Shown: one piece after another, positions 1 through 44,383 of the stretch | Position numbering within the stretch: position 1 is the first letter of the stretch | Layout of the letters: every line of letters begins with the position of its first letter | NCBI GenBank assembly: GCA_021462845.1 | Contig: JAJTXU010000009.1 | Coordinates: 1 to 44,383 of the forward strand | Direction: 5' to 3' | Length of the DNA: 44,383 nucleotides | Origin: Anaerolineales bacterium | Lineage (GTDB): Bacteria; Chloroflexota; Anaerolineae; Anaerolineales; Villigracilaceae | Translations under genes and position numbers: made by a program | The notes under the pieces: model-generated | What the model was told of the DNA's origin: nothing | Seen by the model: only the letters and a program-made list of their open reading frames with translations | Databases searched by the model: none

Positions 1-1
1 C

Positions 2-91
2 TTTGCTCTCAAATCCAAACTGTATTTGCACGCCATTCATGCCGCTTATGACCAACTACGCAAACTCAACCCGCCACAACTTGTTGCGTAA
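2..91 (+). CDS. C-terminal end of an unknown protein (partial)
   Basis: An open frame runs in from the window edge for 29 codons and stops at a TAA at 89-91. The visible tail reads as an amphipathic helix containing AIHAAYDQLRKLNP. The next gene starts 39 bases later in the same direction behind its own ribosome binding site, so the two could be cotranscribed. Too little is visible to name a family, and a chance open frame cannot be excluded. Confidence 0.4.
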   Translation, partial: FALKSKLYLHAIHAAYDQLRKLNPPQLVA

Positions 92-130
92 GGTGAGTTC
101 ATAATTCAAACCCTGAAAGGAGATTAAACA

Positions 131-373
131 ATGGACTATGGAATGATCGGCAAACGCGAGAAAGCGCTCAGGTACGCTGAGGAGCGCCAACGGTTCCTCT
201 TCAACAAATTTGAAGTCACTTTCCACGGAGACAACAATAATCACTTTGTGAAATTTGACGGCGGAACATACTCCTGCGATTGCGAATTTTTCGTCACTCA
301 TCACCGATGCGCCCACACGATGGCTCTCGAAATCCTTCTAAAGGATATGGTGCCGGAAACGGTCGAATCCTGA
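131..373 (+). CDS. SWIM zinc-finger mini-protein
   Basis: This is an 80-residue protein with a CxC-x8-CxH pattern (C49, C51, C60, H62), the signature of the SWIM zinc finger. SWIM domains bind DNA or protein partners and usually sit inside larger proteins such as helicases or transposases. Here the finger is nearly the whole protein, preceded by a charged helix (residues 8-25) and a short beta segment. The ATG lies 8 bases after AAAGGAG, a good ribosome binding site. A terminator-like hairpin follows at 396-430. The partner and role cannot be read from the sequence. Confidence 0.75.
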   Translation: MDYGMIGKREKALRYAEERQRFLFNKFEVTFHGDNNNHFVKFDGGTYSCDCEFFVTHHRCAHTMALEILLKDMVPETVES

Positions 374-395
374 TTTCTGCCTGATTTTGCAACTC

Positions 396-430
396 AGCCG
401 CCCTCCACCTTGGATGGCGGCTTTTTGTTT
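396..430 (+). terminator. Rho-independent terminator after the SWIM gene
   Basis: AGCCGCC (396-402) pairs with GGCGGCT (416-422), and a T-rich tail follows directly. Confidence 0.7.
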
Positions 431-539
431 CGTAAGGGCTGTGCGCCTGAACCCGTCGAAAATGTAGCATCTTTTGCTGGAAGACTGAAAAATTAATGAG
501 AAGTTTTAAAAAACCAGCGTTTTCGATTAAAATTTTATT

Positions 540-1580
540 ATGCAAAAAATTTCACGGCGCGATTTTCTCAAACTTGGCGGCGCCAGCCTTGGCGCTTTCG
601 CATTCGCTCCCACACTTGGCGGTCTGTTCGACTTCGACGACAGCGACTTGATCCGCGTGGCAACCACGTCTGTTAGCGTGTATTCAAAACCCAGCGATGA
701 CAGCCCGATCGTTTCCACTTGGTACCGAGACGAACTGCTTCACAGTCTTGGCGAAGTAGTTGCCAGCGAACCTGAACATAACCCGGTCTGGTACCGTGTG
801 TGGGGAGGCTATATCCACCGGGCGAGGCTCCAAAAAGTAAAGATTGTATTCAACAAAACGCTGACTTCTATAGAGGAAGGCGCACTACGGCTGGCTGAGA
901 TCACGGTCCCATATTCCCAGCCTTGGCGCACCAGCCAGGCGTTCGGCTGGCAACAACTGGGATTCCGCCTCTACTACGGCTCTGTGCATTGGATAGAAGC
1001 CATTGAGCCGGGTCCCACCGGCGATCTTTGGTATCGAATTTACGATGACCTGACAGGCTTTCCCTATTATGTGGATGCGACGCACTTGAAGCCTATTCCG
1101 CTTGAGGAATTGACTCCGATCACGCCAGAAATCCCCGTCGAGCATAAGCGCATCGAAGTCAACCTGACGACCCAAACCCTGACGGCTTTTGAATACGACA
1201 AGCAAATTTTGAAGACTACTATCTGTTCAGGCATCCCGAATGGTTCGCGCGATGCGAATGGCATTCCTACCAAAACGCCGGCAGGGGAATTCCGCATCAT
1301 GGATAAAATGCCCAACAAACACATGGGCAACGGCAACCTCTTTGCCGATTTCACCGACTACGAACTCCCCGGCGTTCCGTGGACGTGCTTTTTCACTGAC
1401 AAAGGTCATGCTTTTCACGGCACCTACTGGCACGAAAATTACGGCGTGCCGATGAGCCGTGGTTGCATTAACATGCGCACCGAAGAAGCCAAATGGCTAT
1501 TCCGTTGGGCGAAACCCGATCATCAGATCGGCAAAACATTCAATCGCGGTTTCGGCACACTCGTGCGGATCTACTACTAG
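540..1580 (+). CDS. L,D-transpeptidase (YkuD domain) with Tat-like leader
   Basis: This 346-residue protein probably acts outside the membrane, making or remodelling peptidoglycan cross-links through an active-site cysteine. The N-terminus carries S-R-R-D-F-L-K at residues 5-11 followed by a Gly/Ala-rich stretch, which matches a twin-arginine signal. Residues of about 40-100 look like an SH3-type domain. The YkuD domain fills roughly 205-346 and contains FHGTYWH and the catalytic motif SRGCIN with Cys309; the common SHGCIN has His where this has Arg. The start has no Shine-Dalgarno sequence. Instead TAAAAT (528-533) lies 6 bases before the ATG, suggesting a leaderless mRNA. A paralogue with a very similar leader lies at 12719-13885. 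Confidence 0.9.
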   Translation: MQKISRRDFLKLGGASLGAFAFAPTLGGLFDFDDSDLIRVATTSVSVYSKPSDDSPIVSTWYRDELLHSLGEVVASEPEHNPVWYRVWGGYIHRARLQKVKIVFNKTLTSIEEGALRLAEITVPYSQPWRTSQAFGWQQLGFRLYYGSVHWIEAIEPGPTGDLWYRIYDDLTGFPYYVDATHLKPIPLEELTPITPEIPVEHKRIEVNLTTQTLTAFEYDKQILKTTICSGIPNGSRDANGIPTKTPAGEFRIMDKMPNKHMGNGNLFADFTDYELPGVPWTCFFTDKGHAFHGTYWHENYGVPMSRGCINMRTEEAKWLFRWAKPDHQIGKTFNRGFGTLVRIYY

Positions 1581-1583
1581 GCC

Positions 1584-2807
1584 ATGCCTGAGTTAATCTG
1601 GCGGGATAAACAACTCGCAACTCCCAAACCCGAATCGTTGGTCACAGATTCGATGATTTACCCGGGCGGGAACGGATACCCAACGGCGAAAGTTGATAAT
1701 CAGTTAATTTGGGGTGATAACCTGACGGTGATGGCATCGCTTCTTTCGGGTTATGAAGGCAAAATCAACCTGATCTATGCCGACCCTCCATTTTTTACGA
1801 ATAAAAAATTTCTGGCGCGCATAGGCAGGGGAGAGGATTCGCGCAAACCGCAAGACTGGAAACTTGCGGAAGGCTATCACGATTCGTGGAAGAGCCTGGA
1901 TTCGTACCTGGATTTCCTCTACCAGCGGCTTTTTCTCATGCACCGGCTTCTCGCTCCTAACGGGACGCTCTACCTCCACCTGGATTGGCACGCCGATTCG
2001 TATGCCCGCCTCCTGCTCGATGAAATTTTCGGCTCCGGGAATTTTTTGAATGAAATTATTTGGACATACCACGGACCATCCCCGATCAAGCGGGCGTTTA
2101 ACCGCAAGCATGACACCATCCTGTCCTACGTCAAAGGCGGGGCTTACACATTCAATGCCGATGCCGTTCGCGAGCCTTACAATCAAAATACGGTGAATAC
2201 GTTTAAGTCGTCGCGCAAGGCTGGTTTTGGAAAAATTCCAAATTTAGCGCGCGGTAAAGTGCCGGAGGATTGGTGGTACTTTCCTGTGGTGGCGCGTCTG
2301 CATAATGAACGTACGGGGTATCCCACGCAAAAGCCCGAAGCCCTGTTAGAAAGGATCATTCTCGCCTCCTCGAATCCTGGCGACATCGTTGCGGATTTCT
2401 TTTGCGGCTCAGGAACAACTTCCGCGGTCGCCGAACGCCATGGACGAAAATTTATTGCCAACGATGAATCATTCCGCGCGATTCACGCTTCTCGTAAAAG
2501 GCTCGCGGGCGCGAAACAACCTTTTTCATTGGACCGTGATTCGAATGTTGCGTTTTCGATCGCGCCGACGACCTCGACAACGAAAATAACTCTTTCCACA
2601 AATTCGGTTGCGCTGGCAACGAAACTCGGCGTGGATTATTGGGAGATTGATCCGAATTGGGATGGAGAAACGTTCAGAAGCGCGGCGCAGGCATCCCGTT
2701 CGAACAGAAGCGGGGACATTCCTCGGGAGTTGAAAATAAAAATCGGACGCAGGGTTTGCATCCGACTTGTCACTGCAAAAGGAAAACAGTTTCAATTACA
2801 CGTCTAG
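1584..2807 (+). CDS. Site-specific DNA methyltransferase, beta class (N6-adenine or N4-cytosine)
   Basis: This 407-residue protein transfers methyl groups from S-adenosylmethionine to DNA bases. The catalytic motif ADPPF is at residues 66-70, and the AdoMet-binding motif DFFCGSGTT is at 271-279. The order of catalytic motif before AdoMet motif defines the beta class. The last 110 or so residues, after the core fold, are an extra domain I do not recognise. The gene begins 3 bases after the L,D-transpeptidase stop and ends overlapping the convergent regulator gene by 12 bases. No restriction endonuclease is encoded beside it, so it is probably an orphan methylase, although a distant partner cannot be ruled out. 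Confidence 0.88.
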   Translation: MPELIWRDKQLATPKPESLVTDSMIYPGGNGYPTAKVDNQLIWGDNLTVMASLLSGYEGKINLIYADPPFFTNKKFLARIGRGEDSRKPQDWKLAEGYHDSWKSLDSYLDFLYQRLFLMHRLLAPNGTLYLHLDWHADSYARLLLDEIFGSGNFLNEIIWTYHGPSPIKRAFNRKHDTILSYVKGGAYTFNADAVREPYNQNTVNTFKSSRKAGFGKIPNLARGKVPEDWWYFPVVARLHNERTGYPTQKPEALLERIILASSNPGDIVADFFCGSGTTSAVAERHGRKFIANDESFRAIHASRKRLAGAKQPFSLDRDSNVAFSIAPTTSTTKITLSTNSVALATKLGVDYWEIDPNWDGETFRSAAQASRSNRSGDIPRELKIKIGRRVCIRLVTAKGKQFQLHV

Positions 2808-3452
2808 CCGATAACCGACGCCGCGGATCGTTTTGAGGAACTTGGGATTGTTGGGGTCTAGCTCGATGGCGCGGCGCAACCATGAAATGTGAACGTCCAG
2901 TGTGCGCGTATCGCCGGTGTAATTTGTTTCCCATACTTTTTTGAATAACGATTCGCGTTCCACTACTTCGCCGTGCTTGTCCATCAAAATATGGAGCAGG
3001 GTGATCAGGCGAGGGGTCAGTTTGGTGCTTTTGCCAAGGCATCGCACTCTGCGGTGTTCGATATCAAGGCGGATCGGTCCTACGCTCACGAGGTTGTTGC
3101 CGTCGCCGGGCATGAGCGCCTTGACTCGGTTAACCAACTTTTGCACAGTGAATGGAAGGGCAAGCACCGAGTCGGCGAGGTTTTTGTCGACGGGTTTTTC
3201 TTTTGCCAGGATGAGGATGATCGGAACTTTTTGATCTTTCTTACGCAAGGAAAGACAAATGCGCACACCTGTGCTTCGCAAGGAAGCGGCGTTGACGACC
3301 ACGACGACAGGATTGATTTGTTTTAGCTTGGATGCGGCTTGGCTTCCATTTTGAAAGGAACGAATATCAAATCCCTTCTTTTGCAAGTCGTTTGCAAAAG
3401 AAGGGATTTCTGCATGTCGTCCTTCGATAACGAGAAGTGTCGCCTTTTTCAT
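2796..3452 (-). CDS. OmpR/PhoB-type regulator with degenerate receiver
   Basis: This 218-residue protein pairs an N-terminal receiver-like domain with a C-terminal winged-helix DNA-binding domain of about residues 120-218. The latter includes the typical stretch LDVHISWLRRAI and ends in IRGVGYRLDV. The receiver lacks the residues needed for phosphorylation. The position of the phospho-accepting Asp is Asn54 (in VVVVNAAS), the N-terminal acidic pair is reduced to Glu10, and the Lys of the KP(F) motif is missing (LALPF). It is therefore probably a phosphorylation-independent regulator. No histidine kinase gene is adjacent. It is convergent with the methyltransferase gene and overlaps it. Confidence 0.88.
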   Translation of the reverse strand: MKKATLLVIEGRHAEIPSFANDLQKKGFDIRSFQNGSQAASKLKQINPVVVVVNAASLRSTGVRICLSLRKKDQKVPIILILAKEKPVDKNLADSVLALPFTVQKLVNRVKALMPGDGNNLVSVGPIRLDIEHRRVRCLGKSTKLTPRLITLLHILMDKHGEVVERESLFKKVWETNYTGDTRTLDVHISWLRRAIELDPNNPKFLKTIRGVGYRLDV

Positions 3453-3743
3453 TATGATATGACAGATGATAATTTCAAACGTGTTGATGAAAAATTACAA
3501 AGCCATTATACCTTAATCTTAACAAAAGTTGCTTGTAGTCTTTTAAGGTAGCGCCGATTAAACTACAACTTCGTCATCTTATCAAGATGCAATTTGTTCT
3601 TTAGACATCCTGCCTAACCGAATTTTTCTTTGCCGTCGAGTCGACTTGGATGTTGAGACTATCTTTTTTCTCTGGAGCGAAGGTGCTTCGCGAGAGGTCT
3701 TTTATATACAAAAGGATTGTAAAAAGCGCATTTCTCATCTTGC
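3453..3743. other. Intergenic region without a recognisable gene
   Basis: I see no convincing open frame. It contains a weak hairpin at about 3669-3700 (CTCT..GCGAAG gtg CTTCGC..AGAG followed by TCTTTT) that could terminate rightward transcription. It leads into the tRNA promoter. Confidence 0.5.
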
Positions 3744-3772
3744 TTGACGTTGCTTGTTGCCTGTGGTACTAT
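3744..3772 (+). promoter_or_regulatory. Sigma-70-type promoter of the initiator tRNA
   Basis: TTGACG (3744-3749) and TACTAT (3767-3772) are separated by 17 bases. Transcription would begin near 3779, about 14 bases before the mature tRNA. Confidence 0.8.
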
Positions 3773-3792
3773 CGGCGGGCTTTGGTACCCGA

Positions 3793-3864
3793 TGCGGGGT
3801 GGAGCAGTGGCAGCTCGTCGGGCTCATAACCCGAAGGTCGCAGGTTCAAGTCCTGCCCCCGCTA
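3793..3864 (+). tRNA. Initiator tRNA-fMet (CAU)
   Basis: A complete cloverleaf can be folded. The anticodon stem has three consecutive G:C pairs (TCGGG / CCCGA) around loop CTCATAA with anticodon CAT, the D-stem is GAGC/GCTC (A11:U24), and the T-arm is GCAGG-TTCAAGT-CCTGC. Acceptor positions 2-7 (GCGGGG) pair with CCCCGC, while 1:72 is T:T, that is, unpaired. The unpaired 1:72 position, the three G:C pairs and A11:U24 are hallmarks of bacterial initiator tRNA. CCA is not encoded. It is flanked by a promoter and a terminator and appears to be a single-gene transcript. Confidence 0.96.
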
Positions 3865-3868
3865 CTAG

Positions 3869-3903
3869 ACGGCACAACGTAAATCACGTTGTGCCGTTTT
3901 TTT
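3869..3903 (+). terminator. Rho-independent terminator of the tRNA
   Basis: A perfect 12-bp stem (ACGGCACAACGT / ACGTTGTGCCGT) with loop AAATC is followed by seven T residues. It reaches the stop codon of the convergent gene, so it may also serve that transcript. Confidence 0.9.
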
Positions 3904-4678
3904 ACCACTCACAGCCTGGCGTGGTGCTGATATTTGCAGAAACACCCACGCGCTTGTACATGGTGACTTTGTTAAACGGCTCCCCAAGGATTCCATCGTG
4001 GATCGCCCAGGAACGAAGCCGAATGCTGTTTGCCGCGCCGGAGGAACGGAACGGATTTGAATCGTCCAGCTGTTCACGAAGAATGCCTCCTTCCGCGAAT
4101 CCATCGTGGATCTGGCTCATTAACTTTTTTCCCGACTGATAACTGAACCCATAGCGCTCAAAGATGACCGCGTTGTGATAGTACAACGGTTCGATGTAAT
4201 ACATGTCATGCTTGAGATAGGTCATGAAATCTTCGAAAGCGCGAATCGCCGAACGTAGAGAACGCAAGCCGCGTCGGATTTGACCCGGCGCGAGACCTGC
4301 GTTCATGGCGGATCGTTCGGCTTCCACGTTCCGTTTTCGAATCCCAAAGCCGGTTGGGCTTCCGTCGGGCATTTTGTCCACATCGAAACGCGGCGAGGCG
4401 GGGTCGTTCAAAATATAAAGCAGGATGAAGATCTGCCCGTTCATGGAATCAGCCAGATGGGCGTAGAGAATCGGGTCGGGGAAATCTGCGCGGTGATATA
4501 GCATCATTTCCACATCGCTGGACCCTTCAGCAAAACGGAAACGCAAGAGTTCGTGGTTTTTCGCCACGTTCTCAAGATGGAACTTTTCGGTGAGTTCTGC
4601 TGGAATATAGCGGGAGTACATTTCCCGCTTTTCCGCTTCGGGAAGCTTGTTGATGCCGCCGATGGTGAATGGTTGCAC
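3902..4678 (-). CDS. Conserved protein of unknown function (258 aa)
   Basis: I do not recognise a named family. The protein is soluble, with no signal or membrane segment, and rich in aromatic and charged residues. Conserved-looking blocks include LYHRADFPDP, PRFDVDKMPDG, HDMYYIEPLYYHNA, VIFERYGFSYQ and LGEPFNKVTMYKRVG. The His/Asp/Glu-rich YYHNAVIFERYGF block could be a ligand or metal site, but that is speculation. The start is GTG at 4678; an internal ATG at 4621 would drop the first 19 residues. It lies 64 bases downstream of smpB in the same direction and converges on the initiator tRNA. Confidence 0.8.
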   Translation of the reverse strand: MQPFTIGGINKLPEAEKREMYSRYIPAELTEKFHLENVAKNHELLRFRFAEGSSDVEMMLYHRADFPDPILYAHLADSMNGQIFILLYILNDPASPRFDVDKMPDGSPTGFGIRKRNVEAERSAMNAGLAPGQIRRGLRSLRSAIRAFEDFMTYLKHDMYYIEPLYYHNAVIFERYGFSYQSGKKLMSQIHDGFAEGGILREQLDDSNPFRSSGAANSIRLRSWAIHDGILGEPFNKVTMYKRVGVSANISTTPGCEW

Positions 4679-4742
4679 GTGGATTGAGCTCTTTCCTCGT
4701 TCTCCTTTGACTCACTGAACAGCGAAAGAAGAACGATGAGAT

Positions 4743-5201
4743 TTATCGTACGCGTAATTGACGTTCCGAACTTCTCGCTTCGTCCCGCTTTGCGATGGTC
4801 GCTCGTTTATCGTATGCCTTTTTACCTTTGGCGAGCGCGATCTCGATCTTGGCGCGTCCATTTTTGAGGTATACGCGCGTTGGCACAACCGTCATACCTT
4901 TGATGCGGACGTTGTTCCACAGTTCGCGGATCTGTTTCTTGTGGAGCAGTAGTTTTCGCTTGCGCTTCGGATCGTGATTGAATCGGTTGGCTTGCGCGTA
5001 CGGGGCGATGTGCGCTTCGACCAGCCAGGCTTGTTCGCCGTTTTCAATATCCACAAAGGATTCTTGTATGCTCATTTGTCCCGCTCGTATCGATTTGATC
5101 TCGCTTCCTTGAAGGACAAGTCCCGCTTCGAATTTTTCCAGTAGAAAGTACTCAAAACTTGCTTTGCGGTTGTTGGCAACGATTTTTACATCTTCACTCA
5201 T
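4743..5201 (-). CDS. smpB: SsrA-binding protein SmpB
   Basis: This 152-residue protein binds tmRNA and delivers it to stalled ribosomes for trans-translation. It matches the family over its whole length, with the N-terminal block NNRKASFEYFLLEKFEAGL, the central QGSEIKSIRAG, and the basic C-terminal tail AKGKKAYDKRATIAKRD that enters the empty decoding site. TAATAT (5208-5213, minus strand) ends 6 bases before the ATG, so the mRNA may be leaderless. Its tmRNA is not in this window. The MFS gene is upstream and the 258-residue unknown gene downstream, in the same direction. Confidence 0.97.
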   Translation of the reverse strand: MSEDVKIVANNRKASFEYFLLEKFEAGLVLQGSEIKSIRAGQMSIQESFVDIENGEQAWLVEAHIAPYAQANRFNHDPKRKRKLLLHKKQIRELWNNVRIKGMTVVPTRVYLKNGRAKIEIALAKGKKAYDKRATIAKRDEARSSERQLRVR

Positions 5202-5250
5202 AGTTGGATATTACCACAATCCCCGGCATGACTTTTTGATCGATGAGTGC

Positions 5251-6507
5251 TCATCCCCATTTCAAAATTAATATTCCTGCCATGAAGCGTAACATAGCGA
5301 TCAACAACAGGGCGGCGGATAGGCCCATGAGCTCGCCTAACAAGGGCCCTCCCAGGGAGCCTATCAAGATCGATGCGTTGAGAATGATGTTGTACCATGC
5401 CAGGTGTGCTTGTCGGTCGTCTGGAGGGATATGGTCGAGCATGTAATTGGCGTATACCCCGGAGACCATGGCGAAGTTCAGCCCGCCGATCAGGGAGATT
5501 CCGTAATATTGCCAGACATTCGTTGAGCCTGCCAGCAACAGCGGATACAACGCCATCAAGGCGGCGCTCCAGCCGGTTAATACTTTGTTTCCAATACGAT
5601 GCGCCATTCTTCGAAGTTGCGTGGACCCCAGCAGGACGGTTAAGTAAAACAGCGCGGTGCCAATTCCGATGTTGTTGTCGTTCAACCCCAGCACGCGGAT
5701 ATTGTAGAGCGGGAATAACGGGGTGGGCAGATATTGCGACGCGTGAAATGCGAATAAGCCGATGAGCACGTTCCGAAACGGCGATTTCCAGATATCGAAG
5801 CGCAAGGCGGAGATGAAATTTCGGGCGGCGGATCGCGCCGGGGTGGGCAAAGCAGGTTGAATTCGGGGAGGCGGCGGGGCTTGTCCCTTCATCACCGGCG
5901 CGACAAAATAGAGGTGGTAACTGCTCATCGCCGCGCCGATTGCGCCGGCGGCAAAGACAATCTGGTATCCGAGCGGAAACGAAACGGTATCGAGCAGATA
6001 TCCGCTTGCGACTGAGGAGAGCATGTAGGCGAGGGCGAACATAACGTTGCGGATGCCAGCCACATGGGCGCGATATTCGACCGGGACAACTTCGGCAAAC
6101 AGGGCGTTGAAACCTACGCCCAGCGGGGTTAGAGGAATTGACATGAAGAACGTCAACAAGATGAACGCTGTGATCTGGCTTTCTTCCGAGAATACGATGG
6201 GAAGGATGATGAACGGGAAGAATCCAAGGCGATATACGACAGAGGTCCAGAAGATGGCTTTGCTGGTATCCCGCTTTTCGAGCCATTTTCCCGCTGGGAT
6301 GGCGAGAAGGAGATTCACTACCGCAGACATGGCGCTGATTAAACCGATTTCGAAACCCGTGCCGCCGATGCGCGTGATGTAGACGCTGAGGAAGTTGACC
6401 GCCGAGCCGCTGAGCACTCCAAACCAGGCGATGTCGAAATACAGGTGCTTGAAATTTGAATGGTGTTGTGATGGAATATCGTTGAGGCGGAAAATTTGGT
6501 TAAGCAT
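5251..6507 (-). CDS. MFS transporter
   Basis: This 418-residue polytopic membrane protein has about 12 hydrophobic segments. The loop after the second segment reads AGKWLEKRDTSK, a recognisable form of the major facilitator motif A. A hydrophilic central loop (PPPPRIQPALPTPARSAAR) separates two six-helix halves. The substrate cannot be told from sequence, and efflux of a small molecule is only a guess. The ATG at 6507 has no obvious ribosome binding site. It ends 49 bases before smpB, and an apparent smpB promoter lies in that gap. Confidence 0.9.
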   Translation of the reverse strand: MLNQIFRLNDIPSQHHSNFKHLYFDIAWFGVLSGSAVNFLSVYITRIGGTGFEIGLISAMSAVVNLLLAIPAGKWLEKRDTSKAIFWTSVVYRLGFFPFIILPIVFSEESQITAFILLTFFMSIPLTPLGVGFNALFAEVVPVEYRAHVAGIRNVMFALAYMLSSVASGYLLDTVSFPLGYQIVFAAGAIGAAMSSYHLYFVAPVMKGQAPPPPRIQPALPTPARSAARNFISALRFDIWKSPFRNVLIGLFAFHASQYLPTPLFPLYNIRVLGLNDNNIGIGTALFYLTVLLGSTQLRRMAHRIGNKVLTGWSAALMALYPLLLAGSTNVWQYYGISLIGGLNFAMVSGVYANYMLDHIPPDDRQAHLAWYNIILNASILIGSLGGPLLGELMGLSAALLLIAMLRFMAGILILKWG

Positions 6508-6692
6508 GGATTTTCACAGATTATTACACGGATTCGGAAACAAAGTGTAGCGTTCGATTTTGGAGTGGCGAAACGAGTGTGTAATAGTTCGCTTGCCACA
6601 GAAATTTTGAGTTGAACTCAGCGCTCTTTGCGGCAAAGGGACTTTTTCGTATTCATGGGATGAGAAAGTCCGTTTTCGGGTACGATTGTCGT

Positions 6693-7856
6693 ATGAATAA
6701 TCTCAAAACCTACTTTCAACTTGACCCTTCTGTAACGTTTCTCAATCACGGCTCGTTTGGAGCAACCCCGAAGCCGGTCATGGAGGACTACCAACGCTGG
6801 CAAAATGAGATGGAGAAACAACCCGTCGAATTTTTGGGGAGGAGGATCGCCTCCTTGTTGGCGGAGTCTCGCGCGCGACTTGGAAATTATTTAGGCGCTC
6901 GCGCCGATAACCTTGTGTATACCCAAAACGTGACGGTCTCCCTGAATATCATCGCCCGTTCGCTTGACTTGGGCGCAGGCGATGAAGTGCTGACCACGAA
7001 TCACGAGTATGGCGCGGTCGATCGTATGTGGCGTTTTCTTGCAAAGGAACGCGGGTTCAACTATATCAACCAGCCGCTTTCCACGCCCATTGCGTCTGAA
7101 GAGAAATTCATCGAAGAATTCTTTGCCGGCGTGACGCCAAACACCCGGGCGATCTGTGTAAGCCACATCACCTCGCCGACGGCGATCATTTTTCCCATCG
7201 TCGAGATCATCCGTCGCGCTCGAGAACGCGGTATCCTCACCATCGTGGATGGCGCTCACGCGCCGGGACAAATTCCACTGCATCTCGATTCGTTGGGCGC
7301 AGATTTTTATGGCGGCAACCTGCATAAATGGTTGTGCGCGCCCAAAGGCGCGGGTTTTCTGTATGCTTCTCCCGGCGTTCAGCGCTTGCTGAAGCCTTTG
7401 GTTGTGTCGTGGGGCTACGAATCGGAAACTCCCAGCGGTTCTGAATTTATCGATCATCATGAATGGTGGGGCACGCGCGATCATGCCGCGTTTTTGGCTG
7501 TTCCGGCGGCGATCGAATTTCAAGAAAAATATAATTGGGATGTTGTCCGCGATGCGTGCCACGAACTTGCGAGGGATGCCCAGCGGCGGATCTGCGAACT
7601 GACCGGGCTTGCCCCGCTTCACCCTCCGACGGGAAATTGGTTTCGCCAATTGTTCGCCGCGCCGCTCCCTTCACGAGTGGATGTGGCTGAGTTGAAGAAT
7701 CAGTTGTACGAGGAGTTCCGAATCGAGGTTCCCATCCTGAATTGGAACGGGAACAAATTGATCCGCATTTCCGTTCAGGGGTACAACACCGAGGAGGACT
7801 TGGATGTTCTGCTTCGCGCGTTATCGTCCCTTCTCGCAAGAGGAAACAAAACATGA
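6693..7856 (+). CDS. Class V-fold PLP-dependent aminotransferase/epimerase-like enzyme
   Basis: This 387-residue enzyme resembles the isopenicillin N epimerase / cysteine desulfurase-like branch. Visible features are FLNHGSFGATP near the N-terminus, the PLP-contacting VDGAHAPGQ, and the Schiff-base lysine Lys212 in GGNLHKWLCAPKGAGFLY. The N-terminal LNHGSFG block is typical of epimerase-like members and argues against NifS/IscS, as does the absence of a mobile Cys loop. The exact substrate is unknown. I chose the ATG at 6693 because TACGAT (6681-6686) ends 6 bases upstream, a leaderless arrangement. The frame is open upstream to a TTG at 6612 and an ATG at 6660. The stop overlaps the next start as ATGA. 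Confidence 0.88.
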   Translation: MNNLKTYFQLDPSVTFLNHGSFGATPKPVMEDYQRWQNEMEKQPVEFLGRRIASLLAESRARLGNYLGARADNLVYTQNVTVSLNIIARSLDLGAGDEVLTTNHEYGAVDRMWRFLAKERGFNYINQPLSTPIASEEKFIEEFFAGVTPNTRAICVSHITSPTAIIFPIVEIIRRARERGILTIVDGAHAPGQIPLHLDSLGADFYGGNLHKWLCAPKGAGFLYASPGVQRLLKPLVVSWGYESETPSGSEFIDHHEWWGTRDHAAFLAVPAAIEFQEKYNWDVVRDACHELARDAQRRICELTGLAPLHPPTGNWFRQLFAAPLPSRVDVAELKNQLYEEFRIEVPILNWNGNKLIRISVQGYNTEEDLDVLLRALSSLLARGNKT

Positions 7857-8437
7857 AATTCAAGATAGGTTCGCTTTTATTGGCGGTTACTTTGCTTTCC
7901 GCCTGCCAGCCATCCGCGCAAGTGGAGGTAAATGAGCAGGGGTATTATCCGCTTACCACGCGCACTGGCGTAAACGATGTGGACGCGGTGTTGAGCGCGG
8001 TTGAAACCGGCATCGCTTCGAATGTGGCGGCATTGTTCAAGTATTCCACGATTCCGTGCGCGACAGTTGGCGCGCTGGGAGGCCCGCCGCAATGCCGCGC
8101 AGGCGAAGCGGAAAATACTCCCGTGGAAGTGTTGCCCGCCCTCTTTTCGGAGGGGAGTTATTTTCGAAAAGATGAAATTTCAACATGGCAGGGATTGGAT
8201 GCAAGAAGCCTGTACGCTGTCTTTGAAATTTCAGAGAGCGCGTACTCCGATGCCTATTATCCCGCCGGTGAGTATGGAATCGTGTTGATCCGCGCGGATG
8301 GCTCCAGCGTCATCTTGCGCGTGGCAGGCGGAGGAATTGTGCGGGTCGATTATCCCGCGGGACCATCCTTTGATATGCTTGAAGCGATCCTTGCGCGAGA
8401 TACATCGGAAATGATCCTGCCTCCTGTAACGCCTTGA
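7853..8437 (+). CDS. Small lipoprotein of unknown function
   Basis: This 194-residue protein starts with a hydrophobic signal and lipobox (LLAVTLLSAC), so it is probably lipid-anchored on the outer face of the membrane. The mature part contains two Cys residues (IPCATVGALGGPPQCRAG) that could form a disulfide. I recognise no domain. Its ATG overlaps the aminotransferase stop (ATGA), implying translational coupling. The start used here begins exactly at the signal peptide; the open frame extends further upstream without meaning. Confidence 0.8.
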   Translation: MKFKIGSLLLAVTLLSACQPSAQVEVNEQGYYPLTTRTGVNDVDAVLSAVETGIASNVAALFKYSTIPCATVGALGGPPQCRAGEAENTPVEVLPALFSEGSYFRKDEISTWQGLDARSLYAVFEISESAYSDAYYPAGEYGIVLIRADGSSVILRVAGGGIVRVDYPAGPSFDMLEAILARDTSEMILPPVTP

Positions 8438-8545
8438 ACGTATGGATATCGTAGGGGCATTGTGGGGTGCGGGCTGATCGGACGAAAACGAGACTGGTTA
8501 TAATCGAGGCATCCCGTGAAGAATATAAAATCAAAGAGAGGTTTC

Positions 8546-9382
8546 ATGGCTTCAGTACGAAGAAGGTTGTTTTACAGTATGGTAGTGTGCGGCATCTTGC
8601 TCGCATCCTGCGGCGGCGGAGTTGCAACAGAAGAGGGCGGAGAAGCGGATGTGAACGCCATTCTCACCGCCGGGGTGGGGACGCTCGCCGCGTCGATTTT
8701 TGAAACACAAACCGCGCTTGCTCCCATCGCGAGCGATACACCCCTGCCGTTAACATCCACATCGACGAATACCGCCCTGCCGTTACCTTCACCGGCTCCA
8801 TCCTCCACGCAGGGGCTTGTTTATGTGCCGGTTATTTCGACCGGCTCGCCCACGCCCACTGGCACGCTGTTCACTCCCACGCCCAACCCATCGTCTTTGG
8901 GATCGGGATGCAATAACTTGCTGTTGATCAGCGACGTGAGCATCCCGGCCGGCACGGTGATGAAGCCGAGCGAGCCCTTCACAAAAACATGGAAGGTGCA
9001 AAACAACGGAACGTGCGATTGGGCGCTTCAATTCAGGTTGGTGTTTGCCGGTGGAAATCAAATGGAAGGCAACCCCAGCGGGCTGGGAAAAGTGATTCCT
9101 CCGCAAAAATGGACTCAAATCTCCGTTGCACTGGTTGCCCCGAAAAAGCCCGGCACTTATACAGGATCATGGCAACTCTCGACGCAGACGGGAACGCAAT
9201 TTGGTTCGACGCTCACCGTCTCCATTGTGGTTGCCTCGCCGACGAATACGCCTCTCCCGCCGACGAATACATTGCCTCCCACTTCAACGTTTACAGTAGC
9301 GCCGCCGACTTCTACCTCAACGCCGACATCAACCTTCACGGAGACGCCGGTAACGCCAACGGAAACGATAACACCCCCGTAA
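8546..9382 (+). CDS. Lipoprotein with NBR1-type Ig-like domain
   Basis: This 278-residue protein has a signal peptide with lipobox (GILLASC) and a Pro/Ser/Thr-rich stalk. An Ig-like beta domain of the NBR1/FW type follows at about residues 120-228, with FTKTWKVQNNGTCDW, VIPPQKWTQISVALVAP and GTYTGSWQLST. The C-terminal tail is again rich in Thr and Pro. Such domains mediate extracellular protein contacts and are frequent in Anaerolineae surface proteins. The ATG at 8546 is preferred over GTG 8516 because AGAGAGG lies 6 bases before it and the signal then begins MASVRRRLF. A target is not evident. Confidence 0.88.
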   Translation: MASVRRRLFYSMVVCGILLASCGGGVATEEGGEADVNAILTAGVGTLAASIFETQTALAPIASDTPLPLTSTSTNTALPLPSPAPSSTQGLVYVPVISTGSPTPTGTLFTPTPNPSSLGSGCNNLLLISDVSIPAGTVMKPSEPFTKTWKVQNNGTCDWALQFRLVFAGGNQMEGNPSGLGKVIPPQKWTQISVALVAPKKPGTYTGSWQLSTQTGTQFGSTLTVSIVVASPTNTPLPPTNTLPPTSTFTVAPPTSTSTPTSTFTETPVTPTETITPP

Positions 9383-9392
9383 TTCAGACGCT

Positions 9393-9417
9393 GTGCCGCA
9401 AAGTTCACTTTGCGCTT
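9393..9417 (+). repeat. Partial copy of the CCGCAA/TTGCGG dispersed repeat
   Basis: GTGCCGCAAAGTTCACTTTG and following bases contain the hairpin CGCAAAG-ttca-CTTTGCG. It matches the left part of the element at 28139-28203, but the closing TTGCGGCAC is absent here. Confidence 0.6.
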
Positions 9418-9650
9418 GAAAAAAACAAAAACATCTTTCGCAGGCTCAAGGCAAGAATTCTGCCTTATGGATGGCTGGATTAATTGTGCAAGGCTGGATG
9501 TGTAAAAGACCCAACGTCAATACTTTTGTCGGTGTGCATGCAAAACACGTCAGGCAAACGTTAGAGAACGTCCGCTGTGCGCGAACGCGTGGAGCGTAAG
9601 AGACGCCCTCTGGCGTCGAATGAGCGACAACCTTTGCACGCCTTCTGTCA

Positions 9651-9679
9651 ACAGGGACGACCCGCCGGGTCGTCCCTGT
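9651..9679. repeat. Perfect 13-bp stem-loop upstream of patatin genes
   Basis: ACAGGGACGACCC pairs with GGGTCGTCCCTGT around loop GCC. It covers the place where a -35 element would be expected for the TATAAT at 9681-9686. Confidence 0.8.
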
Positions 9680-9680
9680 G

Positions 9681-9686
9681 TATAAT
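9681..9686 (+). promoter_or_regulatory. -10 element of the patatin operon
   Basis: A consensus TATAAT ends 15 bases before the ATG at 9702. The GTG at 9678 would lie upstream of the transcription start, which decides the start codon. No -35 match is seen because the spacer is occupied by a palindrome. Confidence 0.6.
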
Positions 9687-9701
9687 GAGGACGAGATCAT
9701 C

Positions 9702-10586
9702 ATGGAAATATCACTTGCGCTTGGCGGCGGCGGCTCGAAAGGGAACGCGCACATCGGAGTCCTGCGCCGGTTAGAACAACACGGATTCAAGGTCCGCGCC
9801 ATTGCGGGAACAAGTTTTGGCGCGCTGGTGACCGCATTTTATGCTTTGGGCTATACGCCGGATGAGATCGAAGCGACCTTTTCCTCGTTCGATCAAAATA
9901 AGATCTATGGTCACGCGCCGGAAGATGAGCCGTCGTTCATGGGCATTGCGGGCGGCGCGGAATGGCTTGAAACCCGGCTGGGAGGCAAAACCTTTGCCGA
10001 CTTGAAAATCCCCTGCGTTCTCACCGCGGTAGACTTGAATTCTGCGAAAGAAGTTTTGCTCTCTGAAGGGAGTTTGTTGGATGCCGTGCTTGCCTCCGCG
10101 GCAATCCCCGGTATTTTCCCGGCGCGCCGCATCAACAACATGGAATTGGTGGATGGGGGAACTCTCGATCCCGTCCCTGTTGCGCCGGCGCGGGCGCTCG
10201 CGCCGAATTTGCCGGTGGTGGCGGTGGCGTTGAATGCCCCCATGGGCGAGCCAGCCCAATCGTGGAGTCTGCCGCGTCCGAAATATGTCCCGCAATCCAT
10301 CACGGATCGCTTGAGCAAAATGCGATATGCGCAAGCCATCGATGTTGTCCTCCGCTCGGTGGACATCATGAACCGCGCGGTCAGCGAATATCGCCTTGAA
10401 GTGGATAAACCGGAGATTCTGATTCGCCCCGCCGTGTCGGATGTGGAAACGCTGGAGCAGGTGAGCATCGGCGAAATCGCCAAGCGCGGCGAAGATGCGT
10501 TCGATTCAGTGTTACCGGAGTTAATGAATTTATTCTCCTGGCAAAACCGGCTGGCGCGAGCGGTGAAATCCTGGAGCCAGTCGTGA
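9702..10586 (+). CDS. Patatin-like phospholipase, first of a tandem pair
   Basis: This 294-residue predicted serine acyl hydrolase uses a Ser-Asp dyad. The glycine-rich oxyanion loop LGGGGSKG is at residues 7-14, nucleophile Ser38 is in GTSFG, and catalytic Asp151 is in VDGGTLDP. It is the short bacterial type with only the patatin domain and no signal peptide, so it probably acts in the cytoplasm or at the inner membrane face on lipid esters. The stop overlaps the next ATG by one base (TGATG). The downstream gene is a clear paralogue. The real substrate is unknown. Confidence 0.92.
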   Translation: MEISLALGGGGSKGNAHIGVLRRLEQHGFKVRAIAGTSFGALVTAFYALGYTPDEIEATFSSFDQNKIYGHAPEDEPSFMGIAGGAEWLETRLGGKTFADLKIPCVLTAVDLNSAKEVLLSEGSLLDAVLASAAIPGIFPARRINNMELVDGGTLDPVPVAPARALAPNLPVVAVALNAPMGEPAQSWSLPRPKYVPQSITDRLSKMRYAQAIDVVLRSVDIMNRAVSEYRLEVDKPEILIRPAVSDVETLEQVSIGEIAKRGEDAFDSVLPELMNLFSWQNRLARAVKSWSQS

Positions 10587-11476
10587 TGGATAAGCGCATC
10601 GCAGTGGCGTTGGGAGGCGGAGGCGTCAAGGGTGTTTCGCACATTGGCGTTTTGCGCGCGTTGGTGCGAAACGGATTCGAAATCGAAGGCATTGGCGCGA
10701 CGAGCATGGGCGCATTGATAGGCGTGTTGTTTGGGCTGGGATATTCGCCCGATGAAATGGAACAGGTCTTCCACCACCTCAAGCGGACGGGATATTCGGG
10801 GCGGGATAAAAACAGCGAACCGGCGTTTCTTGGGTTGCGCAGGTTTGAAAAATTCGTTCGCGAGTTTTTTGGCCGAAAAACCTTTCATGATTTGAAAACC
10901 CCGCTGATTATCACCGCCGCCGAAATCGAACATGGGCGCGAGGTCTACATCCGCGAAGGTTTGCTGGTGGAAGCCTTGCTTGCCTCCGTTGCTTTGCCCG
11001 GTATCTTCCCTGCCCGGCGTATGATGGATATGGATCTTGTAGACGGCGGCGTGTTAAACCCGGTGCCGGTCGATGCGGCGCGTTCCCTAGTCGATGCGAA
11101 GACCCCGGTTGCCGCGGTGGTGTTAACCGCACCGTTGGGCGTCCCCGCCACCATGGAGCGGATCGTCCTGCCGCGCTTTATCCCGCGCTGGCTGGCTCGG
11201 CGGATCAAACGATTGCGCGTCGTCCAAGCCATCGATATCTTTCTGCTTTCGCAAGATATGCTCAACCGTGCCATCACAAAACATAACCTGGATCGTTCAA
11301 AACCCGACCTCATCATTCGACCGGACGTGGCGCATTTGTACACGCTCGATACCGGCTATGTGACTGAAATTGCCCTCGAGGGCGACTCGGCAGTGCGCCG
11401 CGCCCTGCCCGACCTGCTAAAACTATTTCCCAACTCGGCAACGGAGGAACTGCGCCATGAGCCGCGACCTGCGTAA
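10586..11476 (+). CDS. Patatin-like phospholipase, second of a tandem pair
   Basis: This 296-residue protein is paralogous to the preceding gene, with LGGGGVKG at residues 9-16, nucleophile Ser40 in GATSMG, and Asp153 in VDGGVLNP. The N-terminal halves align well, while the C-termini differ more. It overlaps the small membrane-protein gene downstream by 20 bases. The pair probably arose by tandem duplication and may form a heteromer or have split substrates; both ideas are inference. Confidence 0.92.
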   Translation: MDKRIAVALGGGGVKGVSHIGVLRALVRNGFEIEGIGATSMGALIGVLFGLGYSPDEMEQVFHHLKRTGYSGRDKNSEPAFLGLRRFEKFVREFFGRKTFHDLKTPLIITAAEIEHGREVYIREGLLVEALLASVALPGIFPARRMMDMDLVDGGVLNPVPVDAARSLVDAKTPVAAVVLTAPLGVPATMERIVLPRFIPRWLARRIKRLRVVQAIDIFLLSQDMLNRAITKHNLDRSKPDLIIRPDVAHLYTLDTGYVTEIALEGDSAVRRALPDLLKLFPNSATEELRHEPRPA

Positions 11477-11684
11477 GTACGCAAAGCAAACCAACGTCCG
11501 TTTAGGCATCGGCGCGTTCCTCCTGCTGGTGATCGTAGGCGTTGGCTTGATCTATCTCATCTATGGCGTGGGCGCGGCGCTCATGGCGCTCACCTGTCTG
11601 TTCGGCGCGCTCGTTCCCATCGCGCTCATCTTTTTATCTCTTTGGATTTTGGAGTGGATTCAAAAACGTGCAAACTCTGATTGA
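11457..11684 (+). CDS. Small membrane protein (75 aa)
   Basis: After a basic N-terminus (SRDLRKYAKQTNVR) come two hydrophobic segments, about residues 17-37 and 40-64, and a charged tail. No family is recognised. It overlaps the patatin gene upstream by 20 bases and the hydrolase gene downstream by 17, so it is part of the same operon. A membrane anchor or partner for the neighbouring lipases is plausible but not shown. Confidence 0.7.
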   Translation: MSRDLRKYAKQTNVRLGIGAFLLLVIVGVGLIYLIYGVGAALMALTCLFGALVPIALIFLSLWILEWIQKRANSD

Positions 11685-12363
11685 TACCGAACTGATCAAA
11701 TTTCAAGGCTGGATGATGCGCGTCCGCCAAACGAAAAAACCGAAGCGCTTACTGCTGTTGATCCACGGATTCACCGGCGACGAAAACTCGATGTGGGTCT
11801 TCGCGCGCAGTCTTTCCTTCGATTACTGGATGATCGCCCCGCGCGCGCCTCTCTCCGCCGGGACATCTGGGTACACGTGGCGACCCCTCCACAGTTCCGA
11901 CTCCTCGCTCGACTCGGGACAGGATTTCGGCAAGCCCAGCCTCGAACAACTTCGCCCGTCTGCCGAGGCGTTGATGCGGCTCGTGGACGAGTATCAAGCC
12001 TCCACGTGGATCGACGCGAATTCCGATCACCGGCAGCCCATCGACGTGATGGGGTTCAGTCAAGGCGCGGTGATGTGTAACATCCTGTCGTTTTTATATC
12101 CGCAGAGGATTCGCAAAGCGGGCATCCTTGCCGGCTTCATCCCCAGCGGGTTGGAAGAGTTGGTCGCGAAACGCCCATTGGAAGGAAAAGAATTTTTTGT
12201 GGCGCACGGCGCCAAAGACGAAACTGTGACCGTCGACCGCGCCCGCCATTCGGTGGCGTTGCTCGAACAAGCGGGCGCGCGCGTAACCTATTGCGAAGAC
12301 GAGGTTGGGCATAAGGTCAGTTCGCATTGCGTGGTGGCGCTTAAGAATTTCTTCAGAGATTGA
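11668..12363 (+). CDS. Carboxylesterase/phospholipase-type alpha/beta hydrolase
   Basis: This 231-residue serine hydrolase belongs to the carboxylesterase/phospholipase-B-like family. LLLIHGFTGDEN supplies the oxyanion hole, Ser131 in GFSQG is the nucleophile, Asp184 in HGAKDETV and His215 in VGHKVS complete the triad. No signal peptide is seen. GTG at 11668 is the likely start, overlapping the upstream gene; ATG 11713 would give a shorter protein but still precedes the fold. It is the last gene of the lipase run, so a joint role in lipid or ester turnover is reasonable. Confidence 0.85.
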   Translation: MQTLIDTELIKFQGWMMRVRQTKKPKRLLLLIHGFTGDENSMWVFARSLSFDYWMIAPRAPLSAGTSGYTWRPLHSSDSSLDSGQDFGKPSLEQLRPSAEALMRLVDEYQASTWIDANSDHRQPIDVMGFSQGAVMCNILSFLYPQRIRKAGILAGFIPSGLEELVAKRPLEGKEFFVAHGAKDETVTVDRARHSVALLEQAGARVTYCEDEVGHKVSSHCVVALKNFFRD

Positions 12364-12465
12364 ACGGTAAGGGGATGCCCGACGCAATCATCTCTCATTT
12401 GGAAGTTGCCGTACTTGTTCTTGAAGTATTTGTTTTTGCTGTACTTGGTCTTGCCCGGTTGAACT

Positions 12466-12498
12466 TATTCTTGACGCAGTTCAACTGCGCCAAGAATA
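12466..12498. repeat. 33-bp palindrome
   Basis: TATTCTTG-a-CGCAGTT pairs with AACTGCG-c-CAAGAATA around one central base, with a single A:C mismatch. Confidence 0.8.
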
Positions 12499-12626
12499 GA
12501 CTCTATCGGAAATAAAAATGGGGACGCAGAAAAACGCTGATCAACGCTGATTTAAAGAAAAAATCTGCGTTTTCAGCGTGAATCAGCGTCCAAAATGGTT
12601 TGTTCTGCTTATTACCGATAAAGTCT
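12498..12626. repeat. MITE-like element with 18-bp terminal inverted repeats
   Basis: The left end AGACTCTATCGGAAATAA (12498-12515) and the right end TTATTACCGATAAAGTCT (12609-12626) match inverted at 16 of 18 positions. The interior has a second imperfect inverted repeat (GGACGCAGAAAAACGCTGAT against ATCAGCGTCC). It encodes nothing. Confidence 0.7.
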
Positions 12627-12718
12627 AATAAGAACGATGTTGCTCTGGCATTAATCATCTCTCATCTGTCAGTTGACGTTGTTTTCCTTTGTGAGTATCC
12701 TTGCTGAATTGGTACATC

Positions 12719-13885
12719 ATGACTCAAAAAATTTCACGACGCGATTTTCTAAAATTATCCGGCGCGGGCTTGGGCGCTTTGGCGTTCATGCCGCGCATGG
12801 GCATCAATCTGGACAAACTTTTTGACGAACTTTCCCGACCCAAACGTTTGCCGCAATTTCCCGCCAGCGAGATCATCGGCAGGGTGGTTGACCCAGACAT
12901 CGATTTGCGAAGCCGGCCAACGAATGACCCCAACCTGAACTCGTCCATCGCCAAACTCGGAGCCGATACGCTCGTGGAGTGGAATCGCGAGGTGATCGGG
13001 AGCGTGATCGGCGGACTGAACAACCAACGATACGTTGAAACGCCGAACGGATTTATTTACGCCTCTGTGCTTCAGCCGACTCGCAATTTTCCCAACACGC
13101 CCATTACTCAAATGCCCGCCGGGCAAAACGGATTTTGGGCGGAAGTGACCGTGCCGTTTGTAGACCTTGCCCATGAAGGCGCCGTCGCTTCCCCGTGGTT
13201 GACCGATCATATCGCTTACAACTTCCCGCCGCGCTTGTATTATGGGCAAGTAGTGTGGATCGACCAGGTGCGCGCGAACAACGGGTTTGCCGAATATCGC
13301 TGGAACGAAGACGCGAACGGTCACGGATATGGTTACGGCGCCTATGGCGAGTTTTTCTGGGGAGACGGCGCGGCATTCAAAATTCTCACAGACGAAGATA
13401 TCGCTCCCATCAGCCCGGAGGTTGCGCCGGATCAGAAGCGCATCGACGTGGATTTAGACCGGCAAACATTATCCTGCTTCGAAGGCGCGACGGAAGTTTT
13501 CTACTGCCGAGTTTCCAGCGGAATCGCCTACGACCCGGAGACCGGGCAGATCAGCGATAAATTAGCCACGCCGGTGGGCAACCTGCTCACGCATTGGAAG
13601 ATCATTTCGCTGAACATGACCGCGGGCAGTTTTCAATCAGGCTATTCTACGCCGGCGGTTCCGTGGTCGACCATGATTAGCGGCGACGGTATTGCCATCC
13701 ACGGCGCGTTCTGGCATAACTCGTTCGGCGAGAAACGCTCGCATGGTTGCATCAACGTTTCGCCGGAAGACGCAAAATGGATTTTCCGCTGGACGACGCC
13801 TTACGTTTCGCTTGCGCAAAGCGAAATCCGCGTTTCGCTTCCCGATCACGGGACGATCGTTGTCACTACAAAACTGACGTTCTGA
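12719..13885 (+). CDS. L,D-transpeptidase (YkuD domain) with Tat-like leader, second copy
   Basis: This 388-residue paralogue of the 540-1580 gene shares a nearly identical leader, with SRRDFLK at residues 6-12. An SH3-like N-terminal region is followed by the YkuD domain with IHGAFWH and the canonical SHGCIN motif, catalytic Cys344. A loop rich in Gly and Tyr (about residues 200-213) is absent from the first copy. Its role should be peptidoglycan cross-linking or tethering outside the cell membrane. ATG 12719 places the twin arginines at residues 7-8. No Shine-Dalgarno sequence is seen. The next gene, ccdA, begins 17 bases later. Confidence 0.92.
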   Translation: MTQKISRRDFLKLSGAGLGALAFMPRMGINLDKLFDELSRPKRLPQFPASEIIGRVVDPDIDLRSRPTNDPNLNSSIAKLGADTLVEWNREVIGSVIGGLNNQRYVETPNGFIYASVLQPTRNFPNTPITQMPAGQNGFWAEVTVPFVDLAHEGAVASPWLTDHIAYNFPPRLYYGQVVWIDQVRANNGFAEYRWNEDANGHGYGYGAYGEFFWGDGAAFKILTDEDIAPISPEVAPDQKRIDVDLDRQTLSCFEGATEVFYCRVSSGIAYDPETGQISDKLATPVGNLLTHWKIISLNMTAGSFQSGYSTPAVPWSTMISGDGIAIHGAFWHNSFGEKRSHGCINVSPEDAKWIFRWTTPYVSLAQSEIRVSLPDHGTIVVTTKLTF

Positions 13886-13902
13886 ATCACTCAAGGAACT
13901 AC

Positions 13903-14628
13903 ATGGAATTCACACAAATCTCAATGGGGCTGGCATTTCTTGCCGGGCTGGCGTCTTTTCTTTCGCCGTGCGTATTTTCGCTGGTGCCAGCCTATGTCGG
14001 CTATCTAGGCGGACGCGCGGCTGGCGGCGAAACGACAGAAAATAACCGCTTTATCACCTTCACGCACGGCTTGGCGTTCGTGCTTGGTTTCAGCCTCGTC
14101 TTCATCACCCTCGGCGTTGCCACCTCCGCCGCCGGGCGGTTGTTATACGACTTGCGGTTCATCCTTTCCAAAGTTGGCGGCGCCATCGTCATCATCTTCG
14201 GCTTGCACATGATCGGCGTCTTTCGTATCCCGTTTTTAGAATACGACACGCGTGTACAGCAATTGCCCGATCGAAAATTAGGCTATCTATCCTCCGCATT
14301 GATGGGCGTATTCTTTTCAGCGGGCTGGTCGCCGTGCGTTGGTCCCGTGCTCGGCTCGATCCTCACGCTCGTGCTGAACGGCGGTTCCATTTCACAAGGC
14401 GTTTCCCTGTTGAGCGCGTACTCCGCCGGGTTGGGCATTCCCTTTTTACTCGCCGCGTTGGGCGTCGGCTGGGTTTCGCTCACACTGCGAAAATACGGCA
14501 AAGTGATGCGATATGTAGAAATTGTCATGGGCGTCGTGCTGATCATCGTCGGCGCCATGTTGATCAGCGGTATCTTTGAACGCATTGCCGCCTCCAGCCA
14601 GTTCTTCTGGATCGATTTCGGTTTATAG
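13903..14628 (+). CDS. ccdA: Cytochrome c biogenesis protein CcdA
   Basis: This 241-residue protein has six hydrophobic segments and carries reducing equivalents from cytoplasmic thioredoxin across the membrane. The two redox cysteines lie in SFLSPCVFSLVPAYVGYL near the N-terminus and in GWSPCVGPVLGSI in the fourth segment, as expected for the short CcdA type. The ATG at 13903 follows AAGGAA. No cytochrome c synthesis gene is adjacent. The following gene carries a thioredoxin-fold domain that has lost its cysteines, which is odd in this setting. Confidence 0.93.
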   Translation: MEFTQISMGLAFLAGLASFLSPCVFSLVPAYVGYLGGRAAGGETTENNRFITFTHGLAFVLGFSLVFITLGVATSAAGRLLYDLRFILSKVGGAIVIIFGLHMIGVFRIPFLEYDTRVQQLPDRKLGYLSSALMGVFFSAGWSPCVGPVLGSILTLVLNGGSISQGVSLLSAYSAGLGIPFLLAALGVGWVSLTLRKYGKVMRYVEIVMGVVLIIVGAMLISGIFERIAASSQFFWIDFGL

Positions 14629-14639
14629 AGATTCCATTC

Positions 14640-15653
14640 ATGCTCACGGTCACCCTGTACTTTCGCAAAGACGACGAACACAGCAACACGGCAAAAGCCG
14701 ACCTGCTTTCTCTGCAGGGAAAATACCCCCACCGGCTTGTGGAAGTGGATGTGGATTCAGATCCCGCGCTCCAAAAGAATTTCGGAGAGAACGCGCCGGT
14801 CGTTGAAGCGGGTCCATACAGTTTGAAATCTCCCTTCGACAAGCAAAAACTCAGCATGACGCTCGGCGCCGCCTCAGACCGACGGGGACAACTGGACCGG
14901 CTTGGACGCGAAGACCACCACGACCGCCTCCGCCGCGGACAATCCATCAGCGGCGCCGACCGGGTGATGGCTTGGATCTCGCGGCATTATCTGGCGATGT
15001 TGAACGTCCTTGTCCTGTTGTATGTGGGCTTGCCCTTCCTTGCACCAACATTCATGAAAATAGGCGCGTCCGTTCCGGCGCAGGTGATTTACACCATGTA
15101 CAAACCGCTGTGCCACCAGTTCGGGTTTCGATCCTTCTTCCTATTTGGCGAACAGCCGTACTATCCGCTGGCAGAGGCGGGGATGTCCGGCGTCAAAACC
15201 TTCGAGGATGTCACCGGCATCGTCGGCTTGCGCGACGCGACAAGTTTTGCCCGCTACGACGCGCGCGCCTACATCGGGAACGAGACCGTCGGCTATAAAG
15301 TCGCTTTATGCGAACGCGACGTGGCGATCTATGGCGCGATTTTGTTATTTGGCGTTGCCTACGCCGCCACAGGACGCCGCATCAAACCCATTCACTGGAT
15401 CGTGTGGATCCTCGTGGGCATGGGACCCATCGGGTTGGACGGATTCTCGCAACTCTTCAGCCAGGTGGAGTGGACATGGCTTGCAAACCTCTTGCCCTAC
15501 CGCGAAAGCACGCCTTTGCTTCGCATCCTCACCGGCGCGTTGTTTGGTTTGATGACCGCCTGGTTCGCCTACCCCTACATGGAAGAGTCGATGGCTGAAA
15601 CGCGCCAATTCTTCATCAAAAAATTCAACTCGATCGAACAGTCGCAAAAATGA
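14640..15653 (+). CDS. Glutaredoxin-like domain without cysteines fused to a DUF2085 membrane domain
   Basis: This 337-residue protein has two parts. Residues 1-80 look like a small glutaredoxin-like (DUF836-type) fold, with LTVTLYF, EVDVDSDPALQKNFGENAPVVE. The segment where CxxC normally sits reads FRKDDEHS, so no redox cysteines remain. After a charged linker (85-115) comes a membrane region with about five hydrophobic segments carrying the DUF2085 signatures PLCHQFGFRSFF and ALCERDVAIY. DUF2085 has no established function. The gene lies 11 bases after ccdA and is probably cotranscribed. The fusion looks real because there is one uninterrupted frame and no internal start is needed. Confidence 0.85.
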   Translation: MLTVTLYFRKDDEHSNTAKADLLSLQGKYPHRLVEVDVDSDPALQKNFGENAPVVEAGPYSLKSPFDKQKLSMTLGAASDRRGQLDRLGREDHHDRLRRGQSISGADRVMAWISRHYLAMLNVLVLLYVGLPFLAPTFMKIGASVPAQVIYTMYKPLCHQFGFRSFFLFGEQPYYPLAEAGMSGVKTFEDVTGIVGLRDATSFARYDARAYIGNETVGYKVALCERDVAIYGAILLFGVAYAATGRRIKPIHWIVWILVGMGPIGLDGFSQLFSQVEWTWLANLLPYRESTPLLRILTGALFGLMTAWFAYPYMEESMAETRQFFIKKFNSIEQSQK

Positions 15654-15688
15654 TCGATCATGCAAGAAATGGAGGGAAGTGATTTATC

Positions 15689-16459
15689 ATGTCTTTCGCT
15701 GAGAATAACGGACTGCGGTACTTTCAATTCGATTCACTCCAGACGCGCCATGCCGTATTCACGCGACGCGGCGGCGTCAGCCCGGAGCCGTGGGGATCGC
15801 TCAACGTGGGCGGGACAGTGGGAGACGACCTCAGCCGCGTTCGCCAGAATCGCCAATTATCATTCCGCGCCTTAGACTGCGCTCCCGAATCCATTTTCGA
15901 CGTCTGGCAGGTCCATAGCGCCGACGTGGTGTGCGCGCGTGCCCCGCGCCTGGAGGGCGAACCGGTTCGGCAAGCAGATGTGATCCTCACCGACAAGCCG
16001 GAAGTCAGCCTGTTTATGCGCTTCGCCGATTGCACGCCTATCCTCGCGCATGATCCGCGCAAGGGCGTTGTGGGTGTTGCCCACGCCGGTTGGATGGGAA
16101 CCCTGCGCGACGTGGCTGGCTCGATGGTGAGCGCCATGAAAACAAATTACAACTCGAACCCCGCCGACATCGTTGCCTGTATCGGCCCATCCATCGGGCC
16201 CGACCATTACGAGATCGGCGCGGATGTGATTCTGCAAGTGATGCAAAAGTTCGGAGACGAATCGGAAAAGGTACTACGCTCGCTCAACGGCAAGATCCAT
16301 TTTGACCTGTGGAGGACGAACCGAATCCTGCTTGAACAGGCTGGCGTGCAACACATCGAAGTGGCTGGCATTTGCACCGCCTGTCACCTCGACGATTGGT
16401 TTTCACATCGCGCCGAGAAGGGTCGCACCGGGCGCTTCGGCGCCTTGATCGCTTTATAA
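15689..16459 (+). CDS. pgeF: Peptidoglycan editing factor PgeF (YfiH/laccase-domain family)
   Basis: This 256-residue protein belongs to the family now linked to removal of wrongly incorporated residues from peptidoglycan precursors and earlier called polyphenol oxidase. Visible metal-site motifs are VWQVHSADVV, RFADCTPILA and VGVAHAGWMGT; other family blocks are ACIGPSIGPDHYEIG and ICTACHLDDWFSHR. The start follows a strong GGAGGGAAG. It opens the pgeF-yggS-yggT-yggU run, an order commonly found near division genes in Gram-positive bacteria and their relatives. Confidence 0.94.
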   Translation: MSFAENNGLRYFQFDSLQTRHAVFTRRGGVSPEPWGSLNVGGTVGDDLSRVRQNRQLSFRALDCAPESIFDVWQVHSADVVCARAPRLEGEPVRQADVILTDKPEVSLFMRFADCTPILAHDPRKGVVGVAHAGWMGTLRDVAGSMVSAMKTNYNSNPADIVACIGPSIGPDHYEIGADVILQVMQKFGDESEKVLRSLNGKIHFDLWRTNRILLEQAGVQHIEVAGICTACHLDDWFSHRAEKGRTGRFGALIAL

Positions 16460-16555
16460 TCTTGAGAAACCCCAACTGCCAGGCCCGTGAAGATCGCTAG
16501 AAATCTTTTGCTCTGCGCCCTTCACATGCCTGTTGGCGAACCATATTGTATTTCC

Positions 16556-17299
16556 ATGTCCAACCTCGTTTCCTCCATCCGCGAAAAATACCTTCACGCG
16601 CTCGACCAGATCGCCACAGCCGCGCGCAAAAGCAATCGCAACCCGGGCGAAGTGCGCCTGGTGGTGGTCACCAAATCGCAACCGCTCGAAGTGGCGCAAG
16701 CCGCCATCGAAGCGGGGGCGCGCATCCTCGGCGAGAATTATCCCGAAGAAGGTGTCACGAAAATTCAATCCATCGGCAATCAATCTGGAGTAGAATGGCA
16801 CATGATCGGTCACGTGCAGAGCCGCAAAGCCCGCCTCGTGGCAGATCACTTCGCACTTTTACACTCGCTCGATAGCCTCAAACTTGCCCACCGCCTCAGC
16901 CGCTTTGCCGGCGAAGCGAACCGCGCGCTACCCGTCCTGCTCGAGTTCAACGTAGGCGGCGAAGAATCCAAAGCAGGCTGGGACGCCTCGGATGAAACCG
17001 CCTGGGACGCGCTCCTGCCCGAGGTTGCCCAATTGCTTGCCCTGCCTCATTTGCAGATTCGCGGATTGATGAGCATGCCTCCGTTGGGAAAAGACGCGGA
17101 AGACTCGCGCCGCTTCTTTCGCCAAGTGAGGCGGCTTCGCGAGTGGCTGGCGCACCAACTCCCCGGCGGCGATTGGCGCGAACTCTCCATGGGTACCAGC
17201 ATGGACTACGCCGTGGCGGTGGAAGAAGGCGCCACCCTCGTACGCGTGGGCACGGCTATCGTTGGCGAACGCAGATATACCTCGGAGGATGACGCGTAA
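16556..17299 (+). CDS. yggS: YggS/PLPBP-type pyridoxal phosphate homeostasis protein
   Basis: This 247-residue protein with an alanine-racemase-like barrel binds PLP through Lys40 in VVVTKSQP and takes part in B6 vitamer balance. Family blocks seen are LGENYPEE, WHMIGHVQSRKAR, LLEFNVGGEESKAG, LMSMPPLG and SMGTSMDYAVAVEEGATLVRVG. I chose the ATG at 16556 because the family fold starts right after it and TATTGT (16544-16549) ends 6 bases upstream. Earlier starts at 16487 (GTG) and 16526 (ATG) would add a non-conserved extension. The stop abuts the yggT start codon directly. Confidence 0.93.
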   Translation: MSNLVSSIREKYLHALDQIATAARKSNRNPGEVRLVVVTKSQPLEVAQAAIEAGARILGENYPEEGVTKIQSIGNQSGVEWHMIGHVQSRKARLVADHFALLHSLDSLKLAHRLSRFAGEANRALPVLLEFNVGGEESKAGWDASDETAWDALLPEVAQLLALPHLQIRGLMSMPPLGKDAEDSRRFFRQVRRLREWLAHQLPGGDWRELSMGTSMDYAVAVEEGATLVRVGTAIVGERRYTSEDDA

Positions 17300-17560
17300 A
17301 TGGACATCTTGATCGATATCGTCGATTTATTATCCCAACTCCTGACCTTGCTTATTTTTGTTTCCGTCATCCTTTCTTATGTTATGGACCCCTATCACCC
17401 GGTGCGGCGCGGTATCGACAACATCATCGAACCGATGCTCATGCCCATTCGCCGCGTGGTGCCCACTGCCGGCATGTTCGATTTTAGCCCGATGATCCTG
17501 ATGCTCCTGGTCCAATTCCTGTCACGCTTCATTATTGCCATACTCTCATCGTTGAGGTAG
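17300..17560 (+). CDS. yggT: YggT family membrane protein
   Basis: This 86-residue integral membrane protein has two hydrophobic segments (residues 5-27 and 62-84) linked by the family block DPYHPVRRGIDNIIEPMLMPIRRVVP. YggT proteins have been tied to osmotic tolerance and to division or chloroplast nucleoid organisation in other lineages; the biochemical role is unsettled. It follows yggS with no gap and precedes yggU by 2 bases, so the three are one transcript. Confidence 0.93.
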   Translation: MDILIDIVDLLSQLLTLLIFVSVILSYVMDPYHPVRRGIDNIIEPMLMPIRRVVPTAGMFDFSPMILMLLVQFLSRFIIAILSSLR

Positions 17561-17562
17561 CC

Positions 17563-17874
17563 ATGACCGACTTGAAAATAAAATTGCACGATGGAAAAAG
17601 AGGTTCCGCGCTGGCAGTGCGCGTTACGCCGCGCGCCAGCCGCAATGAAATTGTGGAGTTGTTGGACGATGGGACGATCAAGGTGCGCATTGCCGCGCCG
17701 CCCGCCGACAACGAAGCCAACGAAGCGCTGATCGAATTCCTCTCCGATATTCTGGGGGTGGCAAAATCGCGCATCGATATTGTGGCGGGGACGGCGGGGC
17801 GCGACAAGTTGATCACTGTGTTCGATATGGATACCGAGACCGCCCACTCGCGCATTGTGGCGCACCTGGGTTGA
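17563..17874 (+). CDS. DUF167/YggU family protein
   Basis: This 103-residue protein matches the family along its length, with the signatures RVTPRASRNEIV, RIAAPPADNEANEALIEFL and IVAGTAGRDKLITV. The function is unknown, and members are small alpha/beta proteins. It closes the pgeF-yggS-yggT operon and is followed by a strong terminator. Confidence 0.93.
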   Translation: MTDLKIKLHDGKRGSALAVRVTPRASRNEIVELLDDGTIKVRIAAPPADNEANEALIEFLSDILGVAKSRIDIVAGTAGRDKLITVFDMDTETAHSRIVAHLG

Positions 17875-17882
17875 TGATATTC

Positions 17883-17922
17883 AAAGACCTTGCAGGGATC
17901 GTTAGCCTGCAAGGTCTTTTGA
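17883..17922 (+). terminator. Terminator of the pgeF operon
   Basis: A perfect 14-bp stem AAAGACCTTGCAGG / CCTGCAAGGTCTTT with a 9-base loop ends in TTTT. Since the convergent GNAT gene ends at 17944 and the other arm starts with AAA, it may work in both directions. Confidence 0.85.
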
Positions 17923-17943
17923 TTTAAATTTAGCGATTCGCGC

Positions 17944-18402
17944 TCACAACGTACAGCGATACAATGCCAGTGGCTCATCGTCGTGGATGATCGTTTTGAC
18001 GTATTCCCAACCTAATCGTTCCAAAATCCCCACTGCGGACACTGTCGTCGCGTAGACCATCTCATACCCAAGATCGGACGCTAACTTCATGCCTGCGCGA
18101 ACCAACTCCGTACCGATGCCGTGACCGCGATGCGACTCAATGACAAGCAATCCGCCTAATTCAGGCTGGTATTCTGGCGCAGTATGGTTTTGTTCACGGA
18201 GGATAATCGTGCCAACGAGTTGGTTCTCCTCGAAAGCGACAAGTCGGCAGGGGAGACGGTCGCGCGATGTATCTTCAAGAAAATCCTGTTCCATCTCTGC
18301 TTGAGTTGAATCGGCGTAGTAATCAGACCATTGGGTACGGAACCACACTACCAGGGTGGGGATGGAGTCGGTGTGGTCTGCGAGGAAGTTGATGGTGATC
18401 AT
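17944..18402 (-). CDS. GNAT family N-acetyltransferase
   Basis: This 152-residue acetyltransferase moves acetyl groups from acetyl-CoA. The acetyl-CoA pyrophosphate loop is RGHGIGTELV, preceded by the strand ELGGLLVIESH. The C-terminal block SAVGILERLGWEYV is also typical. The substrate is unknown. It converges on the pgeF operon, and a fragment of an enolase gene lies just upstream. Confidence 0.88.
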   Translation of the reverse strand: MITINFLADHTDSIPTLVVWFRTQWSDYYADSTQAEMEQDFLEDTSRDRLPCRLVAFEENQLVGTIILREQNHTAPEYQPELGGLLVIESHRGHGIGTELVRAGMKLASDLGYEMVYATTVSAVGILERLGWEYVKTIIHDDEPLALYRCTL

Positions 18403-18447
18403 GGCTCGGTCGTGATTATCATTCGAGGATGGTTCCTCATGTGGTTT

Positions 18448-18505
18448 TTATACCATCAACGCACCCCACCCCGCGTACTTCGCCGTATCGCCCAACTCCG
18501 CTTCG
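18448..18505 (-). pseudogene. Diverged 3' fragment of an enolase gene
   Basis: Read on the minus strand, 16 codons translate as [16 protein letters not shown] and run to a stop after two more codons. The intact eno end at 19141-19189 encodes [16 protein letters not shown]. Over 49 bases 44 are identical. Of the four differing codons three are synonymous and one changes Glu to Gly. Homology stops sharply just before EAEL. This is a stranded gene end, separated from eno by a toxin-antitoxin-like pair. Confidence 0.85.
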
Positions 18506-18520
18506 GCGTGGAGATCTGTC

Positions 18521-18558
18521 AAAAGACCTGATGGAGGAATACGCCCATCAGGTCTTTT
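18521..18558. terminator. Terminator between enolase fragment and antitoxin gene
   Basis: A perfect 14-bp stem AAAAGACCTGATGG / CCATCAGGTCTTTT has a 10-base loop and T runs leaving in both directions. It would end the minus-strand toxin-antitoxin transcript. It lies inside the segment between the two enolase ends. Confidence 0.85.
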
Positions 18559-18562
18559 CGTC

Positions 18563-18823
18563 TTACGAAAATTCGTAGACCGGTACGACGATCTTGCGGT
18601 CAATCTCGCGCCGTCCGCGCACACTCTCTTCGATAGTTTTTAGCACGTTGGCGGCATAGTAACGAGTTCCGCACTTGGCGCAAACACCAGCGGGTATGTT
18701 CTCGATCAACACATACTCGCCCTTGACCTTGCGGTGAAGCGTCACGCGTTTCTCGACGATCTTGCCGTTGCAGTATTCGCAGGTTTCGCCTTGCCAGAAA
18801 TTTTTCGTTTCCATGGTTTTCAT
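18563..18823 (-). CDS. YgiT/MqsA-type zinc-finger antitoxin-like protein
   Basis: This 86-residue protein has two CxxC pairs (C15/C18 and C48/C51), forming the zinc finger of MqsA-like antitoxins. It lacks the C-terminal helix-turn-helix of full MqsA, so by itself it may not bind DNA. Its start overlaps the stop of the upstream DUF4258 gene by 4 bases, the arrangement expected for a toxin-antitoxin pair. The prediction rests on family and context and is not proof of activity. Confidence 0.82.
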   Translation of the reverse strand: MKTMETKNFWQGETCEYCNGKIVEKRVTLHRKVKGEYVLIENIPAGVCAKCGTRYYAANVLKTIEESVRGRREIDRKIVVPVYEFS

Positions 18824-19092
18824 TTTACCTGATCTTGATACACCGTGATTACACGGACTTTACCGCCAGAAGTGAGGCGGCAAATAACGCCAATTTCGCG
18901 TCCGTCCAACGATTTGCCGACGATCTCAAACTTGCCTTCTTTGGGCCACGTCTTTCTGATTCTACCCGAGAGGATTCCGTTTTCAATATCATAGATATCA
19001 AATTCGTCTTGCATTGCTTCGTCATCCGCGTGTTCGGTCAAATAGTATAGGCCGTTGCGAACTAATGCCTGTATTTGGGCAATTCTGCTCAC
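18820..19092 (-). CDS. DUF4258 toxin-like protein
   Basis: This 90-residue protein matches DUF4258, a RelE-like small fold often paired with YgiT zinc-finger proteins. His21 in YLTEHADDEA, the block GKFEIVGKSLDGREIGVI and the terminal strand KVRVITVYQ fit the family. If it is a toxin, it would probably be an mRNA-targeting RNase; this is inference. The start is GTG at 19092 with GAGGA upstream and a TATAAT beyond it, so the cassette carries its own promoter. It starts 36 bases past the eno stop. Confidence 0.8.
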   Translation of the reverse strand: MSRIAQIQALVRNGLYYLTEHADDEAMQDEFDIYDIENGILSGRIRKTWPKEGKFEIVGKSLDGREIGVICRLTSGGKVRVITVYQDQVK

Positions 19093-19108
19093 TGCAAATC
19101 CTCGATGG

Positions 19109-19114
19109 ATTATA
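19109..19114 (-). promoter_or_regulatory. -10 element of the toxin-antitoxin-like pair
   Basis: On the minus strand a consensus TATAAT lies 16 bases before the GTG start, with GAGGA between them. No clear -35 is present. Confidence 0.5.
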
Positions 19115-19128
19115 AGCCTAAAACTTTC

Positions 19129-20442
<1,314 letters not shown>

Positions 20443-20471
20443 TTATATCGTTTTGATTGCTCTGTTCCGAA

Positions 20472-20502
20472 GATCGCGACGCAGTTCAATTGCGTCGCGA
20501 TC
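20472..20502. repeat. Perfect 12-bp stem-loop between eno and plsC
   Basis: GATCGCGACGCA pairs with TGCGTCGCGATC around loop GTTCAAT. A second hairpin follows at 20514-20540. Confidence 0.8.
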
Positions 20503-20513
20503 GGGCGAGTTGT

Positions 20514-20540
20514 TCGTGATGTAAGCGAACTGCATCACGA
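20514..20540. repeat. Second stem-loop between eno and plsC
   Basis: TCGTGATGTA and TGCATCACGA pair at nine of ten positions around loop AGCGAAC. Together with the neighbour it fills the divergent promoter region. Confidence 0.7.
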
Positions 20541-20558
20541 TTAGATGCATGCCGCAAG

Positions 20559-20564
20559 TATAAT
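20559..20564 (+). promoter_or_regulatory. -10 element of plsC
   Basis: A consensus TATAAT precedes the ATG at 20587 by 22 bases and lies downstream of the alternative ATG at 20545, which supports the later start. Confidence 0.55.
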
Positions 20565-20586
20565 TCACTTTAGATTTTGGATAATT

Positions 20587-21279
20587 ATGGACACCGCGAT
20601 TCCTCCCGCCATTGATTCTGATTCACGCGCCCGAAAAAAATACTACCTTGAAGAGACCCCTCAGCGCCGCGCTTTGATCGCCTTTTTGCGTTCGGTCTTT
20701 TATCCCATCATGAAACTGGACGTTGCGGGAACTGAACACCTGCCCCGGGCTGGCGCGGGCATCGTTGCGGCGAATCACGTCACCAACTTCGATGTGTTCC
20801 CGATGCAATTTTCACTTCCGCGCCCGATCTTTTTTATGGGCAAAGCCGAGTTGTTCAAGAATCCCATGATGGATGTGGCGTTGCGCAACCTGAGCGCGTT
20901 CCCGGTCACTCGCGGGGATAAAGATATGTGGGCAATGCGTCATGCTTCGAAGGTGCTCAAACAAGGTCAGTGGCTGGGGATGTTCCCCGAAGGCACACGC
21001 TCGAAAGGGAAGGGGTTAAGCGTCGCCAAAACGGGAACAGCCCGACTGGCGATCGAAGCGGGCTGTCCCATCCTCCCCATGGCGATCATCGGCACGGATA
21101 AGTTTTTCAAGCAATTTCCGCGCCGCGCCCCGGTGAGTGTAAACATCCTGCCGCCGCTGATGCCGATGGAGAACGAAAGCCCGCTGGCGCTGACCGATCG
21201 TTTGATGTCCACGCTGGCGCAGGCATTGCCAGCATCCATGCGCGGGGTGTATGCGAGCCTGCCGGAGGGGTTTGGCTAG
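20587..21279 (+). CDS. plsC: 1-acyl-sn-glycerol-3-phosphate acyltransferase (PlsC family)
   Basis: This 230-residue membrane-associated acyltransferase makes phosphatidic acid from lysophosphatidic acid. The catalytic motif is NHVTNFD with His64 and Asp69, and the substrate-binding motif is FPEGTRSKGKG. It is the usual length for bacterial PlsC. The start at 20587 is favoured because a TATAAT lies between it and the earlier ATG. Other acyltransferases share the fold, so the exact acceptor is inferred. Confidence 0.9.
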   Translation: MDTAIPPAIDSDSRARKKYYLEETPQRRALIAFLRSVFYPIMKLDVAGTEHLPRAGAGIVAANHVTNFDVFPMQFSLPRPIFFMGKAELFKNPMMDVALRNLSAFPVTRGDKDMWAMRHASKVLKQGQWLGMFPEGTRSKGKGLSVAKTGTARLAIEAGCPILPMAIIGTDKFFKQFPRRAPVSVNILPPLMPMENESPLALTDRLMSTLAQALPASMRGVYASLPEGFG

Positions 21280-21363
21280 GAAATTTGTGGGAGGCATGCC
21301 CGGTTACGGAACATTTTATGGGGTACCGGCATCTACTATTCAGCGTAACATAAATTGGTTTAC

Positions 21364-21423
21364 CGTAGTAACGACTTTAGTCGTTTTTTTTGCGGCGAAA
21401 AGGCGACTGAAGTCGCAACTACG
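21364..21423. repeat. Imperfect inverted repeat upstream of the LysM gene
   Basis: CGTAGTaaCGACTttAGTCG is repeated inverted as CGACTgaAGTCGcaACTACG around a T-rich loop. It could act as a terminator for plsC. Confidence 0.6.
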
Positions 21424-21477
21424 ATGTCGGGCAATCATGGTTACTCGGAATAGATGTCAGATTACAGAGGAGAAAAA

Positions 21478-22230
21478 ATGAATACCAAAAAGTTTATCCA
21501 ATATTTTTTGCTTGCGGCATTGTTGCTAGCCACCTTTGCCGCCACAAGCCCGGCGTTCGCGCAAGGTTGCGGTTCCAGCGTAACCGTTGCCAGCGGTGAC
21601 ACGTTGCGTAAGATCGCCGATCGTTGCGGCACGACCATCTCAGCCTTGCAACGCGCCAACCCGCACATCGGCTCTGGGAATTTGATCTACCCCGGTCAGG
21701 TGTTGCAACTGCCCGGCGCGATCCTCGGCACAGACGGCGGCTACTTCATCTATGTTGTTGCGCGCGGCGATACCCTCAAAGGCTTGGCGGTCCGCTTTGC
21801 CACCACGGTGGAGGCGCTCCTGCGCGATAACCCCGAGATCAAAAATGTGAACGTGATCTATGAGGGGCAGTGGATCAAAGTGTACGTGACCACCACTCCC
21901 ACTCCGCCGCCCGCCACGCCGCCTCCCTCCAGCGGACAGGTGTACTATGTGCAAAAAGGCGATACCCTGCGGAACATTGCATCACGCTGGAGCACAACCG
22001 TAGACGAGATTCTGAGAGTGAATCCGCAACTTACCAACCCGAACCTGATCTACGTCGGACAGGCGATCAATATCCCGCTGGGCGCGTCAAGTTACATCGT
22101 ACAAAAAGGCGACACATTGAAGATCATCGCTGGCAAGTTCGGCACCACAGTAGAGAATTTGCTCTGGCTTAACCCCAATATCCAAAATGCCAACCTGATC
22201 TATGTTGGACAAGTGATCAACGTTCGGTAG
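21478..22230 (+). CDS. Secreted protein with four LysM domains
   Basis: This 250-residue protein has a signal peptide ending in AFA-Q near residue 28. Four LysM repeats follow at about residues 33-78, 90-135, 154-200 and 204-250, each with a GDTL..IA core and an NP..NLIY.GQ end. A proline-rich linker (PTPPPATPPP) separates the second and third. There is no catalytic domain, so it is probably a peptidoglycan- or chitin-type glycan binder at the cell surface. AGAGGAG upstream fixes the start at 21478. A strong terminator follows. Confidence 0.92.
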   Translation: MNTKKFIQYFLLAALLLATFAATSPAFAQGCGSSVTVASGDTLRKIADRCGTTISALQRANPHIGSGNLIYPGQVLQLPGAILGTDGGYFIYVVARGDTLKGLAVRFATTVEALLRDNPEIKNVNVIYEGQWIKVYVTTTPTPPPATPPPSSGQVYYVQKGDTLRNIASRWSTTVDEILRVNPQLTNPNLIYVGQAINIPLGASSYIVQKGDTLKIIAGKFGTTVENLLWLNPNIQNANLIYVGQVINVR

Positions 22231-22248
22231 TACATTGATTTCTCATAG

Positions 22249-22285
22249 AACACAGGCGCGCTGAATAGCGCGCCTGTGTTGTTTT
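22249..22285 (+). terminator. Terminator of the LysM gene
   Basis: The 14-bp stem AACACAGGCGCGCT / AGCGCGCCTGTGTT with loop GAAT is followed by GTTTT. Confidence 0.85.
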
Positions 22286-22433
22286 GAGGGGATTGACAAC
22301 TAGCGCGCAAAGCCGCAGGACCCGCAGGGATATTGAGATTTCTCTCCATGAATTCAATGATGGGGAACTTTTTCACGCTGGTTTCACCGCTCCTGCTTTT
22401 GGAGTTTTGTAACTTTTAGCGTTCCAACAATAC

Positions 22434-22463
22434 TTGCCAGTCTCTTAATTTCTCTACTATAAT
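22434..22463 (+). promoter_or_regulatory. Promoter of the secreted hydrolase gene
   Basis: TTGCCA (22434-22439) and TATAAT (22458-22463) are separated by 18 bases. GGAGGA follows just before the ATG at 22510. Confidence 0.7.
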
Positions 22464-22509
22464 GACTCGTCAAGCCTGAAAGATTCAATTTATATTTTAT
22501 GGAGGACGC

Positions 22510-24522
22510 ATGAAGTCTCGCTTACGCCTGCCCGCGCAGTTGACTTTGATCGTTGTGCTGTTGTTCTCGTCCATTGCCGCCGCGCCTTATCAACAAACAC
22601 TCCAGACTCCCATGGATGACCTGTTGGACGCGCTCGGCGGGTATGAATGTTTTGAGGGGAGCGTGTTCACTTGTGTGACCATCGAAGTTCCGCTCGATCA
22701 TTTCAATCCGTCCGATACGCGAACGTTGAATGTGACCTTCGCCGTGTTGCCCGCCGCGGGCGCGCGCAAAGGCATGTTTGTCACCGCAACGGGCGGTCCC
22801 GGTTACTCCGGCATCTCCTCGGCGGACTCTTACCTGCCCGGCTTCGGCGGAGATGTGTTGAACTCGTTCGACATCGTCTTCTTCGACCAGCGCGGCTTGC
22901 TGTTCTCCGGCGATCAGACTTGCCCCGGCGCCGCCAGCGCATTCTATCAGCGTGACGCGCGCGGCAAGACGCCCCAGCAGGAAGCGGCATTGAAACAATC
23001 TTCCGAAGCGTTCAGCGCCGGCTGTGTCAGCGAAGTGAGCGATCCCAGCCTCTTGCCATACCTTGGAACGAAGCAAGCGGTCGAAGACCTTGAAATCTTC
23101 CGTCAATTACTGGGCGATGAAAAATTCTGGCTATACGGCGAAAGTTACGGAACGCAATACGCGCAGACCTACGCCGCCGCGCACAGCGACCATCTTGCCG
23201 GTCTCATCCTCGATGGCACGGTTGACCTCACCCTCGATGGATTCAACTACTACGTGCAACAGACGCAAGCATTCAGCGATGTGCTGACCGCCTCACTCGA
23301 AGCCTGTAACGACGATCCCGCCTGTCGCAAAGATATGCTGGGTGATGCCATTCGCGGATACGACACGCTCGCTAAAGTTCTAGAAAAGCGTAACATTCAT
23401 TTTCGCTTTCCGCTTGCCAACGGCAAAAGCGCTTACCGCACATTTACATTTTCCGACCTCGAATTTGTCACCGCGAGCCAGGTCTACAGCGAGAGCGATC
23501 GTATGATGTTCGTCCGCGCCCTTGCGGCATTCACCTCCAAACTGGATATTCTTCCGCTTGCCCGCCTCCTTTATTTAGACTTGGGGGTTGATTCGCAAAC
23601 CCTCGACGTGATCCCCGACCCGACGTATTCCGAAGCGGTGTTCTTTGGCGTCGAATGCCAGGACTATGGCTACCCGGGGAATACGCCCGAAGAAAAAGCG
23701 AACACCTACCTCGCCACAGTCGATTCGTTTGAATTTTCCATCCCGCGCCTGGCTTCATTGATCTATGCCGACCTGCCCTGCGCCTATTGGCCCAACGCCA
23801 CAACCGACCTTACCCGCCCGGACTATTTGTTCGCCGAAAATATTCCAACTCTGGTGCTTGGCTCCACAGCCGATCCCGCCACGCCTTATAGCAATGGTGT
23901 CAATGTGTACGAACATCTTGCAGATGCATATCTCATCACGCAAGAGTACGGACCTCACGTCATCTTCGGACGCGGCAATGCCTGCCCCGATGAACTCGTG
24001 GTCGATTTCCTCGTCAACGATGTTGTGCCCGCCGAACACGAAACAACGTGCGAAGGATACCTGATCGATTCGCACGTTCCGCTTGCCCCGCGCTTTGCCG
24101 TCTCATTCGGAAGTCCGCGCAACGCGCTCTCTGCCATGGAAACCGAGATCTATTACCTGCCCGAGTTCTATTATTGGGATGGTTTCACCCCGACCACGGT
24201 GGGTTGTAATTATGGCGGAACGCTCGGATACGAATTGAATAATGCCGGCACGCGCGTTAATTTCTCGCTCGGTAAATGCGCATTTTCCTACAACTTCGTG
24301 ATGACTGGTTCCGGTTTCTATAACTTCGAAAACGATCGTTTTGTTTTGAATGTATCCACGACCGGGCGTTGGAAGTGCAACTTGCGCTATGACCGGCGCG
24401 GCGATAACGTCAAGATCACCGGCAAATGCGACGGGAAGAACATCAACAGCGACGACTTCGACACCGAGCATCTCTGGCACAACATCCCGAACTTTGAAGA
24501 GTTCGACAAGAATAACAATTGA
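22510..24522 (+). CDS. Secreted S33/TAP-type alpha/beta hydrolase with extra C-terminal domain
   Basis: This 670-residue protein starts with a signal peptide (residues 1-25). The hydrolase resembles tripeptidyl aminopeptidase/proline iminopeptidase-like enzymes: TGGPGYSG for the oxyanion hole, FFDQRG, nucleophile Ser212 in YGESYGTQ, Asp455 in GSTADPATP and His483 in YGPHVIFG. Numerous Cys pairs fit an exported protein. From about residue 545 an extra beta-rich domain of about 110 residues follows (for example VGCNYGGTLGYELNN, RWKCNLRYDRRGD) that I do not recognise. It is probably an extracellular peptidase or esterase. The promoter and GGAGGA are clear, and a terminator ends the gene. Confidence 0.88.
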   Translation: MKSRLRLPAQLTLIVVLLFSSIAAAPYQQTLQTPMDDLLDALGGYECFEGSVFTCVTIEVPLDHFNPSDTRTLNVTFAVLPAAGARKGMFVTATGGPGYSGISSADSYLPGFGGDVLNSFDIVFFDQRGLLFSGDQTCPGAASAFYQRDARGKTPQQEAALKQSSEAFSAGCVSEVSDPSLLPYLGTKQAVEDLEIFRQLLGDEKFWLYGESYGTQYAQTYAAAHSDHLAGLILDGTVDLTLDGFNYYVQQTQAFSDVLTASLEACNDDPACRKDMLGDAIRGYDTLAKVLEKRNIHFRFPLANGKSAYRTFTFSDLEFVTASQVYSESDRMMFVRALAAFTSKLDILPLARLLYLDLGVDSQTLDVIPDPTYSEAVFFGVECQDYGYPGNTPEEKANTYLATVDSFEFSIPRLASLIYADLPCAYWPNATTDLTRPDYLFAENIPTLVLGSTADPATPYSNGVNVYEHLADAYLITQEYGPHVIFGRGNACPDELVVDFLVNDVVPAEHETTCEGYLIDSHVPLAPRFAVSFGSPRNALSAMETEIYYLPEFYYWDGFTPTTVGCNYGGTLGYELNNAGTRVNFSLGKCAFSYNFVMTGSGFYNFENDRFVLNVSTTGRWKCNLRYDRRGDNVKITGKCDGKNINSDDFDTEHLWHNIPNFEEFDKNNN

Positions 24523-24530
24523 TATGATCG

Positions 24531-24562
24531 AAAAATCCCCTGCCGAAGCAGGGGATTTTTTT
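24531..24562 (+). terminator. Terminator after the secreted hydrolase gene
   Basis: AAAAATCCCCTGC-cgaa-GCAGGGGATTTTTTT is a classic GC stem with tetraloop and T tail. Confidence 0.9.
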
Positions 24563-24579
24563 GTAACTCACCTTCTACA

Positions 24580-24648
24580 GTACCGCAAGATTTATCTTGC
24601 GAGTGGCGGGTTTGCCGCCAACATAGCGCAACGTGAACGTTGCGGCAC
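24580..24648. repeat. CCGCAA/TTGCGG dispersed repeat, copy with three hairpins
   Basis: The ends GTACCGCAA and TTGCGGCAC are inverted. Inside are CGCAAGA-ttta-TCTTGCG, TGGCGG-gtttg-CCGCCA and CGCAACGT-ga-ACGTTGCG. It lies in the spacer between two convergent genes. Confidence 0.75.
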
Positions 24649-24676
24649 TTTATACCGCGTAACATCAATCTACAAT

Positions 24677-27484
24677 TTACTTTTTTCGAGACTTCTTGGC
24701 GGCAGATTTTTTCTTTGCGGTCTTCTTCGCGGTGACAACTTTCTTCTGCGGACGATACTTCAACGCCGCGTGCGCCGCCGCAAGGCGCGCGATTGGCACG
24801 CGGAACGGAGAACACGAAACGTAGTTGTTGCCGATGATGTGGCACCACTCGATGGAACTCGGGTCGCCGCCATGCTCGCCGCAGATGCCCACTTCGAGAT
24901 TCGGGCGCGTTGTCCGCCCTTCGGCGATTGCCCAATCCATCAGTTTGCCCACGCCTCCGCGATCCAGCGACTGGAACGGATTCACCTCGAGGATGCCCTG
25001 TTCCTGATACGTGATGAGGAAGTTTCGCTCGGCGTCGTCGCGCGAGTAACCGTAGGTCATTTGCGTGAGGTCGTTCGTGCCGAACGAGAAGAACTCGGCG
25101 TGTGTGGCAACTTCCGCCGCAGTGACAGCCGCGCGAGGGATTTCGATCATCGTGCCGAATTTGTAATCGAACTTTACTTTCTTTTCATCCGTCACGGCTT
25201 TGGCGATGCGCTCGAGTCGCGGCTGGATCCATTCAAGTTCTTTCACCGTTCCCGTGAGCGGGATCATCACTTCGGGCTTCACTTTGATTCCGCGCTTCGT
25301 GCAATCTGCCGCGGCTTCGAAAATAGCGCGCACTTGCATCTCCACGATCTCAGGCATCGAGATGCTGAGGCGAACGCCGCGCAAACCCATCATCGGATTT
25401 GATTCGTGCAGTCGCTTGATGGCGGCGAGCAGGTCTTCTTTTTCTTTCAGCCCAGCCGTCTCGTTCTTTACGCGCATCGTGACGACTTCTTCGAGAAGTT
25501 TTTCCTCATCGGGCATAAATTCATGAAGCGGCGGGTCAATCAAGCGAATGATGACCGGGTAACCGTCCATCGCTTCGAAGAGACCGTCAAAGTCTTTGCG
25601 TTGATAGGGGAGCAGTTTATTCAACGCGGCTGTGCGTCCCTCGCTCGTGCCCGAGAGGATCATCTCCTGCACGATGGGCAAGCGCTCAGGCTCGAAGAAC
25701 ATATGCTCCGTGCGGCAGAGACCGATTCCCACCGCGCCATACGAGCGGGCGCGTTGCGCGTCTTTCGGATAATCGGCGTTTGCCCACACTTGCAATCCGC
25801 GCGTGGGGTAGCCGGGAGCTTTCGCTTCGCGCACATCTTTCCGCGCGGAGATTTCATCCGCCCATTTGAGCAGGGTGAGCAATTCGGTCTGTTCTTCAAG
25901 CGATGGCGAGGTGGTCGGGATTTTCCCGATGAACACTTTGCCTGTCGTGCCGTCCACCGAAACCCATTCGCCTTCTTTGACGAGGGTTTCACCGACGGTC
26001 ATCTGTCGTTTTTCAAGATTGATCTTGATCGCCGATGCGCCGACCACGCATGGGATTCCGAATTGACGCGCCACCACCGCCGCGTGAGATGTTGCTCCGC
26101 CCTCGCTGGTGAGCACGCCCTTTGAGGCGATCATGCCGTGCACGTCATCTGGCTTGGTGAACGGACGCACCATGATCGTGTCTTGCTTTTCATCCTTCGC
26201 CATCTTCTCGGCGGTATCCGCGTCGAAATAGATTTGTCCAACTGCCGCGCCGGGCGAGGCGTTCACGCCTTTGGCAAAGAACTTGCCGGACTTCTCGGCG
26301 GCATCCATCGCGGCGTGATCGAACTGCGGGTGGAGGAGTGAATCCACATTGTCCGGTGTGACGCGCTGGATCGCTTGCTCTTTCGTGATCAAGCCTTCCT
26401 TCGCCATATCCACCGCAATCTTCACAGCCGATTTCGCCGTGCGCTTGCCGTTGCGCGTTTGGAGCATCCACAACTTTCCGCGCTCGATGGTGAATTCGAC
26501 GTCTTGCATATCCTTGTAATGCTTTTCGAGACGCGCGGTGATCGCCATGAATTCTTTATAGGCTTTCGGCATCTGGTCGTGCAAATGCTCGATCGGGTCG
26601 GCGTTGCGGATGCCCGCCACCACGTCTTCGCCCTGCGCGTTGATGAGATATTCGCCCATCATTTTCTTGTCGCCGGTGGATGGGTTGCGCGTGAACGCCA
26701 CGCCTGTGGCTGAGTCGTCGCCCATGTTGCCGAAGACCATCGTCACGATGTTGACCGCGGTGCCGAGATCGTCCGGGATGTTGGTGGCGCGGCGATAATC
26801 AATGGCGCGTTTGCCCATCCACGATTCGAACACGGCTTTGATGGCGAACTCCATTTGCTTGTACACATCCTGCGGGAAATCGAAACCGACTTGTTGTTTG
26901 AAGACCCCTTTGAAGACCGCGACCAATTCCTTCCAATCTTCGGCGGTCATTTCAGTATCAGATTTGTAGCCCTTCTTCGCTTTATGTTCCGCCATCGGAT
27001 GTTCGAAATGCTCGTCGTCGAGGTTGAACACGGTCGCGCCAAACATCTCGATCAGGCGGCGATACGAATCCCACGCAAAGCGCGGATTGTTCGTGAGTTT
27101 GACCATCCCTTCCACTACTTCATCGTTCAAGCCGATGTTGAGGATGGTGTTCATCATGCCCGGCATCGAGAATTTCGCGCCCGAACGGCACGAAACCAAC
27201 AGCGGATTTTTCGGGTCGCCGAATTTTTTGCCCGCGCGTTTCTCGGTCACTTTCATCGCGTCGAGCGCTTGCTTCCACATCCCCGCCGGGAAAGCCCCGC
27301 GCTGGCGAAACCAGTTACACGCTTCCGTTGTGACCGTGAAGCCCGGCGGCACCGGCACCCCGGCGCGCGTCATGTCGAATAATCCCGCGCCTTTTCCTCC
27401 AAGCAGGGCGCGTACATCCTCCCACGATCCCGCATATTTTTCGGCTTTCGCCACTTCATCGAATAGATATACCCAGGTTGTCAT
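24677..27484 (-). CDS. ppdK: Pyruvate, phosphate dikinase with Lys/Ala-rich C-terminal tail
   Basis: This 935-residue enzyme interconverts pyruvate plus ATP and phosphate with phosphoenolpyruvate, AMP and diphosphate. The ATP-grasp domain starts with LLGGKGAGLFDMTRAGVPVP, the phosphohistidine is His467 in GGATSHAAVVARQFG, and the C-terminal PEP domain has GTNDLTQMTYG and the catalytic Cys of GICGEHGGDP. The length exceeds the usual 870-900 because of a tail of about 25 residues dominated by Lys and Ala (AKKTAKKKSAAKKSRKK). It acts in the same metabolic stretch as the enolase encoded nearby, in glycolysis or gluconeogenesis. Confidence 0.97.
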   Translation of the reverse strand: MTTWVYLFDEVAKAEKYAGSWEDVRALLGGKGAGLFDMTRAGVPVPPGFTVTTEACNWFRQRGAFPAGMWKQALDAMKVTEKRAGKKFGDPKNPLLVSCRSGAKFSMPGMMNTILNIGLNDEVVEGMVKLTNNPRFAWDSYRRLIEMFGATVFNLDDEHFEHPMAEHKAKKGYKSDTEMTAEDWKELVAVFKGVFKQQVGFDFPQDVYKQMEFAIKAVFESWMGKRAIDYRRATNIPDDLGTAVNIVTMVFGNMGDDSATGVAFTRNPSTGDKKMMGEYLINAQGEDVVAGIRNADPIEHLHDQMPKAYKEFMAITARLEKHYKDMQDVEFTIERGKLWMLQTRNGKRTAKSAVKIAVDMAKEGLITKEQAIQRVTPDNVDSLLHPQFDHAAMDAAEKSGKFFAKGVNASPGAAVGQIYFDADTAEKMAKDEKQDTIMVRPFTKPDDVHGMIASKGVLTSEGGATSHAAVVARQFGIPCVVGASAIKINLEKRQMTVGETLVKEGEWVSVDGTTGKVFIGKIPTTSPSLEEQTELLTLLKWADEISARKDVREAKAPGYPTRGLQVWANADYPKDAQRARSYGAVGIGLCRTEHMFFEPERLPIVQEMILSGTSEGRTAALNKLLPYQRKDFDGLFEAMDGYPVIIRLIDPPLHEFMPDEEKLLEEVVTMRVKNETAGLKEKEDLLAAIKRLHESNPMMGLRGVRLSISMPEIVEMQVRAIFEAAADCTKRGIKVKPEVMIPLTGTVKELEWIQPRLERIAKAVTDEKKVKFDYKFGTMIEIPRAAVTAAEVATHAEFFSFGTNDLTQMTYGYSRDDAERNFLITYQEQGILEVNPFQSLDRGGVGKLMDWAIAEGRTTRPNLEVGICGEHGGDPSSIEWCHIIGNNYVSCSPFRVPIARLAAAHAALKYRPQKKVVTAKKTAKKKSAAKKSRKK

Positions 27485-27618
27485 TCATTCCTCCAATATT
27501 TTTCTAAATCGGACACAGTTTACCACGAACGAAATAGAACAAAAGTAATGCGTGCCGCCGCCGTTTGACACATCCAACTGATAGCCCATTGCAAAGTGCC
27601 AACTCTGCCATTCTTCGA

Positions 27619-27624
27619 TATAAT
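27619..27624 (+). promoter_or_regulatory. -10 element of the receiver gene
   Basis: A consensus TATAAT ends 20 bases before the ATG at 27645. No convincing -35 was found. Confidence 0.5.
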
Positions 27625-27644
27625 GGGAACTGACTGGACATACT

Positions 27645-28067
27645 ATGCCGATAAAAATCCTTGTAATCGACGATGATACCGCCGTCACGGACCTGTTGTC
27701 ACTTTTGCTAAAATCGCAGGGCTTTGATGTGGCGGCTACAAACAATAGCAACGACGGATTGAATTTTATCCGCGAGAACCAACCCGATCTGGTGGTGCTC
27801 GATCTAATGATGCCGGAGATAGATGGGTGGGAGGTCTGCAAATCGGTGCGTTCCTTTAGCCAGGTGCCGATCATTATTCTCTCCGCGCTGAACGACCCCT
27901 CGATGATCGCCAGCGTGCTGGATGCCGGCGCGGACGATTACCTCACCAAGCCCACGCCCAGCCGCGTCCTTGTGGCGCATATCAACCGATTGATCAAGCG
28001 TAACGGAACAAACGGCTCGCTCGGACATAACTCGATGGGGCAAGCTCCGCAAATGGCGGCATCCTAA
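27645..28067 (+). CDS. Stand-alone response regulator receiver protein
   Basis: This 140-residue single-domain receiver has all phosphorylation residues: the acidic cluster IDDD at residues 8-11, phospho-acceptor Asp53 in VVLDLMMP, Ser80 in ILSA and Lys102 in YLTKP. After the receiver there are only about 25 residues of polar tail and no output domain. It could relay phosphate or bind a partner. No histidine kinase gene lies nearby. It contrasts with the degenerate receiver at 2796-3452. Confidence 0.93.
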   Translation: MPIKILVIDDDTAVTDLLSLLLKSQGFDVAATNNSNDGLNFIRENQPDLVVLDLMMPEIDGWEVCKSVRSFSQVPIIILSALNDPSMIASVLDAGADDYLTKPTPSRVLVAHINRLIKRNGTNGSLGHNSMGQAPQMAAS

Positions 28068-28101
28068 CCCGCCTCGCTCCCCAGTGGACGCCTGACACAG
28101 T

Positions 28102-28133
28102 CATCCCCAGCCTTCTCCGCCGGGGATGCTTTG
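28102..28133 (+). terminator. Probable terminator of the receiver gene
   Basis: CATCCCC and GGGGATG form a 7-bp stem around a 12-base loop, followed by CTTTGTTT. Confidence 0.6.
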
Positions 28134-28138
28134 TTTAA

Positions 28139-28203
28139 GTACCGCAAAGTTCACTTTGCGCTTACTTGTTGCAAACATACTCGTACTGTGATCGTTGCGG
28201 CAC
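28139..28203. repeat. CCGCAA/TTGCGG dispersed repeat, second full copy
   Basis: It runs from GTACCGCAA to TTGCGGCAC (inverted ends) and includes the hairpin CGCAAAG-ttca-CTTTGCG. It is related to 24580-24648 and to the half copy at 9393-9417. Confidence 0.75.
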
Positions 28204-28211
28204 AAATTGCT

Positions 28212-28976
28212 TTACGCCAACCGCTTCAACGCCTCCGCCGTTTCTTTCACCGCCTCCATCATCGGCAAATGACCCACTCCCTTCAACTCCACAAAATGCG
28301 CAGAGGGCAAAGCAGATTTCATCTCACGCGCGCGATCCACAGCCACCAACGAATCCGCGTCACCATGAATGACCACAACAGGGATGTTGAGATTCGCCAG
28401 CATTGACGATGTGTCCATGCGCTCTGCCATCGCTTTCAACGCGCCGATGAACGCGACGGGTTGTTGTCGTTGCATGATAGCGGTCACCGCGTTTTGATAT
28501 TCCTCGCTCGGCGAGAATTTAGGTTTCATCGTTTCGACTACGCCGCCGATGCCTTTTTCCGCCACCTCCGCCGCAGACCTATATCGTCCTTCCTTGCGGT
28601 CTGGCGGATCGACGAGCGTCTGTGTCGAGACAAGTCCCAGCCCGCTGACCCGTTCGGGGTACAGTTTTGTGAATGCCAATGCAAGATACCCTCCCATCGA
28701 ATGACCCGCGATCGCGGCTTTTTGTATTCCAAGATGCTCGAGCAAACCAGCAATGTCCGACGCGAAATCATCCAGCGTGTATTGCGACTCCACCGTGGAC
28801 GAATCTCCGAACCCGCGCAAGTCTGGCATGATGAGGTCGAACGTCCCTTCCAGTTGCGGCGCGACGAAGTCCCATGTGTGATGGTCGAGCGGGTATCCAT
28901 GCAACAGCACAAGCGATGTCCCTCTGCCGCGGCGTTCGTACGCGAGTTCAATTCCGTTGACGTTTGTTTTTTGCAT
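28212..28976 (-). CDS. Alpha/beta hydrolase
   Basis: This 254-residue serine hydrolase is of the common esterase/haloperoxidase-like shape. It has LLHGYPLDHHTWDF for the oxyanion hole, nucleophile Ser in AGHSMGGY, Asp in IHGDADSLV and His in KGVGHLPMMEA. No signal peptide is seen. The start at 28976 is chosen because AAGGAGA lies 6 bases upstream; the open frame extends 13 codons further without conserved sequence. The substrate is unknown. Confidence 0.9.
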   Translation of the reverse strand: MQKTNVNGIELAYERRGRGTSLVLLHGYPLDHHTWDFVAPQLEGTFDLIMPDLRGFGDSSTVESQYTLDDFASDIAGLLEHLGIQKAAIAGHSMGGYLALAFTKLYPERVSGLGLVSTQTLVDPPDRKEGRYRSAAEVAEKGIGGVVETMKPKFSPSEEYQNAVTAIMQRQQPVAFIGALKAMAERMDTSSMLANLNIPVVVIHGDADSLVAVDRAREMKSALPSAHFVELKGVGHLPMMEAVKETAEALKRLA

Positions 28977-29118
28977 TTTTTCTCCTTGCCTTTCCATGAA
29001 AAAAGCCTTTCTCAAAGGTCTCTGTGGACTCTGTGACAGAGGAAGAGTCGCTTATGCAAGAGGTTAAATAACGAATACTCGGTGAAGAGACCCAAGGCAT
29101 AACCCCCAGACTATGAAG

Positions 29119-29502
29119 TTATCCCACTTCGGGACGCGGCGGGTAGTTCGGCGACTCGCGGCGGAATTCGTAGTTTTCCATCACGGCTTCAATGATGCGT
29201 TTCTGCTCGTCGGTGACAAGTTCGAACTCAAACCCGATGTTGAAAAATTCAGGGCTGAGGTCTTGCTGACACCATGCCACGCGGACCGGCAAAGCCATGC
29301 GCGTGGCAGAGACATTCGGCAATTCGGGCAGTTGGATCGAGGCGGTCAATTTTGTATCCAGCGACATTGGCTCGTCGCCGATCACCATTGCCCCCAACAG
29401 GTTCAAGTCGCCGAGGTAGCCGATCAGCCTGCCTTCGTACAGATCGAAGACCTGCGAATACGACATCAAATTCTTGCGGGGTTGTTTGCGTCTGTCTTGC
29501 AT
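29119..29502 (-). CDS. PilZ domain protein
   Basis: This 127-residue protein has an N-terminal RRKQPR box and, about 25 residues later, DLNLLGAMV. These match the RxxxR and (D/N)xSxxG motifs with which PilZ domains bind cyclic di-GMP, except that the Ser is Asn here. Binding is therefore likely but not certain. The rest is a beta barrel with a C-terminal helix. No diguanylate cyclase is encoded in this window. Its output partner is unknown. Confidence 0.82.
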   Translation of the reverse strand: MQDRRKQPRKNLMSYSQVFDLYEGRLIGYLGDLNLLGAMVIGDEPMSLDTKLTASIQLPELPNVSATRMALPVRVAWCQQDLSPEFFNIGFEFELVTDEQKRIIEAVMENYEFRRESPNYPPRPEVG

Positions 29503-29566
29503 GGGGGTAGTGTACTTGAACAGCCCTCAATTTTCTATTGCACTCGCGTCTTAAAATTCCGCGCAA

Positions 29567-29625
29567 AACCGTCCCGCAGGTTTCAGAGCGGGTTGTTTCA
29601 CTTCTCGAAAACCTGCGGGACGGTT
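29567..29625. repeat. Perfect 17-bp inverted repeat upstream of the PIG-L gene
   Basis: AACCGTCCCGCAGGTTT (29567-29583) and its exact inverse (29609-29625) flank a 25-base loop. The right arm ends at the first base of the -10 hexamer TAAAAT of the next gene. Confidence 0.85.
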
Positions 29626-29636
29626 AAAATTGAATC

Positions 29637-30374
29637 ATGCGATGGATATACCTTTCCCCTCACCTCGACGACGCCGTCTTTTCTGCGGGCGGGTTGATCT
29701 ACGAACAAACTCAAGCGGGCATCCCTGTTGAAATTTGGACGTTCATGTGCGGCGACCCGCGCCTCACCGAATATTCTCAATTCGCGCAAAGGCTCCACGC
29801 CATTTGGGGATTTTCCTCCGCCGAAGAGACCGTCCGCAAGCGGCGCGAGGAGGACAAAGCCGCCGCATCCATCGTTGGCTCGAAAGCCGTTCACTTCGAT
29901 TTTTTGGATTGCATTTATCGCCGCGACAAAAATGGGGACTGGCTCTATCCCTCTGAAATCTTCGGCGCGATTCACCCAGCGGATGCGGACTACCCCGCGC
30001 AGATCGCCGCCGCCATCTCCGCCCGCCTCAACCCCGACGATGTGCTGGTTTGCCAACTTGGGCTTGGCTCGCACGTTGACCATGTTCTCGTGCGGCAAGC
30101 CGCGGAACTTTTGGGCAGACCCCTCCGTTATGACATTGACGTTCCATACTGGTGCTATAAACCACATGAACTGGAGGCGAAAGCGGCTGGGATGGTCGAG
30201 GAAACTGTCAGGATAACTGAAACCAGCCTGCCCCGTTGGGTTGAGGCGTCGGTCTGTTATAAATCCCAACTTCCCTCGTTGGGAGAGCGCTTCGATAGCC
30301 CCGAAACTGTGACCGAATCCATCCGAAATTACTGGGCAGAGCGGCAGGGAATCCGTTTATTGCAACTTGATTAG
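29637..30374 (+). CDS. PIG-L family deacetylase
   Basis: This 245-residue zinc-dependent deacetylase belongs to the LmbE/PIG-L family, whose members remove acetyl groups from N-acetylglucosamine-type conjugates. The metal and catalytic motif is SPHLDDA with His9, Asp11 and Asp12; the third ligand lies in GSHVDHV (His146/His149). No signal peptide is present. The ATG has no Shine-Dalgarno sequence, and TAAAAT (29625-29630) ends 6 bases upstream, so the transcript may be leaderless. The substrate is not deducible. Confidence 0.9.
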   Translation: MRWIYLSPHLDDAVFSAGGLIYEQTQAGIPVEIWTFMCGDPRLTEYSQFAQRLHAIWGFSSAEETVRKRREEDKAAASIVGSKAVHFDFLDCIYRRDKNGDWLYPSEIFGAIHPADADYPAQIAAAISARLNPDDVLVCQLGLGSHVDHVLVRQAAELLGRPLRYDIDVPYWCYKPHELEAKAAGMVEETVRITETSLPRWVEASVCYKSQLPSLGERFDSPETVTESIRNYWAERQGIRLLQLD

Positions 30375-30389
30375 ACGGTTACAAAGTTC

Positions 30390-30418
30390 TTGTCCTTGCT
30401 CAAAAACCATGATATAGT
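30390..30418 (+). promoter_or_regulatory. Promoter of greA
   Basis: TTGTCC (30390-30395) and TATAGT (30413-30418) are separated by 17 bases. The transcript would have a leader of about 85 bases carrying a perfect hairpin at 30464-30486. Confidence 0.75.
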
Positions 30419-30463
30419 ATGCCCGCTTTTTGGGAAATACCAACCTAATCGGCTCTCCCTTGC

Positions 30464-30486
30464 TTTGTCCCGCGATGCGGGACAAA
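30464..30486 (+). promoter_or_regulatory. Hairpin in the greA 5' leader
   Basis: A perfect 10-bp stem TTTGTCCCGC / GCGGGACAAA has loop GAT and ends 23 bases before the greA start. With A/T-rich flanks it could act as an attenuator, but it lacks a long T run. Confidence 0.5.
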
Positions 30487-30509
30487 ATTCATAATAGCAG
30501 GAAGTAAAG

Positions 30510-30980
30510 ATGCCTAACAACAATTTTTTGACTAAAGAAGGTTACCAAAAGCTTCAAGACGAATTGGATTATTTGCGAACCGCCAAACGGCAGGAAGTCG
30601 CCAATCGTCTGCACGAAGCCATGGAAGGCGGGGAACTCATTGAAAATGCCGAATACGAAGCCGCCAAGAACGAGCAGGCTTTCGTGGAAGGGCGCATTCA
30701 GGAACTCGACTTGTTGCTTGCCACCGCGAAGATCATCGAGGATAACGGCAAGAAAAAAGGCGACGTGGTTCACCTCGGTTCGAAAGTGACCATCAAAGAG
30801 GGCAACTTCGAGGCGGAGACGTTCGCCATCGTGGGCGCGGCGGAAGCCAACCCGCGCGAGGGCAAGATCTCGAACGAGTCGCCCATTGGGAAAGCCATCT
30901 TGAATCGCAAGGTGGGCGATACGGTTAAAGTCGAGACGCCCGGCGGCACATATAATGTTAAAATCCTGAAAGTCGGATAG
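30510..30980 (+). CDS. greA: Transcription elongation factor GreA
   Basis: This 156-residue factor rescues backtracked RNA polymerase by stimulating transcript cleavage. An N-terminal coiled coil (residues 1-75) carries the family block LTKEGYQKLQDELDYL and the acidic tip after GGELIENAEYEAAKNEQ. The C-terminal FKBP-like domain includes SNESPIGKAILNRKVGD. Length and motifs are standard. CAGGAAG lies upstream of the ATG. A promoter, a leader hairpin and a terminator frame it as a single-gene unit. Confidence 0.97.
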   Translation: MPNNNFLTKEGYQKLQDELDYLRTAKRQEVANRLHEAMEGGELIENAEYEAAKNEQAFVEGRIQELDLLLATAKIIEDNGKKKGDVVHLGSKVTIKEGNFEAETFAIVGAAEANPREGKISNESPIGKAILNRKVGDTVKVETPGGTYNVKILKVG

Positions 30981-30996
30981 ACTCAGGAGCGACGAT

Positions 30997-31030
30997 AACA
31001 GCCCCGCCTCTGCGCGGGGTTGTGTTTTTT
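30997..31030 (+). terminator. Terminator of greA
   Basis: AACAGCCCCGC and GCGGGGTTGT form a stem with one bulge, followed by TTTTTTT. Confidence 0.8.
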
Positions 31031-31036
31031 TGCGGG

Positions 31037-31096
31037 CAAGTAGATATGGAAACAGGTAGACATGGAGACACGTAGACAAGTAGACAGGTATACACG
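31037..31096 (+). repeat. Degenerate octamer tandem array (consensus CANGTAGA)
   Basis: Seven to eight consecutive 8-base units such as CAAGTAGA, CAGGTAGA, CATGGAGA, CACGTAGA and CAGGTATA are seen. The same unit family occurs inside priA at 41599-41638. Confidence 0.75.
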
Positions 31097-31304
31097 GTTG
31101 CAACTACGTTCGTTGATAAGATCGTGGTCTCATGAAAAAAGATTAGCGAGAATTGCGCTAATCCGCGACTCCCCTGACATGCTCAGGTTAAACGATGCGA
31201 ATGAAGCCCAATAGAATTCGTGTAATTCGCTCGTTCGCGGCATTCGCGTTAAGAACTTTCCGATCTTGCGCAAGCCAGGCAGGTATACAGACATGCGCTT
31301 GCCT

Positions 31305-31336
31305 TGTGTACCTGTCTACCTGTATACTTGTGTACA
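31305..31336 (-). repeat. Octamer array in opposite orientation
   Basis: Four 8-base units TGTGTACC, TGTCTACC, TGTATACT and TGTGTACA are the reverse complement of the CANGTAGA family seen at 31037-31096. Confidence 0.65.
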
Positions 31337-31365
31337 TCCTCCGTTTTTAACTCTTTGGTGAAATT

Positions 31366-32883
31366 ATGACCGATTACACTCAACTCGAAAAAGTCCGTTT
31401 GCAGAAACTTGAGGAACTTCGCGCCGAGGGCGTGGAGCCGTTCCCCACGCGCGCCAAACGGACACATCTCAGCGCGGAGGCAATCGCTGAATTTGAATCG
31501 GCTGAGAAGGAAAACAAAGAAGTCAAAGCGACTCTCGCGGGTCGCATCCGCGCGATGCGGACGATGGGGAAGATTTCGTTTGCGCACATCGAAGACGGCG
31601 CAGGCAAAGCGCAATTGTTTTTCCGCGCCAACGAAGTGGGCAAAGAGCGGCTCGATCTTTTCAATAAGATGTTCGACCTTGGCGATTTCATTCAAGCGGA
31701 AGGGGTGATGTTCCGCACGAAAAGCGGGGAGGTGACGCTTCACGTCCACGACTTTCACCTGCTTGCCAAGTCGGTGAGCCCACTGCCCGCCGCGAAGGAC
31801 GAGACGCTCGAAGATGGGACCGTCGTCCGCCACGCCGCGCTGGAGCATCCCGAACTACGCGCGCGTCAGCGGTATGCTGATTTGGCGGTGAATCCCGATG
31901 TCCGCGAGACGTTTCGCAAACGCGCGGGGATCATTAAGTCATTGCGCGAGTTTTTGGATGGCAAAGGTTTCCTCGAAGTGGAGACTCCCATCCTCCAGCC
32001 GTTGTACGGCGGAGCGGCGGCGCGTCCGTTTGTTACGCATCACAACGAACTCGAACAGGATATGTATTTGCGAATTTCGTTCGAGTTGTATTTGAAGAGA
32101 CTGCTCGTCGGCAATCTCGAAAAAGTCTACGAGATCGGGCGGGACTTCCGCAACGAGGGCGTCTCATTCAAGCACAATCCCGAATTCACGCAACTCGAAT
32201 TCTATTGGGCATACGCGGACTATTTGCAAGTGATGGAACTGACCGAGCAGATGGTTTCGTTCACTGCTCAGCAAGTTTTAGGTACGATGAAGATCAAGTA
32301 CAAAGAAAATGAGATTGACCTGACCCCGCCGTGGAAGCGACTCGAAATGCGCGAGGGGATCAAGCAGACCAGCGGCATTGATATTGCCGAATACACTTCT
32401 GCCGAAGAGTTGCACAAGGCGATTCGCGCCAAGCACCCGAACAAAACTCCCGACCCGAAAGCGACGCGCGGCAAGTTGATAGACTTCCTGCTCAGCGAGT
32501 TTCTCGAGCCGACGCTGATCCAGCCGACGTTCTTGTACAACTATCCGCGCGATATTTCTCCGCTGGCGAAATCCATTCCGAATGACGCGCTGACGGTCGA
32601 GCGATTCGAAGGCTACGTGGCTGGCTTTGAATTGTGCAACGCCTTCACCGAGTTGAACGATCCGCTCGACCAGGAATCTCGCTTCCTCGAAATGGGACGC
32701 GATTACGCCGAGGGCGACGATGAAAAGCATCCGCTCGATGAGGATTATCTCCGCGCGATGCGCTACGGCATGCCTCCCAACGGCGGATTTGGCATGGGCG
32801 TGGATCGCCTCGCCATGCTGTTGCTCGATAAACATTCCATCCGCGAGGTGTTGTTGTTCCCCGCGTTGCGGAAAGAAGAATAA
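31366..32883 (+). CDS. lysS: Lysine--tRNA ligase, class II
   Basis: This 505-residue enzyme charges tRNA-Lys. The N-terminal anticodon-binding OB domain covers about residues 55-165. The class II core includes motif 1 near FLEVETPILQPLYGGAAARP, motif 2 in YEIGRDFRNEGVSFKHNPEF, and motif 3 in GGFGMGVDRLAMLLLDK. Length and order are standard for bacterial LysRS. An 18-bp palindrome follows the stop. Confidence 0.97.
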   Translation: MTDYTQLEKVRLQKLEELRAEGVEPFPTRAKRTHLSAEAIAEFESAEKENKEVKATLAGRIRAMRTMGKISFAHIEDGAGKAQLFFRANEVGKERLDLFNKMFDLGDFIQAEGVMFRTKSGEVTLHVHDFHLLAKSVSPLPAAKDETLEDGTVVRHAALEHPELRARQRYADLAVNPDVRETFRKRAGIIKSLREFLDGKGFLEVETPILQPLYGGAAARPFVTHHNELEQDMYLRISFELYLKRLLVGNLEKVYEIGRDFRNEGVSFKHNPEFTQLEFYWAYADYLQVMELTEQMVSFTAQQVLGTMKIKYKENEIDLTPPWKRLEMREGIKQTSGIDIAEYTSAEELHKAIRAKHPNKTPDPKATRGKLIDFLLSEFLEPTLIQPTFLYNYPRDISPLAKSIPNDALTVERFEGYVAGFELCNAFTELNDPLDQESRFLEMGRDYAEGDDEKHPLDEDYLRAMRYGMPPNGGFGMGVDRLAMLLLDKHSIREVLLFPALRKEE

Positions 32884-32889
32884 TTGTGC

Positions 32890-32928
32890 AATATCCTTGC
32901 GAAGGTTCAAAACCTTCGCAAGGATATT
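32890..32928. repeat. Perfect 18-bp stem-loop after lysS
   Basis: AATATCCTTGCGAAGGTT pairs exactly with its inverse around loop CAA. It lies 6 bases after the lysS stop and just before the ribosome binding site of the next gene. There is no T tail, so it is not a typical terminator. Confidence 0.85.
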
Positions 32929-32945
32929 ATGAAATGGAGATTGTC

Positions 32946-33434
32946 ATGCCAAACCTACAACCCCAACATGTGCAAAAGATCCACGAATTAATTGATAAAC
33001 AACAAATTCTCATGGCGATTCAGGTCTATCGCGAAGCGACAGGCGTCAGCCTCGCGGAAGCAAAGCAGGCGGTCGAACAGATGGCGCGAATGGAGACTGC
33101 AAGACCTCCCTCCGATTCGCGCAACTTCGATAATCCCGTTCTCGAAAGCAAGATCAGGTCACTTCTCTCCAAAGGGAAGAAGATCGAAGCGGTGAAAATC
33201 TATCGCGAAGAATACGGCATCGGCTTGAAAGAGGCAAAAGATGCGGTGGATCGTATCGAAGCGACCATGCCGCGCGACCCGTCAAGGAATATCCCGTACG
33301 AATCTGCCATAGGGAACGATCCATTCGCGCAGGATGATGGAAGCGGTAAGAACGTTGTCCTGCTCTTTGCGGTGATTTTGGGAGTTGTTGTCTGCGGAAT
33401 AGCGGTGTTTGTATTCTTGCTAGGAGGAAATTAA
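32946..33434 (+). CDS. Membrane-anchored protein with two L7/L12 C-terminal-like repeats
   Basis: This 162-residue protein has two segments resembling the C-terminal domain of ribosomal protein L7/L12: residues 22-46 (AIQVYREATGVSLAEAKQAV) and 80-105 (KIEAVKIYREEYGIGLKEAK). Each covers a helix pair of that domain. The C-terminus has one hydrophobic segment at about 137-160, so the repeats face the cytoplasm or the outside depending on topology. The function is unknown. GGAG upstream fixes the start at 32946; an earlier ATG at 32934 has none. The stop overlaps the DUF3054 start (TAATG). Confidence 0.85.
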   Translation: MPNLQPQHVQKIHELIDKQQILMAIQVYREATGVSLAEAKQAVEQMARMETARPPSDSRNFDNPVLESKIRSLLSKGKKIEAVKIYREEYGIGLKEAKDAVDRIEATMPRDPSRNIPYESAIGNDPFAQDDGSGKNVVLLFAVILGVVVCGIAVFVFLLGGN

Positions 33435-33808
33435 TGTCAAAAAAGACGCTGTTCATTAGCGACGCGGTTGCGATCGCGCTGGTCACGTTCGCGGGATTTG
33501 CCTTTCACGGCGAAACAGACGCGTCCATTCTTCCGCGTTTCCTGTTGAGTTTTGTTCCGCTTACCATTGCGTGGTTCATCCTTGCCCCGTTGCTCGGACT
33601 CTATCAACCAGAGATCGCATCCAACCCCAAACAACTTTGGCGACCCGCGCTTGCCATGCTCTTCGCCGCTCCGCTCGCGGCTCTTGTGCGCGCGAACATC
33701 CTCGGCTCGATGGTGATTCCCGTTTTTGCGAATGTCCTCACTGCCACCTCCGCGCTGGGGATGGTAGTTTGGCGGGGGATTTATTTCCTTTTGATTCATA
33801 AATCTTAA
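33434..33808 (+). CDS. DUF3054 family membrane protein
   Basis: This 124-residue protein has about four hydrophobic segments and fits DUF3054: the N-terminal DAVAIALVTFAGFAFHGE, the conserved ILPRFLLSFVPLTIAWF, and the C-terminal block VVWRGIYFLL. The function is unknown. TAGGAGGAAA precedes the ATG, which overlaps the stop of the L7/L12-like gene by one base, so the two are coupled. Confidence 0.88.
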   Translation: MSKKTLFISDAVAIALVTFAGFAFHGETDASILPRFLLSFVPLTIAWFILAPLLGLYQPEIASNPKQLWRPALAMLFAAPLAALVRANILGSMVIPVFANVLTATSALGMVVWRGIYFLLIHKS

Positions 33809-33817
33809 TTCGACATT

Positions 33818-33836
33818 TGGGCGGGGAGACCCCGCC
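33818..33836. repeat. GGGCGGGG/CCCCGCCC hairpin
   Basis: A perfect 8-bp GC stem with loop AGA lies downstream of the DUF3054 gene. Confidence 0.7.
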
Positions 33837-33915
33837 CCTACAAGATCTTAAACCTTCGTGCTCTTCGTGTCCTTCGTGGTAAAAAAAGAATCCTCGCAGT
33901 GATAAAATTACATCA

Positions 33916-34524
33916 ATGAACGAACAAGCCCTCATCACCGACGCGCAAAGCGGCAACCTCGACGCCTTCAACACGCTCGTCTTGCATTATCAAGACAGCG
34001 TGTTCAACACTGCCCTCCGCATCCTCGGCGACGAAGATCAAGCCGCCGACGCGTCACAAGAGGCGTTCATCTCCGCGTTCAAAAGCATTTCAGCGTTCCG
34101 CGGCGGATCGTTCAAAGCGTGGCTCATGCGCACCGTCACCAACGCGTGCTACGACGAACTGCGCCGACAAAAACGCCGACCCACGACTCCGCTCGAGCCC
34201 GACACCAACGACGGCGAAGAAATGGACTCTCCGCGCTGGCTCGCCGACCCGAACATGACCCCCGCGCAACAAGCCGAAGCCGACGAAGTCGAACACGCGA
34301 TCCAACACTGCCTCGATAATCTTCCGCTCGAATTCAAAACTGTCGTCGTGATGGCAGACATTCAAGGCATGGACTACACCGAAGTCGCCGCCTCGATTCG
34401 CGTGCCGCTCGGTACGATCAAGAGTCGCCTCGCCCGCGCGCGCTTAAGATTGCGTGAGTGCCTGCAAGGCTTCGCGGAACTTTTGCCCGCATCCTATCGT
34501 CTGACAACTGACATTACACAATGA
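33916..34524 (+). CDS. ECF-type RNA polymerase sigma factor
   Basis: This 202-residue sigma factor has region 2 (ASQEAFISAFKSISAFRGGSFKAWL) and region 4 (LPLEFKTVVVMADIQGMDYTEVAA plus the helix-turn-helix IRVPLGTIKSRLARARLRLRE). It has a short acidic linker between the regions and no region 3. It would direct transcription under control of the anti-sigma factor encoded next, whose ATG overlaps its stop (ATGA). TAAAAT (33903-33908) ends 7 bases before the ATG without a Shine-Dalgarno sequence, suggesting a leaderless mRNA. Target promoters are not known. Confidence 0.95.
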   Translation: MNEQALITDAQSGNLDAFNTLVLHYQDSVFNTALRILGDEDQAADASQEAFISAFKSISAFRGGSFKAWLMRTVTNACYDELRRQKRRPTTPLEPDTNDGEEMDSPRWLADPNMTPAQQAEADEVEHAIQHCLDNLPLEFKTVVVMADIQGMDYTEVAASIRVPLGTIKSRLARARLRLRECLQGFAELLPASYRLTTDITQ

Positions 34525-35228
34525 ACGAACGCGACCTCGAACTCCTCTCTTCTTATCTGGATGGACAATTGACTCCATCCGCTTCAGCGCGACTGGAATC
34601 ACGCCTCAAATCCGACGGGCGGCTTGCCTCCACGTTGGATGATTTACGCGCCGCCCGAACGTTGCTCCGCCAACTCCCCAAGCGACGCGCCCCGCGCAAC
34701 TTCACCCTCACGCGCAAAATGGTGGGACTCAACCCGCCGCTCCCGCGTTCGTATCCCGCGTTTCGATTCGCGACAGTCGTTGCGACATTACTGTTCTTCT
34801 TCACATTCGGGGTCAACGCGCTCGCTCCGCAACTTGCGCAAATGTCACCGTTTGGAACGGGCGGCGGCGCGCCAGAAATTTTTTCCGCCGCTCCTGCCGC
34901 GACGGAAGCGCCCGCGTTTGAGCAAGCCGAAGCCGCGACCGAAGCCCCTGCAACAGAAGCCCCTCTTGCATCTTCATCTGATCTTGCACCTCTGCCAACC
35001 ATGATGCCTTCATTGGAAGATTCTGCGCGCGTGGCAGAGACGCCGACGACAAAGATCGGAGGGGCGGAAAACGCCGGGGGTGTGGATCAGCCTCAAGTTG
35101 CGAATGAATCGCCGAGTCCCGCGCCGATCGTCCCATCCGTGTGGCAATCCGCGTTTGCGGTGATCGCGATCCTCGGCGCGATGTTCATGGTGGCGTTGCG
35201 CCGAAGCGCGTCCAATCGTTGGAAGTAA
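34521..35228 (+). CDS. Anti-sigma factor-like membrane protein
   Basis: This 235-residue protein has an N-terminal helical domain (LELLSSYLDGQLTPSASARLE), which resembles the sigma-binding domain of anti-sigma factors but lacks the His/Cys zinc ligands. A hydrophobic segment lies at about residues 80-100, followed by a long Pro/Ala/Thr/Glu-rich stalk (repeats such as EAPATEAP) and a second hydrophobic segment near 205-225. The role is inferred from the translational overlap with the sigma gene. The topology suggests a stalk outside the cell that could sense envelope state. The stop codon overlaps a strong palindromic terminator. Confidence 0.85.
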   Translation: MNERDLELLSSYLDGQLTPSASARLESRLKSDGRLASTLDDLRAARTLLRQLPKRRAPRNFTLTRKMVGLNPPLPRSYPAFRFATVVATLLFFFTFGVNALAPQLAQMSPFGTGGGAPEIFSAAPAATEAPAFEQAEAATEAPATEAPLASSSDLAPLPTMMPSLEDSARVAETPTTKIGGAENAGGVDQPQVANESPSPAPIVPSVWQSAFAVIAILGAMFMVALRRSASNRWK

Positions 35229-35262
35229 GTGACAGTCACTTCCGAAGTGACTGTCACTTTTT
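35227..35262 (+). terminator. Terminator of the sigma/anti-sigma operon
   Basis: A perfect 15-bp stem AAGTGACAGTCACTT / AAGTGACTGTCACTT with loop CCG is followed by TTT. Each arm is itself palindromic. Confidence 0.85.
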
Positions 35263-35265
35263 ACT

Positions 35266-35760
35266 ATGTCAATTCTCGAATTCAATTTCTGCCCGCGTTG
35301 TGGCGCATCGGTGATGCCCGTCGAAAAGTTTGGACGTGTGCGTCCCGTTTGCCCGCAGTGCGGGTGGATCCATTTTGTGGACCCGAAGGTTGCGGCGGCG
35401 GCGTTGATCGTTCAAGAGGGGCGCGTGCTGTTGGTGCGGCGCGTCAACGAACCGCATCGCGGACAGTGGACGTTGCCTGCGGGATTTGTGAACGGCGGCG
35501 AAGACCCAGCCGAAGCGGCGGCGCGCGAATGTTTGGAAGAGACGGGTTTGCGCGTGCGCGTGACGCGTGTGTTCGACATTGTGTCGGGGCGCGAGCATCC
35601 GCGCGGCGCGGACTTTGTTATCATCTATCTCGCGGAAGTGTTGGGCGGCGACATGAAACCCGACGATGACGCGGACGCCGTCGAATGGTTCGATAAAGAT
35701 ACATTGCCGCAACTCGCTTTTCGCGCGACTCAAAAAGTGCTACAATCTTTTTATGCTTGA
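35266..35760 (+). CDS. Nudix hydrolase with N-terminal zinc ribbon
   Basis: This 164-residue pyrophosphohydrolase has a zinc ribbon made by C9/C12 and C29/C32. It is followed by the Nudix fold with a complete Nudix box, G-x5-E-x7-RECLEETGL, starting at GFVNGGED. The ribbon-plus-Nudix layout is shared with NADH/NAD pyrophosphatases, but the short length and lack of the NudC signature leave the substrate open. It overlaps the amrB start by 8 bases. Confidence 0.9.
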   Translation: MSILEFNFCPRCGASVMPVEKFGRVRPVCPQCGWIHFVDPKVAAAALIVQEGRVLLVRRVNEPHRGQWTLPAGFVNGGEDPAEAAARECLEETGLRVRVTRVFDIVSGREHPRGADFVIIYLAEVLGGDMKPDDDADAVEWFDKDTLPQLAFRATQKVLQSFYA

Positions 35761-36658
35761 CGTTCGCCCGTCTCCGATCGCTGGAACTTGGTATGAGGGG
35801 AATGCAAAGAATTTGGCTCGTGTTGTTGATGAATATTTGAATAACGCGCAATTGCCTGAGTTGAGCGGGGAGGTGGTGGCGGTCATCGCGCCGCACGCGG
35901 GACATCGCTATTCGGGCGCGGTGGCGGGATTTGCGTTTGCTCCAATCTATCGCGCTGAGCGGAACGAGCCGATAGGCGAGAGCAGACGAAGCGCCCTTCG
36001 TCTACGAACTGAGCAACAATCGCTCAGTTCTCCGCTCAGGGCGAAATTAGTTGCAGTCATTTCCCCATTTCATAATTTATCAAATTATCCGTTGCTTACA
36101 ACCTCGCACGACGCATACGGCACTTCGCTCGGCAACATCGAAGTGGATAAATCTGCGTTAGCTGAGTTATCTTCGCATCTCGATATTCCCGTCACGCCAG
36201 TGTTTGCAGACAAAGAACACTCGCTCGAGATCGAACTCCCGTTTTTGCAACGCGCGTTGACGAGCGAATTCAAATTATTGCCCATCATGATCCGCGCGCA
36301 GGAAGTGGATGTGACGAAGAAACTCGGTCTTGCACTCGCGAAAGTTCTCAAAGATAAAAACGCTTTGCTGGTCGCCTCTACCGACCTCTCCCACTTTTAC
36401 GATCAAACCACCGCGAACATGCTCGATGCTGAAATGCTCAAGCGATTCGAGTCGTTCGACCCCGAATCCATTTTTGAAGCGGAACACTCTGGCAAAGCCT
36501 TCGCCTGCGGGCACGCCGCCGTCGCCGCAGTCCTGTGGGCGTCGCGCGAACTCGGCGCGAACAAGGTGCAGATTTTACGTCACGCCACCTCAGGCGATGT
36601 GACGGGCGATTTTAAGTCTGTGGTGGGGTATGGGGCGGGGGTAATATTGAAAGGATAA
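35753..36658 (+). CDS. amrB: AmmeMemoRadiSam system protein B (MEMO family) with an in-frame palindromic insert
   Basis: This 301-residue MEMO-family protein has conserved His-containing blocks VIAPHAGHRYSG, VISPFHN, EHSLEIELPFLQ, STDLSHFYD and CGHAAVAAVLW. Members resemble metal-dependent ring-opening dioxygenases, and the AmrB role is not settled; no AmrA or radical-SAM partner is encoded here. Residues 68-96 are encoded by a compound palindrome (35955-36039) that interrupts the usual step from the first His block to the SPFHN strand, adding a charged, low-complexity loop. TACAAT (35741-35746) ends 6 bases before the ATG, suggesting an own leaderless start inside the Nudix gene. Confidence 0.9.
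   Translation: MLDVRPSPIAGTWYEGNAKNLARVVDEYLNNAQLPELSGEVVAVIAPHAGHRYSGAVAGFAFAPIYRAERNEPIGESRRSALRLRTEQQSLSSPLRAKLVAVISPFHNLSNYPLLTTSHDAYGTSLGNIEVDKSALAELSSHLDIPVTPVFADKEHSLEIELPFLQRALTSEFKLLPIMIRAQEVDVTKKLGLALAKVLKDKNALLVASTDLSHFYDQTTANMLDAEMLKRFESFDPESIFEAEHSGKAFACGHAAVAAVLWASRELGANKVQILRHATSGDVTGDFKSVVGYGAGVILKG
35955..36039. repeat. Compound palindromic element inside amrB
   Basis: Outer arms CTGAGCGGA (35955-35963) and TCCGCTCAG (36031-36039) enclose two perfect hairpins: AGACGAAG-cgcc-CTTCGTCT (35984-36003) and AACTGAGC-aacaatc-GCTCAGTT (36007-36029). The reading frame passes through without a stop. Confidence 0.85.
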
Positions 36659-36666
36659 TTTACAAT

Positions 36667-36912
36667 ATGACAACCGATACACTTGTCGAAATCAGCATAC
36701 CGAAAAACGGCAAACCTTATAGTTTTGATGATCCCGTTCTTTATTCAACGGGCGCGTATATTCAACCTTTGAAGGTAGTTGACCGAAAGGGAAAAGAATA
36801 CTGGTTTTGGGTCGTCAGCGAGTTTGTTGACGACACGTTTTTGGATGGGGATGTTTTCAATCCGAGGGAGAATGCTTTGTCAAAGGAAGAATTGTTGGAG
36901 ATAGAGGATTAA
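36667..36912 (+). CDS. Small protein of unknown function (81 aa)
   Basis: This acidic 81-residue protein has alternating beta-like segments (VEISIPKNGKPYSF, KEYWFWVVSEFVDDTFLDGD) and no signal or membrane segment. I recognise no family. GATAAT (36654-36659) ends 7 bases before the ATG with no Shine-Dalgarno sequence. It is convergent with the large restriction-modification gene, 10 bases away, and may belong to the same accessory block. Confidence 0.6.
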   Translation: MTTDTLVEISIPKNGKPYSFDDPVLYSTGAYIQPLKVVDRKGKEYWFWVVSEFVDDTFLDGDVFNPRENALSKEELLEIED

Positions 36913-36922
36913 GGGCGGTTCA

Positions 36923-39900
36923 TTATATATTCGGCATTTCCTCGATAATCTTCATCGTCTCAACAGACACTGTACAAACCCTCATCAACAAATCAATAAC
37001 CTGCTCTTTGTAATCTGCAAAGCGATATGTGTTGAACTTCTCCGCAATCGTTGGATCTTTGGGCTTCTTCTCTTTGTACCGTTCCAGTATCCATTCCAGT
37101 GCTGAATAGGTTCCCAGCCGATACTCCCACGCCTCCGCAGGGACGCCTTCCAGCGTCGTTATCGTATCCACTTCGATTAAGCCATTCTCCTTACGCGCCA
37201 TCAAGCGCGTCGTAGGTGAGACCTCCGAAGTTTTGTCAACTCTCTCCAACGAATATGGCTCGACGCTCTCATACTCCAGATGCAATTCCACCAACTTCTT
37301 GCCCCAATTTGCCCATTTCCAAAAGTCGCTATAGAAAGGAATACGCGGAAACTCGCGCTTGAGGTTGATCTCATACTTGGCTCGATATGCGGGATGGTGT
37401 AGGACGGCATACACGTAATGGAAAATATCTTCTTTGGTGATTTTCTTATCTTTGTATTTCTTTTGAAACTGCCCCAATGCCCAATCGGTGATATTCTCTA
37501 CGCGCTCGCCCGACTCGCTATAACGGTAGAGCGGGAGACATTGCGAGTCGCCGTTGAAATGCAAATCAGGAACGGAATTCACAGACAACACATTAAATTG
37601 TTTGCCGTTCATATTCATACAGATCGCAAGGTTATCTGGTTGCTCGCCAATTGGAAAGAAGTTCGGTTGTTGATATGGACGATGAACAATTACCATGTCA
37701 TAGTAAAGTGGACGCTTTACAAATGGACGATACATTGCCGTTGTAATTTTCTCTTTGCTAAACTCAAGAGTGGTGCCGCGTTTCAAGTGCGCTTCCAGTT
37801 CACTTGTCCATTTTATAGAACGATCAACAAAATCGTTCAATGCCTTTTTCTTATCAGAGTGCGCCCAACGTTCCTTCTCGTTTTCAAACAAGTCAAAGAA
37901 GTGTCTGATTTTCTTTTCAAGCATTTCAGGGTCTTCGTCATAAACCCATTCGTCGCGGTTGGTGGCAACACCCAAAGAAAAGTTCTTGAAAATCGTCTTT
38001 GGCTCTTTAACGCCCTTTTCGGCTTTGCCTTCCTTGCTCGCAATCGGAATCAGGTCATCCCAATCGTTATCTGATTGGTTGATCCAGTTGTGGTTTTTGT
38101 CGGGTCGAATGGGCTGAAACTTCAAGTCGGTGATTTTATTCTCGCGCAAATACCCTTGCTTATCTTCGGCATTTGCATAATCGGCAATAGCGTTGTAGTG
38201 GATATGGCAACCTTTTGCCCCTTTTTTGCGGACAAGAAAATAGACAGCCACGCCAACACGAATTTGGTCACTGAAAATATTTCCACCTTCTTTGCGTCGT
38301 TGCTCGCCACTGGTGCGGGCATCGCCTTTTAGGTCAACAACATAAATATCGTTAAATTCATCGGCAACGACTTTCCGAAAGCCATCATAACTTTTGGCGT
38401 TTAGAAATGAATTGTTTGAGACAAATGCAATTACGCCATCTTTATCAAGACGGTCGCTTGCCCAACGCAGAAAGCGGACGTACATATCATACAGTTTTGT
38501 TTTTTGCGCTGTGCTGTAATAGATATAAGTATCTTTAATTCGCTGGTCAATCTCAGGATATTCTCGATTCTTATTGTTTTCGTTTTCATTGGCTTGGTTG
38601 GCGTTATACGGCGGATTGCCAATCACGACCATAATCGGCTTGCTGTTCTGCTTCACAATTCTTTCCGCGTTCGCATCCGTCATCCCAAAGAAATTCAACT
38701 GCTTGCCTGTGTGTTCAAAGCCCATATTATCGAGCGTGTCTACAAAGCAAATATTTTCGAACTCATTGAACTTGCCCGTCTTCTGCTTGTAGGTGTACTC
38801 GATATTCAGATTGGCGATGTAGTATGGCAGAATCGAAACTTCATTGCAATGCAGTTCATGGTTGTACTTGTATTCCAACTGCGCAGGCGGCAAATACTCG
38901 ATTAGTTCCGTGATGAATGTCCCTGTTCCTGTTGCAGGATCTAAAATCTCCACGCCCTTGTCGCCCAGCGTCTTGCCGAAGTGCTTATACACCAAATGGT
39001 CTGCGCTCTCGATCATGAAGCGCACGATCTCGTCGGGCGTGTACACGATTCCGAGTCGATCCGCCGCCTTTGGGTTATACGCCTTGTAAAAACTCTCGTA
39101 CAAAGCCTTCAAGAATTTCTGCTTTTCGTGATGGTCGCTGATCTGCGAAGCCCGCGCATTGATCGTCTCGTAATACGGGGCGATCTTTGCGTGGATATTC
39201 TTCTTGGTGTCGCCCCGATAGAACGTGCCTGCCACTTCCGCTAGTTTGCTCGCGATCACGTTCTCGCGATGGAACTCCGCTTCATCGAACACGCGCATAA
39301 AAATATCTTCCGTCAACACGTGTTGGATGATCATCTCGCGCACGTCCGCCATTTCGATCTTCGGGTTGATAGCCTTTTTCGCTAGTTCCAAGAATTGACT
39401 CAACGCCTCTGCGAACGCCGAATTACTATTTACCTGATTGCCAATTACTTCTCTCAGAACTTCCGCCAATCCACCTACCTCCGCGCTGAACAACTCAATG
39501 GCTTTATGAAATTCTGAAACTTCCTTTGGTTCATAACTGACAAAACGGGTGATGAGTGTATCCAATGCTTTCGCATCGCTAAAGTTTGCGCGTAAAACTT
39601 CGTTTCCACTCTGATACAGAATCGCCGTGCGCGTATCTTCAAACAAAATATTGAACGACGGATACCCCTTATTGAATTTCGCTTTTACCTCCGCTTCGAT
39701 GTCGTCCTTTTCGTCTTTCGACTCCCAAAACCCCCAATCTTGCCGCAACGCATCCTTCAAAACGCCATCGGGACGAATCCGCGTCCCTTTCTTCGATTCC
39801 ATTTCAACTTCGGCAACCAACACCAAACTCTTTGCCCGCGCATACCCTTCCAACAGATCCTGAAACGGTTTCCGCAGTGAACTTTCATTCCGCGAACCGC

Positions 39901-39958
39901 CGTAGCGAATGATCTTGTCAATTTCAGCGTAATATTTTTGAATGAGTTGAATGGACAT
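36923..39958 (-). CDS. Single-chain restriction-modification enzyme (type IIG/ISP-like)
   Basis: This 1011-residue protein appears to combine nuclease, methylase and target-recognition parts. The N-terminus has a PD-(D/E)xK-type site: Pro63-Asp64, then Glu79-Ser-Lys81 (FWESKD). The adenine methylase core has the AdoMet motif LDPATGTGTF near residue 340 and catalytic NPPY at 448-451. The rest (about 600-1011) resembles the recognition region of type ISP enzymes. The SF2 helicase domain of true type ISP enzymes is missing, so type IIG-like action is more likely. The gene is visibly more A+T-rich than its neighbours, which suggests horizontal acquisition. The first 40 bases upstream are followed by a stranded priA fragment on the other strand. 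Confidence 0.88.
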   Translation of the reverse strand: MSIQLIQKYYAEIDKIIRYGGSRNESSLRKPFQDLLEGYARAKSLVLVAEVEMESKKGTRIRPDGVLKDALRQDWGFWESKDEKDDIEAEVKAKFNKGYPSFNILFEDTRTAILYQSGNEVLRANFSDAKALDTLITRFVSYEPKEVSEFHKAIELFSAEVGGLAEVLREVIGNQVNSNSAFAEALSQFLELAKKAINPKIEMADVREMIIQHVLTEDIFMRVFDEAEFHRENVIASKLAEVAGTFYRGDTKKNIHAKIAPYYETINARASQISDHHEKQKFLKALYESFYKAYNPKAADRLGIVYTPDEIVRFMIESADHLVYKHFGKTLGDKGVEILDPATGTGTFITELIEYLPPAQLEYKYNHELHCNEVSILPYYIANLNIEYTYKQKTGKFNEFENICFVDTLDNMGFEHTGKQLNFFGMTDANAERIVKQNSKPIMVVIGNPPYNANQANENENNKNREYPEIDQRIKDTYIYYSTAQKTKLYDMYVRFLRWASDRLDKDGVIAFVSNNSFLNAKSYDGFRKVVADEFNDIYVVDLKGDARTSGEQRRKEGGNIFSDQIRVGVAVYFLVRKKGAKGCHIHYNAIADYANAEDKQGYLRENKITDLKFQPIRPDKNHNWINQSDNDWDDLIPIASKEGKAEKGVKEPKTIFKNFSLGVATNRDEWVYDEDPEMLEKKIRHFFDLFENEKERWAHSDKKKALNDFVDRSIKWTSELEAHLKRGTTLEFSKEKITTAMYRPFVKRPLYYDMVIVHRPYQQPNFFPIGEQPDNLAICMNMNGKQFNVLSVNSVPDLHFNGDSQCLPLYRYSESGERVENITDWALGQFQKKYKDKKITKEDIFHYVYAVLHHPAYRAKYEINLKREFPRIPFYSDFWKWANWGKKLVELHLEYESVEPYSLERVDKTSEVSPTTRLMARKENGLIEVDTITTLEGVPAEAWEYRLGTYSALEWILERYKEKKPKDPTIAEKFNTYRFADYKEQVIDLLMRVCTVSVETMKIIEEMPNI

Positions 39959-40039
39959 GGAAGTAGAATCCCGTATTCTTGTTTCAATTATAGCAAACGA
40001 TTACCCCCGATAAGCATTTCCAGTTACAATCCTCCCCCA

Positions 40040-40180
40040 ATGACCTCCTTCGTTCAAATCGTCGTCAACGTGCCAGCCATTGCGGGCGTGTTCGATTATG
40101 TCGTGCCTGAATCCCTCACAGAGAAAGTGGGAGTCGGGCATTTGGTCATCGTCCCGTTTGGGAATCAAAACGCCTTGTAA
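40040..40180 (+). pseudogene. Truncated 5' fragment of a diverged priA gene
   Basis: Forty-six codons starting MTSFVQIVVNVPAIAGVFDY match the start of the intact priA at 40770, including the promoter-like TACAATCCTCCCC before the ATG. About 45 codons align with 11 synonymous and 9 amino-acid-changing differences; among the first 20 codons only three differ, all synonymously. Homology ends abruptly and the frame stops in a hairpin. The fragment could still be expressed as a short peptide, but it is best seen as a remnant. Confidence 0.9.
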
Positions 40181-40204
40181 TCAAAGGGTTGGCAAGGCGT
40201 TTTC
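40167..40204. terminator. Hairpin at the end of the priA fragment
   Basis: AAAACGCCTTG and CAAGGCGTTTT pair over 11 bases around a 15-base loop. T or A runs at both ends fit a two-way terminator for the priA fragment and for the minus-strand pair. Confidence 0.75.
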
Positions 40205-40224
40205 GTTGTAATCAAGCAAACAAG

Positions 40225-40455
40225 TTAGGCGGATAAAGCCAATTCTTTCACAAGTGTTTGAGGGAGTGAAATAGGGGAGAATAAACTGGCAGGGAAGAGA
40301 TAATCTTCACCCGTCTCATCAATTACGCGCAACATTTTGTGGCTTTCCGCTTCTTTGTCAGGCAGCACTTGATAAATTTTGCGCGGTTCGAGCGAAGCCT
40401 CGTAACCGTCATTTCTGAGACAGACGACAAATTGAGTGGATGTTTTTGTATTCAT
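40225..40455 (-). CDS. Small protein, second gene of a paired cassette (76 aa)
   Basis: This 76-residue soluble protein contains FVVCLRNDGYEASLEPRKIY and RVIDETGEDYLFPASLF, which look like a small SH3-like beta fold. I have no firm family name; similar short proteins occur widely in Cyanobacteria and Chloroflexota, from memory. It starts 2 bases after the stop of the 81-residue gene, so they are one transcript. The compact two-gene layout resembles a toxin-antitoxin module, but neither gene is identified as such by motif. Confidence 0.7.
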   Translation of the reverse strand: MNTKTSTQFVVCLRNDGYEASLEPRKIYQVLPDKEAESHKMLRVIDETGEDYLFPASLFSPISLPQTLVKELALSA

Positions 40456-40457
40456 GG

Positions 40458-40703
40458 TTATTTTCTAAGTATTCGCTTTATCTTGATATCGCGTTTTCCA
40501 ATTCCATGCGCTTCATACCAGTGGATTTCGGCAAAATAAATCGTGTCATCGGGTAAGCGGACGCTTGCCAAACCTTTCAACTTTCTCCAACGACCTCTTC
40601 CATGCTTTTTCTGCAACCGATCGAGATCGCGGATTGAATTTCCGATTGCAATGATTTTGACCTCGGTGATTTCGCTGACAACCTCGATTTCATCGGTCTG
40701 CAT
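40458..40703 (-). CDS. Small basic protein, first gene of a paired cassette (81 aa)
   Basis: This 81-residue protein begins MQTDEIEVVSEITEVKII and has a strongly basic middle (LQKKHGRGRWRKLKG) and end (KRDIKIKRILRK). Its EIHWYEAHGIGKRDIKIK block suggests a nucleic-acid-binding or small toxin-like fold, which is speculation. I chose the ATG at 40703 because TATAAT (40713-40718, minus strand) ends 9 bases before it; the longer open frame would overlap the priA coding start on the other strand. Confidence 0.65.
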   Translation of the reverse strand: MQTDEIEVVSEITEVKIIAIGNSIRDLDRLQKKHGRGRWRKLKGLASVRLPDDTIYFAEIHWYEAHGIGKRDIKIKRILRK

Positions 40704-40733
40704 GGTGAGGTAATTATACTCCTCTTGTTTGAT

Positions 40734-40761
40734 ATGACAGACTTGTTTGCGATGATACAAT
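40734..40761 (+). promoter_or_regulatory. Promoter of priA
   Basis: ATGACA (40734-40739) and TACAAT (40756-40761) are 16 bases apart, and the -10 ends 8 bases before the ATG. It is divergent from the TATAAT of the small-gene pair (40713-40718). Confidence 0.6.
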
Positions 40762-40769
40762 CCTCCCCA

Positions 40770-43223
40770 ATGACCTCCTTCGTTCAAATCGTTGTCAACG
40801 TGCCAGCCATTGCGGGTGTGTTCGACTATTCCATTCCCGAATCCCTCGCAGGGACTATCGGTATCGGTCACCTCGTCATCGTCCCATTTGGGAAGCAGAC
40901 CGCGCAGGGAGTTGTCCTCCGCTTCATTGACCAGCCCTCGGTGCGCGATGTGAAAGAGGTCATCGAATTCGTTGATCCTGAACCTGTCCTCACGCAGGCG
41001 CAGATCGCGTTGGCGGAGGCGATGGCAGAGTCCACGCTCGCGCCGTTGGCGGCGGTGGTGGGATTATTTTTGCCTGTGGGGTTAAGTCAGCAAGTTGACA
41101 CCATGTACGAATTACGAATTACTAATTACGAATCACAGATTGATTCCAAATCCATCAGCCCAAAGACTCAACGATTGACAATTGAAGATCGCCTCCTGAA
41201 TTTATTGCGAACTCGCGGCTCGTTGCGCGGACGTCAAATTGATTCACACTTCGCCAAAGTGGATTGGCGCAAGACAGCGGGCTTTCTCGTGAGGAAAGGT
41301 GTGCTGACGGCGCGGTCTGTGTTGCCGCCGCCGAGGGTGCGATCAAAGTTCATTCGCGTGGCACAGCTCGCAGTCACGCCCGAAGAAGCGGAAGCCGAGA
41401 TGCCGAATCTGGGGATGAAGCAAACGCTCGCGCGGAGACAGTCCGCGTTGCGATTCTTGATCCGACAGCCCGAAGCGGTCAACGTCTCGTGGGTGTATGC
41501 CGAAAGCGGATGCAATCTCTCCGACTTGCAGGAACTCGAAGAGCGCGGGTTGATCCGATTGTTCGAGAGTGAAGTGTTTCGGGATCCTCTTGAGAAAACA
41601 CGTAAACACGGAAACACGGAAACAAGTAAACAGGTAATCGAACTCACTCCTGAACAAAATATTTCTCTGAATGAAATCGTGGGCGCAGTACGCAGTACGA
41701 AATACGCAGCATTTCTTCTTTACGGCGTCACAGGCTCAGGCAAAACAGAAATTTATTTACGCGCCGCCGAAGAGGTGGTGAAGCGCGGCAAACAAGTGAT
41801 CGTGCTTGTCCCCGAAATCGCGCTCACGCCGCAGACCGTGCGACGATTTTTGAATCGATTCCCTGGGCAGGTGGGGCTTGTCCATTCGAAACTTTCAGAG
41901 GGCGAGCGATACGACACATGGCGACGCGCGCGCGCTGGAAAACTCAAGGTCATCATCGGAGCGAGAAGCGCGTTGTTCGCGCCTCTGCCGAACATTGGTC
42001 TCATTGTTGCGGATGAATGTCACGACTCGTCGTTTCATCAAGCCGAGCCGCCGTTCTATCACGCGGTGACTGCGGCTCAAACCTACGCGCGTCTCTGCGG
42101 TGCGGTCTGCGTGATGGGTTCCGCCACGCCGACGATTGAACAACGATTCAAATCGGAAATGAATCAACTTCATAAATTGGATTTACCCAAGCGCATCGTC
42201 GAGTCGGGATTACCTCCCGTCCACATCGTGGACATGCGCGACGAACTTAAAGCGGGTCAACGCGGGATATTCAGTCGGCTTCTGCTTCGTGAGCTTGAGT
42301 CCACCCTCCAGCGCGGCGAGCAAGCGATCCTCTTCCTCAACCGACGCGGGACATCCACGTATGTCTTCTGCCGCGATTGCGGACATGTGTTGAAATGTCC
42401 CAACTGTGATACGCCGCTCACGTTCCATACCGAAGATAAAGAGCGCTTGCTCTGTCATCAATGCGGATACGAACGCGGCAAGCCGAAGAGTTGTCCGCAA
42501 TGTGGAGGCAAGCAGATCCGCGAGTTTGGACTTGGAAGCGAGAAGGTCGAAGCGGAGGTCAACGCGTTGTTCCCCAAAGCGCGGACATTGCGCTGGGATT
42601 GGGATACGACCCGTCAAAAAGACGCGCACGAAATGATCCTCACGCATTTTGCGAATCACAAAGCGGATGTGTTGGTCGGCACGCAAATGCTTGCAAAGGG
42701 ACTCGACTTGCCAATGGTCACTCTCGTTGGCATCGTGCTGGCGGATGTGGGCTTGCATCTGCCCGATCCGTTCGCGGGCGAGCGCGTTTTTCAAGTGTTG
42801 ACTCAAGTGGCGGGGCGCGCGGGTCGCAGTGAACGCGGCGGGAAAGTTGTCCTGCAAACGTTTGATCCTGCGAATCAAGTCATTCAATCCGCGGCGCGGC
42901 ATGACGTGGACGGCTTTTATCAATACGAGTTGGAGAATCGCAAGCGGCTGGGATATCCGCCGTTCGCGCGTCTGGTGCGACTAGAATTTCGAAGCGACGA
43001 CCAAGCGTCGGCTGAGAAAGAAGCGAAGCGCGTCGCGGAGAAATTGTCAACCGTCCATCGTCCATCGTCGGCTGTTATCGGACCCGTCCCGTGTTTCTTT
43101 TCCAAAGTGGCGGGGTTGTATAGGTGGCAGATCGTCCTGCGCGGATCGAATCCAAAAGAAATTTTGCGTGACGTTAAACTCGACGGCTGGCGCGTCGAAG
43201 TTGACCCGATTAGTTTGCTATAA
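40770..43223 (+). CDS. priA: Primosomal helicase PriA
   Basis: This 817-residue 3'-5' helicase restarts stalled replication forks. The N-terminal fork-binding domain starts MTSFVQIVVNVPAIAGVFDY. The helicase has Walker A GVTGSGKTEIY with Lys325, the DECH box at 415-418, and motif V/VI blocks VGTQMLAKGLDLP and QVAGRAGRSERGGKV. The zinc-binding insert with CRDCGHVLKCPNC and CHQCGY..CPQCG lies at about 534-590. The protein is longer than the usual 730-800 residues, partly because four short tandem-repeat arrays lie in the coding sequence at linker positions. The start at 40770 matches the conserved N-terminus. Confidence 0.97.
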   Translation: MTSFVQIVVNVPAIAGVFDYSIPESLAGTIGIGHLVIVPFGKQTAQGVVLRFIDQPSVRDVKEVIEFVDPEPVLTQAQIALAEAMAESTLAPLAAVVGLFLPVGLSQQVDTMYELRITNYESQIDSKSISPKTQRLTIEDRLLNLLRTRGSLRGRQIDSHFAKVDWRKTAGFLVRKGVLTARSVLPPPRVRSKFIRVAQLAVTPEEAEAEMPNLGMKQTLARRQSALRFLIRQPEAVNVSWVYAESGCNLSDLQELEERGLIRLFESEVFRDPLEKTRKHGNTETSKQVIELTPEQNISLNEIVGAVRSTKYAAFLLYGVTGSGKTEIYLRAAEEVVKRGKQVIVLVPEIALTPQTVRRFLNRFPGQVGLVHSKLSEGERYDTWRRARAGKLKVIIGARSALFAPLPNIGLIVADECHDSSFHQAEPPFYHAVTAAQTYARLCGAVCVMGSATPTIEQRFKSEMNQLHKLDLPKRIVESGLPPVHIVDMRDELKAGQRGIFSRLLLRELESTLQRGEQAILFLNRRGTSTYVFCRDCGHVLKCPNCDTPLTFHTEDKERLLCHQCGYERGKPKSCPQCGGKQIREFGLGSEKVEAEVNALFPKARTLRWDWDTTRQKDAHEMILTHFANHKADVLVGTQMLAKGLDLPMVTLVGIVLADVGLHLPDPFAGERVFQVLTQVAGRAGRSERGGKVVLQTFDPANQVIQSAARHDVDGFYQYELENRKRLGYPPFARLVRLEFRSDDQASAEKEAKRVAEKLSTVHRPSSAVIGPVPCFFSKVAGLYRWQIVLRGSNPKEILRDVKLDGWRVEVDPISLL
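41106..41140 (+). repeat. Heptamer tandem array in priA (TACGAAT x4)
   Basis: TACGAAT, TACGAAT, TACTAAT and TACGAAT are followed by CACAGAT. It encodes the linker YELRITNYES. Confidence 0.85.
41599..41638 (+). repeat. Octamer tandem array in priA (CACGGAAA-like x5)
   Basis: The units CACGTAAA, CACGGAAA, CACGGAAA, CAAGTAAA and CAGGTAAT encode the charged linker KHGNTETSKQV. They resemble the octamers in the greA-lysS spacer. Confidence 0.85.
41685..41712 (+). repeat. Heptamer tandem array in priA (GCAGTAC-like x4)
   Basis: The units are GCAGTAC, GCAGTAC, GAAATAC and GCAGCAT, just before the Walker A motif. Confidence 0.75.
43050..43070 (+). repeat. Heptamer tandem array in priA (ATCGTCC-like x3)
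   Basis: The units are ACCGTCC, ATCGTCC and ATCGTCG, encoding TVHRPSS near the C-terminal domain. Confidence 0.65.
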
Positions 43224-43234
43224 TCAATTGAGCA

Positions 43235-43376
43235 TCGGTGGTCGAGTAGTGGCGCTGAAAGCGCCACGTATCGAGACCACCACGTTGTAAAGTAATTCTT
43301 GTTACAAAAATCTGTACGCGAACCTGTGGTCTCGATACATCCCGCGACGAACATCGCGGGACTACTCGACCACCGA
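43235..43376. repeat. Compound inverted repeat (142 bp) between priA and the DUF6159 gene
   Basis: Outer arms TCGGTGGTCGAGTAGT (43235-43250) and ACTACTCGACCACCGA (43361-43376) are perfect 16-bp inverses. Inner arms GTATCGAGACCAC (43268-43280) and GTGGTCTCGATAC (43326-43338) are perfect 13-bp inverses. Between them lie the hairpins TGGCGCT-gaa-AGCGCCA and CCCGCGA-cgaaca-TCGCGGG. Confidence 0.9.
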
Positions 43377-43393
43377 GATTAAGAGGAGTCTAC

Positions 43394-44305
43394 ATGCAAG
43401 CATTTTCACGTGGTTGGTCGTTTCTAAAACAAGCCTGGGGGATGGCGTTCAAAGACAAAGATTTATTGAAGCCGTCCATTTACGCGCTGGTCGTTGGGAT
43501 GATCGTTTCGGTTATCGGCATCATCCCCATCATCGGCGTGGCGATCCTGCTCGGCGATTCGCAATTCGGTCAGATCATCATGGGCATTCTCGGCGTGCTG
43601 ATGATCTTCGTGCAATACATGATCACGTATATTTTCTCGGCGATGACCGTGTATCTGATCTACGGCTATCTCGCCGAAGGCGACGGTCGCATGGATCACG
43701 CCTGGGCGATCGTGCGCCGCGACTTCTTCGACATTGTTTCACTCGCGCTCGTTTCAACGCTCGTGACATGGTTCCGCAACGCGACGCGCAACAATCGCGG
43801 ACGCAATAATTTATTCGCCAGCATCGCCACTGGACTATTACGCTCCCTCGGCGGCGTGTTGGAAGCGTTGTGGCTCGAAACGTCGTATCTCGTTTTGCCC
43901 GCCATGGTCATTGACGATCTGAACTTGAAGAACGGCTTGCAACGCATTTGGAATATCACGAAACAAAACTTACTGCTGATCGGCATCGGCTTCGTCGGCA
44001 TCCGCTGGGTGACGGGACTGATCGGCTTCATCCTCAGCTTCGGCGGATTTGTCATCGCGCTCGCCATCGGCGGCGGAGCGGTATATGCCACAGGCGACTT
44101 TGGCATCGTTTCGATTGTGGCTATCGCTATCGGCGTCTTCATCTTCTTCGCCCTCGTGATGATCGCAAGCGTAATTACCTCATACACCAACGCCGCGTAT
44201 CACACCTGCCTGTATCTCTGGGCGCGCGAGGCTGAGAAAGCGCAAACCGCAGGGCAAGATATTCACGTCGCCGCTCCCGCGCCGCTTGCCGCAGTGCTGG
44301 GCTAA
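43394..44305 (+). CDS. DUF6159-like membrane protein
   Basis: This 303-residue polytopic membrane protein has about six hydrophobic segments. The N-terminal block FSRGWSFLKQAWGMAFKDKDLLKP and the middle block LETSYLVLPAMVIDDLNLKNGLQRIW fit the DUF6159 family as I know it. The C-terminal tail is soluble and Ala/Pro-rich. The function is unknown. AAGAGGAG lies 5 bases before the ATG, immediately after the 142-bp compound repeat. A terminator-like palindrome follows. Confidence 0.82.
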   Translation: MQAFSRGWSFLKQAWGMAFKDKDLLKPSIYALVVGMIVSVIGIIPIIGVAILLGDSQFGQIIMGILGVLMIFVQYMITYIFSAMTVYLIYGYLAEGDGRMDHAWAIVRRDFFDIVSLALVSTLVTWFRNATRNNRGRNNLFASIATGLLRSLGGVLEALWLETSYLVLPAMVIDDLNLKNGLQRIWNITKQNLLLIGIGFVGIRWVTGLIGFILSFGGFVIALAIGGGAVYATGDFGIVSIVAIAIGVFIFFALVMIASVITSYTNAAYHTCLYLWAREAEKAQTAGQDIHVAAPAPLAAVLG

Positions 44306-44315
44306 TAAAAACGAA

Positions 44316-44359
44316 TCTTTCTTCTTTCATCTTTCCTCGAGAGCATGAAAGAAGAAAGA
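44316..44359. terminator. Palindrome after the DUF6159 gene
   Basis: TCTTTCTTCTTTCAT and ATGAAAGAAGAAAGA pair perfectly over 15 bases around a 14-base loop. The A/T-rich stem lacks a clean T tail, so the terminator role is tentative. Confidence 0.6.
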
Positions 44360-44383
44360 GGAAAGACTGATTCTCCCTCGTGC

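Follow-up and report, generated by a model that had tools for sequence, protein, structure and literature searches.

Microrepeats inside priA of an Anaerolineales bacterium as probable local members of a genome-wide population of degenerate 7- and 8-bp tandem repeats

Four tandem arrays with units of 7 or 8 bp, i.e., with periods not divisible by three, lie inside the priA gene of an Anaerolineales bacterium, which raises the question of whether they are peculiar to this gene or belong to the genome that carries it. A previous sequence-only reading of the window (the whole stretch of 44,383 nucleotides that was analysed, contig JAJTXU010000009.1) had considered the four microrepeats to be unlikely by chance and to reflect repeated expansion or insertion tolerated at domain borders. 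All four arrays were recovered by TRF, and their positions proved correct to within a few bases, as follows:

40725..43223, + strand: priA, encoding primosomal protein N′ (replication restart helicase), 832 aa from the first TTG, host of the four arrays
41106..41133, + strand: array 1, period 7, 4.0 copies by TRF, TACGAAT (AATTACN family)
41596..41637, + strand: array 2, period 8, 5.2 copies by TRF, AAACACGT (GTANACAN family)
41684..41709, + strand: array 3, period 7, 3.7 copies by TRF with 78% match, CGCAGTA
43052..43069, + strand: array 4, period 7, 2.6 copies by TRF, CGTCCAT

The identity of the host gene is given by its Pfam domains (PriA_3primeBD at residues 21–117, DEAD at 329–470, Zn_ribbon_PriA, Helicase_C and PriA_C at 746–814) and by solved PriA structures (PDB 9zbu, 8fak and 4nl4), which match its product by sequence with E-values down to 4.7e-111. 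Array 1 falls in the linker C-terminal to the 3′-DNA-binding domain (aa 128–139, read through as YELRITNYE), array 2 in the linker ahead of helicase lobe 1 (aa 292–305, KTRKHGNTETSKQ) and array 3 a few residues N-terminal of the Walker A motif GVTGSGKT, which starts at residue 334 (aa 321–330, AVRSTKYAA), while array 4 occupies a loop inside the PriA_C match (aa 776–782, STVHRPSSA); location at domain borders is thus retained for the first three arrays and abandoned for the fourth. The octamer period of array 2 stands, with a consensus nearer to GTANACAN than to the CACGGAAA proposed earlier. Its full units are GTAAACAC, GGAAACAC, GGAAACAA and GTAAACAG, both ends being partial, and it escapes the exact (GTANACAN)3 pattern because two units start with GGA. 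No inverted partner of any array was seen by eye within priA.

The window displayed five period-7 and three period-8 segments with a lag-match score of at least 10, versus 0.0 in third-order Markov simulations, and the improbability by chance put forward earlier is therefore well founded. Origin by chance, composition or assembly artefact can be given next to no credence: while the window is one contig (contig 352) of a fragmented draft (4.17 Mb in 362 contigs), the Markov expectation is near zero, similar arrays occur in the single-contig genome G012, and arrays are found at homologous positions of separate assemblies. In priA, the best lag scores of arrays 1–4 (15, 22, 10 and 11) exceeded the means of synonymous recodings (2.1, 3.8, 0.3 and 1.2), and the observed scores were reached by 2, 0, 1 and 6 of 2000 recodings, respectively. 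Since recodings almost never reach the observed scores, the DNA repeats of priA are not a consequence of the peptide. It is accordingly highly improbable that the repeats arose by selection on the protein, in favour of polar linker or coiled-coil peptides; this reading could appeal to the 7-residue periodic peptide that a 7-nt repeat encodes and to the constant length of xseA linker 2 in 19 of 19 sequences, but it was already disfavoured by the recoding control and, in addition, spacers hold the same repeat families.

To place priA within its genome, we sampled 591 kb, consisting of 400 kb from G012, a single-contig congener (20 evenly spaced 20-kb stretches), and 191 kb from the genome that carries the window (20 contig starts; hereafter the host genome). 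At a score of at least 12, G012 displayed 15 segments of period 7, eight of period 8, one of period 12 and none of periods 3–6, 9–11 and 13, and the host genome displayed 10 of period 7, five of period 8, one each of periods 4 and 9 and none of the others between 3 and 13, period 8 being about half as common as period 7 and the Markov controls for both samples giving 0.0 at these two periods. Above 13, the commonest periods were 14, 16, 21 and 24, all multiples of 7 or 8, with one or two cases elsewhere. Note that at the laxer score of 10, periods 6, 9, 12, 27 and 30 also lay above the Markov expectation, an excess that codon structure would produce at multiples of three. No segments at score 11 were found for periods 3–16 in two 50-kb stretches of E. 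coli K-12.

The arrays are dispersed and many of them lie in genes. Genes were called with a home-made program (coding density 0.889), and the 53 sample segments with a score of at least 11, among which one overlapping period-7/period-8 pair is counted twice, were assigned to gene interiors (23 segments, 18–52 nt long), gene interiors near an end (3), gene ends that they cross (14, 7 of which overlap the gene by at most 4 nt) and intergenic regions (13). As 89% of the sequence is coding, genes are depleted in arrays, yet far from avoided. Hosts identified with NCBIfam models include recJ, xseA, aroA, aroE, murJ (in both genomes), queA, eutC, elp3 and nuoL, as well as the C-terminal part of gyrA and an fdrA-like gene; further hosts gave hits to amidase, TolB-like or anti-sigma models that stay below the respective cut-offs. 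Three arrays lie inside recJ, two inside xseA plus one near its start, and three inside aroA plus one across its end; therefore priA, with four arrays of which three reach score 11, lies at the upper end of this range together with other genes, and the special status first attributed to it has to be dropped, as other core genes carry three or four comparable arrays. For units open on just one of the two strands, this strand was the sense strand in 7 of 7 in-gene arrays of the random sample and in 27 of 32 cases in the orthologue sets, these cases not being independent. In 5 of the 23 in-gene arrays, the consensus unit contains stops on both strands, and these arrays persist because they are short or imperfect.

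The same families recur throughout, namely AATTACN, AATCTCC/ACTGGAG, AAATCGT, AAAGAGG, AATTCTCC and GTANACAN. In the host genome, (AATTACN)3 gave 33 matches with overlaps counted, corresponding to 27 separate arrays including array 1 of priA, and exact (GTANACAN)3 matches, overlaps counted, amounted to 64 in the host genome, 304 in G014 and 1068 in G019, with none in 18 of 37 genomes; the reversed pattern gave 0 matches in all 37. Within the units, variation is concentrated at particular positions. Among 48 octamer units from 12 arrays, position 4 was free (A24 G14 C7 T3), as was position 8 (A22 G15 C10 T1), while the core positions agreed in 42 to 48 units; among 57 AATTACN units from 18 arrays, position 7 was free (C28 G15 T9 A5), all these unit counts being biased because the arrays were picked by core match and some orthologous copies were included. 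A seed-based count without N positions gave the same concentration for the octamer (non-modal fractions of 0.62 and 0.52 versus at most 0.14 elsewhere, seven arrays), but with neighbouring heptamer families mixed in. When position 3 of AATTACC was varied, the host genome gave six matches, all with T. A shifted octamer pattern gave 0 matches, but at most about one was expected, and the control is weak because in three units it also required A at each of the free positions. Free positions beside a near-fixed core are not what simple decay of a slipped array would produce.

A search of the host genome for the same families, which the sequence-only reading had suggested, found them in spacers elsewhere, and within the window three spacer features were located:

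31040..31096, + strand: intergenic octamer array of the GTANACAN family (TRF and lag scoring)
31305..31335, − strand: octamer array of the GTANACAN family in inverted orientation, in the same spacer
44315..44366, no strand assigned: inverted pair of heptamer arrays, CTTTCTT/AAGAAAG, after the next gene (TRF)

By eye, the orthologous spacers of G012, G011, G015, G007 and G006 held only short remnants of the 31040..31096 octamers, and the spacer at 31028–31365 carried octamers in the host genome versus a GTCATTGCGAG-type inverted repeat in G012. Similarly, the spacer after 44305 carried, by eye, the CTTTCTT/AAGAAAG pair in the host genome, G012 and G011, whereas in G010 and G015 its inverted repeat was of the AACCGCTAAG type. 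In the stretches of G019, 8 of 22 octamer arrays formed close inverted pairs whose free positions differ between the arms; no complementarity of free positions beyond shuffling was found in four inverted pairs, 3 of 11 and 1 of 7 positions being equal, below the shuffled means.

The near-invariant core could in principle be a putative DNA- or RNA-binding site maintained in spacers by selection, with the in-gene copies as by-products. This would fit the strong agreement of the GTANACAN core described above with two N positions that take all four bases, the presence of the same core in other genera with a different use of N bases (in G019, the free octamer positions are C- and G-rich, N4 being C48 G52 A18 T11) and the regulatory role proposed for TAACTGA arrays (MacGregor 2015, PMC4679880). 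However, the spacer arrays of congeners are not kept at the same place, the (GTANACAN)3 matches range from 0 to 1068 among the 37 genomes, and the 48-unit count is itself biased by the choice of core matches and by orthologous copies; we consider such a functional site to be rather improbable as the explanation of the arrays.

Of the 61 genomes in the relatives set, 13 had TTACGAA arrays, as did 8 of 251 genomes sampled from the phylum, with the host genome counted in both sets. Among the matches listed, the exact 28-nt TTACGAA version occurred, according to record titles, in Cyanobacteria, Bacteroidetes, Acidobacteria, Verrucomicrobia, Chloroflexi and others. Period 7 also dominates near 80 loci among the matches listed, in a sample itself chosen by heptamer. 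Few heptamers beyond AATTACG, which was the query, were common to several phyla near the listed loci, and therefore a universal set is not claimed.

Comparison of orthologous linkers highlighted how the arrays behave at one protein site. In an alignment of 29 priA sequences (15 members of the genus and 14 from other genera), arrays with a score of 10 were present among the 15 congeners in seven at linker 1 (AATTACG, AAATCGT or AATTACC), in four at linker 2 (octamers), in five at linker 3 (CGCAATA/CGCAGTA) and in six at linker 4 (CGTCCAT, ACCATCA or CAGTGAT type); five of the 14 sequences from other genera carried an array anywhere in the gene. The family of array 3 also occurs in priA of G010, G012, G017 and G015 and in murJ of the host genome and G017. 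At the place of array 4, congeners have different heptamers and longer versions, the CAGTGAT type being found in G001 and G012 and variants of it in G007 and G014. The PriA linkers are thus fixed in neither length nor sequence across the 29 aligned sequences, whereas constant linkers in distant orthologues would have spoken against the sequence-only reading. As the same linker carries different families across species, the arrays are not four private expansions but rather part of a genome-wide population that occupies tolerant sites, and the earlier interpretation is supported in part.

Such family swaps were not limited to priA. In murJ, the linker carries CGCAGTA in the host genome and G017, and AGTCTCC followed by AATTACC in G010 and G012. 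Linker 1 of recJ holds an array in 8 of 18 sequences at score 10 (AATTAC-, ACGATGG-, AAAGTCG-, AAAGGTC- and ACCGTAG-types) and, by eye, a GCCGACTTCAGTCGGC-type palindromic element in four more (G015, G011, G002 and G012). Linker 2 of xseA, with 31 residues in every sequence, has an array in 6 of 16 congeners, i.e., AATTACC in the host genome, AATCTCC in G010 and G004, CTCCAGT in G012 and CACTTTC in G007 and G001, and in one of three sequences outside the congeners (G021); here the DNA turned into repeat at constant length. Even a single pair of relatives, G000 and G010 (nucleotide identities of 0.89 in priA, 0.84 in murJ, 0.87 in xseA and 0.83 in recJ), displayed clearly different families in murJ, in the second half of recJ linker 2 and in xseA linker 2, and the same family in priA linkers 1–3, in the first part of recJ linker 1, in the first half of recJ linker 2 and in xseA linker 1, priA linker 4 being ambiguous (CCATCGT versus CCATCAA).

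Where length changes, the reading frame is kept. Twelve of 15 congeners have a priA linker 4 of 33 or 34 aa, versus 38 aa in G016, 40 aa in G007 and 47 aa in G001; G007 and G001 are sisters that differ here by 21 nt, i.e., three heptamers, and the idea that linkers vary by repeat units is therefore partly supported, the sequence varying as well. As further examples, xseA linker 1 is 15 nt longer in G017 than in G012, by AATTACG plus AATTACCC (7 + 8), and priA linker 3 is 9 nt longer in G012 and G017 than in G010, by one heptamer plus 2 nt outside the heptamer. Stops in the aligned orthologues affected 1 of 29 sequences in priA, 1 of 21 in murJ, 0 of 18 in recJ and 2 of 19 in xseA, at extreme match ends only. 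Phase-variation (contingency) repeats were considered and rejected, as the hosts are mostly core enzymes and stops occur only at match ends.

These alignments also bear on the possibility that the arrays, comparable in this to the Rickettsia palindromic elements, are non-autonomous insertions which an unseen enzyme has moved and which proteins accept in frame within their loops. Insertion would fit murJ, where no array occurs in the six linkers of 26–27 aa, the shortest ones, and the seven linkers with an array (score 10) measure 28–37 aa, but linkers of 31–33 aa and one of 40 aa also lack a scored array. The palindromic element of recJ linker 1 and the tree-incongruent cassettes described below would likewise suit insertion, whereas arrays differ in copy number by single units, xseA linker 2 changed at constant length, and neither terminal structures (inverted repeats) nor target duplications were noticed in a by-eye inspection of alignments and spacers. 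We regard mobile elements of this kind as an unlikely, though not a trivial, source of the arrays.

The history of the cassettes conflicts with that of the genes at two sites. In the concatenated tree, G000 and G010 are sisters (0.996), as are G012 and G017 (1.000); the single-gene trees join G012 and G017 in four of four cases, with G000 and G010 weakly placed in priA and recJ. In the array window of murJ, however, identities were 0.60 for G000–G010 and 0.61 for G012–G017, versus 0.74 for G000–G017 and 0.70 for G010–G012, while the other ten windows gave 0.86–0.95 for G012–G017. The exchanged tract may exceed the array, because the window directly preceding it also leans slightly to G000–G017 (0.86 versus 0.83). 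In recJ linker 1, the windows gave 0.63 and 0.76 for G012–G017 versus 0.84–0.96 in the other windows before position 1800. There, G012 has the same palindromic element as G011, G002 and G015, and G017 shares its AATTACC type with G000 and G010. The murJ and recJ cassettes therefore conflict with most of each gene's flanks, a pattern to be expected both from recombination of short tracts between lineages and from one family being written repeatedly and independently.

Altogether, we propose, with a probability of roughly 60%, that the priA arrays belong, as local members, to a genome-wide population of degenerate period-7/8 tandem repeats, born by slippage or template switching, spread as patches and filtered by reading frame and protein. 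Birth and growth of the arrays would be due to slippage or template switching with a preference for jumps of 7–8 nt, and short patches would be copied from site to site and from one species to another. Selection would then purge copies that give an in-frame stop, break the frame or hit essential residues, and such purging, with protein tolerance as the filter, would leave arrays at linkers and loops. Slippage alone does not explain the same families at unrelated loci, the one or two free unit positions beside a near-fixed core or changes at constant length (xseA linker 2). When arrays were compared with array-free orthologues, the phase resemblance ranked first among 446 family-phase choices in 29 of 62 cases (recJ linker 1: ranks 1, 5, 11, 22, 26, 173 and 333), a resemblance that homology-seeding might give but that is confounded by shared decayed arrays and protein selection. 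A more specific reading, that a dedicated copying process, working in 7–8 nt steps and producing a near-invariant core with one or two free positions in each unit, overwrites short chromosomal patches again and again, including loops of core proteins, and thereby gives closely related species different repeats in one linker, is put forward as a speculative one that we would not expect to be correct; if true, the arrays would form a mobile, self-templating DNA population without transposon structure.

Our findings allow one and the same protein site to be compared among some fifteen related species that have or lack repeats, with swaps, frame-keeping steps and a length-neutral rewrite. An old curiosity thus becomes a measurable process and a source of loop variation in core enzymes, for which the preferred free positions provide a concrete clue to mechanism or function.

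Heptamer repeats are known from other bacteria, the STRR of cyanobacteria being an example. They were reported as the most abundant class of bacterial simple-sequence repeats, with 7 nt suggested as a polymerase contact length (Mrazek et al. 2007, cited in PMC4679880), and include TAACTGA arrays in Beggiatoaceae, Cyanobacteria and Bacteroidetes (MacGregor 2015, PMC4679880), as well as GGGNATC in Xanthomonas and GGGGA(C/T)T in Nostoc (PMC4692102); their origin is left open in the consulted parts of these papers (PMC4679880, PMC4692102). The arrays described here belong to this broad class: they are tandem units in the range of 5–11 nt, longer than expected, with period 7 first and period 8 second, and their copy number differs between close relatives (G007/G001 at priA linker 4, G012/G017 in xseA). 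As in known heptamer repeats, they are dispersed and degenerate at a preferred unit position, with lengths that differ between close relatives, for which slippage has been proposed in the known cases. A mostly intergenic location, the usual trait of the class (89% and 93% of arrays in two Xanthomonas; PMC4692102), is not what we observed (13 of 53, plus 7 overlapping a gene end by at most 4 nt), and membership stands despite the many in-gene arrays. Period 8 is frequent here, many families coexist, 23 of 53 segments lie in genes and linkers swap families, which sets these arrays apart from heptamer repeats as described in the sources cited.

Among individual systems, the CAGTGAT type of priA linker 4 is one base off TAACTGA on the opposite strand. 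The TAACTGA arrays of Maribeggiatoa lie mainly right upstream of start codons and have a noted protein read-through, LSVISYQ, interchangeable linkers in core proteins being no part of the description in the passages of PMC4679880 consulted. Rickettsia palindromic elements (Ogata 2000, 2002) are found in frame within genes (PMC10969869) and resemble the present arrays as in-frame, protein-tolerated repeats in many unrelated genes, but they measure about 100–150 bp and form families with a conserved peptide, whereas the arrays in the genes sampled here are tandem and 18–52 nt long. No description of interchangeable 7/8-bp arrays in orthologous core-protein linkers was found in the literature searched, subscription titles being mostly outside it. 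Compared with these known systems, the arrays are ordinary in kind, as heptamer-class repeats, and unusual in extent and behaviour.

The 5′ end of the replication restart helicase gene priA is present in two copies (window 40023-40164 and 40756-40900), which share 84% identity across 140 nt; the one lying upstream is truncated to a fragment. The features that lie between the two copies or beside the gene are as follows:

about 40220-40705, minus strand, two small ORFs between the two copies of the priA 5′ end
36923-39958, minus strand, 1011-aa protein with a Type ISP restriction-modification match (ISP_coupler, N6_Mtase, Type_ISP_C, E 7e-99)

Both copies matched a single place in the aligned regions of seven congeners of the source genome (G010, G011, G015, G012, G017, G007 and G006), and a 137-aa ORF lying between them found no match in the NCBIfam search. 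It looks as if the priA start was duplicated or re-supplied by an insertion. The Type ISP ORF, within which no nuclease or helicase match was found, belongs to a block adjoining priA, and G010 is without that block.

On the 3′ side of priA, a large inverted repeat (GGTGGTCGAGTAG ... CTACTCGACCACC) lies at window 43230-43380, variants of which occur in G010 and G017; after priA, G012 carries an inverted repeat of another kind (GTCATTGCGAGG type), and none was noticed there in G011 and G015. A further repeat class of the window's spacers, the CCTTCGTGC repeat of period 9, was observed in a spacer at window 33853-33878. Within the recJ linker, an in-frame palindromic element of GCCGACTTCAGTCGGC type is found in four congeners (loci L295 of G011, L293 of G015, L296 of G002 and L299 of G012), and heptamer arrays occupy this position in other congeners.

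Regarding the octamers, G019, a genome of another genus, displayed only 22 arrays within the 386 kb examined; over its 3.5 Mb, exact (GTANACAN)3 matches numbered 1068, the next highest count among 37 genomes being 304 (overlapping matches counted in both).
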